From: Microbacterium sp. Marseille-Q6965
GTDB lineage: Bacteria > Actinomycetota > Actinomycetes > Actinomycetales > Microbacteriaceae
DNA length: 64,000 nt
NCBI RefSeq assembly: GCF_946151065.1
Contig: NZ_CAMGZA010000003.1
Span: forward strand, 124,001-188,000
Reading direction: 5' to 3'
The notes under the pieces were generated by a model. The model saw only the letters and a program-made list of their open reading frames with translations. It was not told where the DNA came from and did not search any database. The position numbers were made by a program, and so were the translations under genes. Below, in pieces: positions 1 through 64,000 of the stretch; position 1 is the stretch's first letter, and each line of letters starts with the position of its first letter.

Positions 1-1731
1 CCCTACCAGGTGAACCCCGACAACCTCGCCGTGAAGATCGGCGAGCTCGCGCGCGAGGGGCGCGTCACGGGCATCGCCGACATCCGCGACGAGACGTCGA
101 GCCGCACCGGCCAGCGCCTCGTCGTGGTGCTCAAGCGCGACGCCGTCGCGAAGGTCGTGCTGAACAACCTCTACAAGCACACCGACCTGCAGACGAACTT
201 CGGCGCCAACATGCTGGCGATCGTCGACGGCGTGCCGCGCACGCTGCCGCTGGACGCGTTCATCTCGCTGTGGATCACCCACCAGCTCGACGTCATCGTG
301 CGCCGCACGCACTTCCGCCTGCGCAAGGCCGAGGAGCGGATGCACATCCTGCGCGGCTACCTCAAGGCGCTCGACGCCCTCGACGAGGTCATCGCGCTCA
401 TCCGCCGTTCCCCGACGGTCGACGACGCCCGCGAGGGTCTGAAGTCGCTGCTCGACATCGACGACGTGCAGGCCGACGCGATCCTCGCCATGCAGCTGCG
501 CCGCCTGGCGGCCCTCGAGCGGCAGAAGATCGTCGACGAGGCCCAGGAGCTGGAGGCGCAGATCGCCGACTTCAAGGCGATCATCGCCGACGAGCTGCGC
601 CAGCGCGCCATCATCAAGACCGAGCTCACGGCGATCGTCGACAAGTTCGGCGACGAGCGGCGCACGCAGATCCTCCCCGGATTCGACGGCGACGTGTCGA
701 TCGAGGACCTCATCGCCGAAGAGGAGATGGTCGTCACGATCACGCGCGAGGGCTACATCAAGCGCACGCGCAGCGACAACTATCGCTCCCAGCGCCGCGG
801 CGGCAAGGGCGTGCGCGGCGCGCAGCTGCGCGCGGACGACGTGGTGGAGCACTTCTTCGTCACGACCACGCACCACTGGCTGCTGTTCTTCACGACCAAG
901 GGACGCGTCTACCGCATCAAGGCGTACGAGGTGCCCGAGGCCGGGCGCGACGCCAAGGGTCTGCACGTGGCGAACCTGCTCGCGCTGCAGCCCGACGAGC
1001 AGATCGCTCAGGTCATCGAGCTGCGCGACTACGACGCCGCGGAGTATCTGGTGCTCGCCACCCGCTCGGGACTCGTGAAGAAGTCGCGCCTGGCCGACTA
1101 CGACTCGAACCGCCAGGGCGGCATCATCGCGATCAACCTGCGCGAGGGCGACGAGCTCGTCTCGGCGATGCTCGTGAACCAGGACGACGACATCCTGCTG
1201 CTCAGCCGCAAGGGCATGTCGCTGCGCTTCTCGGCCACGGACGAGGCGCTGCGGCCGATGGGTCGCTCGACGAGCGGCGTGAAGGGCATGTCGTTCCGGG
1301 CCGACGACGACCTGCTCACGGCGGCCGTCGCGCGGCCGGGCACGTTCGTGTTCGTCGTCACCGACGGCGGCTACGCCAAGCGCACCTCGATCGACGAGTA
1401 CCGGGTGCAGGGCCGCGGCGGCCTCGGGATCAAGGCCCTCAAGCTGAACGACGACCGCGGAACCCTTGCGGGCGGCCTGATCGTCGACGCGGAGGACGAG
1501 GTGCTCGTGGTTCTCGCCAAGGGCAAGGTGGTACGCTCGGCCGTTGCCGAGGTCCCCGCCAAGGGCCGAGACACCATGGGCGTGCTGTTCGCGCGACCCG
1601 ACAAGGATGACCGGATCCTGGCCATCGCACGCAACAGCGAGCGCGGACTGGGTGACGACGGCGAGAACGAAGAGCCCGCCGACGCAGAGAGCACCGCTCC
1701 CGAGACCCCCGAAGAGAGCACCGACGCATGA
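1..1731 (+). CDS. gyrA: DNA gyrase subunit A, 3' part (5' end outside window)
   Basis: Catalytic subunit of the type II topoisomerase that introduces negative supercoils. The reading frame is open from base 1, so the gene starts upstream; 576 codons are present, and roughly the first 280 residues, with the winged helix and active-site Tyr, are missing. Seen here are the end of the breakage-reunion core, the long coiled-coil arm (about residues 100-230 of this fragment) and the C-terminal beta-pinwheel. The pinwheel opens with the GyrA box QRRGGKG (bases 790-810) that wraps DNA. The protein ends in an acidic Glu/Asp/Thr-rich tail. Its last four bases overlap the next gene (ATGA), so the two are probably translationally coupled. 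The upstream neighbours (dnaA-dnaN-recF-gyrB) are inferred from the usual actinobacterial order, not seen. Confidence 0.98.
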
Positions 1732-2132
1732 CGACCGTAGCCGACAAGCTCGCCAAGAAGTCCTCGCGCAAGCCAAAGGCCAAGCAGGTCCGCCTGCGCC
1801 TCGTCTACATCGACTTCTGGTCGGCCATCAAGCTGTCGTTCCTGGCGGCCGTCGCCGTCGCGATCGTCACGCTGGTGTCGTTCCTGCTCAGCTACCTCGT
1901 GGTCGAGGCGACGGGCCTCATCGCCAAGCTCGACGAGTTCTTCGTCAGCTTCACGGACGGCGACCTTTCGATCTCGTCCATCATCGGCCTGCCGCAGGTG
2001 ATGGCGTTCGCGGTGGTCATCGCCATCCTGAATCTCATCATCGTCACGGTGATGGGTGCCGTGCTGGCGGGCATCTACAACCTCGCGGTGAAGATCACGG
2101 GCGGACTGCTCGTGGGATTCACCTCGAACTGA
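1728..2132 (+). CDS. DUF3566 membrane protein
   Basis: Small inner-membrane protein of 134 residues, of the DUF3566 family that follows gyrA in most actinobacteria (Rv0007-like position). The N-terminus is Lys/Arg-rich and cytosolic (about residues 1-28). It is followed by a hydrophobic segment at about 34-58, an amphipathic stretch with DEFFVSF near 66-72, and a second hydrophobic segment at about 90-118. The start ATG overlaps the gyrA stop by 4 nt, which fixes the start without needing a ribosome site. The molecular function is unknown; linkage to gyrase is positional only. The family call is firm because both sequence and position fit. Confidence 0.85.
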
Positions 2133-2173
2133 CCGGACCCTCGCGCCGATTCGCGGGATCGCGAGCCATCGAG

Positions 2174-2203
2174 TAAACTCTTGAAGGTTGGCGGCGCAAG
2201 CCG
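2174..2203 (+). promoter_or_regulatory. tRNA-Ile promoter -10 and GCAA-capped leader hairpin
   Basis: A possible -10 (TAAACT, 2174-2179) is followed about 12 nt later by CGGC-GCAA-GCCG (2192-2203), a 4-bp stem capped by a GNRA tetraloop. The hairpin ends 8 nt before the mature tRNA. A near-identical element precedes the tRNA-Leu at 20302. No good -35 is seen. Confidence 0.4.
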
Positions 2204-2211
2204 GTCACAAC

Positions 2212-2288
2212 GGGGCTATAGCTCAGGCGGTTAGAGCGCTTCACTGATAATGAAGAGGTCCCAGGTTCAAGTCCTGGTAGCCCCACCA
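2212..2288 (+). tRNA. tRNA-Ile (GAT)
   Basis: Complete cloverleaf. The acceptor GGGGCTA pairs with TAGCCCC (2278-2284). The anticodon stem CTTCA/TGAAG encloses loop CTGATAA with anticodon GAT at 2246-2248. The T-loop GGTTCAAGTCC is standard. The CCA tail (2286-2288) is encoded. It lies 13 bp upstream of tRNA-Ala, and the two are probably one transcript. Confidence 0.97.
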
Positions 2289-2301
2289 CGTACCTCCTCG
2301 C

Positions 2302-2374
2302 GGGGCCTTAGCTCAGTTGGTAGAGCGCCTGCTTTGCAAGCAGGATGTCAGGAGTTCGAATCTCCTAGGCTCCA
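2302..2374 (+). tRNA. tRNA-Ala (TGC)
   Basis: Complete cloverleaf. The acceptor GGGGCCT pairs with AGGCTCC (one G-T pair). The anticodon stem CCTGC/GCAGG encloses TTTGCAA with anticodon TGC at 2335-2337. The T-arm contains AGTTCGAATCT. Unlike the neighbouring tRNA-Ile, CCA is not encoded and must be added after transcription. Confidence 0.97.
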
Positions 2375-2382
2375 CACCCTTC

Positions 2383-2417
2383 AAACCCGGTTCTGCACCC
2401 CCGTGCGAGCCGGGTTT
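2383..2417 (+). terminator. Terminator of the tRNA-Ile/tRNA-Ala transcript
   Basis: Perfect 8-bp arms AAACCCGG (2383-2390) and CCGGGTTT (2410-2417), with a smaller nested hairpin GCAC/GTGC inside. A second small GGGGT-gag-ACCCC hairpin followed by CTTT lies at 2436-2453. Nothing coding is seen from 2375 to 2593. Confidence 0.75.
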
Positions 2418-2580
2418 CCTGTTCGCGGCCGTAGAGGGGTGAGACCCCCCCTTTCAAGTCGACCTGCGACACCGGGATGACGAGGGCCGTCCCCGCCGCC
2501 GACGGAACCGCAGCAGGCCGGCCCGTCGCCTCCACAGAAGGCACATAGGCGAGAGAGAGGGCGGCGCAAGGACCGCCTCA

Positions 2581-2586
2581 TAGCGT
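2581..2586 (+). promoter_or_regulatory. -10 element (TAGCGT), leaderless type
   Basis: TAGCGT ends 7 nt before the ATG at 2594, with no Shine-Dalgarno between. Transcription would start at or beside the start codon. Confidence 0.45.
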
Positions 2587-2593
2587 CGATGTC

Positions 2594-3859
2594 ATGACCA
2601 ATCAGACGCGCACATCGAGCGCCCCCGCCCTTTCAAGACCAACACGCTTTACGCGGCGCGCTGCCACATGGATCGCCGCCTCGGCGGTCGTGCTGGGGGT
2701 CACGTTGACGGGATGCGCGAGCACCGCTTCGACGTCGACGCCCAGCGATTCCGGTGCCTCGACGTCGACCTCCACGATCGAGAGGGACAGTACGGGTTCC
2801 ACGGATGCGACCACGACGGCCCAAACCGTCAGCGAGACCTCGGCCGCCGCGGAAGCGTTCCTCGAGACCCTCACGGAGGAGCAGCGGGAGGCGGTGCTGT
2901 ACGCCTACGACGATGAAACGAAGACGACCTCTTGGTCCAACTTCCCGGTGACGTTCGTCGAGCGGGCGGGACTCAATCTCGCCGATTTCACCGAGGAGCA
3001 GCGGGCCGCAGCGATGCACGTGCTCGACGCGCTGCTGAGCGACGACGCGTATGAGACCGTGACCGCAATCATGGGCGGCGATCAGTACTTGGCCGACTAC
3101 AGCAGCAGCAGCGAGGACTCCCTCGGCCAGTACTACATCGCGTTCTTCGGCGATCCGTCCGACACCAGTGCCTGGGAAGTGCAGTTCGGAGGGCACCACC
3201 TCGGCATCAACGCGACTCTCGACGGCGGCGCCGACGCCATCACGTTCGCGCCTACACACCTCGGCGTGCAGCCGGCCGTCTATACCGACGAGAACGGCGA
3301 GACCGTGCAGCCCTTCGACGGAATCTACGCCGACGCGTTCGCGTTCCTCGACAGCCTCACCGCGGATCAGCAGGCGACACTCACGTCCGGCGACGTCAGC
3401 ATGTGCGCTCCCGGTGACACCTGCGACTTCGAAACGGGGTCCGGGCTGACCGGCGCCGACCTCACCGACGAGCAGAAGCAGCTCTTGCTCGACCTCATTG
3501 CGAACTGGGCCGGCATGGCCGATGAGCAGACCACGGCCGACGCACGTGGCGCGATCGAGGCGACCCTGGACGAGACGGCGATCGCCTGGTCGGGCGAGAC
3601 GACGTACGACATGAGCACCGGAGACGGCATCAACTTCTCCATCTCGGGGCCGAACGTGTACGTCGCGTTCCAGGCACAGCAGGGATCCGCGGGGGCCGAC
3701 GTCGAGGGCGTCACCACCTCAGGATGGGGACACGTTCACACCATCTATCGAGACCCCAGCAACGACTACGCCGGCAGCGTCACCCAGGAAACCGCGACCG
3801 GCGGGTTGGGCGGGGCGGGTGCGCCAGGAGACGGCGGCGCCCCTCCCACGAACGGATAA
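2594..3859 (+). CDS. DUF3500 family lipoprotein
   Basis: Exported protein of 421 residues, probably lipid-anchored on the outer face of the membrane. It has an Arg-rich n-region, a hydrophobic stretch at about 24-38 and lipobox LTGC with Cys41, then a Ser/Thr-rich linker to about residue 75. The body matches the DUF3500 family: the FGGHHLGIN block near residues 197-206 and a C-terminal YRDPSNDYAG segment, with His pairs that could bind metal. Two Cys in CAPGDTC (about residues 271-277) could form a small disulfide loop. The tail is Gly/Pro-rich. The biochemical role is unknown in the family. It stands alone between hairpins and has its own leaderless-type -10. Confidence 0.8.
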   Translation: MTNQTRTSSAPALSRPTRFTRRAATWIAASAVVLGVTLTGCASTASTSTPSDSGASTSTSTIERDSTGSTDATTTAQTVSETSAAAEAFLETLTEEQREAVLYAYDDETKTTSWSNFPVTFVERAGLNLADFTEEQRAAAMHVLDALLSDDAYETVTAIMGGDQYLADYSSSSEDSLGQYYIAFFGDPSDTSAWEVQFGGHHLGINATLDGGADAITFAPTHLGVQPAVYTDENGETVQPFDGIYADAFAFLDSLTADQQATLTSGDVSMCAPGDTCDFETGSGLTGADLTDEQKQLLLDLIANWAGMADEQTTADARGAIEATLDETAIAWSGETTYDMSTGDGINFSISGPNVYVAFQAQQGSAGADVEGVTTSGWGHVHTIYRDPSNDYAGSVTQETATGGLGGAGAPGDGGAPPTNG

Positions 3860-3872
3860 CGGGGCCCGCGAA

Positions 3873-3916
3873 CTCCTCGCCCGGCTGACACGCATGCGTC
3901 ATCGCCGGGCGAAGAG
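3873..3916. repeat. Large inverted repeat, cruciform or terminator-like
   Basis: Arms TCGCCCGGC (3877-3885) and GCCGGGCGA (3904-3912) pair perfectly and extend by CTC/GAG after one mismatch. The loop contains a second, perfect 10-bp palindrome ACGCATGCGT (3890-3899). There is no T-tract, so termination downstream of the DUF3500 gene is only a guess. The rest of 3860-4161 shows no gene or other clear signal. Confidence 0.6.
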
Positions 3917-4161
3917 TATGCGGGCGCTGCCCCGAGCACGGGCGCGCGGCGCGCCGGTCGGGCAGCGACGACGCACAGGCGGGCGTAGCTCTGCGTCGGA
4001 TCCCGACGCGGGCGGATCGTGGTGCGCCGGAAGCCAGCTCGGCCATCCGGCATCACCGTGCCGAGCACATCGAGCACGGCGGGCGGTCCGGGCGATGCGA
4101 GGCCACGGGTCACACCTCGGCAGCCGAAGGCGGCGCGAACGGGGAGGGGGCCGCGCGGACG

Positions 4162-4167
4162 TAGGAT
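4162..4167 (+). promoter_or_regulatory. -10 element (TAGGAT), leaderless type
   Basis: TAGGAT ends 6 nt before the GTG at 4174. No Shine-Dalgarno intervenes. Confidence 0.5.
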
Positions 4168-4173
4168 CGTCTG

Positions 4174-4953
4174 GTGCCCGATCTGGATCTGCTGACGCTG
4201 GTCCTGCTGATCCTCGCCGGGTTCGCGGCCGGGTGGGTCGACGCGGTCGTCGGGGGCGGCGGACTGATCCAGCTGCCGGCCCTCCTGCTCGTGCCGGGCA
4301 TCTCGCCGTTGCAGGCGCTCGCGACGAACAAGGTCGCGAGCATCATGGGCACCTCGGTGGCCGCCGTCACGTATGCGCGGCGCCTGCGGCCCGACCCGCG
4401 CACGGCGGGCCCGCTGGCGATCTCCGCCCTCGCGGGCGCGGTGATCGGGGCGATGCTCGCCACGCTCATCCCCGAGGACGCCTTCACGCCGATCATCCTC
4501 ATCGTGCTCATCGGTGTCGGTGCGTTCACGATCCTCAAGCCGAAGATGGGCGTGCACACCGTGCAGCGCTGGCACGGATGGCGCCACGTCGTCGCGGCGA
4601 TGGCGATCGGCCTCGGCATCGGTCTCTACGACGGCGCCCTCGGCCCCGGGACCGGATCGTTCTTCGTGATCCTCCTCGTGAGCGTGCTCGGCTACGCGTT
4701 CATGCCCGCCTCGGCACTCGGCAAGATCGCGAACTTCTGCACGAACCTCGGCGCGCTCATCTTCTTCATCCCCGCCGGGCACGTGCTGTGGCCGCTCGGC
4801 CTCGCCGTCGGGGCCGCGAACCTCGTGGGCGGGTACGTGGGCGCCCGCATGGCGATGTCGAAGGGGTCGCGGTTCGTGCGCGTCGTCTTCATCGTCGTCG
4901 TCGGTGCACTCGTCGTGAAGCTGTCGTGGGAGCTCATCGCAGGGATGGGGTGA
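4174..4953 (+). CDS. TSUP (TauE/SafE) family permease
   Basis: Inner-membrane protein of 259 residues with about eight hydrophobic segments, typical of the TSUP family that exports or imports small sulfur- or carbon-containing anions. Family marks are the two similar halves, each opening with a Gly-rich helix: GWVDAVVGGGGLIQLPAL near residue 20 and GLYDGALGPGTGSFF near 150. The ATNKVASI and LGKIANF helices follow these. GTG start, chosen because the -10 lies 6 nt upstream. The substrate cannot be read from sequence. The next gene starts 36 bp downstream and has its own -10. Confidence 0.85.
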   Translation: MPDLDLLTLVLLILAGFAAGWVDAVVGGGGLIQLPALLLVPGISPLQALATNKVASIMGTSVAAVTYARRLRPDPRTAGPLAISALAGAVIGAMLATLIPEDAFTPIILIVLIGVGAFTILKPKMGVHTVQRWHGWRHVVAAMAIGLGIGLYDGALGPGTGSFFVILLVSVLGYAFMPASALGKIANFCTNLGALIFFIPAGHVLWPLGLAVGAANLVGGYVGARMAMSKGSRFVRVVFIVVVGALVVKLSWELIAGMG

Positions 4954-4976
4954 TCCCGCGGCAGCCGTGGTGATGA

Positions 4977-4982
4977 GAGGAT
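4977..4982 (+). promoter_or_regulatory. -10-like GAGGAT before the PLP lyase gene
   Basis: GAGGAT ends 7 nt before the ATG at 4990, the same spacing as other leaderless starts here, but the first base is not T. The overlapping GAGAGG could instead act as a ribosome site. Confidence 0.3.
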
Positions 4983-4989
4983 CGGACCC

Positions 4990-6051
4990 ATGCGCGACGC
5001 ATGGGTGGACGAGGCGATCCGGCTGCTGGAGGCCGACGCCAATCGCAGCGCCGACACGCATCTGCACGTCTTCCCCCTGCCGCCCGAGTGGGGCATCGAC
5101 CTCTACCTGAAGGACGAGTCGGTGCACCCCACCGGCTCGCTCAAGCATCGGCTGGCCCGCTCGCTCATCCTCTACGGTCTCGTGAACGGCCGGATCGGGC
5201 CGCGCACGACGCTGGTCGAGGCGTCCAGCGGATCCACCGCCGTCTCGGAGGCGTACTTCGCTCGGATGCTCGGGCTCGATTTCGTCGCGGTGATGCCGCG
5301 CAGGACGAGCCCCGAGAAGATCGAGCTCATCGAGCACTACGGCGGCCGGTGCCAGTTCGTCGACATCCCCAGCGACATGTACCCCGAGGCCGAGCGGCTC
5401 GCCGTGGAATGCGGCGGCCACTACCTCGATCAGTTCACGTACGCCGAGCGCGCCACCGACTGGCGGGGGAACAACAACATCGCCGAGAGCGTGTTCCAGC
5501 AGCTCTCCGCCGAGCGCTACCCGGTGCCGACATGGATCGTCGTCGGCGCGGGGACGGGCGGGACGAGCGCGACGTTCGGGCGTTATGTGCGCTACCGGCG
5601 TCACGAGACCACGATCGCCGTCGTCGACCCGGAGAACTCCGCCTTCTACGGCGGCTGGCAGACGGGCGCGGCCGACTATGCCACGGGGATGCCGAGCCGC
5701 ATCGAGGGGATCGGGCGCCCCCGTGTCGAGCCGTCGTTCATCCCGTCGGTGATCGACGAGATGATCCAGGTTCCCGATGCCGCGTCGATCGCGGCGATCC
5801 GTCTGCTGCGCGAGCGCACGCGGCGGTGGGCGGGCGGATCGACCGGCACGAACCTCTGGGGCGCGTTCGAGCTCATCGACCGGATGCGCCGGGCGGGACA
5901 GCAGGGGAGCGTCGTCACCCTCATCTGCGACGCCGGCGACCGCTACGCCCACACCTACTACGACGACGCGTGGGTGGCCGCGCAGGGCCTGGATCTCGCG
6001 CCGCATCGCGAGCGTATGGAGAGGTTCCTCGCGGGGGGCGACTGGTCCTGA
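4990..6051 (+). CDS. PLP-dependent cysteine synthase/desulfhydrase family enzyme
   Basis: Fold-type II PLP enzyme of 353 residues. The Schiff-base Lys is in [10 protein letters not shown] (about residue 53), the substrate loop is [13 protein letters not shown], and the PLP phosphate loop is [15 protein letters not shown] late GGSTGTN motif fits the group. Overall it resembles the mycobacterial Cds1-type L-cysteine desulfhydrases more than the biosynthetic CysK/CysM: there is no CysE partner nearby and the family length of about 350 matches. The likely reaction is beta-elimination or beta-replacement on cysteine, releasing or using sulfide. It sits between a TSUP permease, a family often linked to sulfur anions, and a Nudix gene; a sulfur link is inference. 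Confidence 0.75.
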
Positions 6052-6062
6052 GCGCGCATCGG

Positions 6063-6068
6063 TAATGT
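6063..6068 (+). promoter_or_regulatory. -10 element (TAATGT), leaderless type
   Basis: TAATGT ends 6 nt before the ATG at 6075, in a 23-bp gap after the PLP lyase stop. Confidence 0.45.
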
Positions 6069-6074
6069 GGGCGG

Positions 6075-6497
6075 ATGGACCTGCGTGTCGCCGCCTATGC
6101 CGTTGTCACCGATGACGATGGTCGCGTGCTGCTCTCCCGTTGGATCGAGGGATCCAAGCCCGCCTGGACGCTGCCCGGAGGCGGGATGGAGCCCGGCGAA
6201 CATCCGGAGGAGACGGTGCGGCGCGAGGTGCGCGAGGAGACCGGGTACGACGTCGAGGTGGGCGAGCTGCTCGGCATCGACTCGCACGTCGTGCCCGCAC
6301 GACGGCGCATCCACGGCGACGCGCCCCTGCAGGCGCTTCGCATCCTCTATCGCGCACGCATCGTCGGCGGTCACCTCGCGTATGAGATCGACGGTTCCAC
6401 CGACATGGCGGAGTGGTTCCCGCTGGACGCGGTGCGACGCCTCGAGCGGACCTCGCTCGTCGGCTACGGGCTTCGGACCGCCGGGCTCGGCGCCTGA
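6075..6497 (+). CDS. Nudix hydrolase
   Basis: Pyrophosphohydrolase of 140 residues acting on a nucleoside diphosphate linked to some moiety X. The complete Nudix box begins GGGMEPGEHPEETVRREV and ends REETGY (about residues 36-60), with the metal-binding Glu residues in REVREE. The body is short with no extra domain, so it is probably a house-cleaning or ADP-ribose/NDP-sugar type; the substrate is unknown. The start codon is fixed by the -10 six bases upstream. The last five residues overlap nothing, and aroQ starts 31 bp later. Confidence 0.88.
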   Translation: MDLRVAAYAVVTDDDGRVLLSRWIEGSKPAWTLPGGGMEPGEHPEETVRREVREETGYDVEVGELLGIDSHVVPARRRIHGDAPLQALRILYRARIVGGHLAYEIDGSTDMAEWFPLDAVRRLERTSLVGYGLRTAGLGA

Positions 6498-6515
6498 GCG
6501 TCGGCGAAGAGCCGA

Positions 6516-6521
6516 TACGCT
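6516..6521 (+). promoter_or_regulatory. -10 element (TACGCT), leaderless type
   Basis: TACGCT ends 6 nt before the GTG at 6528. Confidence 0.45.
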
Positions 6522-6527
6522 GAAGCC

Positions 6528-6968
6528 GTGAACAGCCGTCTTCTCCTCGTCAACGGCCCCAACCTCAACCTGCTCGGCACGCGCGAGCCGGAGGTGTACG
6601 GGTCCGCCACCCTCGACGACGTCGTCGCGCTCGCCACCACCACGGCGGCGGAGCTGGGCTTCGAGGTTCGCGCGGTGCAGAGCAATCACGAGGGTGTGTT
6701 GATCGACGCGATCCACGCGGCGCGCACCGATTGCGACGCGGTCGTCATCAACCCGGGCGCCTTCACCCACACGTCGGTCGCGCTGCGCGACGCCCTCACC
6801 GGCGTGGCCCTGCCGTTCGCCGAGGTGCACCTCACGAACGTGCACGCGCGCGAGCCGTTCCGCCATCACTCCTACCTGTCGGATGTGGCCTCGTGCGTGA
6901 TCGTGGGCGCGGGCATCCAGGGCTACGAGTTCGCGATGCGTCGCCTCGCGACGCTGCTGCGCGGCTGA
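6528..6968 (+). CDS. aroQ: 3-dehydroquinate dehydratase, type II
   Basis: Shikimate pathway step 3: dehydration of 3-dehydroquinate to 3-dehydroshikimate by the cofactor-free, dodecameric type II enzyme. At 146 residues it has the normal length. Seen are [19 protein letters not shown] with the active-site Tyr near residue 25, the flexible Arg just before it, QSNHEG, the [10 protein letters not shown] loop, and [16 protein letters not shown] with the catalytic His at about 100. GTG start, supported by the leaderless-type -10. No other shikimate gene is adjacent, so it appears to be an isolated locus; a chorismate mutase occurs separately at 57113. Confidence 0.95.
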
Positions 6969-6984
6969 CGCGGACGGATCCGCC

Positions 6985-7476
6985 TCAGCCGCGGATGCCC
7001 TCGATCGGGTCGGTGATGTCGGCGACGGTCGCGCCGTACGCCTCGAGGAGGGCGTCCGCATCGACGTACAGGGTCCAGCCGTGGGCTCCCGCCCCCATCG
7101 ACACGCGCTTGCCGCGCATCCGCTCGTCGGCATAGACGGGCCAGGCCGTCGTGGAGCCGAGCGCGACGATGGTGCCGCGCTCGTAACCGGTCGCCGCCAG
7201 GGCGAGCTCCGGTTCGGGCAGCCGCAGCCGGTTCACGCCGAGGAGGGCGCGCAGCTTCGGCCACGAGATCGCCCGATCACCCGGCACGAGCGCGAAGTAG
7301 TAGTCGTCGCCCTTGCCCTTGACGACGAGCGTCTTGACGATGTCGGACGGCGTGATGCCGCGCAGAGCGGCCGCCTCTTCGAGCGAAGCGGCGCGCGGGC
7401 TCTCGACCACCTCGATCGAAAGCCCGCGCTCCTGCGCCGCGGCGCGCACGCGCGCCGTCGGGTCGCCCTGCGTCAC
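6985..7476 (-). CDS. YbaK/ProX-type aminoacyl-tRNA deacylase
   Basis: Trans-acting editing protein of 163 residues. The YbaK fold hydrolyses mischarged tRNAs such as Ala- or Cys-tRNA(Pro). Motifs seen are ASLEEAAALRGITPSDIVKTLVVKG, with the conserved Lys in the IVKTLVV strand, the DRAISWPKLRALLG helix, and the closing SMGAGAHGWTLYVDADALL. The GTG start at 7476 overlaps the stop of the upstream gene (GTGA), so the pair is co-translated. A longer open frame upstream has no family similarity and overlaps the neighbour, so I reject it. The exact tRNA specificity cannot be read. Confidence 0.85.
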   Translation of the reverse strand: MTQGDPTARVRAAAQERGLSIEVVESPRAASLEEAAALRGITPSDIVKTLVVKGKGDDYYFALVPGDRAISWPKLRALLGVNRLRLPEPELALAATGYERGTIVALGSTTAWPVYADERMRGKRVSMGAGAHGWTLYVDADALLEAYGATVADITDPIEGIRG

Positions 7477-7991
7477 GCGTCGGGGGCGGCCAGCGGGTCG
7501 TCCGCGACCCAGAGCTCGTCGTCGGCGCGCAGGGTCTGCCATGCGGCGACGAGGATGCCCACCGCGGCGGCCGCACCCAGCACGAGCGCGACGATGGGGC
7601 CGGCGCTCTTCTTCTTCGGCGGCACGACGACCGGCTTGCCGGTCAGCTTGAGGCGCGCCTCGCTCGCGGCATCCCACGCGCCCATCGCCTTGCCGACGAC
7701 GGTGCCCACGACCGGGACGACCTTCGAGTCGACCACGCGCTTGGTGGTCAGCACGCCCTGCGCGACATACGGACGTGCCTTGTCCACGTACGGGTCGACG
7801 ACCTCGTGGTACTTCGCCTGTGCAGCGGGCATGACCTTCTGGCGCCCGAACACGCTCGCCTGCCGGCCCGCCTCACGTGCGACGTCGGCGGCACGCTGGG
7901 CGAGCACCTGCTGGTCCTGCCACAGCTCGGCGGCCGTCTTCTGGAGCTTGCGGAGCTCCTTCTTCTGCTTCCTGCTCGGGCTCATGCTCAC
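7473..7991 (-). CDS. Membrane-anchored hypothetical protein with basic helical N-terminus
   Basis: Protein of 172 residues with no family I can name. The N-terminus is strongly basic (Ser-Arg-Lys repeats, about residues 3-20) and predicted helical or coiled coil to about residue 70. A middle region with VLTTKRVVDSKVVPVVG follows, then a PPKKK stop and one transmembrane helix near residues 132-155 (GPIVALVLGAAAAVGILVAAW), ending in an acidic tail. GTG 7991 is preferred because GGAGG lies 6 nt upstream; ATG 7985 is the alternative. It shares a transcript with the YbaK-type gene through a 4-nt overlap. Similar short proteins recur in Microbacteriaceae; no function is claimed. Confidence 0.7.
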   Translation of the reverse strand: MSMSPSRKQKKELRKLQKTAAELWQDQQVLAQRAADVAREAGRQASVFGRQKVMPAAQAKYHEVVDPYVDKARPYVAQGVLTTKRVVDSKVVPVVGTVVGKAMGAWDAASEARLKLTGKPVVVPPKKKSAGPIVALVLGAAAAVGILVAAWQTLRADDELWVADDPLAAPDA

Positions 7992-8078
7992 GTTCGCCCT
8001 CCATCTGCGTGGCGGTCTGGTGTTTCCCTCATCTTGCCATGCGGGCGGCGCGGCGGCAGAGGCTTCACGGAACTCTGA

Positions 8079-8084
8079 GAGAAT
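8079..8084 (+). promoter_or_regulatory. -10-like GAGAAT before the cyclophilin gene
   Basis: GAGAAT ends 6 nt before the ATG at 8091; no ribosome site is seen. Confidence 0.35.
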
Positions 8085-8090
8085 GGCATC

Positions 8091-8645
8091 ATGCCCCAGC
8101 ACACCGCGGTCGCAACCATCCACACGAACCACGGCGACATCGTCGTCAACCTCTTCGGCGATCACGCGCCCAAGACGGTGCAGAACTTCATCGGCCTGTC
8201 CGACGGCTCCGGTGAGTGGACCGACCCGCGCACGGGCGCGAAGGGCGAGGGACCGCTCTACAAGGACGTCATCTTCCACCGCATCATCCCGGGCTTCATG
8301 ATCCAGGGCGGCGACCCGCTCGGCCAGGGCATCGGCGGGCCCGGTTACACCTTCGACGACGAGATCCACCCGGAGCTGAACTTCAACGAGCCGTACCTGC
8401 TCGCCATGGCCAATGCCGGCAAGCGGCCCAACTCGTTCGGCAAGCTCTCGGGCACCAACGGATCGCAGTTCTTCATCACGACCGACCCGACGCCGTGGCT
8501 CATGGGTAAGCACACCATCTTCGGCGCGGTGGCGGACGAGGACTCCAAGCGCGTCGTCGACGCCATCGCCGCGGTGCCGACCGGCGCCCAGGACCGGCCC
8601 GTCGAGGACGTCGTCATCACCTCGATCGACATCACCGCCGCCTGA
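8091..8645 (+). CDS. ppiA: Cyclophilin-type peptidyl-prolyl isomerase
   Basis: Cytosolic PPIase of 184 residues, with no signal peptide or membrane anchor. Cyclophilin signature: FHRIIPGFMIQGGDP (catalytic Arg and the FxxQGG strand), then the LAMANAG and NGSQFFITT blocks, with a Trp in TPWLMGKHTIFGAV. It contains the short insert after FIGLSDGSGEW typical of actinobacterial PpiA. It matches Rv0009 in family and in position downstream of gyrA, although several genes intervene here. Start chosen at the first ATG behind the -10. Confidence 0.93.
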   Translation: MPQHTAVATIHTNHGDIVVNLFGDHAPKTVQNFIGLSDGSGEWTDPRTGAKGEGPLYKDVIFHRIIPGFMIQGGDPLGQGIGGPGYTFDDEIHPELNFNEPYLLAMANAGKRPNSFGKLSGTNGSQFFITTDPTPWLMGKHTIFGAVADEDSKRVVDAIAAVPTGAQDRPVEDVVITSIDITAA

Positions 8646-8673
8646 TACGAGACGGCGGGCGGGGGACCATCGG

Positions 8674-9567
8674 ATGACGACGGCCGACTTCGCGCGCAAC
8701 CGCGACAATTTCTGCTACCGGCACCCCAGCCGGCAGAGCTTCGTGCTGTGCCAGCGCTGCGCCCGCACGATCTGCGGTGAGTGCCAGACGCCCGCCGCGG
8801 TCGGCGTCATCTGCCCCGAGTGCCTTGCGGAGCAGCGGCGTGCCCGCACGCCCGCGCAGAAGCGCGCCCGCCGCCGCTGGGGCAGGGGCGGATCGGTCGT
8901 CGCCGCATCGAGCGGCGGAACGCGCGGCATGATGTGGATCTTCATCCTGACCGCCGTGGCGTTCCTCGTGAACTGGGCCGGGACGACCGTGGGGTTCTCG
9001 CTCAACGACGCGCTCGCGTTCATCGCGCCCCTGATCTACCCCCAGTCCGGCTACTTCCAGCCGTGGCGCGTCGTCACCGTCGCGCTGACTCACGCCGGCT
9101 TCATGCATGTCTTCCTCAACATGCTGTCGTTGTGGATGGTCGGGCGGGCCCTGGAGCCGATGCTCGGGACCGCCCGCTTCGTCACGACCTACCTCCTCTG
9201 TGCCGCGGGCGGGTCTGCTGCCGTCGCCCTGCTGTCCTTCGAGACCCCGGTGGTCGGCGCGTCCGGCGCGGTGTTCGGGCTGTTCGGTGCGCTCATCGTC
9301 ATCGCGCGACACATCGGTGCCGACATGACGGGCATGCTCATCGTGCTCGGCATCAACCTTGTCCTCGGGTTCATCCCGAACGCGGGCATCTCGTGGCAGT
9401 CGCACGTGGGGGGCCTGGTCGTCGGGGCGCTCATCGGGCTCGTCTTCACGCGCACGCGTCGATCCGATCAGCAGGTCCGCCAGCGCGTACTCCTCGGCGT
9501 CATCGGCGCGGGCATCGTCGGCGCCTTCTTCCTCCCGCCGCTGCTCGGGTTCCCCGTCCTCACCTGA
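8674..9567 (+). CDS. Rhomboid intramembrane serine protease with N-terminal zinc-finger
   Basis: Intramembrane protease of 297 residues. The N-terminus is a cysteine-rich B-box-like finger (Cys14, His17, Cys26, Cys29, Cys34, Cys37, Cys47, Cys50), followed by a basic linker to about 70. Then come seven hydrophobic segments from about 85. Rhomboid motifs: HAGFMHVFLNM (about 140-150), the catalytic Ser197 in GASGAVFGLFG and the catalytic His244 in SWQSHVGG. GGA/ATG start at 8674, the first Met in frame after the cyclophilin stop. Its substrate is unknown. A DnaA-box-like cluster follows directly downstream. Confidence 0.9.
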   Translation: MTTADFARNRDNFCYRHPSRQSFVLCQRCARTICGECQTPAAVGVICPECLAEQRRARTPAQKRARRRWGRGGSVVAASSGGTRGMMWIFILTAVAFLVNWAGTTVGFSLNDALAFIAPLIYPQSGYFQPWRVVTVALTHAGFMHVFLNMLSLWMVGRALEPMLGTARFVTTYLLCAAGGSAAVALLSFETPVVGASGAVFGLFGALIVIARHIGADMTGMLIVLGINLVLGFIPNAGISWQSHVGGLVVGALIGLVFTRTRRSDQQVRQRVLLGVIGAGIVGAFFLPPLLGFPVLT

Positions 9568-9584
9568 TCCCCGCAACTCCCCGG

Positions 9585-9733
9585 TTATCCACGGGTTGAT
9601 TGCGACTTTCCACGACTCGCCCGGAGTTCTCCCCGGATTTATCCACAGGTTCTTCCACACTGGGGAGAACCACAGGGGTGTGATTCGCGACGCCGCGCCA
9701 CCGGGGCCGGGGTTTTCCACAGCTCTGCCCACA
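9585..9733. other. Cluster of DnaA-box-like 9-mers
   Basis: Between the rhomboid stop and the crgA terminator lie one perfect TTATCCACA (9639-9647), two 8/9 matches (TTATCCACG 9585-9593, TTTTCCACA 9713-9721), one 7/9 match (9651-9659) and several 6/9 CCACA-ending copies, mostly in one orientation. A 5-bp inverted repeat TACAC-gg-GTGTA lies near 9748-9759. No ORF covers 9568-9826. The bases are unusually A/T-rich at the boxes for this genome. Likely a DnaA-binding site; the role is inferred. Confidence 0.6.
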
Positions 9734-9786
9734 GGTGTGGGAAGAACTACACGGGTGTAATTCCGCGCTGCGGTCCCGGGAAACGA

Positions 9787-9813
9787 CGAACCCCGCCACA
9801 CGGGCGGGGTTCG
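9787..9813 (-). terminator. Terminator of crgA
   Basis: Perfect 11-bp stem CGAACCCCGCC / GGCGGGGTTCG with a 5-nt loop. Read on the minus strand it is followed by CGTTTCCC. It lies 13 bp past the crgA stop. Confidence 0.8.
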
Positions 9814-9826
9814 CGGCCGGCGGGCG

Positions 9827-10060
9827 TCAGCGCCAGCGAGTGGTCATGAGGAAGCCGATGAAGGCGATGCCGAAGCCGATAAGCAGATTGAGAGCGCCGA
9901 TTCCCGGAATGGGCCACGCCTGGTTGGAGAGGTAGAACACCAGGATCCACACCAGCCCGATGAGCATGAAGCCGATCATCACCGGCTTGAACCAGACCGG
10001 GTTGGGGCCCGGATCGCCGACGGGGCGCTCGGGGGTCTCGTCGTCGCTCTTGCGTGCCAT
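9827..10060 (-). CDS. crgA: Cell division protein CrgA
   Basis: Septum-associated membrane protein of 77 residues that in actinobacteria binds FtsZ, PBPs and other divisome members. The polar N-terminus has the conserved PGPNPVWFKP block just before TM1 (about 27-44, MIGFMLIGLVWILVFYL). Next come the short NQAWPIPGIGA extracellular link and TM2 (about 57-72, LLIGFGIAFIGFLM), ending in the conserved TTRWR. Its leaderless-type promoter faces that of the sortase gene. Placement next to pknB and pbpA is the standard actinobacterial arrangement. Confidence 0.95.
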   Translation of the reverse strand: MARKSDDETPERPVGDPGPNPVWFKPVMIGFMLIGLVWILVFYLSNQAWPIPGIGALNLLIGFGIAFIGFLMTTRWR

Positions 10061-10066
10061 GCGGCA

Positions 10067-10120
10067 AGTCTACTGGCCGCCGTCGCGGGCGCCGAGCACC
10101 GTGCAACGCGTCCCTAGACT
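10067..10120. promoter_or_regulatory. Divergent -10 elements for crgA and the sortase gene
   Basis: TAGACT occurs twice: on the minus strand at 10072-10067, 6 nt before the crgA ATG, and on the plus strand at 10115-10120, 6 nt before the sortase GTG. Both point to leaderless mRNAs from a 66-bp spacer. Confidence 0.55.
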
Positions 10121-10126
10121 TGGGGC

Positions 10127-10891
10127 GTGAGCACGGTCGCAGAGCCGCTGCGCGCGCGGCGCCCGCCGCGGCGCGCCTCGGTCGCGGGCGTGCTCGGCGA
10201 GATCCTCATCACCGCGGGCGTCGTGCTGCTGCTGTACGTCGTGTGGCAGCTGTGGATCGGCGACGTCATCTACGGCGCCGAGCGCAACGCCCAGGGGGCC
10301 GAGCTGTCGCAGCAGTGGGAGGCGCGCGCGGACCCGCCACCTCCGCCCGTCGTGGCGGACCCCGAGACGGGCGAGAAGGCGTGGGAGCCGCCGGTCATGC
10401 CCGAGCCGGGCGACGGGGAGCGCTTCGGCGTGATGCACGTGCCGAGGTGGGGTGAGGACTACCGCATGCCGGTCGCCGGCGGCGTCACGCGCGCCGGCAC
10501 GCTCGATCCGATCGGCATCGGGCACTACCCGAACACGGAGATGCCCGGCCAGGTGGGCAACTTCGCGCTGGCCGGGCACCGCACCACCTTCGGCAAGCCG
10601 TTCGCCGAGATCGCCTCGCTGCGCGTGGGCGACGCGATCGTCGTGGAGACGGAGGACGGCTGGTTCACGTACCGTTTCCGCACCCTCGAGTACGTGCGTC
10701 CGGACGAGGTCGACGTGCTCCTGGACGTGCCGCAGGCGCCCGACGTGCCGGCGGACGAGGCGTACATCACGCTGACCGCGTGCTCGCCGCGCTTCTCGCT
10801 GGCGGAGCGGATCATCGCGTACGGGATCTTCGAGTCGTTCCAGCCGCGGGCCGAGGGAGCGCCGGCCTCACTGACCGAGGGGGCCACCTGA
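10127..10891 (+). CDS. Class E sortase
   Basis: Membrane-bound transpeptidase of 254 residues. It has one N-terminal TM (about 22-43), an extracellular Pro-rich linker (PPPPPVVADP near 70-79), and the sortase beta-barrel from about 98. Catalytic residues visible are His151 in LAGHRTTFG, Cys219 in TLTACSPRFS and Arg228 in AERII. Class E enzymes in high-GC Gram-positives attach LAXTG-type proteins or assemble pili; no substrate with such a motif is encoded nearby. The stop overlaps the next start by one base (TGATG). GTG start from the -10 position. Confidence 0.92.
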   Translation: MSTVAEPLRARRPPRRASVAGVLGEILITAGVVLLLYVVWQLWIGDVIYGAERNAQGAELSQQWEARADPPPPPVVADPETGEKAWEPPVMPEPGDGERFGVMHVPRWGEDYRMPVAGGVTRAGTLDPIGIGHYPNTEMPGQVGNFALAGHRTTFGKPFAEIASLRVGDAIVVETEDGWFTYRFRTLEYVRPDEVDVLLDVPQAPDVPADEAYITLTACSPRFSLAERIIAYGIFESFQPRAEGAPASLTEGAT

Positions 10892-11064
10892 TGTACGCCG
10901 CGCTCTGGCGCGTGCTACCCGGACCCTGGTGGGTGCGGGTGCTGATTCTGCTGGTGCTCGCCACCGCCGCGCTCTACGGCCTGTTCTTCCACGTGTTCCC
11001 GTGGGTCGCCGCCACGTTCGTGCCCGACGACGGCGCCATCGACGCCATGGCTCTCGCGCCCTGA
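10891..11064 (+). CDS. Small membrane protein downstream of the sortase
   Basis: A 57-residue protein with a conserved-looking GPWWVRVL entry into one long hydrophobic segment (about 15-40), then VFPWVAATFVPDDG and a short tail. The ATG overlaps the sortase stop by one base. Such short genes accompany class E sortase and pknB in many Microbacteriaceae. Role unknown; possibly an accessory to the sortase or the kinase complex. It is convergent with pknB, only 15 bp away. Confidence 0.75.
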   Translation: MYAALWRVLPGPWWVRVLILLVLATAALYGLFFHVFPWVAATFVPDDGAIDAMALAP

Positions 11065-11079
11065 GGAGTGGGGGCGCGC

Positions 11080-12774
11080 TCAGTCGCCCGTGCAGTAGAA
11101 CAGCTGCACCGCGGAATGGATCTCCACCTCGCCGGGCGCGGGCTGCTGACGGCTGACCTGCGGATCATCGGCGGATCCCGGGCAACCCGGGTCCTCCACC
11201 GGCTGCGGCGTGAGCCCCAGGTCCTCGAGCGCGCGACTGGCGGCGTCGAGCGTGAAGCCGCTGTAGTCGACGATCGCCACCCGACCGGTCGCCACCACGA
11301 GAGACACACGCGTGCCCACGCCCACCTCGTCGCCCTCGTCGGCATCGGCCTCCAGCACCGTGCCGGCGGCCGCTTCCGGATCGTTCCGCGGCGTGATCGT
11401 GCCCACCGACAGACCGGCGTCCTCCAGGGCGGCGCGCGCATCGGTCTCGCTGCTGCCGACGAGGCTCGGCACGACGGCAAGCTCTTCGCCCTCCGAAACG
11501 ATCACCTCGACCGTCTGCTCCGGTGCCACCGATTCCCCCGGTTCCGGGTCGGTGCGGATGACGATCCCCTCCGGCACGCTGTCGCTCGGCTCCTCGGTAC
11601 GGATCGGCACGAGCTCGAGCCCCTCGAGTTCCTCGATCGCCCGGTCGGCGGGAAGCCCGGCCACCTCGGGAACGACGCGGGCGCCGGCCGGCATGGTCGG
11701 CAGGGGACGGATCGCGAGCACCCAGATGAGCACGGAGATGAGGAGCACCGCCAGCAGAGCGACGCCCGCCCAGATCCACGCCACGGGCGGTCCGGACTGC
11801 GTGCGGGTCATGGTGGTGTCGGTGCTCAGCTGGCGCAACGAGCGCGCCGTCTCCTGCGCCTGCCGCGGGTTGGGACCGTACAGGGTGTTGGTGAGCGACG
11901 TGATCGCGCGCTTCGACGGCTCCCGTCCGTTGGAGGCCTCCGACAGCGCCGCCCGGAAGCTGGCGGCGTCCGGGTACCGCTGGTACGGGTCCTTCGCCAG
12001 GGCGCGCAGCACCACCGCCTCGAGGGCGCGCGGGATGTCGGGGTTGTGCTCGGAGGGCGTCGTCGGGGTCTCGCTGACGTGCTGGTACGCGACGGCCACC
12101 GGCGAGTCGCCACGGAACGGTGGGCGCCCCGCCAGCAGCTCGTACAGCACGACGCCCGTGGAGTACAGGTCGGCGCGCGCGTCGACGGGCTCGCCCTTGG
12201 CCTGCTCCGGCGAGAAGTATGCCGCGGTGCCGAGGATCTGAGTGGTCTCGGCGACCGTGGAGGAGCTGTCGGACACGGCGCGCGCGATGCCGAAGTCCAT
12301 CACCTTCACCTGGCCCACGGGCGTCACCATGACGTTCCCGGGCTTGATGTCGCGGTGGATCACGCCGGCGCGGTGCGAGTACTCCAGCGCCTCGAGGATG
12401 CCGTCGACATAGCGGACGGCGTCGACGGGAGGAACGGGACCGCGCGCGACGATGTCGCGCAGCAGCGTGCCCTGCACCAGCTCCATGACGATGAACGGCG
12501 TGTGATACGTGCGCGAGCCCTCGGTCTCGACCTCTTCGCCCGCGTCGAACACGCGCACGATCGACGGGTGCGCCATGCGCGAGGCGGCCTGGGCCTCGAG
12601 GCGGAAGCGGGTGCGGAACGTGCTGTCGGAGGCGAGCTCGCGCTTGAGGATCTTGATCGCGACGGCGCGCTCGAGCGTCTCGTCGTAGCCGCGGTGCACC
12701 CGGGCCATCCCGCCCTCGCCGATCAGCTCCTCGACGCGGTAGCGCCCGGCGAGGACGCGGGTCTCAGACGGCAC
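11080..12774 (-). CDS. pknB: Ser/Thr protein kinase with PASTA domains
   Basis: Transmembrane Hanks-type kinase of 564 residues that couples cell-wall state to phosphorylation of growth and division proteins. Kinase domain about 10-277: Gly loop GEGGMARV, Lys41 in VAIKIL, HRDIKPGN with Asp142, DFG at 160-162, and activation-loop Thr residues in SSTVAETTQ. A juxtamembrane region follows. One TM lies at about 332-354. About three extracellular PASTA repeats span 367-563, and the last has a Cys pair (CPGS..FYCTGD) suggesting a disulfide. GTG start behind a GGGGAG ribosome site. A 92-bp gap separates it from the second kinase gene upstream. Confidence 0.95.
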   Translation of the reverse strand: MPSETRVLAGRYRVEELIGEGGMARVHRGYDETLERAVAIKILKRELASDSTFRTRFRLEAQAASRMAHPSIVRVFDAGEEVETEGSRTYHTPFIVMELVQGTLLRDIVARGPVPPVDAVRYVDGILEALEYSHRAGVIHRDIKPGNVMVTPVGQVKVMDFGIARAVSDSSSTVAETTQILGTAAYFSPEQAKGEPVDARADLYSTGVVLYELLAGRPPFRGDSPVAVAYQHVSETPTTPSEHNPDIPRALEAVVLRALAKDPYQRYPDAASFRAALSEASNGREPSKRAITSLTNTLYGPNPRQAQETARSLRQLSTDTTMTRTQSGPPVAWIWAGVALLAVLLISVLIWVLAIRPLPTMPAGARVVPEVAGLPADRAIEELEGLELVPIRTEEPSDSVPEGIVIRTDPEPGESVAPEQTVEVIVSEGEELAVVPSLVGSSETDARAALEDAGLSVGTITPRNDPEAAAGTVLEADADEGDEVGVGTRVSLVVATGRVAIVDYSGFTLDAASRALEDLGLTPQPVEDPGCPGSADDPQVSRQQPAPGEVEIHSAVQLFYCTGD

Positions 12775-12803
12775 AGATGACTCCCCAAGTCGGTGATCAG
12801 ATC

Positions 12804-12809
12804 AGAATA
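12804..12809 (-). promoter_or_regulatory. Possible pknB -10 (TATTCT)
   Basis: On the minus strand GATATTCT lies about 30 nt before the pknB GTG, in the only sizeable gap of the fhaA-pknB operon. It could give pknB an extra promoter. No -35 consensus is seen. Confidence 0.3.
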
Positions 12810-12866
12810 TCCGAGGCCGCTCCCACAGAACCGAGAGGCCCGTGGGAGGCGGTGCCCCCAGGGAGA

Positions 12867-14657
12867 TCAGCCCTGGCCGCCGTTGCCTTCGCCTCCGCCC
12901 TCGGCGCCGGGGGTCGTGGTCGGCGACGGCCCGGGCGAGGGCTCGGGGTCCTCCGCACCGTTGATCACCTGGCTCGTCGAGCCCGACGCCGCCGATTCGC
13001 GATCGCCGCAGATCGCCGCGTAGCTGGCCGAGACGGACGACGCCGCGGGGCCGGTGACATTGATCTGCGCCTGGGTGACGTCCGCGCCGAAGCTGCGGGT
13101 GGTCGAGCCGTCGTCGGCGAACGTCGCGCCCTGGTGCAGCGTCACGGTGTAGCCCGTGAGCGATCCGGCGCCGCTCGGGCACTGGTAGTAGTCCCAGTAC
13201 ACCGTGCTCGGCTGGCCCGTGGTGACGACCTCGGGGAAGCGCGGGCCGCTGCCGGGAGCGGGCAGGTCGACCATCTCGCCGTAGACGGTGAGCGTGATGG
13301 TGCTGCCCTCCGGCACGACGCCGCGGGGGTCGACGTTGTAGACGAGGCCGACCTGGTCCTGGCTCGACGCGGCGTTGCCGGTGGGGCAGTTGACCTGGAA
13401 GGAGCCCTCGGCGGTGAGCAGGGCCGTCGCCTCGTCGCACGTGCGGCCGTTCAGCTGCAGCGCGTCGATGTCGACGCCCGTCGGCGTCGGTGTGGAGGTG
13501 GTGCGCGTCGGGGTGGGGCGCGGGGCGCTGCTCGACGTCTCGGGCGCCGGCTCGGGGGCCTCGTCCCGGTTGGCGAACAGCGCGATCACCGTGCCGATGA
13601 CGGCGATCAGCAGGAGCGCGATGAGGGCGATGAGCGGCCACGTCCAGGGGCTGCGCTTCTTCTTCTGCTTCGGCTCCTCCTCCACGACCTCCTCGTCGGT
13701 TGCGACGGGGAGGGGGGAGGTGGCGGGGATCAGCTGCGTGGTGCCGTCTCCGGCGGTGCCCAGCAGCTGGGTGAAGCCCTCGTCGGCCAGAGCTCCGGCG
13801 GCGGCGATGGCCGGCACCGCGGCGGCGGCGGCCGCGACGTCACCGCGACGCAGGGCGGCACAGGCGCGCGAGACCGCGGCGGCGGAGGCCGGGCGGTCCT
13901 CCGGCTTCTTCGCGATCATCGCCATCACGAGGTTCTGCACCGGCTGCGGGATGTCCGCCGGCAGCGGCGGGGGCGCGTCGTTGATCTGCGCCATCGCGAT
14001 GGCCACCTGCGACTCGCCAGTGAACGGGCGCTTCCCGGCCAGTGACTCGTACGCGACGATGCCGAGGGAGTAGATGTCGGTCGCCGGGCTGGCCTGGTGG
14101 CCCGAGGCCTGCTCGGGCGACAGGTACTGCACGGTTCCCATCACCTGGCCGGTGGCGGTCAGCGGCACCTGGTCGGCGATGCGCGCGATGCCGAAGTCGG
14201 TGATCTTCACGCGACCGTCGGGGGTGATCAGCAGGTTGCCCGGCTTGATGTCGCGGTGCACGAGGCCGGCCGCGTGCGCGGCCTGCAGGGCCGCGGCCGT
14301 CTGTCCGACGATGTCGAGGGTGCGCTCCGGCGGCAGCGCGGTCTCGCGCTCGAGGATGGTCGACAGCGCCTCGCCCGGCACGAGCTCCATGACGAGGAAC
14401 GCCGACCCGTTCTCCTCGCCATAGTCGAAGACGCTCGCGATGCCCTCGTGGTTCACGAGCGCGGCGTGGCGGGCCTCGGCGCGGAAGCGCTCGAGGAAGC
14501 CCGGGTCGCCCATGTACTCGTCCTTGAGGATCTTGATGGCGACGGTGCGTCCGATGACGTGATCCGTGGCCTCCCAGACCTCACCCATGCCGCCGATCGC
14601 GATCCGCGAGCTGAGCTCATAGCGTCCGCCGAACGTCACACCCTGCGTTGGCCTCAT
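12867..14657 (-). CDS. pknA: Ser/Thr protein kinase with PASTA and FnIII-like ectodomain
   Basis: Second Hanks-type kinase of the operon, 596 residues. Kinase domain about 10-270: GGMGEVW, Lys42, HRDIKPGN with Asp136, and DFG from 154. It continues with an Ala-rich juxtamembrane region, a KQKKKR stop, TM about 338-361 and a Thr/Pro-rich stalk. Beyond that lies one PASTA-like domain (about 394-462, with a Cys pair) and then a beta-rich, FnIII-like domain (about 470-565) with two further Cys. Mycobacterial PknA lacks such an ectodomain, so the symbol follows position, not architecture. The start overlaps the pbpA stop by one base. Confidence 0.88.
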   Translation of the reverse strand: MRPTQGVTFGGRYELSSRIAIGGMGEVWEATDHVIGRTVAIKILKDEYMGDPGFLERFRAEARHAALVNHEGIASVFDYGEENGSAFLVMELVPGEALSTILERETALPPERTLDIVGQTAAALQAAHAAGLVHRDIKPGNLLITPDGRVKITDFGIARIADQVPLTATGQVMGTVQYLSPEQASGHQASPATDIYSLGIVAYESLAGKRPFTGESQVAIAMAQINDAPPPLPADIPQPVQNLVMAMIAKKPEDRPASAAAVSRACAALRRGDVAAAAAAVPAIAAAGALADEGFTQLLGTAGDGTTQLIPATSPLPVATDEEVVEEEPKQKKKRSPWTWPLIALIALLLIAVIGTVIALFANRDEAPEPAPETSSSAPRPTPTRTTSTPTPTGVDIDALQLNGRTCDEATALLTAEGSFQVNCPTGNAASSQDQVGLVYNVDPRGVVPEGSTITLTVYGEMVDLPAPGSGPRFPEVVTTGQPSTVYWDYYQCPSGAGSLTGYTVTLHQGATFADDGSTTRSFGADVTQAQINVTGPAASSVSASYAAICGDRESAASGSTSQVINGAEDPEPSPGPSPTTTPGAEGGGEGNGGQG

Positions 14658-16114
14658 CAGTCCAGCACCGCCTCCATGACCTTCTTCGCGATGGGCGCCG
14701 CGATCGTGTTACCCATGCCCGACTGACCCTGGCCCCCGCCGTTCTCGACGACGACGGCGACCGCGACCTGCGGATCGTCCGCCGGCGCGAATCCGGTGAA
14801 CCAGAGGGAGTAGGGGTCGTCTGTGCCGTTCTCGGCCGTACCCGTCTTCCCGGCCACCTCGACGCCGTCTATTCTTGCATTCGACGCGGCCCCGTCCGAG
14901 ACATTGCGGACCATCATCTCGGTCATCGCCTCGGCGATGTCGGGGTCCATCGCCTCGCCGAACACCGTCGGGTCCCAGCTCTGCTGCACCGAGAGGTCGT
15001 CGCCCACGACCTGGTCGACCATCCACGGGTTCATCACCACGCCTCCGTTGGCGACCGCCGCCGACACGAGGGCCATCTGCAGGGGCGTCGCGGTGAGCGG
15101 GCCCTGGCCGAAGCCGGTCAGCCCGGTCTGGTCGTCGCTCAGCGCGCTCGTCGGGTAGCTCGACGGCGTCGCCGCCAGCGGCAGCAGGAAGTCGTGATTG
15201 AAGCCGAACCGCTCGGCCTGCTGTCGCAGCGCGTCGTCGCCGAGCTCGATGGCGAGCTCCGCCATCGGGATGTTGCAGCTGAGCCGAAGCGCGTCGGCGA
15301 GCGTCACCGTCTCGCCCGGGCCGCACGGGCCGCCGCTGGCGTTGCGGATGGATGTGGAGGTGCCGGGCAGCGTGAACGATGCCGGGTTGGGGAACTCCGA
15401 GTCGGGGCTGTACTCACCCGACTCGAGCGCCGCAGCCGCGACGACGAGCTTGAACGTCGAGCCCGGGGGGTTCAGGTTGCCGCCGATGGCGCGGTTCTGC
15501 AGGGGGTCGCCGGGATCGTCGAGCAGGGCCTGGAAGGTGGCGTTCACCGCCTGGTCGTCGTGTCCGGCCAGCTGATTGGCGTCGTAGCTGGGCGTGCTGA
15601 CCATCGCCAGCACGCGCCCGGTGTCGGGCTCGATGGCGATGATGGCGCCCTGCAGGTCGCCCAGGGCCTCGAAGGCTGCCCGCTGGACCGCGGGGTCGAG
15701 GCTCAGCTCCACGGACGAGCCGCGCGGGTCCTGACCCGACAGGATCTGCTCCAGGCGCGAGAAGAAGGCCGAGTCGGCGGTGCCCGACAGCTCCTGGCTC
15801 ATGGCGCCCTCGATGCCGGTCGCCGACTGGAGCACGGGGTTGATGTAGCCCGTGACGGGCGCCCACATGGGCGAGTCGACGTACTGCCGCTGCCAGGCGT
15901 AGACGTCGCCGCTCGGCACCGACGTGGCGATCCGTTCGCCGCCGGCCACGATCGTGCCGCGCTGCACCTCATAGCTGTCGTACAGCGTGCGCCGGTTGTT
16001 CGGGTGGTCGTTCAGCGCGCCGACGTACACGAACTGGACCGCGCTCGTCGAGGCGAACAGGGCGATGAACATGAGGATCACGATGGTCGTGAGCCTGCGC
16101 AGCTCCTTGGTCAT
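14657..16114 (-). CDS. pbpA: Penicillin-binding protein 2-type transpeptidase
   Basis: Class B PBP of 485 residues that cross-links peptidoglycan with its partner RodA/FtsW. N-terminal TM about 10-27, a pedestal region, then the transpeptidase: STFK with the acylated Ser219, the SCN triad at 279-281 and KTGT at 423-426. It is slightly shorter than most class B PBPs, as is normal for actinobacterial PbpA of the pknA/B operon. It follows rodA by 25 bp and overlaps the kinase gene, so the synthase pair and kinases are made together. Confidence 0.95.
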   Translation of the reverse strand: MTKELRRLTTIVILMFIALFASTSAVQFVYVGALNDHPNNRRTLYDSYEVQRGTIVAGGERIATSVPSGDVYAWQRQYVDSPMWAPVTGYINPVLQSATGIEGAMSQELSGTADSAFFSRLEQILSGQDPRGSSVELSLDPAVQRAAFEALGDLQGAIIAIEPDTGRVLAMVSTPSYDANQLAGHDDQAVNATFQALLDDPGDPLQNRAIGGNLNPPGSTFKLVVAAAALESGEYSPDSEFPNPASFTLPGTSTSIRNASGGPCGPGETVTLADALRLSCNIPMAELAIELGDDALRQQAERFGFNHDFLLPLAATPSSYPTSALSDDQTGLTGFGQGPLTATPLQMALVSAAVANGGVVMNPWMVDQVVGDDLSVQQSWDPTVFGEAMDPDIAEAMTEMMVRNVSDGAASNARIDGVEVAGKTGTAENGTDDPYSLWFTGFAPADDPQVAVAVVVENGGGQGQSGMGNTIAAPIAKKVMEAVLD

Positions 16115-16139
16115 CGCGCACCTCCCGCTGTCCGGACCG

Positions 16140-17516
16140 TCATCCGATCACCGCCCTGGGCTGCTGACGCACGGCGTCGCTGATGCGTAGCACGAGCGCC
16201 ACGATGATCCAGTTGGCCACGAGCGACGATCCTCCGGCGGCGAGGAAGGGCGTGGTCAGTCCCGTCAGCGGCAGCAGGCGCGTGACCCCGCCGACCATGA
16301 CGAACACCTGCAGGGCAAGGGTGAACGACAGGGCAGTGGCGAGCAGCTTGCCGAAGTCATCCTGCCCCGCGACCCCGATGCGCAGACCACGGCCGACGAA
16401 GACCAGGTAGAGCGCGAGAATGGCGAAGATGCCGACGAGCCCGAGCTCCTCGCCCAGCGAGGGCAGGATGTAGTCGCTCTGCGACACCGGGGTGATGTAG
16501 GGCCGCCCCTGGCCGAGACCGGTTCCGAACAGGCCGCCGTGGGCGAGGCCGAAGATGCCCTGCACGAGCTGGAAGCTGCCGCCCGGGCGGTCGTAGATCT
16601 CCGGATCGAATGCGTTCAGCCAATTGCTGAAGCGCCAGCCGACGTACTCGAGGGTGAACGCCGCCGCGATCGCTCCGCCCAGTGCGAGCAGCACGCCGAT
16701 GAGCATCCATCCCGTCTTGCCCGTCGCCACGTACAGCGTGGCGACGAACATCCCGAACACGAGCAGGCCGGTGCCGAGGTCGCGCTGGAACACGATGATG
16801 GCGAGGGACACCAGCCAGATCACGAGGATCGGACCGAACTCCCGGGCGCGCGGGAACGTGAAGCCGAGGAACTTCTTCCCCGTGGTCGCGAGGCTCTCGC
16901 GCGTGCGCACGAGGTAGCCGGCGAAGAAGACCGCGAGGCAGATCTTCGCGATCTCGCCTGGCTGGAAGTTGAAGCCCGCGATGCGGATCCACACCTGGGC
17001 GTTCCCGCCGCCGTTGAGGAACGGCACAAAGGGCAGCAGCAGCAGGACGATGCCGGCGAGGCCGAAGAGGTAGGTGTACCGGAACAGCACGCGGTAATTG
17101 ACGAGCAGCCACACGACGGCGCCCGCCAGGACCATCGACACCGCGGCGTACGCGATCTGGCTGCTGCCGGCCGTGGCGCTCGTGCCCTCGGCGCCGGAGA
17201 GGCCGATGCGGTAGATCTCGGCGATGCCCAGACCGGTCAGCAGGAACGCGATCGGCAGCACGAGCGGATCGGCGTCGGGCGCCCGCAGGCGCAGCACGAT
17301 GTGGAAGGCGAGGGCGAGGGCGCCGAGCAGTCCGGAGAGGACGAGCTCGGTCGTGGACAGCTCGCCGAGGGCGCCGAACTGCACGAGCACCATGGCGCCC
17401 GTCGACAGGACGATGGCGAACAGCAGCAGGAGCAGCTCGCGGTTGCGGCGCGGCGCAGGCGTGCGCACGCGGCGCAGGGCCTTCAGGACCGCGGTGTCGG
17501 CGGCGACCTGGGTCAT
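16140..17516 (-). CDS. rodA: SEDS-family peptidoglycan glycosyltransferase RodA/FtsW
   Basis: Polytopic membrane enzyme of 458 residues that polymerises lipid II into glycan strands. About ten to twelve TMs start near residue 25. SEDS marks include the FNFQPGEIAKI segment, the long loop with FQRDLGTGLLVFGM carrying the essential Asp, and the C-terminal GGSSLVANW. It is the cognate partner of the adjacent pbpA. The start overlaps the pstP stop (ATGA). The gene is the elongation-type copy by position; ftsW of the mra/fts cluster would be elsewhere. Confidence 0.94.
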   Translation of the reverse strand: MTQVAADTAVLKALRRVRTPAPRRNRELLLLLFAIVLSTGAMVLVQFGALGELSTTELVLSGLLGALALAFHIVLRLRAPDADPLVLPIAFLLTGLGIAEIYRIGLSGAEGTSATAGSSQIAYAAVSMVLAGAVVWLLVNYRVLFRYTYLFGLAGIVLLLLPFVPFLNGGGNAQVWIRIAGFNFQPGEIAKICLAVFFAGYLVRTRESLATTGKKFLGFTFPRAREFGPILVIWLVSLAIIVFQRDLGTGLLVFGMFVATLYVATGKTGWMLIGVLLALGGAIAAAFTLEYVGWRFSNWLNAFDPEIYDRPGGSFQLVQGIFGLAHGGLFGTGLGQGRPYITPVSQSDYILPSLGEELGLVGIFAILALYLVFVGRGLRIGVAGQDDFGKLLATALSFTLALQVFVMVGGVTRLLPLTGLTTPFLAAGGSSLVANWIIVALVLRISDAVRQQPRAVIG

Positions 17517-18865
17517 CCCTCACCTCCGTCGGGCGTCTGAGTGGGCTCGTCGGTGGGCTCGGGGTTGGGGATCGTCGGCACGGAGGTGCTCGCGGACGGC
17601 GACGGTGTGGGCGTCGCCTCCTCGTCCTCGGCCGGCAGATCGGCCTCGAGGCGATCGACGATCTGCTCCGCGTGCTCCAGCGAGCGGGCGGTGATCGTGC
17701 GCTCCACCGCGGCGCGGTTGGCATCGGTCAGCTCGTCGAGCCGGATCCCGGTGTCCTCGTGCGGTTGCGCGAGCGAGATCGGCCCGAGATTGGCCTGGAT
17801 TCCCTGGTAGACGACCACGCTGTCCTCGTCGGCGCCGACGAAGTACCGGGTCTGCGTCCAGCTGTAGAAGGCGGCGAAACCGGCCGCCAGTGCGGCGACG
17901 AGCACGACGATCGCCACGATCGCGCCGATGCGCCGCCGTCGTGCGCGTCGGCGATCCTCCGCGATGAGCTCCTCGAGGTAGTCGACGTCGGGCTCGAAAT
18001 GGCTGGGTTCGTTGGCGGCCTGACTGCGCGGGTGCAGCCAGCCGGTGGGCAGGCCGGTGCGGGTGGCGGCGGGCAGGCTGACGCCCTGCGGGTTGGAGGC
18101 GGAGCCGACGACCGACGGCGCCGCGAGGAAGGTCGGGTGCTGACCGCCCACGTCCACGATCACGATCGTCACGTTGTCGGGTGCACCGCCGTCGAGCGTC
18201 TGCCGCAGCAGCGCGTCGGCGGTGCGCCCCGGTGCCTCGTCGCGGCGCAGCACCTTGGCGATGTGCTGCTCGTCCACCACGCCCGACAGACCGTCCGAGC
18301 ACAGCACCCACCGGTCGCCCGGGCGCGTCTGCATGATGAACGTGTCGATCTCGGGGTTGGCGTCCATGTCGCCGAGCACGCGCATCAGCACGGACCGACG
18401 GGGGTGGTAGCGCGCCTCCTCCGGGGTGATGCGGCCCGAGTCGACGAGGCGCTGCACGAACGTGTGGTCGGTGGTGATCTGCGTGAGCTCGCCATCGCGC
18501 CAGAGGTAGATGCGCGAGTCGCCGATGTGGGCGATGACGGCCCACTCGTCGACCATCGCGATCGCGCTCACCGTGGTGCCCAGGCCCGCCAGCTCGGGGC
18601 GACGGGTGACGAGCTGGATGAGGTCGCCGGCGGTGTCGGCGATCGTGTCGCGCAGCTCGGCCTCGGCCTCCTGAGGACTGTCGAAGGGACGGTCGAGCGC
18701 CTGCAGCCGGTTCACCGCCACGCTCGAGGCCACGTCGCCGCCCGCGTGCCCGCCCATGCCGTCGGCGACGACGAACAGGTTGGAGCCGGCATAGCCGGAG
18801 TCCTGGTTGTTCGTCCGCACCTTGCCCGTGTGGGAGATGGCGGCGCTGGAGCCCTCGAAGACCAT
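17513..18865 (-). CDS. pstP: PP2C-type Ser/Thr phosphatase
   Basis: Membrane-anchored metal-dependent phosphatase of 450 residues that reverses PknA/PknB phosphorylation. PPM motifs: an opening GKVRTNNQDS, DGMGGHAGGD with a metal Asp near 35, LCSDGLSG, and DNVTIVIVD. One TM lies at about 312-334 after the basic RRARRRR stretch, with an extracellular domain of about 115 residues ending in a Pro/Thr/Glu-rich tail. It overlaps rodA by 4 nt and follows fhaB by 9 bp. The start ATG is at 18865. Confidence 0.94.
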   Translation of the reverse strand: MVFEGSSAAISHTGKVRTNNQDSGYAGSNLFVVADGMGGHAGGDVASSVAVNRLQALDRPFDSPQEAEAELRDTIADTAGDLIQLVTRRPELAGLGTTVSAIAMVDEWAVIAHIGDSRIYLWRDGELTQITTDHTFVQRLVDSGRITPEEARYHPRRSVLMRVLGDMDANPEIDTFIMQTRPGDRWVLCSDGLSGVVDEQHIAKVLRRDEAPGRTADALLRQTLDGGAPDNVTIVIVDVGGQHPTFLAAPSVVGSASNPQGVSLPAATRTGLPTGWLHPRSQAANEPSHFEPDVDYLEELIAEDRRRARRRRIGAIVAIVVLVAALAAGFAAFYSWTQTRYFVGADEDSVVVYQGIQANLGPISLAQPHEDTGIRLDELTDANRAAVERTITARSLEHAEQIVDRLEADLPAEDEEATPTPSPSASTSVPTIPNPEPTDEPTQTPDGGEG

Positions 18866-18874
18866 GCGTTCGGG

Positions 18875-19399
18875 TTACTTCCGCAGCTCGAACGTCGTGG
18901 CGCCGACCTTGATGGGGGCGCCTGCCTGCACGGGGACGGGGGACGACGGCTGCACGCGCTCCCCGTCGTGCAGGGTGCCGTTGGTGGAGTCGAGATCCTG
19001 GATCATCCACTGATCGCCCCACAGCACGAGGCGGGCGTGATGGCTCGAGGTGTAATCGTCGCGGATGACGAGGCCGGCCTCCGAGGAGCGTCCGATCGTG
19101 AGGGGCTCGGTGCCGAGCGGGAGCTCGAGGCCCGCCTTGGGACCGGAGGTGATGACGATCCGGCTCACCGTCGACGTGGTCGCCGGACCGTGCGATCCCA
19201 CGCTGGGGCTGGGTGTGGGGGGAGTGGCGGGAGCCTTCGCCGCCGCCGGCCGGGGCGCGCTCGCCGCGGCCGACTCGGGCAGGCGCCGCACGCGGCCGCC
19301 GAACAGGTCGGCCCGCAGTGCGAAGACCACCGACAGCACGAACAGCCACATCAGCAGCAGGAAGCCGCCGCGCAGGATCAGCAGGGTCAGGTCGGTCAC
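18875..19399 (-). CDS. fhaB: FHA-domain membrane protein
   Basis: Phosphothreonine-binding protein of 174 residues. One N-terminal TM (about 6-27, LLILRGGFLLLMWLFVLSVV), an Ala/Pro-rich linker (about 42-75) and a C-terminal FHA domain from about 80. The FHA signature is seen as IGRSSEAGLVI, SSHHARL and DLDSTNGTLHDGERV. In mycobacteria the orthologue (FhaB/FipA) links kinase signalling to the divisome. It lies between fhaA and pstP with gaps of 4 and 9 bp. Confidence 0.93.
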   Translation of the reverse strand: MTDLTLLILRGGFLLLMWLFVLSVVFALRADLFGGRVRRLPESAAASAPRPAAAKAPATPPTPSPSVGSHGPATTSTVSRIVITSGPKAGLELPLGTEPLTIGRSSEAGLVIRDDYTSSHHARLVLWGDQWMIQDLDSTNGTLHDGERVQPSSPVPVQAGAPIKVGATTFELRK

Positions 19400-19403
19400 G
19401 TCT

Positions 19404-20126
19404 TCAGCTCTCCCGGGCGTCGAACAGGCGCGTGGCGCTCGTGCCGGGCGCTCGGCGCGGCGCCGACTGCGGCACGACCCGGAACACGATATCGGTGCGT
19501 CCGATCCGCACGACGGATCCGGAGTGAAGCGGGGCTTGCTTGGCGGGACGGCCGTCGACCTTCGATCCGTTCGTCGAGCCCAGATCGCGCATCATCGCGT
19601 TCTCGCCGTCCCACAGGATCTCGACGTGCTTGCGGCTCGTGCCGGTGTCGGCCACGGTGATGTCGGCGTCGCTGCCGCGACCGATCACCGTGCGCGAGCC
19701 GCGCAGCTGGTGCGTGCGTCCGGCGATCTCGACGACCGGCTGCCACGTCACGTCGCCCTCGGCCGATCGGGAGTCGAGCGCGATCGTGCCCGTGGCGACC
19801 TGCTCGTCGGCGCGGATCGAGATGCGCACGGCGCCGGCGAAGCTGTAGCCCTGCGAGGCCGCGTGCTTGCGCACCATCTCGTTGAGCTCGCTGTGCAGCG
19901 CCGAGCCGAGGCGCGCCATGCGCTCCTCGTCGGTGGGGTTGAGCCGCACCGTCAGCTCGTTCGGCACGAGAATGCGGTCGCGGCTGACCACCGCGGCCTT
20001 CGTGTCGAGCTCCCGCCGCAGCGCGGAGGCGATCTCGACGGGCTGAATGCCGCTGCGGAAGGTCTTGGCGAACGCGCCGTTGACGGCGCGTTCCAGACCT
20101 TTCTCGAAGCTGTCCAGCAGTCCCAT
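19404..20126 (-). CDS. fhaA: DUF3662 and FHA domain protein
   Basis: Cytosolic signalling adaptor of 240 residues, first gene of the operon. The N-terminal DUF3662 domain begins MGLLDSFEKGLERAVNGAFA and runs to about 130. The C-terminal FHA domain from about 155 has IGRGSDADITV, TSRKHVEI and DLGSTNGSKVDG. In relatives FhaA binds phospho-MviN/FhaB and tunes lipid II flipping. ATG 20126 is chosen over an upstream ATG at 20159 because GGAGGAG sits 5 nt before it and the family starts MGLLD. The usual middle linker is very short here. Confidence 0.93.
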   Translation of the reverse strand: MGLLDSFEKGLERAVNGAFAKTFRSGIQPVEIASALRRELDTKAAVVSRDRILVPNELTVRLNPTDEERMARLGSALHSELNEMVRKHAASQGYSFAGAVRISIRADEQVATGTIALDSRSAEGDVTWQPVVEIAGRTHQLRGSRTVIGRGSDADITVADTGTSRKHVEILWDGENAMMRDLGSTNGSKVDGRPAKQAPLHSGSVVRIGRTDIVFRVVPQSAPRRAPGTSATRLFDARES

Positions 20127-20265
20127 GTGGCTCCTCCGCGGGGCGTATCGGTTGGGCACATCGTAGCCAGGGCATCTGTGCGGCAGGTGGCGGGCCGCCG
20201 CGCGACACGCGCGCGCCGGCGGGCGGGGCGCACTGCCGGGTTCGTGCCGTCCCCGCCCGCCGTGA

Positions 20266-20298
20266 TATCCTCGCTTGGTTGAGTGCGGCGCAAGCCGC
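20266..20298 (+). promoter_or_regulatory. tRNA-Leu promoter -10 and GCAA-capped leader hairpin
   Basis: A TATCCT -10 (20266-20271) is followed by GCGGC-GCAA-GCCGC (20285-20298), a 5-bp stem with a GNRA loop ending 3 nt before the tRNA. It repeats the arrangement at the tRNA-Ile gene, including a preceding GGTTG. Confidence 0.45.
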
Positions 20299-20301
20299 CT
20301 C

Positions 20302-20385
20302 GCGCGAGTGGCGGAATAGGTAGACGCGCTGGCTTCAGGTGCCAGTGTCCTTACGGACGTGGGGGTTCAAGTCCCCCCTCGCGCA
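20302..20385 (+). tRNA. tRNA-Leu (CAG)
   Basis: Class II tRNA with a long variable arm. The acceptor GCGCGAG pairs with CTCGCGC (20378-20384). The anticodon stem CTGGC/GCCAG encloses TTCAGGT with CAG at 20336-20338. The variable arm TGTCC-TTAC-GGACG is followed by the T-arm GGGGGTTCAAGTCCCCC. CCA is not encoded. Confidence 0.97.
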
Positions 20386-20391
20386 CACAAC

Positions 20392-20430
20392 GAGGAAGGA
20401 CCCGGCCGAATGGTCGGGTCCTTCCTCATT
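20392..20430 (+). terminator. Terminator of tRNA-Leu
   Basis: Perfect 13-bp arms GAGGAAGGACCCG (20392-20404) and CGGGTCCTTCCTC (20415-20427), with a small inner loop and ATT after. Strong rho-independent hairpin. Confidence 0.9.
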
Positions 20431-20493
20431 TGCCGGTGTCTGCAGGAGGGCTTGCGGCCGCCCGCCGGCGTGGGGACTGCCCGGGGAGGGTGG

Positions 20494-20546
20494 GCACGTG
20501 TCCGCCGTTTGGGGGACACGTGCCGTACGATATCGAGGACGTCCTC
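20494..20546. repeat. Palindrome cluster upstream of the cold-shock gene
   Basis: Perfect 10-bp arms GCACGTGTCC (20494-20503) and GGACACGTGC (20514-20523), then palindromes CGATATCG (20528-20535) and GAGGACGTCCTC (20535-20546). There is no coding sequence from 20431 to 20700. They may be operator sites or leader RNA structure. Confidence 0.55.
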
Positions 20547-20559
20547 TCTCGGTCGTCCG

Positions 20560-20604
20560 GCCCTCACTGTTTCCCCCCAACGGTGAGGGCTGTTTCCTTT
20601 CTTT
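20560..20604 (+). terminator. Hairpin with T-rich tail in the csp upstream region
   Basis: GCCCTCAC (20560-20567) pairs with GTGAGGGC (20583-20590), followed by TGTTTCCTTTCTTT. It is 97 bp before the csp start and no gene ends just upstream, so it may be an attenuator in the csp leader or a second tRNA-Leu terminator. Confidence 0.5.
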
Positions 20605-20700
20605 ACGCCGTTCCCCTATCGCTCACAGCCGCGACCGGCTAGCGTGGGCCTTGGTCGTCGACAACACTGCGGCGGCCGAATTTCTATAGAACGGCAGTAA

Positions 20701-20907
20701 ATGAGCACGCAGGGCACCGTCAAGTGGTTCAACTCGGAGAAGGGCTTCGGCTTCATTTCTCCTGACGAGGGCGGCTCCGACGTCTTCGCGCACTACACCG
20801 CAATCGAGGCCTCGGGCTACCGCTCGCTGGAAGAGAACCAGCGCGTCGAGTTCGAGATCGCTCAGGGCCCCAAGGGTCTTCAGGCGGAGAACATCCGGCC
20901 GCTGTAG
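20701..20907 (+). CDS. cspA: Cold-shock domain protein
   Basis: Single-stranded nucleic-acid chaperone of 68 residues that melts RNA secondary structure. It has the full cold-shock domain with RNP1 KGFGFI and RNP2 DVFAHYTAI, plus the usual TQGTVKWFN start. There is no good Shine-Dalgarno, only a weak GGCAG 5 nt before the ATG. The gene is monocistronic, bounded by palindromes upstream and a strong terminator downstream. Regulation through its structured leader is likely by analogy with other csp genes, but is not shown. Confidence 0.94.
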
Positions 20908-20920
20908 TCCGGATCAGACA

Positions 20921-20958
20921 CGAAGGGCCCCATCCGTTTCGACGGGTGGGGCCCTTCG
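20921..20958. terminator. Terminator of the cold-shock gene
   Basis: Arms CGAAGGGCCCCA (20921-20932) and TGGGGCCCTTCG (20947-20958) form a 12-bp stem with a few more inner pairs. It also serves the convergent lyase gene that ends at 20983. Confidence 0.9.
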
Positions 20959-20982
20959 CCTTCCTCCGATGGAGGAAATGCG

Positions 20983-22164
20983 TCAGCGGGACCGCAGCGC
21001 CTCGCCCATCGCGGTGATCGCCTGCGTCAGAAGCGGTCGAGGCATGGCGAAGTTGAAGCGCACGGCCGTTTCCGCGCCGTCTCCGCACATCGCCCCGTCG
21101 GTCGTGACGACGCCGGCGCGCTCCGCGAAGAACTCGGCGGGCGATCCCTCGATCCCCAGCGCGGCGCACTCCAGCCACGCCAGGTAGGTGCCCTGCGGCG
21201 GGGTGTAGACCACGCCGGGAAGGTGCTCGGCCACAAGGTCGGCGAGCAGCCGCCGGTTGCCGTCGAGGTACGACACCACCCCGTCGAGCCACTGAGCGCC
21301 CGCCGTGTAGGCGGCGGTGTTGGCGACCACGCCGAGGTTGGCGGCGCCGTGACCGAACGCGCGGCCGTGCTCCTGCCAGTACGCACGGTCGGCGTCGTTG
21401 GACAGGATCAGCTGCGCGCACTTGAGGCCGGGCAAATTCCAGGCCTTCGAGGCGGAGGTCGCCGTGATGGTGTGGCCGGCCGTGACCTCGTTGACCGAGG
21501 CGTACGGCACGTGGGGCGCGTCGTAGACCAGCGGCGCGTGGATCTCGTCCGAGAACACCCGCGCTCCGTGCCGCGCGACGACCTCGCCGATGGCCGCCAT
21601 CTCGTCGCGGCGCAGCACGCGCCCGATGGGGTTGTGCGGGTTGCACAGCACGAGGAGCCCGCCGCCGTCCGCGAAGGCGGCGTCGAGCGCGTCGAGGTCG
21701 TACTCCCATCCGGTGGCCGTGCGGAGCATGGGCACCTGGATGATCCGCCTCCCGTGCGCGAGCGGCACCGTGAGGAACGGCATGTACGCGGGTGTCGGCA
21801 GGACGATCGCCGATCCGGGGGCGCTGAAGTGGTCGATGGCCAGCTCGAGGGCGGCGATGACGTCGGGCATCGGCTTGACATCTGCGGGATCGACGGCCCA
21901 GCCATAGCGGGCGGCCGACCACTGCGCGAAGGCCTCGCTCATGGCCCCCGCTATAGCCGGCGGCAGATATCCGAACGCCCCCACGTCGACGGCGGTGTGC
22001 AGCGCCTGGGTGATCGCGGGCGCGATTCCGAAGTCCATCTCGGCCACGAAGGCGGGAATCTTGTCGGGGAAATACGTCCACTTCAGGCTGCCTACTGCCC
22101 TCAGCTCCTCCGGAGTGATCGCATCGAAGGCCGCCGTGGTGTCGTCTGTCATGGTGATGCTCAT
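20983..22164 (-). CDS. PatB/MalY-type C-S beta-lyase
   Basis: Fold-type I PLP enzyme of 393 residues, of the cystathionine beta-lyase PatB/MalY group. It cleaves C-S bonds of cystathionine or S-substituted cysteines to pyruvate, ammonia and a thiol. Key residues: AEMDFGIAP near 41-49, NPHNPIGR at 175-182, PLP ring Asp206 in SDEIH, and the Schiff-base Lys240 in SASKAWNLPGLK. ATG 22164 overlaps the regulator stop (ATGA), so the two are one transcript. No methionine-biosynthesis gene is adjacent. The neighbouring peptide transporter suggests a catabolic role on an imported S-conjugate; that is inference. Confidence 0.88.
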   Translation of the reverse strand: MSITMTDDTTAAFDAITPEELRAVGSLKWTYFPDKIPAFVAEMDFGIAPAITQALHTAVDVGAFGYLPPAIAGAMSEAFAQWSAARYGWAVDPADVKPMPDVIAALELAIDHFSAPGSAIVLPTPAYMPFLTVPLAHGRRIIQVPMLRTATGWEYDLDALDAAFADGGGLLVLCNPHNPIGRVLRRDEMAAIGEVVARHGARVFSDEIHAPLVYDAPHVPYASVNEVTAGHTITATSASKAWNLPGLKCAQLILSNDADRAYWQEHGRAFGHGAANLGVVANTAAYTAGAQWLDGVVSYLDGNRRLLADLVAEHLPGVVYTPPQGTYLAWLECAALGIEGSPAEFFAERAGVVTTDGAMCGDGAETAVRFNFAMPRPLLTQAITAMGEALRSR

Positions 22165-22934
22165 CGTGACGCTCGCTTTCGCTTAGGGGAGGAGTCGGTA
22201 TCGACCGGCGCCTCTTCGTCCTCGAGTTCGTTCAGGTAGTTGTAGATCGTGAAGCGCGTGACGCCGAGTGAGGCGGCGATCATCTCGACAGCGTCGCGAA
22301 GCATGAACATGCCGCGCTCCCTCAGCGCTCGCACGACAGCGATCTTGTGCTCCTTGCGCATGAGGTCGACGGGGACGTTCTGCTCCGCGATGGCCTGGTG
22401 GATGAGGTGCGACGCCAGCTCGTCCACGTCGCGGGGGAAGACCTCCTCCGGCACCGCCACAGCCGCAGACGGCAGGGCATCCGCAAGCGCCTCCGCCACG
22501 CCGTCCGCGACCGCGGCACCCATGTCGGCGGCGATTCTGCCCAGCGACTGCCACACGGAGACATCCGAGTTGAGGCACAGGGCCGCAACCGGCGTGCCGG
22601 TGCTGTCACGCAAGATCATCGTGGTCGATCGCAGGCAGCGCCCGTCGGGCAGACGCGTCGAGTAGCCCACCGCGTGCGCGAAGTCGCCCGCGGCGACCTT
22701 CTGGAGCAGGAGATCGGTAGCGGGATCGCCGACCCGGCGCCCTGTGACATCACCGTGGACCGCGACGATCGAGTTCGGGAGCCTTGCGAGGTCGTGCAGC
22801 ACGACCTCGATCGACGATGGCAGGGACTGACCGAGAGGCTGCACGAGATCCGAGAACACGCGGATCAGACGTTCTCGCTCGTCCTGCAGCGACCGGTTCA
22901 CGTCCGCGCCGGGGCGCGTCGCAGTGTCGGTCAT
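22161..22934 (-). CDS. YheO/DauR-like PAS-HTH transcriptional regulator
   Basis: Regulator of 257 residues. The N-terminal YheO-like PAS domain (about 20-135, LGQSLPSSIEVVLHDL and the closing ALCLNSDVS) is expected to bind a small ligand. The C-terminal helix-turn-helix of the DauR type is at about 195-238 (VRALRERGMFMLRDAVEMIAASLGVTRFTIYNYL). Members such as DauR repress amino-acid utilisation genes and release DNA on binding inducer. A GGAGGAGG ribosome site precedes the ATG. It faces the ABC-transporter operon across a 168-bp spacer with three evenly spaced TCAAC boxes, and is co-transcribed with the lyase. Confidence 0.87.
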   Translation of the reverse strand: MTDTATRPGADVNRSLQDERERLIRVFSDLVQPLGQSLPSSIEVVLHDLARLPNSIVAVHGDVTGRRVGDPATDLLLQKVAAGDFAHAVGYSTRLPDGRCLRSTTMILRDSTGTPVAALCLNSDVSVWQSLGRIAADMGAAVADGVAEALADALPSAAVAVPEEVFPRDVDELASHLIHQAIAEQNVPVDLMRKEHKIAVVRALRERGMFMLRDAVEMIAASLGVTRFTIYNYLNELEDEEAPVDTDSSPKRKRASR

Positions 22935-22988
22935 GGGTCCTCCTCCGGTCGGTGAGGCCAGCTTGACGCAGGCCGTGTTTCCGTCGTG

Positions 22989-23033
22989 TCAACTCAGTGT
23001 TGCATCTTTCAACCACGTATTGCAGCGCTCAAC
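22989..23033. promoter_or_regulatory. Three TCAAC boxes at exact 20-bp spacing (candidate operator)
   Basis: TCAAC occurs at 22989-22993, 23009-23013 and 23029-23033. The last two are preceded by TTGCA at 23000-23004 and 23020-23024, giving the repeat TTGCA-N4-TCAAC. Spacing of about two helical turns places all boxes on one DNA face. Likely binding sites for the adjacent DauR-like regulator. Confidence 0.55.
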
Positions 23034-23049
23034 GGCGCGTGGCTAGTGT
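23020..23049 (+). promoter_or_regulatory. Candidate promoter of the ABC-transporter operon
   Basis: -35 TTGCAG (23020-23025) and -10 TAGTGT (23044-23049) with an 18-bp spacer. The -35 overlaps the third TCAAC box, so bound regulator would block polymerase. Confidence 0.4.
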
Positions 23050-23102
23050 CACCGCCAAGTAGAACGCCCCTGCATGAACTTCTCCATCTCTCGGAGGTCC
23101 CC

Positions 23103-24740
23103 ATGGCACCACGTCGTTTCACCGCTCCCGCGCTTGCACTCGCGTCGCTGATCGTCCTGGCGGGTTGCGCCGCCGCGACCGGCGACGAGAACGGAGGGGG
23201 CGCGACGTCCGGCGATCAGCCGACGTCCGGCGGAGACGCCGTCTTCGCCGTCGACAGCAACTTCTTCGGATTCGACCCGAACGTGACGCCCGCCGCACAG
23301 GATGCGCGCGTGCTGCGGCAGATGTTCGACTCGCTCCTCTATCTCGATGAGTCGGGCCAGCTGCAGCCCTGGCTCGCGACCGAGTGGTCCGTGAGCGAGG
23401 ACGGCCTGAGCTACGAGTTCACGCTTCGTGACGACGTCACGTTCTGGGACGACACCCCGTGGAACGCCGAGGCGCTGTGCTTCAACCTGGATCGCATCGT
23501 CGATCCCGCCGCGGGATCGATCTACGCGATCGGGCTGGTCGGGCCGTACGAGTCGTGCGAGGTCACCGGCGAGTTCTCGGCCACCGTACGGCTCTCCGCA
23601 CCGTTCACGGCGTTCCTGAACAACCTGACGTCGCCATTCCTCGGGATGAACTCACCGACGGCCGCGGCCGCTGCCGACCCGGCTGACTACCTCATCAACC
23701 CGGTCGGCTCGGGCCCCTTCACGTTCGAGTCCTACACGCCCCAGGACCGTGTCGTTCTGACACGGAACGACGACTATGCATGGGCACCCGGCAACGCGGA
23801 GCACGACGGACCGGCGTATCTCGACACCCTCACCTTCCAGATCATCGCTGACGCCACCGTCCGCATCGGTTCGGTGCGCTCGGGGCAGGTGCAGGGCATC
23901 GGGAACGTGCCGGAGACCGAGGTCGCCGCGATCGAGGGCGACGCGTCGATGCAGTTCATCGCTCAACAGCAGTCCGGCGCCCCCTATCAGCTGCATCTCA
24001 ACGCGGATCGGGTCTTCGCCGATCCTCTCGTCCGTGAGGCGGCTCGCGCGGCACTCGACATCGACTCCGCGGTGGAGTCGCTCTATCTGGGCACGTACGA
24101 GCGTGCGTGGGGCCCGCTCTCGCCGACGACGATCGGCTACGACGACTCGGTCGAGGGGTCCTTCGAGTTCGACCCGGAGCTCGCGGGTGAGCTGCTCGAG
24201 GAGGCGGGTTGGGAGCTCGGCCCCGACGGGGTCCGCGCGAAGGACGGTCAGCCGCTCACGCTCGAGTACGTGGAGTACACGCCCAACCGCGAGAAGCGTC
24301 AGGATCTCGCGACGCTCTTCGAGGCGAACCTCGAGGCGGTCGGGTTCGACGTGAACGTCGAGTTCCTCGCGACGGCGGAGGGACAGACGGCCGTTCAGTC
24401 CGGGGAGTACGACATCGCGGGGCTCTCGCTCGTTGCCGTCGACCCGAACGTGCTCTACCAGATGTACGACCCGCGGTTCATCCCGGTCCCCGGACAGACG
24501 GGCTTCAACATGAGTCACACGGATGTTCCCGAGGTCACCGAACTCGCCGCGCGCAGTCAGTCCGCCACCGGCGATGAGCGCATGGGAATCGTCGAGCAGC
24601 TGCAGGCGGATGTCGTGGAGAACGCGCGCTCCGTGGCCGTGTATGTCCCCACGTACACGCTGGCGCTGAACGGGCTCGAGGGGTTGCGGTTCGACCCCGA
24701 GGGATACCCGATCTTCTTCGACGCCTACCTGGCTCAGTGA
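23103..24740 (+). CDS. Peptide-type ABC transporter substrate-binding lipoprotein
   Basis: Extracellular solute receptor of 545 residues, SBP family 5 (DppA/OppA type). Signal peptide with lipobox LAGC, Cys22 lipidated, then a Gly-rich linker. The family-5 signature region is seen at DARVLRQMFDSLLYLDESGQLQ and YEFTLRDDVTFWDDTPWNAEAL. ATG 23103 is chosen because GGAGG lies 6 nt upstream and it gives a proper signal peptide; a longer frame from 22986 would run through the operator region. First gene of an eight-gene plus-strand operon. Ligand unknown: peptide, or another amide-containing compound. Confidence 0.93.
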   Translation: MAPRRFTAPALALASLIVLAGCAAATGDENGGGATSGDQPTSGGDAVFAVDSNFFGFDPNVTPAAQDARVLRQMFDSLLYLDESGQLQPWLATEWSVSEDGLSYEFTLRDDVTFWDDTPWNAEALCFNLDRIVDPAAGSIYAIGLVGPYESCEVTGEFSATVRLSAPFTAFLNNLTSPFLGMNSPTAAAAADPADYLINPVGSGPFTFESYTPQDRVVLTRNDDYAWAPGNAEHDGPAYLDTLTFQIIADATVRIGSVRSGQVQGIGNVPETEVAAIEGDASMQFIAQQQSGAPYQLHLNADRVFADPLVREAARAALDIDSAVESLYLGTYERAWGPLSPTTIGYDDSVEGSFEFDPELAGELLEEAGWELGPDGVRAKDGQPLTLEYVEYTPNREKRQDLATLFEANLEAVGFDVNVEFLATAEGQTAVQSGEYDIAGLSLVAVDPNVLYQMYDPRFIPVPGQTGFNMSHTDVPEVTELAARSQSATGDERMGIVEQLQADVVENARSVAVYVPTYTLALNGLEGLRFDPEGYPIFFDAYLAQ

Positions 24741-24752
24741 TCGGAGGCTGCC

Positions 24753-25688
24753 GTGCCCTCTGTTCTGCTGTCACGGATCGGTGCCGCGATCCCGACGCTG
24801 CTCGGCGTCATGGTGATCATCTTCATCACCCTCCGCCTGCTGCCCGGTGACCCGATCGCCGTGATCCTCGGCGGCGCGGACGCGACGCCCGAGACGATCG
24901 CGAACCTGCGTCAGCAGTTCGGCCTGGACCGGCCGCTGCTGGAGCAGTTCCTGATGTTCTTCACCGACGCCCTCACGCTCGACTTCGGGACGTCCTACGC
25001 CACTCGGCAGCCGGTGTCCGCGACGATCGCGCAGCAGCTTCCTCACACGCTGCAGCTGGCGCTCTCGGCCGCGGCGGTGTCGGCGATCGTCGGGATCCTG
25101 CTGGGCGTGCTCGCCGCGATCCGCCGCGGCGGGGCGGCCGACGCGCTGATCCGCGTGCTCAGTCTGATCAACACCTCGATGCCGTCCTTCTGGCTCGGCC
25201 TGCTCCTCATCATGGTGTTCGCCTTCGGGCTCGGGTGGTTCCCCGCAACCGGCTCCGGCACGCTCGGGCAGCTCGTGCTGCCCGCGATCACGCTCGGTCT
25301 GTCGGCGGCGGGAACCGTCACGCGCGTGGTGCGCAACAGCGTCATCGAGGTGCTCGGCGAGAACTATGTCACCGCGCTCTACGCCAAGGGCCTGCGGCGG
25401 CGGGTGGTCGTCGGCACCCACGTGCTGCGCAACGCGGTCATCCCCACGGTGACCGTCGTGGGTCTTCAGCTCGGCGCGCTGCTGGCCGGCGCGGTGATCG
25501 TCGAGACGGTCTTCTCCCGCCAGGGGATCGGCCAGAGCCTCGTCCAGGCGATCAATGGCCAGGACTACCCGATGGTGCAGGGGATCGTGCTCGTCATCGC
25601 CTGCCTCTACGTGATCATCAACCTCATCGTCGACATCTCGTACGCGTACATCGATCCGCGCGTGCGTGCCGTCGTCGGGAAAGCGTAA
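24753..25688 (+). CDS. ABC transporter permease, DppB type
   Basis: Inner-membrane permease of 311 residues with six TMs. Start LLSRIGAAIPTLLGVMVIIF is the classic DppB N-terminal helix. The first large loop has LPGDP, and the coupling EAA-like motif is seen in ENYVTALYAKGLRRRVVVGTHVLRNAVIP. It pairs with the DppC-type permease encoded after the amidohydrolase. GTG start with GGAGG 7 nt upstream; 12 bp after the binding-protein gene. Translocates the ligand captured by the lipoprotein. Confidence 0.94.
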   Translation: MPSVLLSRIGAAIPTLLGVMVIIFITLRLLPGDPIAVILGGADATPETIANLRQQFGLDRPLLEQFLMFFTDALTLDFGTSYATRQPVSATIAQQLPHTLQLALSAAAVSAIVGILLGVLAAIRRGGAADALIRVLSLINTSMPSFWLGLLLIMVFAFGLGWFPATGSGTLGQLVLPAITLGLSAAGTVTRVVRNSVIEVLGENYVTALYAKGLRRRVVVGTHVLRNAVIPTVTVVGLQLGALLAGAVIVETVFSRQGIGQSLVQAINGQDYPMVQGIVLVIACLYVIINLIVDISYAYIDPRVRAVVGKA

Positions 25689-25697
25689 GGAGCCCGA

Positions 25698-26966
25698 ATG
25701 CGCATCATCACGGCTGCAACGGTCCTCGCCGGGCCGGATCTGGAGACGCTGGAGCGCGGCGCGGTCGTTGTGGACGACGATCGCATCGCCTGGGTCGGGC
25801 CGGAGTCGGAGATCCCCCGAGAGTACGACGGCGTTGAGGCGCTCGACCTGGGCGAACTCACGCTGCTGCCCGGTCTCATCGACGCGCACGTGCACCTGGG
25901 ATTCGACGGCGGGCCGAACCCCGTGGCACGCATGATCTCCGAGAACGACGCCCGGCAGGTGGCCACCATGCTGCGCAGCGCGCGGGAGCTGCTCAGCTGC
26001 GGCGTCACGACCGCCCGAGATCTCGGCTCGCGCGACCTGCTGGGCGTCGACGTGCGCGACGCCATCCTGGATGGGACCGCCGAGGGGCCTCGCATGCTCG
26101 TCGCGGGCCCGGCCATCACGGTCACCGGCGGACACTGCTGGTTCATGAATGGGGAGGTGGACTCCCCCGATGAGATGCGCCGCATGGTCCGCCGCCTCCA
26201 TAAGGGCGGTGTCGACTGCTTCAAGGTGATGTCGACGGGCGGCAACATGACGCCCGGTTCGGCGCCGTGGCACGCGCAGTTTCCCGTGGACGAACTGGCC
26301 ATCGCGGTCGAGGAGGCGCACCGGCTGGGGAAGACCGTCGCGGCTCACGCCCACGGGGTCGAGGGCATCCGCCGCGCGCTCGCCGCCGGAGTCGACACGA
26401 TCGAACACTGCTCGTTCCAGACGCACGACGGCTCGGACGGCTACGACGAGGCGCTCGGGAACGCGATCGCCGCCTCCCACACCGCCGTCTCACCGACCTG
26501 TTCCGCGCGTATGAAGGACGTCATGCGGCTGATGCCGTGGCGCCGGTTCGCCCTCGGCGATCTGTATCGCGCGGGGGCGACGATCATCGCCTCGACGGAC
26601 TCGGGCATCGACAACAATCCCCACTGGGCGTTCGTGCACGCACTCGAGGCGATGCTCATGGCCGGAATGTCACCGCGCGACGTCCTCCTGTCGGCGACCT
26701 CGGTCTCGGCGCGGGTGCTCGGCATCGACCACATCGCCGGCAGCATCGCTCCCGGGTTGTCGGCCGATCTCCTCGCGGTCGCCGGCGATCCGCGCGAGAA
26801 CATCTCCGTGCTGCACGATCTGCGCCTCATCGTCGCTCGAGGAAGGGACTTCGCGCCCGATCCCGTGCCCGCGTTCGAACCGCTCGACGACGACGCCCTT
26901 CCCGAGCTGTTCCGGCGCATGCTTGAGGCACACGCCGCCGAGCGAGAGCCCGCGGAGGTGGTGTGA
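25698..26966 (+). CDS. Metal-dependent amidohydrolase (imidazolonepropionase/prolidase-like)
   Basis: Cytosolic TIM-barrel hydrolase of 422 residues. Binuclear metal site: HVH at 64-66, Lys176 (FKVMSTGG, probably carboxylated), H217 or H219 in AAHAHG, H237 in IEHC and Asp301 in STDSG. Close in type to the Xaa-Pro/Xaa-amino-acid dipeptidase and N-acyl amino-acid hydrolase group of amidohydrolases. It lies between the two permease genes, 9 bp after dppB-type and overlapping the dppC-type start by one base. It therefore very likely acts on the imported compound, cleaving a peptide or amide bond. Substrate is not readable from sequence. Confidence 0.88.
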   Translation: MRIITAATVLAGPDLETLERGAVVVDDDRIAWVGPESEIPREYDGVEALDLGELTLLPGLIDAHVHLGFDGGPNPVARMISENDARQVATMLRSARELLSCGVTTARDLGSRDLLGVDVRDAILDGTAEGPRMLVAGPAITVTGGHCWFMNGEVDSPDEMRRMVRRLHKGGVDCFKVMSTGGNMTPGSAPWHAQFPVDELAIAVEEAHRLGKTVAAHAHGVEGIRRALAAGVDTIEHCSFQTHDGSDGYDEALGNAIAASHTAVSPTCSARMKDVMRLMPWRRFALGDLYRAGATIIASTDSGIDNNPHWAFVHALEAMLMAGMSPRDVLLSATSVSARVLGIDHIAGSIAPGLSADLLAVAGDPRENISVLHDLRLIVARGRDFAPDPVPAFEPLDDDALPELFRRMLEAHAAEREPAEVV

Positions 26967-27838
26967 TGGCGACCGCGACTCTCGCCGATCCGCTCACGCT
27001 CCCGGTGACGTCCACCCGCAGGCGGCGCAAGCTCGGGCCGGACCTCGCCGTCCTTTCCGCGGCTCTGCTGTGGCTGGCGGTCGTCCTCGTGGCCGCCGTC
27101 GCACCGGCGTTGTTCTCGTCCGGAGACCCGTCCGCTCTCAATCCCGCCATGGCGCTGCGCCCTCCCGGAGCCGACGGCTTTCTGCTCGGCAGCGACCACT
27201 ACGGTCGCGACATCGTGACGCTGCTCGCGTACGGGGCACGAATGGCCGTTGTCATCGGCCTCAGCGCCACCGCGCTCGGCTTCGCGACCGGAACGCTGCT
27301 GGGCCTGATCGCCGGATACGCGGGCGGGTGGGTCGACATGGTGATCGGCCGATTCATCGACATGCTGATGTGCTTCCCCGGTGTGCTGCTCGCGATGATC
27401 ATCGCCGCGGGCCTCGGTGCCTCGACGACGAACCTCATCATCGCCGTTGGCATCTCGGCCGTGCCGGGGTTCGCCCGCGTGATGCGCGGGCAAGCCATGA
27501 CGGTGCGCTCTCGCCTGTACATCGAGGCCGCGAACTCCGTGGGGTTCTCTCCCTGGCGGATTCTGTGGCGGCACATGCTGCCCAACGCACTCGCGCCTTC
27601 GGTGGTCATGGCGACCGTCACCGTCGGCACATCAATCGTCGCGGCGGCCTCGCTGAGCTTCCTCGGCCTGGGCGTGCGCTCCGAGATCCCCGATTGGGGC
27701 CAGCTGCTCGCTCTCGGGCAGCCGTACCTCTCGTCGGCATGGTGGATCACGACATTTCCGGGAATCGTCCTGACGCTGACGGTCATCGCCGTCAGCCTCG
27801 CGGGCGACTGGCTGAGGGACAGGTTCGATGTCGAGTGA
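26966..27838 (+). CDS. ABC transporter permease, DppC type
   Basis: Inner-membrane permease of 290 residues. TM1 at about 35-55, the conserved FLLGSDHYGRDIVTLLAYGARMAV preceding the core, and an EAA-like loop in EAANSVGFSPWRILWRHMLPN. It ends [11 protein letters not shown], typical of DppC. ATG 26966 is chosen over GTG 26963: GGAGG is 7 nt upstream and the start overlaps the amidohydrolase stop (TGATG). Confidence 0.94.
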   Translation: MATATLADPLTLPVTSTRRRRKLGPDLAVLSAALLWLAVVLVAAVAPALFSSGDPSALNPAMALRPPGADGFLLGSDHYGRDIVTLLAYGARMAVVIGLSATALGFATGTLLGLIAGYAGGWVDMVIGRFIDMLMCFPGVLLAMIIAAGLGASTTNLIIAVGISAVPGFARVMRGQAMTVRSRLYIEAANSVGFSPWRILWRHMLPNALAPSVVMATVTVGTSIVAAASLSFLGLGVRSEIPDWGQLLALGQPYLSSAWWITTFPGIVLTLTVIAVSLAGDWLRDRFDVE

Positions 27839-28865
27839 AGTGTTGTCAATGACCCAGCCGCAGCGCCGCACCGCCAGTGCAGAGCCCTTGCTGCGCATCG
27901 AAGACCTGGAGGTGACCGTCCACAAGCAGCACGGATCCGTGTCGCTCGTCCGTGAGACGAGCTTCGAGGTCCGCGAGGGCGAAATCGTCTGTCTCGTGGG
28001 CGAATCGGGCTCCGGTAAGTCGGTGACGGCGCGAACGATCATGGGCCTGACCGGTCTCGACCCGAACATGGAGGTGACGGGGCGCATCCTGCTCGGGAAC
28101 GAAGACCTGGTCGCCTTGGCGCCCGACCGCGTGCGCCGTCTGCGGGGGCGCGACCTCACGATGGTGTTCCAGGAGCCGCTCAGCTCACTCGATCCCGTGT
28201 ACACCGTGGAGTTCCAGTTGCGCGAGGCTCTGCGGCGTCGCGAGCGGGTGGGGCGCAAGGCCGAGCGCGAGCGCCTGCTCTCAGCGCTGCGCGAGGTCGG
28301 TATCCATGACGGGCAACGCGTGCTCCACAGCTACCCGCATCAGCTTTCCGGGGGCATGTGCCAACGGGTGATGATCGCGATGGCCCTGCTGGGCCGACCG
28401 CGCTTGCTCATCGCCGACGAGCCGACGACGGCTCTCGACGTCACCGTGCAGGCGCAGATCCTCGACCTCATCGACCGCCTCAGGCGAGAGGAGGGCATGG
28501 CGGTGCTGCTCGTCACCCACGACATGGGCGTCGCGGCAGACCTCGCCGACAGGGTCATCGTGATGTACGCGGGCCAGGTCGTCGAGGATGCCGCCCCGCG
28601 TGACATCTTCGCGCGCCCGGCTCACCCCTACACCGCGGCCCTGCTCGGCTCCATCCCTCCGATGGCGGGGGAGCGGCCTGCCCGCCTCCCGGCCATCCGT
28701 GGCTCTGTGCCGGATCCGTCGGCTCTGCCGACGGGCTGCGCCTTCCACCCCCGCTGCCCCCGCGCCACGGAAACCTGTGTCTCAACGAGGCCGGTGGCCG
28801 GAGAGATCGATGGTCGCCGGGCGGCGTGCTGGCATCCGCTCGTCGAGGAAGGAGTCGCGCGATGA
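27828..28865 (+). CDS. ABC transporter ATP-binding protein, DppD type
   Basis: Cytosolic ATPase of 345 residues. Walker [10 protein letters not shown]-loop [11 protein letters not shown], signature LSGGMCQR, Walker [13 protein letters not shown], and the H-loop VTHDMGV. The C-terminal oligopeptide-transport extension has the Cys-rich [17 protein letters not shown] cluster that binds Fe-S or Zn in some relatives. The start overlaps the permease stop by 11 bp; a second ATG at 27849 is possible. Pairs with the next ATPase as a heterodimer. Confidence 0.93.
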
Positions 28866-29887
28866 CCGCCCCGAAGGGACCGATCCTGCGGCTGACCCAG
28901 GTCACCAAGGAGTTCAGCGTGCGCAACGGCCGAGGCGCGCTGGCACCGCGGTCAACGCTGCGTGCGGTTGATGGCGCGACGCTTGAGATCGGCTACGGGG
29001 AGACCTTCGCCCTCGTCGGTGAATCGGGTTCCGGCAAGTCCACGTTGGGGCGCCTTGCTGTCGGCCTCCTTTCCGTGACGGCCGGAACCGTCGAGTTCGA
29101 GGGCGAGGAACTCACGGCCCTGTCGAAGGCGCAGCTGCGTGAACGCCGCCGGAGGATGCAGGTGGTCTTCCAGGACCCTCTCGGCTCACTCAACCCGAGG
29201 ATGTCGGTCGGCGACATCATCGCGGAGCCGCTCAGGGTGTTCGAGGGGCTTCGCGGCAAGGCGCTCGAGGCACGCGTCACCGAGCTGCTCGAACAGGTGG
29301 GCCTCAACCCCTCGCGCCGCACGGCGCGACCGCGCGCCATGTCCGGCGGTCAGCGGCAGCGCGTCGGCATCGCTCGGGCGATCGCGCTCAACCCGTCGCT
29401 CATCCTCGCCGATGAGGCGGTTTCGGCGCTCGACGTATCCGTGCAGGCGCAGATCACAAATCTCATGGTCGACCTGCGCGAGCGGCTGGGGCTGTCATAC
29501 CTCTTCATCGCCCACGGTCTACCGATCGTGCGTCACATCGCGCAGCGTGTCGGCGTGATGTACCTCGGTAGGCTCGTCGAGGTGGGGCCCACCGAGCAGA
29601 TCTTCGCCGATCCGCAGCATCCGTACACGCGTGCGCTGCTCGCGGCCTCACCGGTGCCCGATCCCTCGGTCACACGTGAACGGATTCTGCTGAAGGGGGA
29701 GCCGCCGTCGGCGATGAATCTCCCCTCCGGATGCCGGTTCCGCACCCGCTGCCCGATCGCGCAGGACGTCTGTGCCGAGGTTGCGCCCCCGCGGGTGACG
29801 GTGGGCGAAAGCGAGGTCGAATGCCACTTCCCCGGTGCCCCCGTGCCCGAGGCGAAGACGCCGACGCTGACCGGAGCGATCTCATGA
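28862..29887 (+). CDS. ABC transporter ATP-binding protein, DppF type
   Basis: Second ATPase of the importer, 341 residues. Walker [24 protein letters not shown], signature MSGGQRQRVGIARAI, Walker B LILADEAVSALD (Ala in place of the usual Pro, still common in DppF). The switch loop reads FIAHGLPIV, with Gly where Asp is usual (HDL). The C-terminal SGCRFRTRCPIAQDVC cluster parallels that of its partner. The ATG overlaps the upstream stop (ATGA), and its own stop overlaps the next gene. Confidence 0.93.
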   Translation: MTAPKGPILRLTQVTKEFSVRNGRGALAPRSTLRAVDGATLEIGYGETFALVGESGSGKSTLGRLAVGLLSVTAGTVEFEGEELTALSKAQLRERRRRMQVVFQDPLGSLNPRMSVGDIIAEPLRVFEGLRGKALEARVTELLEQVGLNPSRRTARPRAMSGGQRQRVGIARAIALNPSLILADEAVSALDVSVQAQITNLMVDLRERLGLSYLFIAHGLPIVRHIAQRVGVMYLGRLVEVGPTEQIFADPQHPYTRALLAASPVPDPSVTRERILLKGEPPSAMNLPSGCRFRTRCPIAQDVCAEVAPPRVTVGESEVECHFPGAPVPEAKTPTLTGAIS

Positions 29888-30216
29888 CGCGTCCCGCTCC
29901 CGCGCCGGACGGCTCCGCTCTGCTCGCCGACGCGGCTCCGTCCATGAGCGCGGCGTTCGCGGAGTTCAACGCCGCCGTTTTCCGAGACGGCACCGCGCTC
30001 GACCGCAAGACCAAGGAGCTTCTCGCCGTGGCCGTCGCGCTGACCACCCAATGTCAGGGCTGCCTGCGGGCACACACCCGGCAGGCCGTTCGCGCCGGGG
30101 CGACACAGGCCGAACTCGCCGAAACCGTTCACGTCGCCGCCGCGTTGCGCGCCGGCGGCGCCATGTTCCACGGAGGTTCCTTCGTGATGCCGCACAGCCA
30201 CGGTCCGAACGCATGA
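29884..30216 (+). CDS. Carboxymuconolactone decarboxylase / AhpD-like protein
   Basis: All-helical protein of 110 residues, with redox motif CQGCLRAH (CxxCxxxH) at about 59-66 as in AhpD-type thiol peroxidase partners. The ELLAVAVALTTQ helix before it and GATQAELAETVHVAAALRAGG after it define the CMD family. Probably a thiol-based peroxidase or reductase, possibly handling a thiol or hydroperoxide released by the pathway. ATG 29884 overlaps the ATPase stop, and its stop overlaps the MFS start, so it belongs to the transporter operon. Confidence 0.87.
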   Translation: MTRPAPAPDGSALLADAAPSMSAAFAEFNAAVFRDGTALDRKTKELLAVAVALTTQCQGCLRAHTRQAVRAGATQAELAETVHVAAALRAGGAMFHGGSFVMPHSHGPNA

Positions 30217-31463
30217 CCGCTACCGGTGCCGCCCCCGCCGGCACGGCCCTGGCCCGCCGTCGCATCGGCGTGCTCATCGCGTCGAACCTGCTCGGCGGCG
30301 TGGGCGTCGCGTCGAGCGTCGCCGTCGGCGGCCTGCTGGCCGAGCGGCTGGGTGGCACCGCCTTCGCCGGCTTCGCGCAGGCCACGAGCGTGCTCGGAGC
30401 GGCCGTCGCCGCCATCCCGCTGGCCGCGCTCGCGGCGCGAGGCGGGCGCCGATCCGCCCTCACGACCGGCTATGCGATCGCCCTCGTCGGCGGCCTCGTC
30501 ATCATCGCCGCGACGCTGCTGCAGCAGTTCCTCGTGCTGCTGCTGGGACTGGCGATGTTCGGCGTCGCGCAGGCCGTGAACCTGCAGTCCCGCTATGCCG
30601 CGAGCGACAACGCGGATCCCGCCGCCCGCGGGCGTGTGATGTCGCTCGTGATCTGGTCGACGACGGTGGGCTCCGTGCTCGGCCCGAACCTCACCAATGT
30701 CGCGAACGAATTCGGGTTCGCGCTCGGGCTGCCGCAGCTGGCCGGGCCGTACACCTTCTCCATCGCGGCGGTCGCCATCGCGGGGCTCATCATCGGGCTG
30801 CTGTACGGGGGCGAGCGGGCCGCGCGGCCCGACCAGGGCGATGCGGATGCCGCGCCGCACGTCGGCGCGCTCGCCGCGTTGCGGTGGGCGTTCGGCGACC
30901 CCACCGCCCGCATGGCGGTCGTGCTGACCGCGTGCGCCCACGCCGTCATGGTGATGGTCATGGTGATGACACCGGTGCACATGCAGCATCACGGCGACTC
31001 GCTCACGGTGGTCGGCATCGTCATCAGCCTGCACGTGCTCGGCATGTACGCGCTGAGCCCCGTGTTCGGGTGGCTCTCCGACCGCTACGGAGCGGTGCGG
31101 AGCGCGGCGGGCGGCGTGGCCGTGCTGGCGCTCGCGATCGCCCTGGGGCTCGTCGCTGCGACGGCCGGGGGCGCGTGGACGCCGGTGGCGCTGACGGTGC
31201 TCGGCGTGGGCTGGTCGTGGTGCGTGATCTCGGCGTCCACGCTCCTCGCGTCGACGCCGGATCGCCGGGTGCGGGTGCCCCTGCAGGGCGTCACCGACGC
31301 GGGAATGAACTACGCCGGCGCCGCCGCCGCGGCCCTCGCGGGACCGATCCTCGCGCTCGGCGGCTTCCACGCCGTGAACGCCGCGGCGCTCGTGCTGCTG
31401 GCGCCGGCCGCGGCACTCGTCGTCGCGCGCCTGGTGCGCGGCGGGGCCGCGGTGGCGGGCTGA
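30213..31463 (+). CDS. MFS transporter
   Basis: Major facilitator of 416 residues with about twelve TMs in two halves, split by a hydrophilic loop near 205-225 (GGERAARPDQGDADAAP). The motif-A-like GWLSDRYGAVRSA is in the second half, and AARGGRRSALTTG corresponds to it in the first. The Met-rich VMVMVMVMTPVHMQHHG stretch is unusual and could touch metal or thiols. Last gene of the ABC operon by ATGA overlap. Probably exports a product such as a cleaved thiol or amine; substrate unknown. Its stop lies 4 bp from that of the convergent HAD gene. Confidence 0.88.
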   Translation: MTATGAAPAGTALARRRIGVLIASNLLGGVGVASSVAVGGLLAERLGGTAFAGFAQATSVLGAAVAAIPLAALAARGGRRSALTTGYAIALVGGLVIIAATLLQQFLVLLLGLAMFGVAQAVNLQSRYAASDNADPAARGRVMSLVIWSTTVGSVLGPNLTNVANEFGFALGLPQLAGPYTFSIAAVAIAGLIIGLLYGGERAARPDQGDADAAPHVGALAALRWAFGDPTARMAVVLTACAHAVMVMVMVMTPVHMQHHGDSLTVVGIVISLHVLGMYALSPVFGWLSDRYGAVRSAAGGVAVLALAIALGLVAATAGGAWTPVALTVLGVGWSWCVISASTLLASTPDRRVRVPLQGVTDAGMNYAGAAAAALAGPILALGGFHAVNAAALVLLAPAAALVVARLVRGGAAVAG

Positions 31464-31467
31464 GGGC

Positions 31468-32136
31468 TCAGGCCGTCAGCAGCAGCTCGCGCAGCTGCCC
31501 GGCATCGTCGACCACGGCGGTCGCGCCGTCCTCCTCGCCCGGGCTGCTGAAGCCCCACAGCGCGAACACGACGGGCACGCCGAGCGCGGCGCCGCCCTCC
31601 ACGTCGTGGTGGCGGTCGCCGACCAGCACGGGTCGCGAGACGTCCACGCCCGCCTCCGTGAGGCGATCCAGCGCGCGGCGCATCACGTCGGCCTTGGTGT
31701 CGAGCACCGTCGCCTCGGAGCGAGCCCCCACGATGGTCGTGAAGCACGAGGTGAGGCCGTAGTGCTCGAGGATCGCCTTCACCTGGTTCTCGGGCTTCGT
31801 GCTCGCGGTCGCCTGCGGCACGCCCGCCTCGTGCAGTGCACGGATGAGGTCGGCGACGCCGTCGTACAGGCGCACCGACGCGGCGTAGCCGTCGCGCGCC
31901 GCCAGCTCGCGATACATCCGCACCGCCTCGACGGCCTCCTCGGGGGAGAGCAGGCCGCGCACCTCGAACGACTCGAGCATGGGAGGGCCGATCCAATGCC
32001 GCAGCTCGTCGGCCGCGGGAGGCGTGCGCCCGAGCTCGGTCAGCACCGTGGTGATGCGGGGCAGGATGCCGGCGGACGCGTCGGCGACGGTGCCGTCGAC
32101 ATCCCAGAGGACGCAGGACCAGGGGGAGGACGACAT
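31468..32136 (-). CDS. HAD-family phosphatase, Gph-like
   Basis: Cytosolic phosphohydrolase of 222 residues. HAD motif I DVDGTVADAS with nucleophile Asp12 and acid Asp14, motif II Thr/Ser in ASTKP, motif III Lys and motif IV VLVGDRHHDVEGG. The alpha-helical cap between motifs I and II is of the phosphoglycolate phosphatase type. Substrate is probably 2-phosphoglycolate or another small phosphate ester. Leaderless-type -10 six bases before the ATG. Confidence 0.88.
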   Translation of the reverse strand: MSSSPWSCVLWDVDGTVADASAGILPRITTVLTELGRTPPAADELRHWIGPPMLESFEVRGLLSPEEAVEAVRMYRELAARDGYAASVRLYDGVADLIRALHEAGVPQATASTKPENQVKAILEHYGLTSCFTTIVGARSEATVLDTKADVMRRALDRLTEAGVDVSRPVLVGDRHHDVEGGAALGVPVVFALWGFSSPGEEDGATAVVDDAGQLRELLLTA

Positions 32137-32142
32137 GTCTCG

Positions 32143-32148
32143 AGCCTA
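32143..32148 (-). promoter_or_regulatory. -10 element (TAGGCT), leaderless type
   Basis: On the minus strand TAGGCT ends 6 nt before the HAD-gene ATG at 32136. Confidence 0.5.
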
Positions 32149-32198
32149 TCCGCCTCCCTTGGCCGACCCGCGCCGGGGCGGGAGGCGGGGCGCGGACG

Positions 32199-32894
32199 TC
32201 AGAACAGTCGGGGCACGCCCGACTCGATGCCCTTCATGTCCTCGTAGTCCAGCACGAGACAGCTGATGCCGCGATCCTCCGCGAGCACGCGCGCCTGCGG
32301 CTTGATCTCCTGCGCCGCGAACACGCCGCGGATGCCCGTGAGGAGCGGGTCGCGTCCGAGCAGCTCGAGGTAACGGGTGAGCTGCTCGACGCCGTCGATG
32401 TCACCGCGCCGCTTGACCTCGACGGCGATCGGAACGCCCTGCGCGTCGCGCACGAGAAGGTCGACGGGTCCGATGGCCGTGGGGTACTCGCGGCGCACGA
32501 GCGTCGCGCCCTCCACGATCCGATCCACCTGCTCGGCCAGCAGCCGCTGCAGATCCGACTCGACGCCGTCCTTGATGAGCCCCGGGTCGACGCCGAGGTC
32601 GTGGGTGGAGTCGCTGAGGATCTCGTGGATGCGCACCGTGAGGGCGTCGCCGGTCTTCTGGTGCGTCACCTTCCACACCTCGATGACCCCCGCCTCGGCG
32701 AGCTCCTCGTCCGGCGCCAGCACGTCGAGGCGGCACGGCGGGCTCATCCAGTTCAGGGGCTTGTACGAGCCGCCGTCCGAGTGGATGAGCAGACTGCCGT
32801 CGCCCTTGTGCATGAGCACGCGCTTCGCCATCGGCAGGTGCGCGTTGAGCCGGCCGGTGTAATCGACGGAGCACTGGGCGATGACGAGACGCAC
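32199..32894 (-). CDS. nucS: Mismatch-specific endonuclease NucS
   Basis: Endonuclease of 231 residues that replaces MutS/MutL for mismatch repair in most actinobacteria, cutting both strands at G-T, G-G and T-T mispairs. N-terminal DNA-binding domain (opening [16 protein letters not shown]) and C-terminal RecB-like nuclease: Asp145 in VDLLVRD, Glu159 and Lys161 in [17 protein letters not shown]. The C-terminus ends PRLF, close to the clamp-binding tail known in the family. GTG start from the -10 six bases upstream. Divergent from the LLM oxidoreductase gene. Confidence 0.96.
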
Positions 32895-32900
32895 CGGACG

Positions 32901-32945
32901 AGCCTACCGTCGGCCGGGCCGCGCCGGCCTCCCCGCCGTTAGGTT
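32901..32945. promoter_or_regulatory. Divergent -10 elements for nucS and the LLM gene
   Basis: TAGGCT on the minus strand (32906-32901) lies 6 nt before the nucS GTG, and TAGGTT on the plus strand (32940-32945) lies 6 nt before the LLM ATG. The whole spacer is 57 bp, so the two promoters overlap in their -35 regions. Confidence 0.55.
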
Positions 32946-32951
32946 GAGTGC

Positions 32952-33716
32952 ATGCGCATCGGATACGGGATCACGGGGTCGTTGGGACTGGACGTGGTGC
33001 GGGCGATCGCGCCGGAACTCGAGCGGGTCGGCGTGTCGACCCTGTGGGTGAATCAGCCCGGCCGACGCGGCGACGCGCTGGCCGCCATGGCGGCCGCCGC
33101 GGCGGAGACGACATCGCTGCGCGTGGCCTCGGGCGTGATCCCTGTGGACCTCTACCCTGCCCGTGAGCTCGCCGCCCGCGTGCGGGAGCTGGGCCTGCCG
33201 GGGGACCGGACGACGATCGGGATCGGCGCGAGCGCGAAGCCGAGCCCCCTGACGACGGCGGGGGAGGCGGCGGCGCGGTTGCGGGCCGACCTCGGCATGC
33301 CGGTGGTGATCGGCGCGCTCGGCCCGCGCATGCGCCGGCTGGGGGTGACCGAGGCCGACGGCGTGCTGCTGAACTGGCTCACGCCGGACGCGGCCCGCGA
33401 CGCGCGCGCCGACCGCGACGCCGACGACCCCGACGGTCGAACGCAGCTCGCCCTCTACGTGCGCACCGGCCTGCCGGCGGGACACGCCCGCCTGCGGGAG
33501 GAGGCGGAGCGCTACGGAGAGATCCCCACATACGCGGCGAACTTCGCGCGCTACGGCTACGCGCCGGTGGACGCGGCGATCCTCGCCGAGCGGCCGGCGG
33601 ACATCCCGCCGCGCCTGCGGGCATACGACGGCATCGTGCACGAGGTGGTGGTGCGGGGCATCACGGCGGGCGACGAGCTCGCGGAGCACCTCTCCCTTAT
33701 TCGTGCACTGGCATGA
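32952..33716 (+). CDS. LLM-class (F420 or FMN) oxidoreductase
   Basis: Luciferase-like TIM-barrel enzyme of 254 residues, shorter than the typical 290-350. It opens with the family strand MRIGYGITGSLGLDVV. Also visible are TLWVNQPGRRGD, the SGVIPVDLYPARELAARV helix and the GIGASAKPSP loop where flavin or F420 would bind. Also like the family, GADGVLLNWLTP is reflected here as EADGVLLNWLTP. Reaction unknown; F420 use is inferred from the lineage. No cofactor-biosynthesis gene is nearby. Confidence 0.83.
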   Translation: MRIGYGITGSLGLDVVRAIAPELERVGVSTLWVNQPGRRGDALAAMAAAAAETTSLRVASGVIPVDLYPARELAARVRELGLPGDRTTIGIGASAKPSPLTTAGEAAARLRADLGMPVVIGALGPRMRRLGVTEADGVLLNWLTPDAARDARADRDADDPDGRTQLALYVRTGLPAGHARLREEAERYGEIPTYAANFARYGYAPVDAAILAERPADIPPRLRAYDGIVHEVVVRGITAGDELAEHLSLIRALA

Positions 33717-33821
33717 CATTCCAGGGACGGCATGGATCGCGCCACGCCGTCATCCCGGTGCCCGGGTAGGATAGACAAAAGTCACGACGACCCCTGCTCG
33801 GCCGAGCGAGAGGAGCCGCCC

Positions 33822-36767
33822 ATGTTCGCTCTGCTGCTCGCGTTCGCGGTGGGATCCGTCCTCACGGCGATGCTCGCCCGCCCGCTCGGTCCGCGGGTCT
33901 TCCTCGTGGCCGCCGCCTTCCCCCTGGCGGCCTTCGTGCACACCGCGCTGCAGGTACCGCTCGTTGCCGGCGGCGGGGCGATCGCCGAGTCGTGGGCGTG
34001 GATCGAGGCGCTCGACATCCGCCTGTCGATGCGCATGGACGCGCTGGGTGCGCTCATGGCCCTCATCGTCACCGGGGTCGGGGCGCTCGTCATGGTCTAC
34101 TGCGTCGTCTATTTCCGCGGCGCGGGCGACGGCATCGGCCGCTTCGCGGGCGTGCTGCTCGCCTTCGCGGGCGCGATGTACGGCCTCGTGCTCACCGACG
34201 ACCTCGTGCTGCTCGTGATGTTCTGGGAGGCCACGAGCGTCCTGTCGTACCTGCTCATCGGGCACAACCATCTGCGTGCCGCCAGCCGCCGCGCCGCCCT
34301 GCAGGCGCTGCTCGTCACGACGCTCGGCGGTCTCGTGATGCTCGTGGGCGTCGTGATGCTCGTGGCCGTCAGCGAGACGACGAGCATCTCGGCCCTCCTG
34401 GCGGACCCGCCTGCCGGCGGCATGGTGAACGCCGCCCTCGTGCTCGTGCTCGTCGGGGCGCTCAGCAAGTCGGCGATCTTCCCGTTCCACTTCTGGCTGC
34501 CGGGAGCGATGGCGGCCCCCACGCCGGTGAGCGCCTACCTGCACGCGGCGGCGATGGTGAAGGCCGGCGTGTATCTGCTGGCCCTGTTCGCCCCGTTCTT
34601 CGCCGAGACGGCCCTGTGGCGACCCATCGTCATCTCCCTCGGCCTGTTCACGATGCTGCTCGGCGGCCTCCAGGCCCTGCGCGAGAACGACCTCAAGCGC
34701 ATCCTCGCGTTCGGAACGGTCAGCCAGCTCGGGTTCATCGCCGTCGTGGTGGGCTTCGGCACGCGCGACACCGCCCTGGCCGGCGCTGCGCTCGTGCTGG
34801 CGCACGCGCTGTTCAAGTCGACGCTGTTCCTCGTCGTCGGCGTCATCGATCGGCAGCTGTCCACCCGCGATGTCGGCGAGCTGAGCGGGCTCGCGCGGCA
34901 GGCGCCCACGATGGCGGTCGTCTCGCTCGTGGCCGTCGCTTCGATGGCGGGCGTGGCTCCCACCCTGGGATTCGTGGCCAAGGAGGCCGCGCTGGGCGCG
35001 CTCATCGACGATGCCCTCGCCGGGGGCGTGTGGGGTTGGGTCGCGTTGATCGGCGTGTCGCTGGGTTCGGTGCTCACCGTCGCCTACGGCATCCGCTTCC
35101 TGTGGGGCGCGTTCGGGACGAAGCGTGACCGCGACGGGCGGCCGCACGCGGTCACGGAGTGGCCGGACCCGCCGATCGGCTTCCTCGCCGCCCCCATCAC
35201 GCTGGCAGCCCTCGCGCTGGTGGGCGGGCTCGTCGGCCCGTGGATCGAGGCGCTGCTTGCGCCCTACGCCGACACCGCACCCGGCGAAGCCCACGGCCAC
35301 CTCGTGCTGTGGCACGGCCTGCAGCCGGCGCTGTTCGTCTCGGTGGGCACCCTCGTCGTCGGCGCGTTGGCGTTCTGGGCGTCACGTGCGACGGGCTGGG
35401 ACGCGTCGGGGCGCGTGCTGCCCTTCACCGCGACGGACCTGTACTTCTTCGCCGTGCGCGGCGTGGACCGCCTCTCGGTGGTGGTCACGCGCGTCACGCA
35501 GCGGGGCTCGCTCCCGATCTACGTGGGGACGGTCTTCCTCGTGCTCATCGCGGCCGAGGGCACGGTGCTGCTCGCAGGCCGCGAATGGCGCGTGGCGCTC
35601 GATGCCTGGCAGCACCCGGTGCAGCTGGCGGCCGCGCCCATCATGATCCTCGCGGGCTTCGTCGCCGTCATGGCCCGCAAGCGCTACACCGGCGTCGTGC
35701 TCGTCTCGGTGACCGGCCTCGGGATGGTGGCGCTCTTCGCGAGCATGGGGGCGCCCGACCTCGCGATCACCCAGGTGCTCGTTGAGGCCGTGACGCTCGT
35801 GGCCTTCGCGCTCGTGCTGCGGCGGCTGCCCTCCCGGCTGGGCGCCCACAGCGGTAGCTCCATGCCCCTCGTGCGTGCCCTCATCGGCGGCGCCGTCGGC
35901 ATCACGATGGCGCTGCTCGTCGTCATCGCGACGGGCGCGCGCGTGCATGAGCCCGTGTCGGCGTCGTGGACCGAGATGGCGTACGAGATCGGGCACGGCA
36001 AGAACGTGGTCAACGTCGCGCTGGTCGACCTGCGCGGCTGGGACACGATGGGCGAGCTGTCGGTGCTCGTGCTCGCCGCCACCGGCGTCGCCTCGCTCGT
36101 GTTCGTCACGCACCGCACCGACAACACCCTCGCGCGGCTGAGCCGGCGGCTGCCGCTGCGCAGCCGGATCGCGGCGAACAAGGCGGCGCGGCGTCCGCTC
36201 GTCGAGACGGACGAGGGGCTGCGTCCGCAGACGTCGGAGAACCGCGACAGCCCGCGGGCGTGGCTCGTGGGCGGGCAGAAGCTGCAGGCGGAATCGCGCT
36301 CGATCGTCCTCGAGGTCGTCGTCCGCATCCTCTTCCACACGATCATCGTCGTCTCGATCTACCTGCTCTTCGCCGGCCACAACCTGCCGGGCGGCGGCTT
36401 CGCGGGCGGTCTCGTCGCGGGGATGGCGCTCGTCATGCGCTACGTGGCGGGAGGTCGCTGGGAGCTGGGCGCGGCCGCACCGGGCGACGCCGGCCAGCTG
36501 CTGGGCGTGGGCATGATCCTCGCCGTGGGCACGGCGGTGGCCCCCATGCTGTTCGGGCTCGATCCGCTCACCCGCGCGGTGTGGGAGGCCGACCTGCCCG
36601 TCGTGGGCCACATCGAGTTCGTCAGCTCGACGATCTTCGACGTGGGCGTGTACCTCGTGGTGATCGGGCTGGTGCTCGACGTGCTGCGCAGCCTGGGCGC
36701 CGAGGTGGACAAGCAGCTCAAGGAGTCGGCCCACGAGCCCACGGGCGGAACGAGGGCCGCCGGATGA
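33822..36767 (+). CDS. mrpA: Na+/H+ antiporter subunit A with fused MrpB domain
   Basis: Large membrane subunit of 981 residues of the multi-subunit Mrp antiporter, which exchanges Na+ for H+ in alkaline or salt stress. It is related to NuoL: about residues 1-480 carry the proton-channel core, with MFWEATSVLSYLLIGH, SKSAIFPFHFWLPGAMAAPTPVSAYLHAA and LAHALFKSTLFLVVG. A further bundle of TMs follows, and the C-terminal 140 residues are an MrpB domain (FHTIIVVSIYLLFAGHNLPGGGFAGG). Hence no separate mrpB exists. ATG 33822 has an AGAGGAG site; a TAGGAT -10 lies at 33767-33772. Confidence 0.95.
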   Translation: MFALLLAFAVGSVLTAMLARPLGPRVFLVAAAFPLAAFVHTALQVPLVAGGGAIAESWAWIEALDIRLSMRMDALGALMALIVTGVGALVMVYCVVYFRGAGDGIGRFAGVLLAFAGAMYGLVLTDDLVLLVMFWEATSVLSYLLIGHNHLRAASRRAALQALLVTTLGGLVMLVGVVMLVAVSETTSISALLADPPAGGMVNAALVLVLVGALSKSAIFPFHFWLPGAMAAPTPVSAYLHAAAMVKAGVYLLALFAPFFAETALWRPIVISLGLFTMLLGGLQALRENDLKRILAFGTVSQLGFIAVVVGFGTRDTALAGAALVLAHALFKSTLFLVVGVIDRQLSTRDVGELSGLARQAPTMAVVSLVAVASMAGVAPTLGFVAKEAALGALIDDALAGGVWGWVALIGVSLGSVLTVAYGIRFLWGAFGTKRDRDGRPHAVTEWPDPPIGFLAAPITLAALALVGGLVGPWIEALLAPYADTAPGEAHGHLVLWHGLQPALFVSVGTLVVGALAFWASRATGWDASGRVLPFTATDLYFFAVRGVDRLSVVVTRVTQRGSLPIYVGTVFLVLIAAEGTVLLAGREWRVALDAWQHPVQLAAAPIMILAGFVAVMARKRYTGVVLVSVTGLGMVALFASMGAPDLAITQVLVEAVTLVAFALVLRRLPSRLGAHSGSSMPLVRALIGGAVGITMALLVVIATGARVHEPVSASWTEMAYEIGHGKNVVNVALVDLRGWDTMGELSVLVLAATGVASLVFVTHRTDNTLARLSRRLPLRSRIAANKAARRPLVETDEGLRPQTSENRDSPRAWLVGGQKLQAESRSIVLEVVVRILFHTIIVVSIYLLFAGHNLPGGGFAGGLVAGMALVMRYVAGGRWELGAAAPGDAGQLLGVGMILAVGTAVAPMLFGLDPLTRAVWEADLPVVGHIEFVSSTIFDVGVYLVVIGLVLDVLRSLGAEVDKQLKESAHEPTGGTRAAG

Positions 36768-37321
36768 ACGTCTCGCTCACGCTCGTGCTCGTGATGGCCG
36801 TGCTCTATGCGGCCGGGGTGTACGCCATGCTGGAGCGCAGCCTGACGCGGGTGCTCATCGGCTTCCTCCTGCTCGGCAACGCGACGAACCTGCTGCTGCT
36901 GATCGTGATGGGCTTCCCCGGGAACGCGCCGTTCTACGGGGGTGACGAACCGCAGAGCGATCCGCTGCCGCAGGCCCTTGCGCTCACCGCGATCGTGATC
37001 ACCTTCGCGGTGAGCGCGTTCCTGCTCGCCCTCATCTACCGCTCCTGGCAGCTCGGGCAGGCCGACACCGTGGTGGACGACGCAGAGGATCTCGCGTTGC
37101 GGGAGGCGGCCACCGGCACGGAGGACGCGATGGAGGACGAAGCCGAGGACGCGGCCACGGAGGACGAGGCGACCACCGAGTTCGTCGATGGCGCGCCGGT
37201 GCCGCTACGCGTGCTCCGCTCCGCGGACTTCGCGGCGATCTCCGAGGATGCGCCCGTGGACAGGCCGACACGCGCATATCGCAGGAATGAACGGGACGAC
37301 GACGGGAAGGGGGAGCGATGA
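36764..37321 (+). CDS. mrpC: Na+/H+ antiporter subunit C
   Basis: NuoK-like membrane subunit, 185 residues. Three TMs in the first 90 residues with the family marks GVYAMLERSLTRVLIGFLLLGNATNLL and DPLPQALALTAIVITFAVSAF. The remaining 90 residues are a cytosolic tail rich in Glu, Asp, Ala and Thr, longer than in Bacillus MrpC; its role is unknown. ATG overlaps the mrpA stop (ATGA). Confidence 0.94.
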   Translation: MNVSLTLVLVMAVLYAAGVYAMLERSLTRVLIGFLLLGNATNLLLLIVMGFPGNAPFYGGDEPQSDPLPQALALTAIVITFAVSAFLLALIYRSWQLGQADTVVDDAEDLALREAATGTEDAMEDEAEDAATEDEATTEFVDGAPVPLRVLRSADFAAISEDAPVDRPTRAYRRNERDDDGKGER

Positions 37322-38880
37322 ACTGGAGCCTTCTCGTGCCGATGCTCGTGGCGCTGCCCCTGCTCGGCGCCGCGGTCACCCTCGTGCTGGGACACCACCG
37401 CCGCTGGCAGGTGGGGGTGTCGATCGCGACCCTGACGCTCACTTTCGTCATCGCCGTCGTGCTGCTGCTGGTCGTCGACGCGGGCAACCCGCTCGCCGTC
37501 AGCGTGGCCGGGTGGGATCTGCCGTTCGGCATCGTGCTCTACGTCGATCGCCTGGCCGCCCTGCTCGTGGCCGTGTCGAGCGTCGTGCTGCTCGCCGTGC
37601 TCCTGTTCTCGGTCGGCCAGGGCGCCGCCGATGGGGACGAGGAGACGCCGGTGTCGATCTTCCACCCCTCCTACCTCATCCTGGCGGCGGGGATCTTCGA
37701 CGCCTTCATCGCGGGGGACCTCTTCAACCTCTACGTGGGCTTCGAGATCCTGCTCGTCGCCTCGTACGTGCTCATCACGCTCGGCAGCACCGAGTCGCGC
37801 ATCCGCACCGGCACGGTCTACATCGTCGTCTCGCTCGTCTCGAGCATCCTGTTCCTCTCCGCGATCGCGATGATCTACGGAGCGCTCGGCACGGTGAACA
37901 TGGCGCACATTGCCGAGCGGATGACCGACCTGCCCGATGACGTCCAGCTCCTGCTGCACCTGCTCCTCGTGCTCGCGTTCGCGATCAAGGCCGCCGTGTT
38001 CCCGCTGTCGTTCTGGCTGCCCGACTCGTACCCCACGGCGCCGGCTCCCGTCACCGCCGTGTTCGCGGGCCTGCTGACGAAGGTCGGCGTGTACGCGCTG
38101 ATCCGCACCGAGACGCAGCTGTTCAACGACAGCGACATCAACATGCTGCTGCTGATCGTCGCGCTGGCGACGATGATCGTCGGCATCCTCGGCGCGGTCG
38201 CGCAAGCGGAGCTGAAGCGCATCCTGTCGTTCACGCTCGTGAGTCACGTGGGTTACATGGTGTTCGGCCTCGCGATCGCCACCGAGGCGGCCGTCGGCGC
38301 GACCATTTACTACATGGTCCACCACATCGTGGTGCAGACGACGCTGTTCCTGGCCGTCGGTCTCATCGAGCGGCGCGCCGGATCGACGTCGATCCTCAAG
38401 GTGAAGGGCCTCATGGCCGCGGCGCCGCTGATCGCCGTGCTCTATTTCGTGCCCGCGCTGAACCTCGGCGGGCTGCCGCCGTTCTCGGGCTTCCTGGGCA
38501 AGTACGCGCTCTTCGACGCGGCCGCCGAGCAGGGCACGCCCCTGATGTACGTGCTGATCGTGGGCGGCATCGTCACGTCGCTGCTCACGCTCTACGCGCT
38601 CATGCGGGCGTGGAACCTGTCGTTCTGGCGGGAGCAGGAGGACTCGAGCGAGACCGAGGCCCGTATCGCCTACCTGGGCGGCTCTCCCGAGGCGCAGCAG
38701 CAGAGCGAGCGCCGCGTCATCCCGCGCATCATGACGACCGCGACCGCCGGCATGGTCGTGCTCTCCGTCGGCCTGACCGTGTTCGCCGGCCCGCTGTACG
38801 CCGTGTGCGACCGGATCGGGCAGTCGCTCCTGCAACCCATCTCGCTCGTGGAGCTCGACGATGCGGAGGCCCAGCCGTGA
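37318..38880 (+). CDS. mrpD: Na+/H+ antiporter subunit D
   Basis: NuoM/N-like proton-translocating subunit, 520 residues, about 14 TMs. Seen are the conserved Glu in YVGFEILLVASYVLITLG, KAAVFPLSFWLPDSYPTAPAPVTAVFAGLLTKVGVYALIR with the channel Lys, and a second Lys in QAELKRILSFTLVSHVGYM. The C-terminal tail is soluble, with QQQSERRV. Starts inside the mrpC stop (ATGA) and ends inside the mrpE start (GTGA). Confidence 0.95.
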   Translation: MNWSLLVPMLVALPLLGAAVTLVLGHHRRWQVGVSIATLTLTFVIAVVLLLVVDAGNPLAVSVAGWDLPFGIVLYVDRLAALLVAVSSVVLLAVLLFSVGQGAADGDEETPVSIFHPSYLILAAGIFDAFIAGDLFNLYVGFEILLVASYVLITLGSTESRIRTGTVYIVVSLVSSILFLSAIAMIYGALGTVNMAHIAERMTDLPDDVQLLLHLLLVLAFAIKAAVFPLSFWLPDSYPTAPAPVTAVFAGLLTKVGVYALIRTETQLFNDSDINMLLLIVALATMIVGILGAVAQAELKRILSFTLVSHVGYMVFGLAIATEAAVGATIYYMVHHIVVQTTLFLAVGLIERRAGSTSILKVKGLMAAAPLIAVLYFVPALNLGGLPPFSGFLGKYALFDAAAEQGTPLMYVLIVGGIVTSLLTLYALMRAWNLSFWREQEDSSETEARIAYLGGSPEAQQQSERRVIPRIMTTATAGMVVLSVGLTVFAGPLYAVCDRIGQSLLQPISLVELDDAEAQP

Positions 38881-39461
38881 GGGACTCCCGGTCGCGCCTC
38901 AAGCTGTTCTGGCGCCAGCTGCCGTTCTTCCTGTGGCTGGTCGTGCTCTGGATGCTGCTGTGGGGGCAGCTGACCATGCTCGCGCTGGTCACCGGCGTGC
39001 TCGTGGCCATCTTCGTCACCACGTGGTTTCGGCTGCCGGCCGCCCAGATGTCGGGTCGCGTCAACCTCTGGTACGGCCTCGTCTTCGGGGTGACGTTCGT
39101 CGTCGAGCTCGTGCACGGAGCGCTCAGCGTCTCGTGGGAGGTGCTGCGGCCGGGCCCCACGCGTGCGGCGATCATCCGCGTGCCGCTGCGGGTCGACGAC
39201 GACCTCATCATGACCCACGTCGCCGTCGCGTCCTCGTTGATCCCCGGTTCCACCGTGATCGAGGCGGACCGTGAGCGGCGGGTGCTCTACCTGCACGCGA
39301 TCGGGATGAAAGACCTGGCGGCGGTCGACGCGCAGCGCCGGCGCGTGCAGCACTGGGAGGAGCGTGCGGTCGCGGCCGTGGGCACGCGCGCGCAGCTGAG
39401 GGCGCTGCGCGAGGGCGCCGGCCCGGTCGCGGATCGGGTGGACGCGGGAGGTGCGGAATGA
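38877..39461 (+). CDS. mrpE: Na+/H+ antiporter subunit E
   Basis: Subunit of 194 residues. Two or three N-terminal TMs (about 15-60, FFLWLVVLWMLLWGQLTMLAL). The cytosolic domain carries the family block RAAIIRVPLRVDDDLIMTHVAVASSLIPGSTVIE and YLHAIGM. The GTG start at 38877 is part of the mrpD stop; the long upstream open frame is not coding. C-terminal extension of about 40 residues, basic and helical. Confidence 0.93.
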   Translation: MRDSRSRLKLFWRQLPFFLWLVVLWMLLWGQLTMLALVTGVLVAIFVTTWFRLPAAQMSGRVNLWYGLVFGVTFVVELVHGALSVSWEVLRPGPTRAAIIRVPLRVDDDLIMTHVAVASSLIPGSTVIEADRERRVLYLHAIGMKDLAAVDAQRRRVQHWEERAVAAVGTRAQLRALREGAGPVADRVDAGGAE

Positions 39462-39721
39462 CCGGCGTGCTCGTGGCGGTGATCGCCGCGATCTTCGCGG
39501 TGGCGGCGGCGGTGGCGCTCGTGCGGCTCGTGCGGGGTCCCTCCATCCTCGACCGCGCGGTTGCGAGCGACGTGCTGCTCACCGAGGTCATGTGTCTGAT
39601 CGGCGCCGAGATGGTCATCAACCGGCACGCCGACACCCTGCCGCTGATGCTCATCATCGCCGCGGTGGGCGTCTTCGGCACCGTGGCGGTGGCCCGCTTC
39701 GTGGCGAGGAGGGACCAGTGA
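39458..39721 (+). CDS. mrpF: Na+/H+ antiporter subunit F
   Basis: Small membrane subunit, 87 residues, three TMs. The conserved VRLVRGPSILDRAVASDVL loop with Asp/Arg sits between TM1 and TM2, and GVFGTVAVARF closes TM3. ATGA overlap with mrpE and GTGA overlap with mrpG. Confidence 0.94.
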   Translation: MTGVLVAVIAAIFAVAAAVALVRLVRGPSILDRAVASDVLLTEVMCLIGAEMVINRHADTLPLMLIIAAVGVFGTVAVARFVARRDQ

Positions 39722-40065
39722 CCCTCGAATCCGTGCTCGACACCGTCGCGCTGCTGCTCGTGCTGGGCGGCGCGCTGCTGTGCCTGATCGCCTCGGTGGG
39801 GCTGCTGCGGCTGGGCGACGTGCCCTCGCGCCTCCACGCCGCCACGAAGCCGCAGGTGCTGGGGCTGCTGCTCATCGCCACCGCCATCGCCCTCACGATG
39901 CGCTCGTGGCCCGTGCTCGCGATGCTCGTGCCGGTCGTGCTCATCCAGCTGGCCACCGCGCCGCTCTCGGCTCACATGGTGGGGCGCCAGGCATACCGCA
40001 ACGGCACCTACGACGCCGACGGCCTTCTCGTCGACGAGCTGGCGCAGGAGCGCGACGAGCGGTGA
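39718..40065 (+). CDS. mrpG: Na+/H+ antiporter subunit G
   Basis: Small membrane subunit, 115 residues, three TMs. Family mark LIASVGLLRLGDVPSRLHAATKPQVLGLLLI at about 21-51. C-terminal polar tail. The stop abuts the stop of the convergent ald gene with no base between. Last gene of the operon. Confidence 0.94.
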   Translation: MTLESVLDTVALLLVLGGALLCLIASVGLLRLGDVPSRLHAATKPQVLGLLLIATAIALTMRSWPVLAMLVPVVLIQLATAPLSAHMVGRQAYRNGTYDADGLLVDELAQERDER

Positions 40066-41163
40066 CTAGCTCGCGAGGGCGTAGCCGAAGGCGCTGGCGA
40101 CGCCCGCGTTGGTGACCTGTCCGCGCCGCACGTTCAAGCCCTTCGCCAGCGCGGCGTCCGCCTCCGCGGCCGCGTCCCACCCGCGGTCCGCGATCGCCAC
40201 GATGTACGGGAGGGTCGCGTTGGTCAGCGCCCGCGTGGACGTCTCCGGGACGGCGCCCGGCATGTTCGCGACGCAGTAGTAGAGGGTGTCGTGCACCGCG
40301 AACGTCGGATCGTCGTGGGTCGTCGCGTGTGATCCCTCGAAGCAGCCGCCCTGGTCGATCGCGATGTCGACGAGCACGGCGCCGGCCTTCATGCCCGCGA
40401 CCATGTCGTCGGTGACGAGCTTGGGGGCGGCCGCCCCGGGGATCAGCACGGAGCCGATGACGAGGTCGGCATCGGCCAGTGCCTCGGCGATCGCGTAGCG
40501 GGTGGACGCCGCGGTCTGCAGGCCGTTGCCGTAGCGGTGCTCGAGCTCGCGCAGGCGGGGCAGGTTCACGTCGAGCACCGTCACCTGTGCCCCGAGCCCG
40601 AGGGCGTTCGCCGCCGCGTGCTCTCCCGCGACGCCGCCGCCGATGACCACGACCTTGCCGCGCCGGGTGCCCGCGACCCCGCCGAGCAGCGCGCCGCGAC
40701 CACCGTGTGCGCGCATGAGGTGGTACGAGCCGACGGCGATCGACAAGCGCCCCGCGACCTCGCTCATGGGCGTGAGCAGCGGCAGCGACCGGTCGGACAG
40801 CTGCACCGTCTCGTACGCGACGGCGGTGGTTCGGGCGGCGACGAGCGCGTCCGTGAGCGGCCGGTCGGCGGCCAGGTGCAGGTAGGCGAAGAGGGTGAGG
40901 TCCTCGCGCAGGTGCGGGTGTTCCTCGGCGATCGGTTCCTTCACCTTCACGAGCAGCTCCGCGTCGCCCCACACGTCGGCCGCTCGGGGCACGATCCTGG
41001 CCCCCGCGGCGGCGAAGTCGGCGTCGGCGATGCGCGAGCCCGCGCCCGCTCCCGCCTGCACGAGCACCTCGTGCCCGCGACGCACGAGAGCGTCGACGCC
41101 GGCCGGCGTGATCGCGACGCGGTTCTCGTTGTTCTTGATCTCGGTGGGGATGCCGACGCGCAT
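40066..41163 (-). CDS. ald: Alanine dehydrogenase
   Basis: NAD-dependent enzyme interconverting L-alanine and pyruvate plus ammonia, hexameric, 365 residues. MRVGIPTEIKNNENRVAITPAGV opening, catalytic Lys in LVKVKEP (about 73-75) and His in YLHLAADRP (about 95). The Rossmann fold reads VVIGGGVAGEHAAANALGLGA, with Asp198-type acid in TVLDVN. The late block AVPETSTRALTNATLPY is typical. Divergent Lrp-type regulator across 116 bp, as for AldR-controlled ald in mycobacteria. Stop abuts mrpG stop. Confidence 0.96.
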   Translation of the reverse strand: MRVGIPTEIKNNENRVAITPAGVDALVRRGHEVLVQAGAGAGSRIADADFAAAGARIVPRAADVWGDAELLVKVKEPIAEEHPHLREDLTLFAYLHLAADRPLTDALVAARTTAVAYETVQLSDRSLPLLTPMSEVAGRLSIAVGSYHLMRAHGGRGALLGGVAGTRRGKVVVIGGGVAGEHAAANALGLGAQVTVLDVNLPRLRELEHRYGNGLQTAASTRYAIAEALADADLVIGSVLIPGAAAPKLVTDDMVAGMKAGAVLVDIAIDQGGCFEGSHATTHDDPTFAVHDTLYYCVANMPGAVPETSTRALTNATLPYIVAIADRGWDAAAEADAALAKGLNVRRGQVTNAGVASAFGYALAS

Positions 41164-41203
41164 CGGAACTCCTCGTCAGACGGTGTTCGGTTGCGTCGAG
41201 GAT

Positions 41204-41247
41204 CGCAGGACGTTCGTTTCCCTCGCGTAACGCCCGAAGATCCTGCG
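41204..41247. promoter_or_regulatory. Inverted repeat between ald and the Lrp-type gene
   Basis: CGCAGGACGTTCG (41204-41216) and CGAAGATCCTGCG (41235-41247) form a 13-bp inverted pair with two mismatches, centres 31 bp apart (about three turns). Its position between the divergent genes fits an AldR-type operator. Confidence 0.5.
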
Positions 41248-41266
41248 CCCACTGGCCGTGCGGGGC

Positions 41267-41272
41267 TACGCT
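41267..41272 (+). promoter_or_regulatory. -10 element (TACGCT), leaderless type
   Basis: TACGCT ends 7 nt before the ATG of the Lrp-type regulator. Confidence 0.45.
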
Positions 41273-41279
41273 CGACCGC

Positions 41280-41789
41280 ATGAGCGACGCGAAGGGGGCA
41301 GGAGGACCGAAGAATCTGCGAACGGTCGAACTGGACGAGACCGACCAGCGGATCGTGGAGATTCTGGAGCGGGACGGCCGGATCACCAACGCCGACCTCG
41401 CCGCGGCGCTCGACATCGCCCCGTCCACCGCGCACGCGCGCACGCGATCCCTCGTCGAGCGCGGGGTGATCACCGGGTTCCACGCCAGCGTGGACCATCG
41501 TCGCCTCGGCCGCGGGCTGCAGGCGATCATCGGGGTCACGCTCCGCGGCGGCACGCGGCATGACAGCATCGTCGCCTTCGCCGACGAGGTGCGGGTGCTG
41601 CCGCAGGTCGTGCAGCTGTTCTTCCTGGGCGGCACCGACGACTTCATGGTTCACATCGCCGTGGGCGACTCGAGCGAGGTGCGGCAGTTCGTCGTCGACA
41701 ACCTCTCCACCCAGCCCTTCGTGGCGGCGACCCGGACGAGCCTGATCTTCGAGTACCACCGCAACGGCGTCGCCTCGAGCTTCGCGTGA
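41280..41789 (+). CDS. Lrp/AsnC-family regulator, probable AldR
   Basis: Feast/famine regulator of 169 residues. N-terminal winged HTH at about 20-75 (LDETDQRIVEILERDGRITNADLAAALDIAPSTAHARTRSLVERGVITGF). C-terminal RAM domain with GTDDFMVHIAVGD that binds amino acids and forms octamers. Divergence from ald makes it the likely alanine-responsive activator/repressor of ald. Leaderless-type start. Confidence 0.9.
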   Translation: MSDAKGAGGPKNLRTVELDETDQRIVEILERDGRITNADLAAALDIAPSTAHARTRSLVERGVITGFHASVDHRRLGRGLQAIIGVTLRGGTRHDSIVAFADEVRVLPQVVQLFFLGGTDDFMVHIAVGDSSEVRQFVVDNLSTQPFVAATRTSLIFEYHRNGVASSFA

Positions 41790-41816
41790 GTCGGTTGCGC
41801 AGCGAGCGCGGCGGGC

Positions 41817-42815
41817 TCAGCCGCGATCGCGGTCGAGCCAGCCGCGCAGACGATCCAGCGGCCAGGTGGTGATGATGCGCTCGGCGGGCACACCGGCGCG
41901 CTCGGCGCGCTCGGCGCCGTAGTCAAGCAGCGACAGCTGCCCCGGCGCGTGGGCGTCGCTGTCGATGGCGAACAGACAGCCCTTGTCGAGCGCACGCGCG
42001 ATGAGCTCATCGGGCGGGTCCTGTCGCTCGGGGCGCGAGTTGATCTCGACGGCCACGCCGTGCTCCGCACAGGCCTCGAAGACGGCATCCGCGTCGAACT
42101 CCGAGGGCGGCCGTGTGCCGCGGGAGCCCTCGACGAGGCGCCCGGTGCAGTGCCCGAGGACGTCGGTGTGCGGGCTTCGCACGGCGGCCAGCATGCGCCG
42201 GGTCATGCTCGCGGCGTCCATCCGGAGCTGGGAGTGCACGCTCGCCACGACGACATCGAGCCGCGCGAGCAGCGTGTCGTCCTGGTCGAGGGCGCCGTCG
42301 ACCAGGATGTCCACCTCGATACCGCTCAGCAGGGTGAACCCGTCGTCCGAGAGGGTCGCGACGACATCGAGCTGCCGTTCGAGGCGCTCGGCGGAAAGGC
42401 CGTTCGCGACGGTCAGGCGCGGCGAGTGGTCGGTGAGCGCGAGATACTCGTGCCCCAGGCGCCGGCCGGCGGTCACCATCGACTCGATCGGCATGAGTCC
42501 GTCGGACCAGTCGGAGTGAGAGTGCAGGTCGCCCCGCAGGAGGCCGCGCAGGGCGCTGCGCCCCGCGGCACCGGTGCGGGCCCGAAGCTCGACGAGGTAG
42601 GCCGGCACCTCTCCGGCGAGGGCCTCCTGGATGACGCGGAAGGTGCTCTCGCCGATCCCGGTGCGGCGGCGCAACCCGGGTGCGTCGTTGAGCTCATCGG
42701 GCGTGAGCCCGGCGATGACATCGGCGGCCGTGCGGAAGGCCTTCGACTTGTAGCGCGACGATCGCTCCCGCTCCAGCAGGTAGGCGATCTCGGTGAGCGC
42801 GTCGAGGGGGTCCAT
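41817..42815 (-). CDS. PHP-domain phosphoesterase (PolX-like C-terminal half)
   Basis: Protein of 332 residues. Helix-hairpin-helix-like N-terminus (DPLDALTEIAYLLERERSSRYKSKAFRTAADVI, about 1-95) resembling the 8-kDa/HhH region of PolX. The PHP domain from about 105: GDLHSHSDWSDG, YLALTDHSPRL, SGIEVDI, ASVHSQL, DVLGHCTG, EINSRPERQDPP and DSDAHAPGQ. All metal ligands look present. The polymerase palm of PolX is absent. Likely a 3'-5' exonuclease or phosphatase in DNA repair or histidinol-phosphate-type hydrolysis. ATG 42815 chosen over an upstream start because the family begins there; a CAGACT -10-like hexamer is 7 nt upstream. Confidence 0.85.
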   Translation of the reverse strand: MDPLDALTEIAYLLERERSSRYKSKAFRTAADVIAGLTPDELNDAPGLRRRTGIGESTFRVIQEALAGEVPAYLVELRARTGAAGRSALRGLLRGDLHSHSDWSDGLMPIESMVTAGRRLGHEYLALTDHSPRLTVANGLSAERLERQLDVVATLSDDGFTLLSGIEVDILVDGALDQDDTLLARLDVVVASVHSQLRMDAASMTRRMLAAVRSPHTDVLGHCTGRLVEGSRGTRPPSEFDADAVFEACAEHGVAVEINSRPERQDPPDELIARALDKGCLFAIDSDAHAPGQLSLLDYGAERAERAGVPAERIITTWPLDRLRGWLDRDRG

Positions 42816-42935
42816 GCCTGCCAGTCTGCCGCGGCGACGCCTCCCGCGGGGCGACGCCGCGTCACGCGGCCGCACGCGACCGGGCGCCGCGCGGTCCCCC
42901 GCGGCGCGGGGCGAGATCGCGGTTCGACGGGCGGT

Positions 42936-43700
42936 TCAGAGGCCGCCGGCGACCCGCAGCACGGCGCCGGTGGCGTAGGCGGCGTCGTCGGAGAGGAGCC
43001 AGGCGACCGCGCCGGAGATCTCGTCTGGCATGCCCGCTCGCCCGAGAGGAATCGACTCGGCGACCTTCGCGGGGCGCGCGGGGTCGGCGTGGAAGTCGGT
43101 CCAGACGGTGCCCGGCTCCACGCAGTTCACGCGGACGGAATCCGGCGCGAGCTCCCTGGCGAGGCCGGTCGTCAGGGTGGCGACGGCGGACTTGGCCGCG
43201 GCGTAGTGGACGTAGGTGCCGGGGCTGCCGCTCGTCGTGGCCGCCGACCCGATGAGGACCATGGACCCGCGCGTGGCAGACAGCCGCGGGGCGGCCGCCC
43301 GCGCCGTGAGCACGGGACCGAGGACGTTGACCTCGATGTCCCGGCGGATCGCGTCGGGGTCGAGCGTCACCAGCGGACCCACCGCGCTCACCGCTCCCGC
43401 GTTGGCCACGACGCCCACGAGCGGACCGAGCCCCTCGGCGCCATCGAGGAACCGCTCAAGGGAGGCGGGATCGGTGATGTCGACCTGGAACGCTCCCGCA
43501 ACGGCCCCGTGTGCGCGCAGATCGTCGACCAGCGTGGTGGCCGTCTCCGCGTCGGAGCGATACCCGACCGCCACGGCGTATCCGTCGGCGCACAATCGGC
43601 GGGCGATGGCCGCACCGATCCCGCGCGAGCCCCCCGTGATCGCCACGACGCGAGGAGCGTCCGTCGGCAGGGGCGAGGGGAGGGGGTGCGCGTGCGTCAC
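42936..43700 (-). CDS. Short-chain dehydrogenase/reductase
   Basis: NAD(P)-dependent classical SDR of 254 residues. Cofactor loop ITGGSRGIGAAIA (TGxxxGxG), DITDPAS, VANAGAVSA, Ser in LIGSAA, YxxxK as YVHYAAAKSAV, and RVNCVEPGTVWTD. The Arg after the second strand (GYRSDAE) suggests NADP(H) preference. Closest in type to FabG-like 3-oxoacyl reductases, but it is isolated and the substrate is unknown. GTG start with AAGGAG ribosome site 8 nt upstream. Confidence 0.9.
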   Translation of the reverse strand: MTHAHPLPSPLPTDAPRVVAITGGSRGIGAAIARRLCADGYAVAVGYRSDAETATTLVDDLRAHGAVAGAFQVDITDPASLERFLDGAEGLGPLVGVVANAGAVSAVGPLVTLDPDAIRRDIEVNVLGPVLTARAAAPRLSATRGSMVLIGSAATTSGSPGTYVHYAAAKSAVATLTTGLARELAPDSVRVNCVEPGTVWTDFHADPARPAKVAESIPLGRAGMPDEISGAVAWLLSDDAAYATGAVLRVAGGL

Positions 43701-43797
43701 GGACGACTCCTTCGGTCGATCGGGGAACGGCTCGGATGCTTCCCCACGTCAATGATGAAGGGAGGCGTCGCTGCCCGCCGAGCCCGGACCGGCCGCG

Positions 43798-44217
43798 TCA
43801 CTGCGCCGGTTGCTCGCCGGTGCTGCCGCCCTCGAGCATCCAGCTGATGCCGAACTGGTCGGTGACCTGCCCGAAGTAGCTGCCCCACGGCGCGGGCTCG
43901 AACGGCAGCTCCACGCGGCCGCCGTCGCTCAGCGCCTCGAAGCAGCGCTCCAGCTCGGTGGCGTCGTCGCCGTACAGGCAGATCTCCACGTTGCCGCTCT
44001 CGCGGGTCTGCGGCCCGTCGGCGGCCATGAGGGTGACGCCGTTGTCCAGCTCGAGCTGGCCGTGCATCACCCAGTCCGGGTTGCCCGGCATGTCCTCCAT
44101 CGGCATGTCCCGGTAGTGCGTGATGTCGAGCCGGCCGCCGAAGACGCCCTGGTAGTACGCGAGCGCGTCGGCCGCTCGGCCGCTGAAGCCCATGTAGGGC
44201 GACACCTTGAACGCCAT
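43798..44217 (-). CDS. VOC-fold protein, PhnB/glyoxalase-like
   Basis: Small protein of 139 residues. It has the PhnB-type pattern SPYMGFSGRAADALAYYQGVFGG at the start, then MHGQLELDNGVTLMAADGP, ELERCFEALSDGGRVELPFEPAPWGSYFGQVTDQFGISWML. Metal-binding His of true glyoxalases is not complete, so it could be a binding or resistance-type protein and not an enzyme. ATG 44217 has a GAGGGG site 8 nt upstream. Confidence 0.85.
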   Translation of the reverse strand: MAFKVSPYMGFSGRAADALAYYQGVFGGRLDITHYRDMPMEDMPGNPDWVMHGQLELDNGVTLMAADGPQTRESGNVEICLYGDDATELERCFEALSDGGRVELPFEPAPWGSYFGQVTDQFGISWMLEGGSTGEQPAQ

Positions 44218-44317
44218 GATCCGATCCCCTCGTCGTCGAGGCCGGGCCGGATGCCCGGTCACGTGGATCATGGCATCCGCGCCCGACATCCGGAAGGGAT
44301 GGCGGCGACAGGAGCTC

Positions 44318-46955
<2,638 letters not shown>

Positions 46956-46962
<7 letters not shown>

Positions 46963-47663
46963 GGCTTGTCCGTTCCGCTCCCGGAGCCCTCGCCGTCGTC
47001 GCCCTGCTCGCGCTCCTCGGCTCCGCTCTCGAGCTTCTCCTCGATCTCGTCGAGCTTGTCCTGCTGCTCCTGCTGCTCCTGCTCGCTCGGCTGGTCTGGC
47101 TCATCCTCGCCGGAGTCGCCGTCCTGGGGCGGCGGGTCCTGCTGCTTCTGCTGCAGGCGGTCCTGCTGCTCGTCCTGTGTCTGCGCGTTCTCGCGCTCGG
47201 GATCGGGCGACTGCGCGTCGGCCTCCGGGGAGCGACACTCCTCCGGCAGCGACACGTTCAGCGCGAGCGCCTCGGCGTAGAACTCCTGCGCGCGCGCCGG
47301 GTCGTCCGCCGCGTCGCCCTGGCGCTCGATGACGAGCGCCAGGTTCAGCTGCACGGCGCACACTTCGAGCCCGTGGGCCAGCGGCAGCGCGCGCTCGAAC
47401 TGCGCGCGCGCCTCCGGCAGACGCTCCATGCCGGCCAGCCCGACCCCCTGGTTGTAGGGCGCCTTGTAGGGCTCGAACCAGTTCAACGGCTCCTGGCCCA
47501 GCGCGGCCACGACGGTGCGACCCGGGTCGCCCTGCACGTGGGCCGTGATGGCCTGGTGCGCGAAGGCGTACATGCTGAGGATCTTCACCACCACGACGAG
47601 CCCGGCCACGGCCAGCGGCGCGAAGCCGATGAGCAACCACATGCGCACCCGGTTGCGGGTCAT
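46956..47663 (-). CDS. TPR-like membrane protein with long charged tail (BatC-like)
   Basis: Protein of 235 residues. One TM at about 8-28, then a TPR-like helical region about 60-135 (AVQLNLALVIERQGDAADDPARAQEFYAEALAL). The C-terminal 95 residues are extremely polar: Gln/Glu/Asp runs with EQQEQQDKLDEIEEK and Gly/Ser/Asp repeats, probably disordered or coiled coil. Architecture (TM, TPR, charged tail) matches BatC-type subunits of VWA/MoxR operons. ATG 47663 overlaps the VWA gene stop (ATGA). Confidence 0.8.
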
Positions 47664-48673
47664 CGCGCACCTCCCTTTGCGGGGCGAGCCAGCCGGAGCG
47701 TGCGTCCGATCCGCGTCGACGCGACGAGGACCTCGGCGAGCAGCAGGACCGCGACCGCGATCGCGAGGATCCACGACAGCTCGGTGCGGGCGCCGGGCGT
47801 CGCCTGGTCGGCGACCGTGGTCGTCTCGGCCGGCGCCGCGGGAAGCTCGGGATCGTCGCCCGCCTGCCGGTGCTGATACGGCACGCCCAGCTGCTCGGCG
47901 ATCGTGCCGAGCGCCGACTCGTCGATGCGCGACAGGGCCGGTTCGCCGGTACCGGGGTCCTCGAGGTACTCGCCCGACGGGCCGTCGACTCCCGCATCGA
48001 CGCGGGGGATGCGGCCGCCCTCCGCCGTGCCGTATCCCAGCACGGCGCCGCCGTCGACGAGCTCGGCGCTGCCGGCGAACGACTCCGGCTCGTCGGCGGC
48101 GGTCTGCTCCCCGTCGCCCAGGTAGAACACCATGCGCGCGCGGCCGGCGGCCGACTCCTGCGCGTTGCGCAGCGTCTGCTCCAGCACGGGCGCCGCGATG
48201 CCGATCGAGCTCCCCGAGGCCCGGTCGGCCGGCGGCGGGCTCATCACCTCGATCGAGGCCATGAGCGCGCTCGTGTCGGTGGTGAGGGGCAGGCGCAGCT
48301 GGGCGCTGTCGTCGAAGGCGATGAGCGCGAACCGGGCGCCGGGGTACTCCGCGACGATCGCGCGGACGTCCGCCGCCACGCCATCCATGCGGCGCTCGCC
48401 CTCCTCGCCCGCCCAGTCCTCCGCGAGCATGCTCGCGGTGTTGTCGAGCGCGATGACGATGTCGACATCGGTGGCGACCGAACGCGCGGCGCCGTCGGGC
48501 ACGCCGGGGCGGAAAGCGAGGGCCGTGCAGGCGAGCACGAGCGCGATGCGCAGGGCCCAGGTGACGCGATCGGCACCGGCGCGCGCCCTCACCAGGGCCC
48601 AGACGGCCGCCGCCAGCACCGGCAGGCACAGGGCCAGCAGGAGCACGGGATGCAGGACGGGCAGGACGGTCAC
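47660..48673 (-). CDS. VWA-domain membrane protein (second copy)
   Basis: Protein of 337 residues. N-terminal TMs (about 5-60), an extracellular von Willebrand A domain from about 68 to 270, and a C-terminal TM at about 300-320. The MIDAS motif reads DNTAS (DxSxS variant with Thr in place of the first Ser), and the later DGEQT could supply the third ligand site. Paired with the canonical VWA protein upstream, with a 4-nt overlap. Confidence 0.85.
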   Translation of the reverse strand: MTVLPVLHPVLLLALCLPVLAAAVWALVRARAGADRVTWALRIALVLACTALAFRPGVPDGAARSVATDVDIVIALDNTASMLAEDWAGEEGERRMDGVAADVRAIVAEYPGARFALIAFDDSAQLRLPLTTDTSALMASIEVMSPPPADRASGSSIGIAAPVLEQTLRNAQESAAGRARMVFYLGDGEQTAADEPESFAGSAELVDGGAVLGYGTAEGGRIPRVDAGVDGPSGEYLEDPGTGEPALSRIDESALGTIAEQLGVPYQHRQAGDDPELPAAPAETTTVADQATPGARTELSWILAIAVAVLLLAEVLVASTRIGRTLRLARPAKGGAR

Positions 48674-49653
48674 AGTCTCACCCTCCAGGCGACGAGGATC
48701 AGGACGAGCACGAGGATCAGCGTGACGACGATCCAGAGCGTGGGCTCATCGGTCCACACCACCTCGATCTCGCCGCGCAGGGCCGTGGCCTCCTGCTGCT
48801 GCACCTGGTCGACGATCTCGGAGACGGTGGTCGTGCCGCGCAGGCCGTAGGCCTCGCCGCCCGTCGCCTGCGCCGCCGCGACGAGCTGCTGCGAGAGCTC
48901 GTCCTCGCCCTGGATGGGGTTGAGCGAGAACACCCGCACGCCCACCGAGGCGGAGTACGCCGCCGCCTCCTCGAGCGTCAGCACGCTGGCGCCGGCCACC
49001 TCGTTATCGGTGGCGAGGATGATCGAGCGCGAGCGCTCCTCATCCGCGTGGTCGAAACGCATGGCGCAGGCGGCCAGGCCGTCTCCGATGAGCGAGGCGC
49101 CGGGCCCGTCAAGCGTGCCGAGCCAGTGCTCCGGCGTCACGTCGCCATACTCGAAGCTCTCGCGCATCGACTGGAGGTGCTCCCGCACGAAGGCGTAATC
49201 GTCGGTGAGGGGGAACACCTGCACGGGCGACGCATTGAAGATCGTCAGCCCGATCCGCTCGCCCTCGAAGCCGTCGACGAGCTCCAGGAAGACGTCGAGC
49301 ACCTCCTTGTCGACCTCCGTCATCGATCCGGAGACGTCGAGGCACAACATGATGTCGCGGCTGGTGTTCTCGGGCACGATCGTCTGCGCCGCCATCGGAC
49401 GCGACACGATCACGCCGCTGGCGAGCGCCGACACCCCGGCCAGGGCGGCGATCGCGGCCAACCCGACGGCCCGGCGGCGCGTGGCCCGCCGGACGGCGGG
49501 GAGCTCGCGCAGCCGCTCGGCCCGCGCGACCAGCCGGCCCTCGCCGCCACGCGCGCTCCGGCCTCGCAGCAGCCCCCACGCCAGGCCCGCCCCGACGGCG
49601 ACGACCACGGCGGCGGCGACGGCGATGAGGGGCCAGATGCTCGTCAATGCCAT
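48670..49653 (-). CDS. VWA-domain membrane protein (BatA/BatB-like)
   Basis: Protein of 327 residues. TM at about 8-28 and another at about 63-84, VWA domain about 95-290 with perfect MIDAS DVSGSM (about 105-110), and a C-terminal TM at about 306-325. Together with MoxR and DUF58 proteins, such VWA proteins form envelope or metal-insertion complexes (Bat operons). Overlaps the DUF4381 gene by 10 bp. Confidence 0.88.
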   Translation of the reverse strand: MALTSIWPLIAVAAAVVVAVGAGLAWGLLRGRSARGGEGRLVARAERLRELPAVRRATRRRAVGLAAIAALAGVSALASGVIVSRPMAAQTIVPENTSRDIMLCLDVSGSMTEVDKEVLDVFLELVDGFEGERIGLTIFNASPVQVFPLTDDYAFVREHLQSMRESFEYGDVTPEHWLGTLDGPGASLIGDGLAACAMRFDHADEERSRSIILATDNEVAGASVLTLEEAAAYSASVGVRVFSLNPIQGEDELSQQLVAAAQATGGEAYGLRGTTTVSEIVDQVQQQEATALRGEIEVVWTDEPTLWIVVTLILVLVLILVAWRVRL

Positions 49654-50159
49654 GCGTTCACCACCTCACGGGCCGCCCCGGCGCCCGCGTGCGGGTCGAT
49701 CACGGGTCCGCGCCCGAACAGGCTGGGGTAGTAGTGGCGCTTGACCGCGTCGACGAGGGCGGGGTGCACGCCGTGGGCCTCGAGCTCGTCGAGCGACATC
49801 ACGGGCGTGGCGATGCCGGTGTACTCGTTCACGAATGCGCGCGTGAGGCCGCTGAGCTCCTGGTTCGCCCGGCGCGGGCTCAGGGCGCCGTCGGCGTAGG
49901 CGCGCTCCACCTCGTCGATGCGCCGCAGGTAGCCCGCGCGCAGTTCCTCGAGCGCCTGGGCCGTGGGCAGCGCGGTGTCGGTGGCATCGGCGCGCGGTCG
50001 CCGCGGGCGGGTGAGGAACAGGATGAGCCACACGGCCAGCACGATGAGGAGGAGGATCGCGGCGGCGAGCAGCAGCCAGCCGCCGCCGTACTGCACGGGC
50101 GGGTAGAGCTCGTCGGCGGGCGCGGTCAGCCGCGCCGCCGCCTCAACGCGCGCCGACAT
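49644..50159 (-). CDS. DUF4381-like membrane protein
   Basis: Protein of 171 residues. Short periplasmic N-terminus with PVQYGGGW, one TM at about 28-50, a basic stop PRRPR and a cytosolic helical domain with LEELRAGYLRRIDEVERAY and ELSGLTRAFVNEYTG. Matches the DUF4381 subunit of MoxR-DUF58-VWA operons by size, topology and place. Function not known individually. Overlaps the DUF58 gene by 17 bp. Confidence 0.8.
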   Translation of the reverse strand: MSARVEAAARLTAPADELYPPVQYGGGWLLLAAAILLLIVLAVWLILFLTRPRRPRADATDTALPTAQALEELRAGYLRRIDEVERAYADGALSPRRANQELSGLTRAFVNEYTGIATPVMSLDELEAHGVHPALVDAVKRHYYPSLFGRGPVIDPHAGAGAAREVVNAWH

Positions 50160-51036
50160 GGGCGGCCCTCCTGTGCAGCAGCGCGACGAGGCGCGGCACG
50201 ACGTCGTCGTGCGTCGACACCTCGGTGTGGCTGATCTCCAGCGCGTTGAGCGTCTCCGCGCGGCGGGCGTCCTCCGCCTCGCGCTCGGCCGCGAGCTCGC
50301 GGCGCACCGCGTCGTCGCCGTGCAGGAACTCCGGAACGCGCCAGCCGCTGTCCACGTCGCGCCGCGCGCCCCGCGAGGCGTGGTCGAGCACGGGATCCGC
50401 GTCGCGCACCGTGATCCAGAGCACGTCGTGCTGCACGCGCAGCCGGCGCAGGGCGGCCGCGTGCTCCTCGCTGATCGGGGCCTCGTCCGTGACGATCACC
50501 ACGATCATGCGCCGCTGCACGGTGCGCGCGATGGTGCGCAGCAGCGCCGCGCGGTCGCTCGGCGCCGAGGCCGGCGTGCACGCACCCTCGATCGTGCGCA
50601 GCGCGTGCTCGAGCGCGCCCTCCGATCGGCGTGGCGGGGTGCGGCGCACCTCGGCGGCATCGCCGTAGAGCACGCTCACGTCGTCGCCGTGTCGCACGCT
50701 GAGCAGGCCCAGCGCGCCGACGGTCATGATCGCCAGCTCCTTCTTCGAGGTCTCGTCCGGCGCCACCGCCGCCATGCGCCGCCCCGTGTCGACCGCGAAC
50801 AGGATCGTGTGCATCCGTGTGGCGCGGGAGCGCTTCACGAGCAGGGTGGACAGCCGCGCCGTCGCGCGCCAGTCGATGTCGCGGATGTCGTCGCCGTGCT
50901 CGTAGCGCCGCAGGTCCTCGAAGTCCAGGCTGCGCCCGTGCAGCAGCGAGGCGTACGCGCCGTCGAGCGCATGCACCGACTTGCGTCGCGAGTGGATGAA
51001 GAGCCGGCCCTTCACCCGCGTGAGCAGGGTGGCCAT
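50143..51036 (-). CDS. DUF58 protein
   Basis: Cytosolic protein of 297 residues with the DUF58 signature YEHGDDIRDIDWRATARLSTLLVKR at about 46-70, followed by a VWA-like fold (FAVDTGRRM as a degenerate MIDAS). DUF58 proteins are partners of MoxR ATPases. ATG 51036, 4 bp after the MoxR stop. Confidence 0.9.
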   Translation of the reverse strand: MATLLTRVKGRLFIHSRRKSVHALDGAYASLLHGRSLDFEDLRRYEHGDDIRDIDWRATARLSTLLVKRSRATRMHTILFAVDTGRRMAAVAPDETSKKELAIMTVGALGLLSVRHGDDVSVLYGDAAEVRRTPPRRSEGALEHALRTIEGACTPASAPSDRAALLRTIARTVQRRMIVVIVTDEAPISEEHAAALRRLRVQHDVLWITVRDADPVLDHASRGARRDVDSGWRVPEFLHGDDAVRRELAAEREAEDARRAETLNALEISHTEVSTHDDVVPRLVALLHRRAAHVGAR

Positions 51037-51040
51037 GGGC

Positions 51041-52042
<1,002 letters not shown>

Positions 52043-52242
52043 CGGCTCCCCCTACCTGTGTGCTGAACGCAAGACGCATGGTGCCGCGGCGCGGGCGGCC
52101 CTTCGTCAGCCTACGTGCGCGGGGGCGGCGCGCGCCTGGTGGAGTTCTGCCCTGTGCGCCACCCGCGGAAAGCGGACCGAGCGGGCTGTCGGGGCCGCTC
52201 GGTAGGATCACGGGGTAGCGCACCCGATCAGAGGGGGAACCC

Positions 52243-53529
52243 GTGCCAGGCATCGTCATCGTGGGCGTCCAGTGGGGCGACGAAGGCAAGGGCAAGGCCA
52301 CCGACCTGCTCGGCGACCGTACCGACTGGGTGGTGAAGTTCAACGGCGGCAACAACGCCGGCCACACCGTGGTGATCGGCGACGAGAAGTACGCGCTGCA
52401 CCTGCTGCCCTCCGGCATCCTGTCGCCGGGCGTCACGCCGGTCATCGGCAACGGCGTCGTCATCGACCCCGAGGTGCTCTTCGCCGAGCTCGATGCCCTC
52501 TCCGCCCGCGGCGTGGACGTGTCGAAGCTGCGGGTGAGCGCGAACGCGCACCTCATCACGCACTACCACCGAACGCTCGACAAGGTGACCGAGCGATTCC
52601 TCGGCAAGAAGCAGATCGGCACGACCGGCCGCGGCATCGGCCCCGCGTACGCCGACAAGATCAGCCGCGTGGGCATCCGCGTGCAGGACCTGTTCGACGA
52701 GTCGATCCTGCGCCAGAAGGTGGAGGGCGCGCTCGACCAGAAGAACCACCTGCTCGTGAAGGTGTTCAACCGGCGCGCCATCGCGGTCGAGGAGATCGTG
52801 GACGAGCTCCTCTCGTACGCCGAGCGCCTGCGGCCCATGGTGGCCGACACCGGCTACCTGCTCGACGAGGCGCTGCAGCGCGGCGAGGTCGTCGTGTTCG
52901 AGGGCGGTCAGGCCACCATGCTCGACGTCGACCACGGCACCTACCCCTACGTCACGTCGTCGTCGGCGACGGCCGGCGGCGCCGCCACCGGTTCGGGCGT
53001 GGGCCCGAACCGCCTCGACCGGATCGTCGGCATCGTCAAGGCGTACACGACGCGTGTGGGCGCCGGCCCGTTCCCCACGGAGCTGTTCGACGAGCAGGGC
53101 GACTGGCTGCGCGCGAAGGGCTTCGAGTTCGGCACGACGACGGGCCGCGCTCGCCGGGTGGGCTGGTACGACGCGCCCATCACGCGCTACGCGACCCGGA
53201 TCAACGGCATCACCGACCTCGTGCTCACGAAGCTCGACGTGCTCACGGGCCTCGAGCAGATCCCCGTCTGCGTGGCGTACGACGTGGAGGGGCGCCGGTT
53301 CGACGAGGTACCCGTGAACCAGACCGACTTCCACCACGCGCGGCCGATCCTCGAGCACTTCCCCGGCTGGAGCGAGGACATCTCCGGATGCCGCACCTTC
53401 GAGGATCTGCCGCAGACGGCGCAGGACTACGTGCTCGCGCTGGAGCGGATGAGCGGCACGCGCATCTCGGTCATCGGCGTCGGCCCGTCTCGCGACCAGG
53501 TGATCGTCCGCCACGGCCTCGTCGACTGA
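52243..53529 (+). CDS. purA: Adenylosuccinate synthetase
   Basis: GTP-dependent ligase converting IMP and aspartate to adenylosuccinate, 428 residues, full length. GTP loop [11 protein letters not shown] (about 7-17), the IMP segment [26 protein letters not shown], and [28 protein letters not shown]. Also seen: [16 protein letters not shown] start with GAGGGGGAA about 5 nt upstream; a TAGGAT -10 lies at 52203-52208. Monocistronic by position. Confidence 0.96.
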
Positions 53530-53577
53530 GTTTCGCCCGGGCCTGGTCGGGGCCGGGCGTGGCGCCGCGCGAGCGGG

Positions 53578-53583
53578 CAGGAT
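53578..53583 (+). promoter_or_regulatory. -10-like CAGGAT before the lactonase-type gene
   Basis: CAGGAT ends 6 nt before the ATG at 53590, same spacing as the leaderless set but a weaker first base. Confidence 0.3.
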
Positions 53584-53589
53584 GGGCGC

Positions 53590-54987
53590 ATGAGGTTCTT
53601 CATCGGCGGCCGCGGGGCCGACCTGGGCGGCGAGGGCGTCGGGATCGGTGTGGTCACGGCGGGCGAGGCCGAGTCGCCGCTCGCATCCGGCGCGCTCGCG
53701 CATCGCGGCGACGCGGTGGAGGTCCCGTCGCCGACCTGGCTCGCGCCGCACCCGTCGGCGCCCGTCGTGTACGCCGCGCTTGAGGGCTCGGGTCGGGTCG
53801 CCGCCTTCCGCCGCACGGGCGAGGCGACCCTGCAGCCGCTGGGCGAGCAGGTCGACGCCGGCGAGGCCGTGTGCCACGTCGCGGCGGCACCCGACGGCTC
53901 GCGCCTGGTCGCCTCCTGCTGGGGCGACGGGCGCGTCGTGCACATCCCGCTCGCGCGCGACGGACGCCTCGGCGATCCCGCGATCGCCCCCGCCGCGCGC
54001 GATCCGTACCGCCCCGCCGATCCCCTCTCGTCCGTCGCCGGGCAGGACGCCGTCGACGCCGTCGCCGGCGGCGAGGACCCCGCCGAGATCGCGGCGCGGC
54101 TGCTGCGCCAGGCCTCGGGCGAACCGGAGCCCGCGCTCCCGGACTGGGCGGGGGCCGTGGACCTCAGCGCGCTCGTGGCGGGCGGAGGGGATCCGAGCCG
54201 GATCGCGGCGATGCTCGCGGGCACGGATGACGGCTCGGACCCGGCCGCCGAGCTGCGGGCGCTCCTCGGCGGGACGACGGACCCGTTCGACGATCCCGCC
54301 GTGCGAGACCTCCTGCGCCGCGACGCGAGCGGGAGCGAGGGCGATGCGCTCACCGACGCCCTGCGCGGCGCCGCGCCCGCGCCCGCCGAGCCGCGGCCGT
54401 CGCGCGCGCATGCGGCGCTGTTCCTGCCCGACGGGCGCGTGGCGACCACCGATCTCGGCTACGACCTGGTGCGAATCTGGCGGGTCGGCGCGGCCGGCCT
54501 CGTGCCCGATCACGAGGTGGTGTTGCCCTTCGGCACGGGCCCGCGACACCTGGTGCTGCACCCGAGCGGCTTCGTCTACGTGGTCACGGAGCTGTCCTGC
54601 GAGGTGTTCGTGCTGGCTCGCGCTGCCGACGGTCGATACGTCCTCCGCGCCGGCGCGCAGACCGGCGCGGCCGAGGGCGACACGGCCGCCGAGCTCGCGC
54701 CCTCCCGCGACGGCGCCTTTCTGTATGCCGGCCTGCGTGGCAGCGACACGATCTCGGTGCTCCGTGTCGCCGGCGACGGCGATCGCCTGGAGCGCGTCGC
54801 GCTCGCCGAATCGGGCATCGTCACCCCGCGACATCACGTCATCGTGCGCGACACGCTGCTCGTGGCCGGACAGGGATCCAGCGAGATCGTCTCGCTTCCG
54901 CTCGACGAGCGCACCGGGTTCCCCGGCAGCGTCCGGCAGCGCCTGGACTACCCGACTCCCACGCGCATCCTCCCGCTCGCACGCTGA
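53590..54987 (+). CDS. Lactonase-type beta-propeller with a repeat-bearing insert
   Basis: Protein of 465 residues related to the seven-bladed 6-phosphogluconolactonase (YbhE) family. Propeller marks: FFIGGRG start, LAPHPSAPVVYAALEG, VAAAPDGSRLVASCWG, RAHAALFLPDGRVATTDLGYDLVRIW, GTGPRHLVLHPSGFVYVVTELS and FLYAGLRGSDTIS. Between blades, residues about 131-270 form an insert with degenerate acidic helical repeats (DPAEIAARLLR, DPSRIAAMLAG, DPAAELRALLGG, DPAVRDLLRR). It has replaced the usual short GSGPNPERQ-type link. Enzymatic role unproven; could be lactone hydrolysis or only binding. Confidence 0.75.
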   Translation: MRFFIGGRGADLGGEGVGIGVVTAGEAESPLASGALAHRGDAVEVPSPTWLAPHPSAPVVYAALEGSGRVAAFRRTGEATLQPLGEQVDAGEAVCHVAAAPDGSRLVASCWGDGRVVHIPLARDGRLGDPAIAPAARDPYRPADPLSSVAGQDAVDAVAGGEDPAEIAARLLRQASGEPEPALPDWAGAVDLSALVAGGGDPSRIAAMLAGTDDGSDPAAELRALLGGTTDPFDDPAVRDLLRRDASGSEGDALTDALRGAAPAPAEPRPSRAHAALFLPDGRVATTDLGYDLVRIWRVGAAGLVPDHEVVLPFGTGPRHLVLHPSGFVYVVTELSCEVFVLARAADGRYVLRAGAQTGAAEGDTAAELAPSRDGAFLYAGLRGSDTISVLRVAGDGDRLERVALAESGIVTPRHHVIVRDTLLVAGQGSSEIVSLPLDERTGFPGSVRQRLDYPTPTRILPLAR

Positions 54988-54990
54988 GCG

Positions 54991-55749
54991 TCAGGAGGGG
55001 CCCATGCGCAGGGCGCCGTCCATGCGGATCGTCTCACCGTTGAGGTAGTCGTGCTCCACGACCGCCAGCACGAGGCGGGCGAACTCCTCGGGGCGCGCCA
55101 GACGCCTCGGGAAGGGGACGGACGCCGAGAGCGAGGCGGCGACCTCCGGGCCGAGCGAGGCCAGCATGGGGGTGTCGACGATTCCGGGGGCGATGGTGTT
55201 GACGCGGATGCCGTGGGGCGCCAGATCCCGCGCCGCCGGCAGCGCCAATCCCACGACCCCCGCCTTCGACGCCGCGTACGCGGCCTGGCCGATCTGGCCC
55301 TCGAACGCCGCGACGGACGCCGTGTTGACGATCACCCCGCGCTGCCCGTCCCGGCCGGGCTCAGCGCGGGCCATCCGCTCCGCTCCCAGGCGCAGCACGT
55401 TGAACGTTCCGACGAGGTTGACCTCGACCGCCCGGCGGAACAGGTCCAGCTCGTGCGGGCCACGCGAGGACAGGATCTTCCGGGCCGGCGCGATGCCCGC
55501 GCAGTTCACGACGACGCGCAGGGCCGGATCCCCGTCGCCCAGCACGTCGAGGGCCGCGGCGACGTCGGCCGGCTCCGTGACGTCGCCGCCGACGTAGCGG
55601 ACCGCGTCGCTCCATGTGCGTCCCTCCACGGCGGGCGGCAGATCGAGGGCGACGACGAGGGCGCCCGACGCGGCGAGAAGCTCGACCGTCGCGGCGCCGA
55701 GGCCCGAGGCACCGCCGGTGACCAGGGCGGCGGTGTTCGACAGCTCCAT
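54991..55749 (-). CDS. SDR, type II 3-hydroxyacyl-CoA dehydrogenase-like
   Basis: NAD-dependent SDR of 252 residues. TGGASGLGAATVE cofactor loop, Asp after beta-2 (ALDLPP, NAD preference), NCAGIAPARKI, VNTASVAAFEGQIGQAAYAASKAGV with Ser-Tyr-Lys, and IAPGIVDTPM. The GQIGQAAY pattern is typical of HSD17B10-like 3-hydroxyacyl-CoA dehydrogenases of fatty-acid or branched-chain oxidation. ATG 55749 has a GGAGGA site. Divergent from a thiolase gene across 112 bp, so the pair may perform the last two steps of beta-oxidation. Confidence 0.85.
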   Translation of the reverse strand: MELSNTAALVTGGASGLGAATVELLAASGALVVALDLPPAVEGRTWSDAVRYVGGDVTEPADVAAALDVLGDGDPALRVVVNCAGIAPARKILSSRGPHELDLFRRAVEVNLVGTFNVLRLGAERMARAEPGRDGQRGVIVNTASVAAFEGQIGQAAYAASKAGVVGLALPAARDLAPHGIRVNTIAPGIVDTPMLASLGPEVAASLSASVPFPRRLARPEEFARLVLAVVEHDYLNGETIRMDGALRMGPS

Positions 55750-55861
55750 GATTCCTCCTGCCTCGTCGCGGGGGGTGGACGCGGGCCCCGCATCCTGTGA
55801 CCATTCGAAGGGATCGACGCGTCGATGTCGAGGGCGACGCGCAGGCGAAGGGGGAGCGCAC

Positions 55862-57037
55862 ATGCAGAACGCGGTGATCGTCGACGCCGTGCGGACCCCT
55901 TCGGCCAAGGGCAAGCCGGGCGGTGCGCTCGCCGAGATGCATCCGGTCGATCTCGCGGCGCATGTGCTCGCGGTGCTCCTCGAGCGCAGCGGCCTGGAGT
56001 CGACGCAGGTCGACGACGTGATCATGGGCTGCGTCAGCCAGCTGCGCGATCAGGGCTCCAACATCGCGCGTCAGGCGGTGCTCGCCGCCGGGTTCGCCGA
56101 GTCGGTGCCCGCGGTGACCATCGACCGGCAGTGCGGATCGAGCCAGCAGGCCGTCTCGTTTGCGGCGCAGGCCGTCATGGCGGGTGCGTATGACGTCGTC
56201 ATCGCCGCGGGCGTGGAGTCCATGAGCCGCGTCCCCCTCGGGTCGTCGGCGGAGGGCTCGGTGCGGGCCGACGGGATGGCGCGGAGGTACCCGGACGGAC
56301 TGGTCGGGCAGGGCGTCTCGGCCGAGCTGGTCGCGCGCAGGTGGGACCTGTCCCGCGAGCGCCTCGACGCGTACGCCGCCGAGTCGCACCGGCGCGCTGT
56401 CGCGGCGTGGGACGCGGGCCTGTTCGACTCGCAGGTCGTGCCCGTGCCGGTCGGCGCCGGCGCCTTCGACCGCGACGAGACGATCCGCTCCGGTACGACG
56501 CCCGAGGCGCTGGCCGCGCTGCCGCCCGCCTTCCGCACGTCCGAGCTGGAGCAGCGCTTCCCCGAGCTCACCTGGGACATCACGGCAGGCAACTCGTCGC
56601 CGCTCACCGACGCCGCCTCCGCCGTGCTCATCATGAGCGAGGAGGGCGCCGCGCGGCTTCGGCTGCGCCCTCGCGCGCGGTTCCACGCCTTCAGCGCCGT
56701 CGGCGACGATCCTCTGCTCATGCTGACGGCCCCGATCCCCGCCACGCGGCGGGTGCTCGAGCGCGCGGGGCTGTCGCTCGACGACATCGACGTGTACGAG
56801 GTCAACGAGGCCTTCGCCTCGGTTCCGCTGGCCTGGGAGGCCGAGTTCGGCGCCGACCCCGCACGGCTCAACCCGTGGGGCGGCGCGATCGCGCTCGGGC
56901 ACGCCGTGGGCGCATCGGGTACCCGACTGCTGGGCACGATGCTCGCGTACCTCGAGCACACGGGCGGACGATACGGGCTGCAGACCATGTGCGAGGGCGG
57001 CGGCATGGCGAACGCGACGATCATCGAGCGCCTCTGA
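55862..57037 (+). CDS. Thiolase (acetyl-CoA acyltransferase)
   Basis: Acyl-CoA thiolase of 391 residues that releases acetyl-CoA from 3-ketoacyl-CoA. Active-site Cys in RQCGSSQQA (about 91), His in NPWGGAIALGHAVGASG (about 348) and second Cys in TMCEGGGMANA (about 378). Opening VIVDAVRTPSAKGKPG is standard. ATG 55862 has a GGGGGAG ribosome site. Together with the divergent 3-hydroxyacyl-CoA dehydrogenase it forms a likely beta-oxidation module; substrate chain unknown. Confidence 0.9.
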   Translation: MQNAVIVDAVRTPSAKGKPGGALAEMHPVDLAAHVLAVLLERSGLESTQVDDVIMGCVSQLRDQGSNIARQAVLAAGFAESVPAVTIDRQCGSSQQAVSFAAQAVMAGAYDVVIAAGVESMSRVPLGSSAEGSVRADGMARRYPDGLVGQGVSAELVARRWDLSRERLDAYAAESHRRAVAAWDAGLFDSQVVPVPVGAGAFDRDETIRSGTTPEALAALPPAFRTSELEQRFPELTWDITAGNSSPLTDAASAVLIMSEEGAARLRLRPRARFHAFSAVGDDPLLMLTAPIPATRRVLERAGLSLDDIDVYEVNEAFASVPLAWEAEFGADPARLNPWGGAIALGHAVGASGTRLLGTMLAYLEHTGGRYGLQTMCEGGGMANATIIERL

Positions 57038-57100
57038 TCGCCGCGCGCCGATTCTCCCCTTCTCGGCATCGGGCCACGGCCGACGTCTCGCCCGGCTCGG

Positions 57101-57106
57101 TAGGCT
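57101..57106 (+). promoter_or_regulatory. -10 element (TAGGCT), leaderless type
   Basis: TAGGCT ends 6 nt before the ATG of the chorismate-mutase gene. It is probably also the promoter for prpDBC. Confidence 0.5.
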
Positions 57107-57112
57107 CGCCAT

Positions 57113-57424
57113 ATGAGCACGCCCGAGGATCCGTACGCCGCCCTGCTGCGCCTGCGCGCCAGCATCGACAACATCGACGCGGCGCTCGTCTATCTGCTCG
57201 CGGAGCGGTTCCGGGCCACACAGCAGGTGGGGCTCCTCAAGGCGCAGCACGACATGCCCGCGTCCGATCCGGACCGCGAGCGCCAGCAGATCGCGCGCCT
57301 GCGCGAGCTCGCGGAGGCGGCTCACCTCGACCCGGAGTTCGCGGAGAAGTGGTTCAAGTTCGTCGTCGCCGAGGTCATCCGGCACCACGTCGCGGCGGGT
57401 GCCGAGGAGAACGAGCGGCCGTGA
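57113..57424 (+). CDS. Chorismate mutase, AroQ class
   Basis: All-helical chorismate mutase of 103 residues, converting chorismate to prephenate for Phe/Tyr. [23 protein letters not shown] with the conserved Arg, then [11 protein letters not shown] with the catalytic Lys region, [15 protein letters not shown], and a C-terminal helix. No signal peptide, so cytosolic. It precedes prpD by 34 bp in the same direction with no terminator between, an unusual partner for the methylcitrate cycle. Confidence 0.88.
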
Positions 57425-57458
57425 CGGCGCACGCCGATCCCGCCGAGCAAGGAGCAGC

Positions 57459-58985
57459 ATGACCGTCATCCACCCCGTCCGAACGTATCGCAGCGACGAG
57501 CCGCTGCCCCGTGAAGAGCAGCTGGCGTGGAAGATCGCCGCGGTCGCCGCCGATCCCGTCGATGTCGAGGACGACGTCGCGGAGATGATCATCAACCGGG
57601 TCATCGACAACGCCGCCGTCGCCGCGGCGTCGCTGACGCGCGGGCCGATCAACGCGGCCCGGGCCCAGGCGCTGGACCACCCCGTCTCGCGCGGCGGCGC
57701 CGGGGCGACCGTGTTCGGCTGCGCCGTCGACCGGCTCACCAGCCCCGAGTGGGCGGCCTGGGCCAACGGCGTCGCGGTGCGGGAGCTGGACTACCACGAC
57801 ACGTTCCTCGCGGCGGAGTACTCGCACCCCGGCGACAACATCCCGCCGATTCTGGCCGTGGCGCAGCACGTGGGATCTGACGGTCGCGCCGTGCTGCGCG
57901 GCATCGCGACCGGATACGAGATCCAGATGGACCTCGTGCGCGCCATAAGCCTGCACAAGCACAAGATCGATCACGTCGCGCACCTGGGCCCGTCGGCCGC
58001 CGCCGGCATCGGCACGACGCTGGGACTCGCGCCCGAGGTGATCTACCAGGCGGTGAGCCAGGCCCTCCACACCACCACGGCGACGCGCCAGAGCCGCAAG
58101 GGCGAGATCTCCACGTGGAAGGCCCACGCGCCGGCCTTCGCCGGCAAGATGGCGGTCGAGGCGGTGGATCGCGCCATGCGAGGTCAGACGAGCCCGTCGC
58201 CCATCTACGAGGGTGAGGACGGCGTCATCGCGTGGCTGCTCGACGGGCCGGAGGGCCGGTACGAGGTGCCGCTGCCCGCGGCGGGCGAGCCGAAGCGCGC
58301 CATCCTCGACTCGTACACGAAGGAGCACTCGGCCGAGTACCAGGCGCAGGCCTGGATCGACCTGGCGCGCCGCCTCGGCGCCGAGCGCCCCGAGATCCGC
58401 GACCCGCGCAACGTCGAGAGCATCGTGCTGCACACGAGCCACCACACGCACGTCGTCATCGGGTCGGGATCGGGCGATCCGCAGAAGTACGACCCGACGG
58501 CGTCGCGCGAGACGCTCGATCACTCCATCCCGTACATCTTCACGGTCGCGCTGCAGGACGGCGGCTGGCACCACGTCGACTCGTACGCGCCCGAGCGCGC
58601 CGCACGCCCCGACACGGTGCAGCTGTGGCGCAAGGTCACCACGGCCCTCGACGAGGAGTGGACGCGCCGCTATCACTCCGAGGACCCGGACGAGAAGGCG
58701 TTCGGGGGCCGGGTGGAGATCCGCCTCACCGACGGATCGACGATCGTCGACGAGATCGCCGTCGCCGACGCCCACCCGCTCGGTGCGCGGCCGTTCGCGC
58801 GCGCCGACTACATCCGCAAGTTCCGCCTGCTGGCCGAGCCCGCGCTCGAGTCGGACGAGATCGAGCGCTTCCTCGACCTCGCCCAGCGCCTGCCCGAGCT
58901 CACCGCCGACGAGGTGCGCCTGCTCACGATCGTGGCGCGCCCGGGCCTGATCGAGCAGGCCCCGAGCCCGAGGGGGTTGTTCTGA
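57459..58985 (+). CDS. prpD: 2-methylcitrate dehydratase
   Basis: MmgE/PrpD-family dehydratase of 508 residues; converts 2-methylcitrate to 2-methyl-cis-aconitate in propionate degradation. Blocks seen: [45 protein letters not shown], the [20 protein letters not shown] loop and [21 protein letters not shown]. Ends SPRGLF. ATG 57459 with AAGGAG 4 nt upstream. Its stop overlaps prpB by one base (TGATG). Confidence 0.95.
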
Positions 58986-59884
58986 TGCTGTACGCCCAGA
59001 CACCGGCTCACGAGAAGCGGCGACTGTTTCGCGAACGCCTCGATTCCGGTGAGCTGCTGCGCTTCCCGGGCGCGTTCAACCCGCTGTCGGCGCGCCTGAT
59101 CGAGCGAAAGGGCTTCGACGGCGTCTACATCTCAGGAGCGGTGCTCTCGGCCGATCTGGGGCTGCCCGACATCGGGCTCACCACGCTGACCGAGGTCGCC
59201 GCACGTGCGCAGCAGATCGCGCGGATGACCGAGCTGCCGGCCATCGTCGACGCCGACACCGGTTTCGGCGAGCCGATGAACGTCGCGCGCACCGTGCAGA
59301 CCCTGGAGGACGCGGGCCTGGCGGGGTGCCACATCGAGGACCAGGTCAACCCGAAGCGATGCGGACACCTCGACGGCAAGGAGGTCGTCGACGAGCACAC
59401 GGCGCTGCAGCGCATCCGCGCCGCCGCCGACGCTCGGCGCGACGCGAACTTCCTCATCATGGCCCGCACCGACATCCGCGCGATCGCGGGGCTCGATGCG
59501 GCCGTGGAGCGCGCGCGGAAGCTCGTCGATGCCGGCGCCGACGCGATCTTCCCCGAGGCGATGGCCGACCTCGCCGAATTCGAGGCGGTCGCGAAGGCGG
59601 TCGACGTGCCGATCCTGGCCAACATGACGGAGTTCGGCAAGAGCGACCTGTTCACCGTCGACCAGCTGCGCGACGCCGGCGTGCGGATCGTGATCTGGCC
59701 GGTTTCGCTGCTGCGGATGGCGATGGGCGCCGCCGAGCGTGCGCTCGATACGCTGAACGACGAGGGCCGGCTCACGTCTCGTCTCGGCGAGATGCAGCAC
59801 CGCGCCGACCTGTACGACCTGCTCGACTACGCGGGCTACAACACCTTCGATTCGGGCATCTTCGACTTCGAGATCACCAGGTGA
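58985..59884 (+). CDS. prpB: 2-methylisocitrate lyase
   Basis: TIM-barrel lyase of 299 residues cleaving 2-methylisocitrate to pyruvate and succinate. Asp-rich metal site DADTGFGEP, the catalytic loop PKRCGHLDGKEVV with Cys in KRCGH, ARTDIRA and ANMTEFGKS. Typical length for PrpB. Between prpD and prpC with a one-base overlap and a 29-bp gap. Confidence 0.95.
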   Translation: MLYAQTPAHEKRRLFRERLDSGELLRFPGAFNPLSARLIERKGFDGVYISGAVLSADLGLPDIGLTTLTEVAARAQQIARMTELPAIVDADTGFGEPMNVARTVQTLEDAGLAGCHIEDQVNPKRCGHLDGKEVVDEHTALQRIRAAADARRDANFLIMARTDIRAIAGLDAAVERARKLVDAGADAIFPEAMADLAEFEAVAKAVDVPILANMTEFGKSDLFTVDQLRDAGVRIVIWPVSLLRMAMGAAERALDTLNDEGRLTSRLGEMQHRADLYDLLDYAGYNTFDSGIFDFEITR

Positions 59885-59913
59885 TCCGACCGATCTGCAA
59901 GGGAGCGCCGGTC

Positions 59914-61098
59914 ATGACGGAAGACATCAAGAAGGGCCTCGCGGGCGTGGTGGTCGACACGACCGCCGTGTCGAAGGTGAACCCCCAGACGAACAGCCTG
60001 CTGTACCGCGGCTACCCCGTGCAGCAGCTGGCCGCGACGCAGCCGTTCGAGGCGGTCGCGCACCTGCTGTGGCACGGCGAGCTGCCGACGGACGAGGAGC
60101 TGGCCGCGCTGCGCGCCGAGGAGCGCCGGCACCGCGCGCTCGCCCCCGAGGTGCGGGCGGCGATCGACCTGCTGCCGCTCGAGGCGCACCCGATGGACGA
60201 GGCGCGCACGGCCGTGAGCGTGATCGGGGCGGGCGACACCGCGGGATCCGCCTCGGTGATGGACGCGCTCGGCACGCCCGAGCAGAACCTGGAACGCAGC
60301 GTGCGGCTGTTCGCCGCGCTGCCGGCCATCGTGGCCTACGGCCAGCGCCGGCGCCGTGGCCAGGAGCTCATCGAGCCGCGCGACGACCTCGACTACGCCG
60401 CGAACTTCCTGTGGATGACGTTCGGCGAGGAGGCCGATCCGGTCGTCGTCGACGCGTTCAACCGGTCGATGATCCTGTACGCCGAGCACTCGTTCAACGC
60501 CTCGACCTTCACCGCGCGGGTCATCACGTCGACGCTGAGCGACCTGTACTCGGCCGTCGTCGGGGCGATCGGCGCCCTGAAGGGCCCGCTGCACGGCGGC
60601 GCGAACGAGGCCGTCCTGCACATCTTCGACGAGATCGGATCGGCCGAGAATGTCGTGCCGTGGCTCGAGAACGCCCTCGCCGAAAAGCGCAAGATCATGG
60701 GCTTCGGGCACCGGGTGTACAAGCGCGGCGACTCCCGCGTGCCCACGATGCAGGCGGCGCTCGAGAGCCTCGCCGCCCACTACGACCGCCCCGACGTGCT
60801 CGAGCTGTACCGCGCCCTCGAGCGCGAGTTCGTGGAGCGCAAGGGCATCTACCCCAACCTCGACTACCCGTCCGGGCCGGCGTACAGCCTCATCGGCTTC
60901 GACACCCTCACCTTCACGCCGCTGTTCATCGCCGCGCGGGTGACGGGCTGGACCGCCCACATCATGGAGCAGCAGGCGTCCAACGCCCTCATTCGCCCGC
61001 TGTCGGCCTACAGCGGCCCGGACGAGCGGCACGTGGAGGGCTACGTTCCCACGCAGGCCGAGCGCGAGGCGACCGAACGCGAGGCCGAGGCCGGCTGA
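59914..61098 (+). CDS. prpC: 2-methylcitrate synthase
   Basis: Citrate-synthase fold, 394 residues; joins propionyl-CoA and oxaloacetate. Short-form citrate synthase features: NSLLYRGYPVQQLAA, EHSFNASTFTARVITSTLSD, LKGPLHGGANEAV with catalytic His, IMGFGHRVYKRGDSR with the second His and substrate Arg, and a late Asp in SYPSG/DYPSGP. GGGAG lies 8 nt before the ATG. Neighbours prpD and prpB show it is the methylcitrate enzyme and not GltA. Closed by a strong terminator. Confidence 0.95.
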   Translation: MTEDIKKGLAGVVVDTTAVSKVNPQTNSLLYRGYPVQQLAATQPFEAVAHLLWHGELPTDEELAALRAEERRHRALAPEVRAAIDLLPLEAHPMDEARTAVSVIGAGDTAGSASVMDALGTPEQNLERSVRLFAALPAIVAYGQRRRRGQELIEPRDDLDYAANFLWMTFGEEADPVVVDAFNRSMILYAEHSFNASTFTARVITSTLSDLYSAVVGAIGALKGPLHGGANEAVLHIFDEIGSAENVVPWLENALAEKRKIMGFGHRVYKRGDSRVPTMQAALESLAAHYDRPDVLELYRALEREFVERKGIYPNLDYPSGPAYSLIGFDTLTFTPLFIAARVTGWTAHIMEQQASNALIRPLSAYSGPDERHVEGYVPTQAEREATEREAEAG

Positions 61099-61110
61099 TC
61101 GGACGGACGA

Positions 61111-61143
61111 GAGGGGGACGGATCCGTGGGATCCGTCCCCCTC
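61111..61143. terminator. Bidirectional terminator after prpC
   Basis: Perfect 15-bp arms GAGGGGGACGGATCC (61111-61125) and GGATCCGTCCCCCTC (61129-61143) around a 3-nt loop. It also closes the convergent ABC-exporter operon ending at 61163. Confidence 0.92.
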
Positions 61144-61162
61144 CTCGGCGAGGGTGACGCGG

Positions 61163-61885
61163 CTACACCGTCGCCTTGCGAAGCGTCGCGTAGGCGCCCA
61201 CCGACAGGACGGCCGTGAGCAACAGCCCCCACAGCGTGAGGAGGAAGGGGCCGGTCTCGGTGAACCACCCGATGACGGCGGGCCACGACTCCGTGCGCGT
61301 GATGACGAAGATGGCCACGACGAGCGCGAGGCCGAGGGCGGTGAACACGGTCGAGAGCACGAGGGTGCCGAAGCGCTTCCACACGGTCGCCGCCCAGAAG
61401 CCGATCACGTACAGCAGCAGGGTCACCGTGAAGTAGGTCAGCCAGGCCGAGGCCCAGCCCGGCTCGAAGAACCACTCGAGGTAGGCGATGCGCCCGTTCA
61501 TGCCGTAGCCGTTCGTCACCCTCTCGATGCCCGCGAGGGCGAGGAAGATCGTCGCCATCATCGCCGCGCCGATCGCACCGACCACGAGGGTGCCCACGAA
61601 GAACTCGCGCCGCGTGATGCTCATCGCCTGCGAGAACGGGAACGTGAGCGTCATCGCCTGGATGCCGAGGGCGACGAAGTACCAGAGGGGGGCCTGTGCG
61701 GCGCCCGTGGGCTTGACGCCGTCGCCCGGGATCATCGCGAAGATCAGCAGGCAGATCGCAACGGTGCCGGCCATGATCAGCAGCGGCACCCAGACGAACG
61801 ACTGCGTGTTGATGAGTTGCAGGCGCACGACGCTGAGGGTGCGGCTGCGGATGCCGGAGCGCGCAGGGGCGGTGGTGGTGGTCAT
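61163..61885 (-). CDS. ABC exporter membrane subunit
   Basis: Polytopic membrane protein of 240 residues, about six TMs (from about 30: VPLLIMAGTVAICLLIFAM). There is no ATPase domain. A polar SQAMSITRREFFVG loop probably contacts the ATPase. Not closely similar to a named family that I can recall; comparable to the membrane subunit of YtrA-regulated exporters. The ATG overlaps the ATPase stop (ATGA). Confidence 0.8.
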   Translation of the reverse strand: MTTTTAPARSGIRSRTLSVVRLQLINTQSFVWVPLLIMAGTVAICLLIFAMIPGDGVKPTGAAQAPLWYFVALGIQAMTLTFPFSQAMSITRREFFVGTLVVGAIGAAMMATIFLALAGIERVTNGYGMNGRIAYLEWFFEPGWASAWLTYFTVTLLLYVIGFWAATVWKRFGTLVLSTVFTALGLALVVAIFVITRTESWPAVIGWFTETGPFLLTLWGLLLTAVLSVGAYATLRKATV

Positions 61886-62799
61886 CGCAGTGCTCCTTCC
61901 GTGGAAGTGGGGGAGACCCCGGCGGCGTCGCCGGAGCGCTGGGTCAGGCGCACGATCAGCTGCTGGAGGGGAACCGGCGCGAGGTCCAGCCCCGCGTCGG
62001 CGACCTCGCGACGTTCCACGGCCGACAGCTGTCCGAGGAACGTGACCGACGCCACGCGCCCGAGCGACTCGCGGTGCAGCACCTCGCGGCCGCGGATGAA
62101 CCCCTCGATGAGCGCGGCGTCGCCGACGATGTTCGTGGCCTGCTCGCGCGCCTGGTCGACGGGCTGGTCCATGATGATGCGACCCTCGTCGATCACGAGG
62201 ACCCGCTCGATGAGGTTGGAGATCTCATCGATCAGGTGGCTCGACAGCAGAATCGTGCGCGGGTGCTCGGCGTAGTCCTGCAGCAGGCGGTCGTAGAACA
62301 CCTGCCGGGCGACCGCGTCCAGGCCGAGGTACGGCTCATCGAAGAACGTGATCTCGGCGCGCGAGGCCAGGCCGATGATCACGCCGACCGCGGAGAGCTG
62401 ACCGCGCGAGAGCTTCTTCGTGATCGTCTTCATCGGAAGGCGGAAGTCGTCGATCAGCTCGTCGGCCAGGCCCTGATCCCAGTTCGGGAAGAACAGGCGG
62501 GCCGACGCGAACGCCGTCCTCGCGTTGGCCTCGTCCGGGTACTTCTGGCTCTCGCGGACGAAGCACACCCGGCGCAGCACCCGGGCGTTCTCGTACGGGT
62601 TCTCGCCGAACACCTTGACCGAGCCGCTCGTGGGGAAGTTCTGAGCGGTGAGAATCGACATCGCCGTGGTCTTCCCGGCGCCGTTGCGGCCCAGGAAGCC
62701 GTAGATCGCGTTGCGCTCGATCTGGAAGCTCACGTCGTCCAGGGCGAGCTTGTCCTTGTAGCGCTTGGTGAGGTTGTGCACCTCGATGACGGGGTCCAT
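61882..62799 (-). CDS. ABC transporter ATP-binding protein
   Basis: ATPase of 305 residues. Walker A GRNGAGKT, Q-loop, signature LSRGQLSAVGVI (Arg for Gly in LSGGQ, as in YtrB-type exporters), Walker B ITFFDEPYLGLD and H-loop LLSSHLIDE. A C-terminal extension follows. ATG 62799 is preferred to GTG 62802: AAGGA lies 5 nt before it. Between the GntR gene (15 bp upstream) and the membrane subunit. Confidence 0.9.
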   Translation of the reverse strand: MDPVIEVHNLTKRYKDKLALDDVSFQIERNAIYGFLGRNGAGKTTAMSILTAQNFPTSGSVKVFGENPYENARVLRRVCFVRESQKYPDEANARTAFASARLFFPNWDQGLADELIDDFRLPMKTITKKLSRGQLSAVGVIIGLASRAEITFFDEPYLGLDAVARQVFYDRLLQDYAEHPRTILLSSHLIDEISNLIERVLVIDEGRIIMDQPVDQAREQATNIVGDAALIEGFIRGREVLHRESLGRVASVTFLGQLSAVERREVADAGLDLAPVPLQQLIVRLTQRSGDAAGVSPTSTEGALR

Positions 62800-62814
62800 C
62801 ACGGTCCTTCCGTG

Positions 62815-63195
62815 TCAGGTGGTGGGCTGGTTTGCGTGCTCGCTGATGAGCGCGCGGACATCGTCGGGGGAGAGGCCGATCCGGCGGGCCTCATTCAACA
62901 GCGGCAGCACGTAGGCGTCGGCGAACGCGGCGCGGCGCTCGGCGAGCAGCAGCTCGCGAGCCCCCTCGGCCACGAACATGCCGATGCCGCGGCGCTTGTA
63001 GAGCACGCCCTTCTCGACGAGCATGCCGACTCCTTTCGCGGCCGTAGCCGGGTTGATGCGGTGGAACGCGGCGAGCTCGTTCGTCGACGGCGCCTGCGTC
63101 TCCTCAGGCAGCGTGCCGTCCACGATCTCGTCCTCGACGCGCTCGGCGATCTGGAGGAACAGGGGCCTGCCGTCGTCGGGCACCGCGTCTCCCAT
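62815..63195 (-). CDS. GntR-family regulator, YtrA type
   Basis: Short GntR regulator of 126 residues. Winged HTH at about 10-75 (QIAERVEDEIVDGTLPEETQAPSTNELAAFHRINPATAAKGVGMLVEKGVLYKRRGIGMFV). A short C-terminal helical tail for dimerisation is typical of the YtrA subfamily, which controls ABC exporters. First gene of the exporter operon; a near-perfect operator dyad lies 10 bp upstream of the ATG, so it probably represses itself and the exporter. No Shine-Dalgarno is seen. Confidence 0.9.
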   Translation of the reverse strand: MGDAVPDDGRPLFLQIAERVEDEIVDGTLPEETQAPSTNELAAFHRINPATAAKGVGMLVEKGVLYKRRGIGMFVAEGARELLLAERRAAFADAYVLPLLNEARRIGLSPDDVRALISEHANQPTT

Positions 63196-63204
63196 CGGTT
63201 ATGT

Positions 63205-63228
63205 GGTTAGTTACTTGAGTAATGAACC
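63205..63228. promoter_or_regulatory. GntR/YtrA operator dyad
   Basis: Core TTACT-TG-AGTAA (63211-63222), flanked by GGTT (63205-63208) and AACC (63225-63228), gives a 24-bp dyad with only the two 2-nt spacers unmatched. It sits 10 bp upstream of the gntR start. Confidence 0.65.
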
Positions 63229-63276
63229 ATGAAAGCCGGGCGCTGTCAACAGGGAGGACGATCGCACCGCGCGGAG

Positions 63277-63282
63277 TAGGGT
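63277..63282 (+). promoter_or_regulatory. -10 element (TAGGGT), leaderless type
   Basis: TAGGGT ends 7 nt before the GTG at 63290, supporting that start over GTG 63281. Confidence 0.4.
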
Positions 63283-63289
63283 GACGAGG

Positions 63290-64000
63290 GTGGGCAGCAG
63301 AATCCCGTCGATCGCCGAGGTCGCGGGCGACGCCGGTCGATTCACGGACTACAGCGTCCCCGACGCCGGGATCCGCGCCATCTACACGCAGGAGAGCATC
63401 TGGCAGGCGTGGCTCGACGTCGAGGTCGCCCTCGCGCAGGCCGAGGCGGAGCTGGGCGTCGTCCCCGCCGACGCCGCGGCTCGCATCACGGAGGTCGCGC
63501 GGCTCGAGAACCTCGACCTCGGGCGCGTCGTGGAGGGCATGCGCATCCAGGGTCACCCGCTCATGCCGCTCATCGAGGAGCTCGTGCGCGTGGCGGGCGA
63601 GCCGCGGGCGGGTGGGTGCACTGGGGCGCGACGAGCCAGAACATCACGCAGTCGGGCAACGCGATCCTCATCAAGCGCGCCCACCGCATCATCAACCAGC
63701 TCCTGCTGGACTGCCTCGAATCGATGGCCGACCTCGCCGAGCGTTCGGCGACGATGATCATGCCCGGGCGCACGCACGGGCAGCACGCCGTGCCGATCAC
63801 CTTCGGGCTCAAGGTGGCGACCTGGATCGACGATTTCCTCCGCGGGCACGATCGGCTGCGCCGCGGCGTGCAGCCGTGCCTGCGCGTCATGATGGCAGGC
63901 GCCGTGGGCAGCTTCGGCTCGCTCGGCTCCGTCGGCCCCCGGGTGCAGCAGCGCGTGGCCGAGAAGCTGCGGCTGGATCCCATGCCCGTGCCCTCGCGGG
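63290..64000 (+). pseudogene. Fumarase/aspartase-superfamily lyase, frameshifted and cut by the window end
   Basis: Start of an adenylosuccinate lyase/PcaB-like protein (SxxxRFTDYSVPDAGIRAIYTQESIWQAWLDVEVALAQAEAELG). The frame that begins at 63290 runs to about 63612. The remaining homology (WVHWGATSQNITQSGN, then PGRTHGQHAVPITFGLKVATW and GAVGSFGS) continues from 63613 in another frame, open to the window end. One extra G in the run at 63606-63616 would join them. The HWGATSQN and GRTHGQHA blocks are superfamily signatures. It is either a real inactivating deletion or a sequencing error. Cannot decide between PurB-like and PcaB-like from this part. Confidence 0.8.

Follow-up and report, generated by a model that had tools for sequence, protein, structure and literature searches.

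A composite element of about 50 bp, in which three DnaA boxes are followed by a palindrome, is, by sequence comparison, widespread in the class Actinomycetes and lies beside the cell-division gene crgA in many families. We read it, with moderate confidence, as an oriC-proximal locus for the control of DnaA, gated by a factor X that would also repress whiB, and datA-like in having a negative effect. To our knowledge, it is an open question by what means actinobacteria keep DnaA in check and tie replication to division, and we know of no Hda, SeqA or datA/DARS loci of the E. coli type in this group.

The stretch of DNA that we analysed as a whole (the window, 64 kb, C3:124001-188000) belongs to a genome of 2.85 Mb in six contigs. 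A rhomboid gene and crgA converge in it, with their 3′ ends facing across a non-coding gap (9568-9826), and the cluster of DnaA boxes in this gap consists of two diverged copies of the element. The order is box I, then box II in the same orientation 12 bp on, then box III in opposed orientation, and last the palindrome TNACACNNGTGTNA. Scores in the list below are those of R1, a sequence-only model built from 62 aligned rows, namely 60 of the 80 crgA loci described further on plus both copies of the window.

8674-9567, + strand: rhomboid-family protease gene (PF01694, E 1.1e-31), converging on the element.
9585-9593, + strand: extra DnaA box TTATCCACG, 8/9, upstream of copy 1 and without a palindrome (box scan).
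9637-9686, + strand: element copy 1 (model R1, 49.2 bits, E 4.4e-14; layout scan).
9639-9647, + strand: perfect DnaA box TTATCCACA, box I of copy 1 (box scan).
9651-9659, + strand, as box I: box II of copy 1, TCTTCCACA (layout scan).
9661-9669, strand opposite to boxes I and II: box III of copy 1 (layout scan).
9670-9683: palindrome of copy 1, with 2 mismatches to TNACACNNGTGTNA.
9712-9763, + strand: element copy 2 (model R1, 42.8 bits, E 4.6e-12), with weak boxes II and III, 3 mismatches each.
9713-9721, + strand: DnaA box TTTTCCACA, 8/9, box I of copy 2 (box scan).
9747-9760: palindrome of copy 2, CTACACGGGTGTAA, 1 mismatch; copy 2 contains the exact NACACNNGTGTNATT.
9787-9813, no strand: GC-rich inverted repeat CGAACCCCGCC...GGGCGGGGTTCG, without a T-run (read from the sequence).
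About 9827-10060, - strand: crgA, for cell division protein CrgA (PF06781, E 2.6e-25), converging on the element.

In the layout scan copy 2 has 8 mismatches in total, just above the counting cut-off of 7. The inverted repeat at 9787-9813 is possibly a shared terminator of both convergent genes.

The sequence-only reading had pointed to one perfect and two 8/9 boxes in non-coding DNA, with weaker copies around them. Our scans confirm this: the three boxes start at 9639, 9585 and 9713, within 137 bp, and five boxes with at most two mismatches lie within 180 bp of the gap, starting at 9585. The three make up most of the five boxes with at most one mismatch in the whole 64 kb; shuffled windows held 1.58 such boxes on average, and five were reached in 2 of 100 shuffles. 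When two mismatches are allowed the window holds 44 boxes, with a maximum of two per such stretch outside the gap among the best stretches listed. Genome-wide (2.85 Mb), in a scan which that reading had proposed, the perfect box TTATCCACA occurs nine times, four at dnaA/oriC, one in the gap, one in a cluster at dnaB and three isolated, and the clusters containing perfect boxes beyond dnaA/oriC are those of the gap and of the region upstream of dnaB. This dnaB-upstream cluster (C3:271084-271238; positions 1585-1739 of locus L236) has four boxes with at most one mismatch in 155 bp, all on the same strand.

For comparison we used loci chosen by similarity of the CrgA protein and not by the element, the best 80 of 241 relatives; by title they are mostly Microbacterium and other Microbacteriaceae, and a few are otherwise (a Planococcus, a Microthrixaceae MAG). 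A two-part scan for a box plus the palindrome was positive at 78 of the 80 crgA loci (absent from L063 and L064), and a scan for three boxes plus the palindrome, with at most seven mismatches overall, at 79 of 80, versus 0 of 80 single-base-shuffled copies. The only miss of the latter, L064, is a short locus with partial model matches near its end. Of the 79 loci, 77 have a tandem pitch of 12 bp and 2 one of 11 bp, the opposed box comes 9-12 bp further on in all (11 bp in 55), and the first base of the palindrome is 29-34 bp from that of box I; 17 columns are invariant across the 62 aligned rows. Where both neighbours are in the usual arrangement (77 loci), the perfect box TTATCCACA was counted 87 times in 17,382 bp of gap versus once in 454,399 bp of flank (76/77 loci). 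A similar density of boxes at random intergenic sites, the objection foreseen by the sequence-only reading, is thus not what these 454 kb of flanks hold, though the genome of the window does have one other cluster, upstream of dnaB.

In 13 loci the gap measures merely 50-65 bp, and the element is retained there and nearly fills it. Its orientation is reversed in 6 of the 80 loci (L035, L045, L057, L069, L079 and L081), and in L032 crgA itself is flipped, which places the element upstream of it. The number of boxes differs from locus to locus. Three Rathayibacter loci (L052, L059 and L063) have a crgA-rhomboid spacing of about 1.1 kb, and the element is kept in them, in two copies. Many Microbacterium crgA-rhomboid gaps also show a TGTTAACA...GTTAACA repeat directly after the palindrome (L005, L015, L016, L018-L022, L025, L030, L033 and L082), in which further weak DnaA boxes may perhaps be seen.

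Beyond these loci, R1 matched at E<=0.01 in 143 of the 150 family genomes and in 225 of the 248 genomes of the order, a set that includes the family. In the class, 157 of 296 genomes had a match at E<=1e-4, and 139 had none at that cut-off. Since oriC and other clusters of boxes may match R1 as well, we inspected the positions of matches. Fifty loci of other families were chosen with the model (26 top-scoring, 20 hand-picked to span families and 4 Streptomyces-like), and a search with a crgA profile, built partly from the same loci, found the gene in 40 of them. In all 40 the 3′ end of crgA is turned towards the match; in 38, from 17 families besides that of the window, it lies at most 300 bp away, and in the remaining two crgA is 0.6 and 1.6 kb away. 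At least one of the two neighbours, crgA or rhomboid, was present in 46 of the 50 loci, and neither in L110, L166, L168 and L175. The three-box core with one opposed box was recovered in 42 of 46 other-family loci, which had themselves been selected by model matches.

A further 20 genomes were selected for weak or absent R1 matches (E<=0.1). Weaker matches (E 0.001-0.012) adjoin crgA in families f29, f36 and f47 of this set; four genomes, including both of f15, had no match, and several were matched only near dnaA or at unnamed places. We infer that family f22 is Mycobacteriaceae-like, f37 Streptomyces-like and f44 Nanopelagicales-like. In f37, 4 of 27 genomes pass E<=1e-4, taking the family size from a presumably identical class draw; all four matches lie between crgA and rhomboid with a degenerate palindrome, and the exact operator described below was found in 0 of 27. 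In one Streptomyces-like genome, of 9.2 Mb, crgA and rhomboid flank the element, which is 24 kb away from dnaA.

The origin was expected upstream of the window, at dnaA/dnaN, and this is where it lies: dnaA occupies C3:116085-117485, oriC-type boxes in the dnaA-dnaN gap extend up to 117799, and the window begins at C3:124001. The element of this genome stands 17.6 kb from the start of dnaA. We measured the same distance in 58 hand-chosen genomes, all in few contigs and with an R1 match among those listed, the crgA position being confirmed for part of them. In 51 of the 58 the match follows dnaA on the downstream side at no more than 200 kb, a closeness to oriC that is typical of datA, and in 41 the distance is 10.3-35.9 kb. 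Among the other seven, one is at 307 kb, and in six dnaA and the match are seemingly near opposite contig ends.

The palindrome recurs away from crgA. In the genome of the window NACACNNGTGTNATT is found at two places, in the second copy of the element and ahead of a whiB gene, whose product has the WhiB domain PF02467 and contains ERFGIWGG. WhiB2 of M. tuberculosis carries the ERF triplet beside GVWGG, according to the portion of PMC6282962 at hand, and the gene probably encodes a WhiB2-type cell-division regulator. The exact ATNACACNNGTGTNATT is present in 18 of 28 relatives. One site was fetched per genome, both among these relatives and in the class: the relatives gave 12 sites at whiB, 5 at crgA and 1 elsewhere. 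The exact operator, an 18-bp motif, occurs in 45 of 296 class genomes and not in the other 251, with listed counts of 0 for the reversed pattern, and the 30 class sites fetched are 13 at whiB, 11 at crgA and 6 at other places, among them one upstream of dnaA; 24 of the 30 are the crgA element or the whiB -10 box. Ten reduced genomes yielded, with 2 mismatches allowed, 5-15 sites per genome versus 0-6 for the reversed pattern. In the nine of them, of 1.2-1.6 Mb, whose sites were listed, one further strong palindrome each, picked by eye, stands in front of whiB (9/9).

We aligned 22 of the whiB sites, 16 from the order of the window and 6 from f22. In 15 of the 16, TTGAC stands 17-18 bp ahead of a TGTAAT belonging to the palindrome, and the remaining one (L217) has TTGAA instead of TTGAC; at the six f22 sites TGTAAT or TCTAAT overlaps the left end of the palindrome. 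The palindrome overlaps the -10 region of whiB, and the simplest reading of it there would be a repressor operator. DnaA boxes with at most one mismatch were sought within 150 bp of 31 whiB sites and found at 0 of 31. The recurrence of the operator at whiB, a cell-division gene, hints at a link between the copying of DNA and dividing.

Some other sites deserve mention. In one genome of family f18 the whiB-type operator stands, in its exact form, some 0.1-0.7 kb ahead of dnaA, depending on where this gene is taken to start (L209, G197:C12:58310-58327), and in an f12 genome one lies about 240 bp upstream of an NlpC/P60-like hydrolase gene (L127/L207, G160:C1:1291951), called a cell-wall hydrolase by eye. 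Five other loci were fetched (L273-L277), and in the three that were read further (L273, L275 and L277) the site lies inside a gene that by eye is nifS- or argR-like. The regulator's own promoter was sought through conserved operator sites, and only crgA and whiB came up among the sites followed, which in the reduced genomes were a minority of the 2-mismatch sites, taken from those listed.

Several known regulators were considered as the palindrome protein. BldD was rejected, as none of 9 genomes from the genus, own included, has its C-terminal domain PF21179. Three others were set aside after comparison by eye with what the available parts of the sources give: the published BldM motif TCACcCgnncGgGTGA differs from the palindrome (PMC4125116), the BldO site TGxAATTxCA is a different inverted repeat (PMC5485038), and MtrA binds a direct repeat, unlike the palindrome (PMC6265350). 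WhiA, with an asymmetric GACAC site and a large regulon in the accessible text of PMC3781837, is a poorly fitting candidate: the palindrome has ACAC in common with this site, but its preceding base need not be G, and the palindrome is symmetric.

The mechanism that we favour would work as follows. DnaA would bind the tandem box pair (12-bp pitch) and the opposed box about 11 bp further on, and factor X, a dimeric DNA-binding protein on the adjoining palindrome, would gate the DnaA complex. The locus, mostly 10-36 kb from dnaA, would be doubled soon after initiation, and the doubled locus would take up or inactivate DnaA and stop re-initiation, which is datA-like in effect. Factor X would probably also repress whiB, through the same operator in the whiB promoter. 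The box matches predict binding of DnaA at the element, and the shared palindrome suggests that factor X is one protein at both the element and whiB. The earlier proposal of a second DnaA-binding locus of datA or DARS type gains from conservation, position and layout, its DnaA binding being a prediction. A negative effect on initiation is probable from the position of the element and from the S. coelicolor and B. subtilis precedent, these two being its basis, and we consider negative control more likely because the datA-like clusters of these species hold back initiation.

A more far-reaching version, which we put forward tentatively, is that a single regulator has essentially two targets, the whiB promoter and the three-box crgA element, which together would form a cis-encoded timer between replication and division. 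If so, the fork would double the element and draw off both DnaA and the regulator, shutting initiation and releasing whiB-driven septation, and the regulator would be kept over much of the Actinomycetes, down to reduced genomes of 1.2 Mb. A 50-bp element found in many families is a small target for deletion, and an operator that occurs mainly at the crgA element and at whiB could serve as bait for the missing regulator.

Taken by itself, the box layout would point to DARS rather than to negative control. In a DARS-like locus, a possibility that we hold to be doubtful, the boxes would assemble ADP-DnaA, promote nucleotide exchange, raise ATP-DnaA and promote initiation, with factor X acting much as IHF/Fis do at DARS2. 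We take DARS1 to lie in the bioD-uvrB gap of E. coli and DARS2 in the rppH-mutH gap; in K-12 DNA the boxes of these gaps stand at +160/-174/-186 and +158/-172/-184; each gap holds two tandem boxes with a pitch of 12 bp and, 14 bp from them, a box in opposed orientation. They agree with the DARS description in the portion of PMC5742627 that was available. The element shares this three-box core, with one opposed box and, in 77 of 79 loci, a 12-bp tandem pitch, and the palindrome adjoins it as second-factor sites lie beside the DARS2 core (PMC5742627, same portion). However, the opposed box is at 9-12 bp in 79 of 79 loci, mostly at 11, and not at 14, a distance seen in 1 of 42 other-family loci; DARS2 has IHF/Fis sites in place of the palindrome; the element shares its closeness to oriC with datA, as that text describes it (PMC5742627); and the converging triple could equally serve titration.

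Plain titration, in which the boxes merely store DnaA and the palindrome is an unrelated operator kept alongside by chance, seems to us unlikely. In B. subtilis the loss of six box clusters outside oriC leads to early initiation, in the section of PMC13220808 available, and the variable number of boxes among our loci would suit storage. Against this, the three boxes and the palindrome hardly vary in spacing and orientation across families, and storage alone needs no fixed layout.

We give very little credence to a transcription terminator or RNA hairpin, with boxes II and III as its inverted repeat. The element does sit between convergent genes, the shortest gaps have little space for another hairpin, and II and III can pair in many species (77.9% pairing versus at most 65.4% in slid registers). 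Yet pairing is no better than with re-dealt partners (78.5%), cells changed on both sides number 6 versus 8.0 by chance, separate GC-rich hairpins adjoin the element in many loci (by eye), a terminator-like site was sought in the window stretch around the element and not found, and neither box I nor the whiB operator would be explained. Quite as improbable is an operator or promoter for the expression of crgA or rhomboid, a regulatory role that the sequence-only reading had allowed for. Linkage to the cell-division gene crgA is conserved, and in one locus, L032, the element is upstream of it. In the window, nevertheless, the element adjoins the 3′ ends of the two genes, in all 40 other-family loci that have crgA it faces the 3′ side of that gene, its orientation is reversed in 6 of 80 loci, it is kept in the three Rathayibacter loci despite their wide spacing, and a search for a sigma-70-like promoter in 9450-10200 found none. 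A second replication origin is thought unlikely, because in species with a 50-65 bp gap (13 loci) the element leaves no room between the genes for the AT-rich unwinding region that an origin has beside its boxes.

Among known systems datA offers a further likeness to the locus that we propose, being a non-coding cluster of DnaA boxes near oriC with a second-factor site, and a difference, as its essential boxes all point one way and require IHF, whereas the element has one opposed box (PMC5742627, as far as its text was available). In both S. coelicolor and B. subtilis, datA-like box clusters act against untimely initiation (same source, same extent). With B. subtilis the element has in common that it is an oriC-proximal DnaA-box cluster outside oriC, and differs in that there are six clusters there versus one composite element at crgA, plus the dnaB cluster in own genome. 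S. coelicolor likewise has DnaA-box clusters outside oriC. These were reportedly described by Smulczyk-Krawczyszyn et al. in 2006, one of them under the name H69, and S. coelicolor crgA, which we take to be SCO3854, presumably lies on cosmid H69; the Streptomyces cluster H69 and the crgA element may be the same locus. Our searches of the open-licence literature turned up nothing on an element of DnaA boxes at crgA, which is weak evidence of novelty; searches joining DnaA with crgA returned MtrA work only, and nothing with rhomboid. The three-box layout in multiple families and the operator in common with whiB were not met in that literature, and the kind itself, DnaA-box clusters outside oriC, is known: as in such clusters generally, the boxes are close together, above chance in number and away from oriC. 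As far as its sequence goes, the element is DARS-like in layout and datA-like in position.
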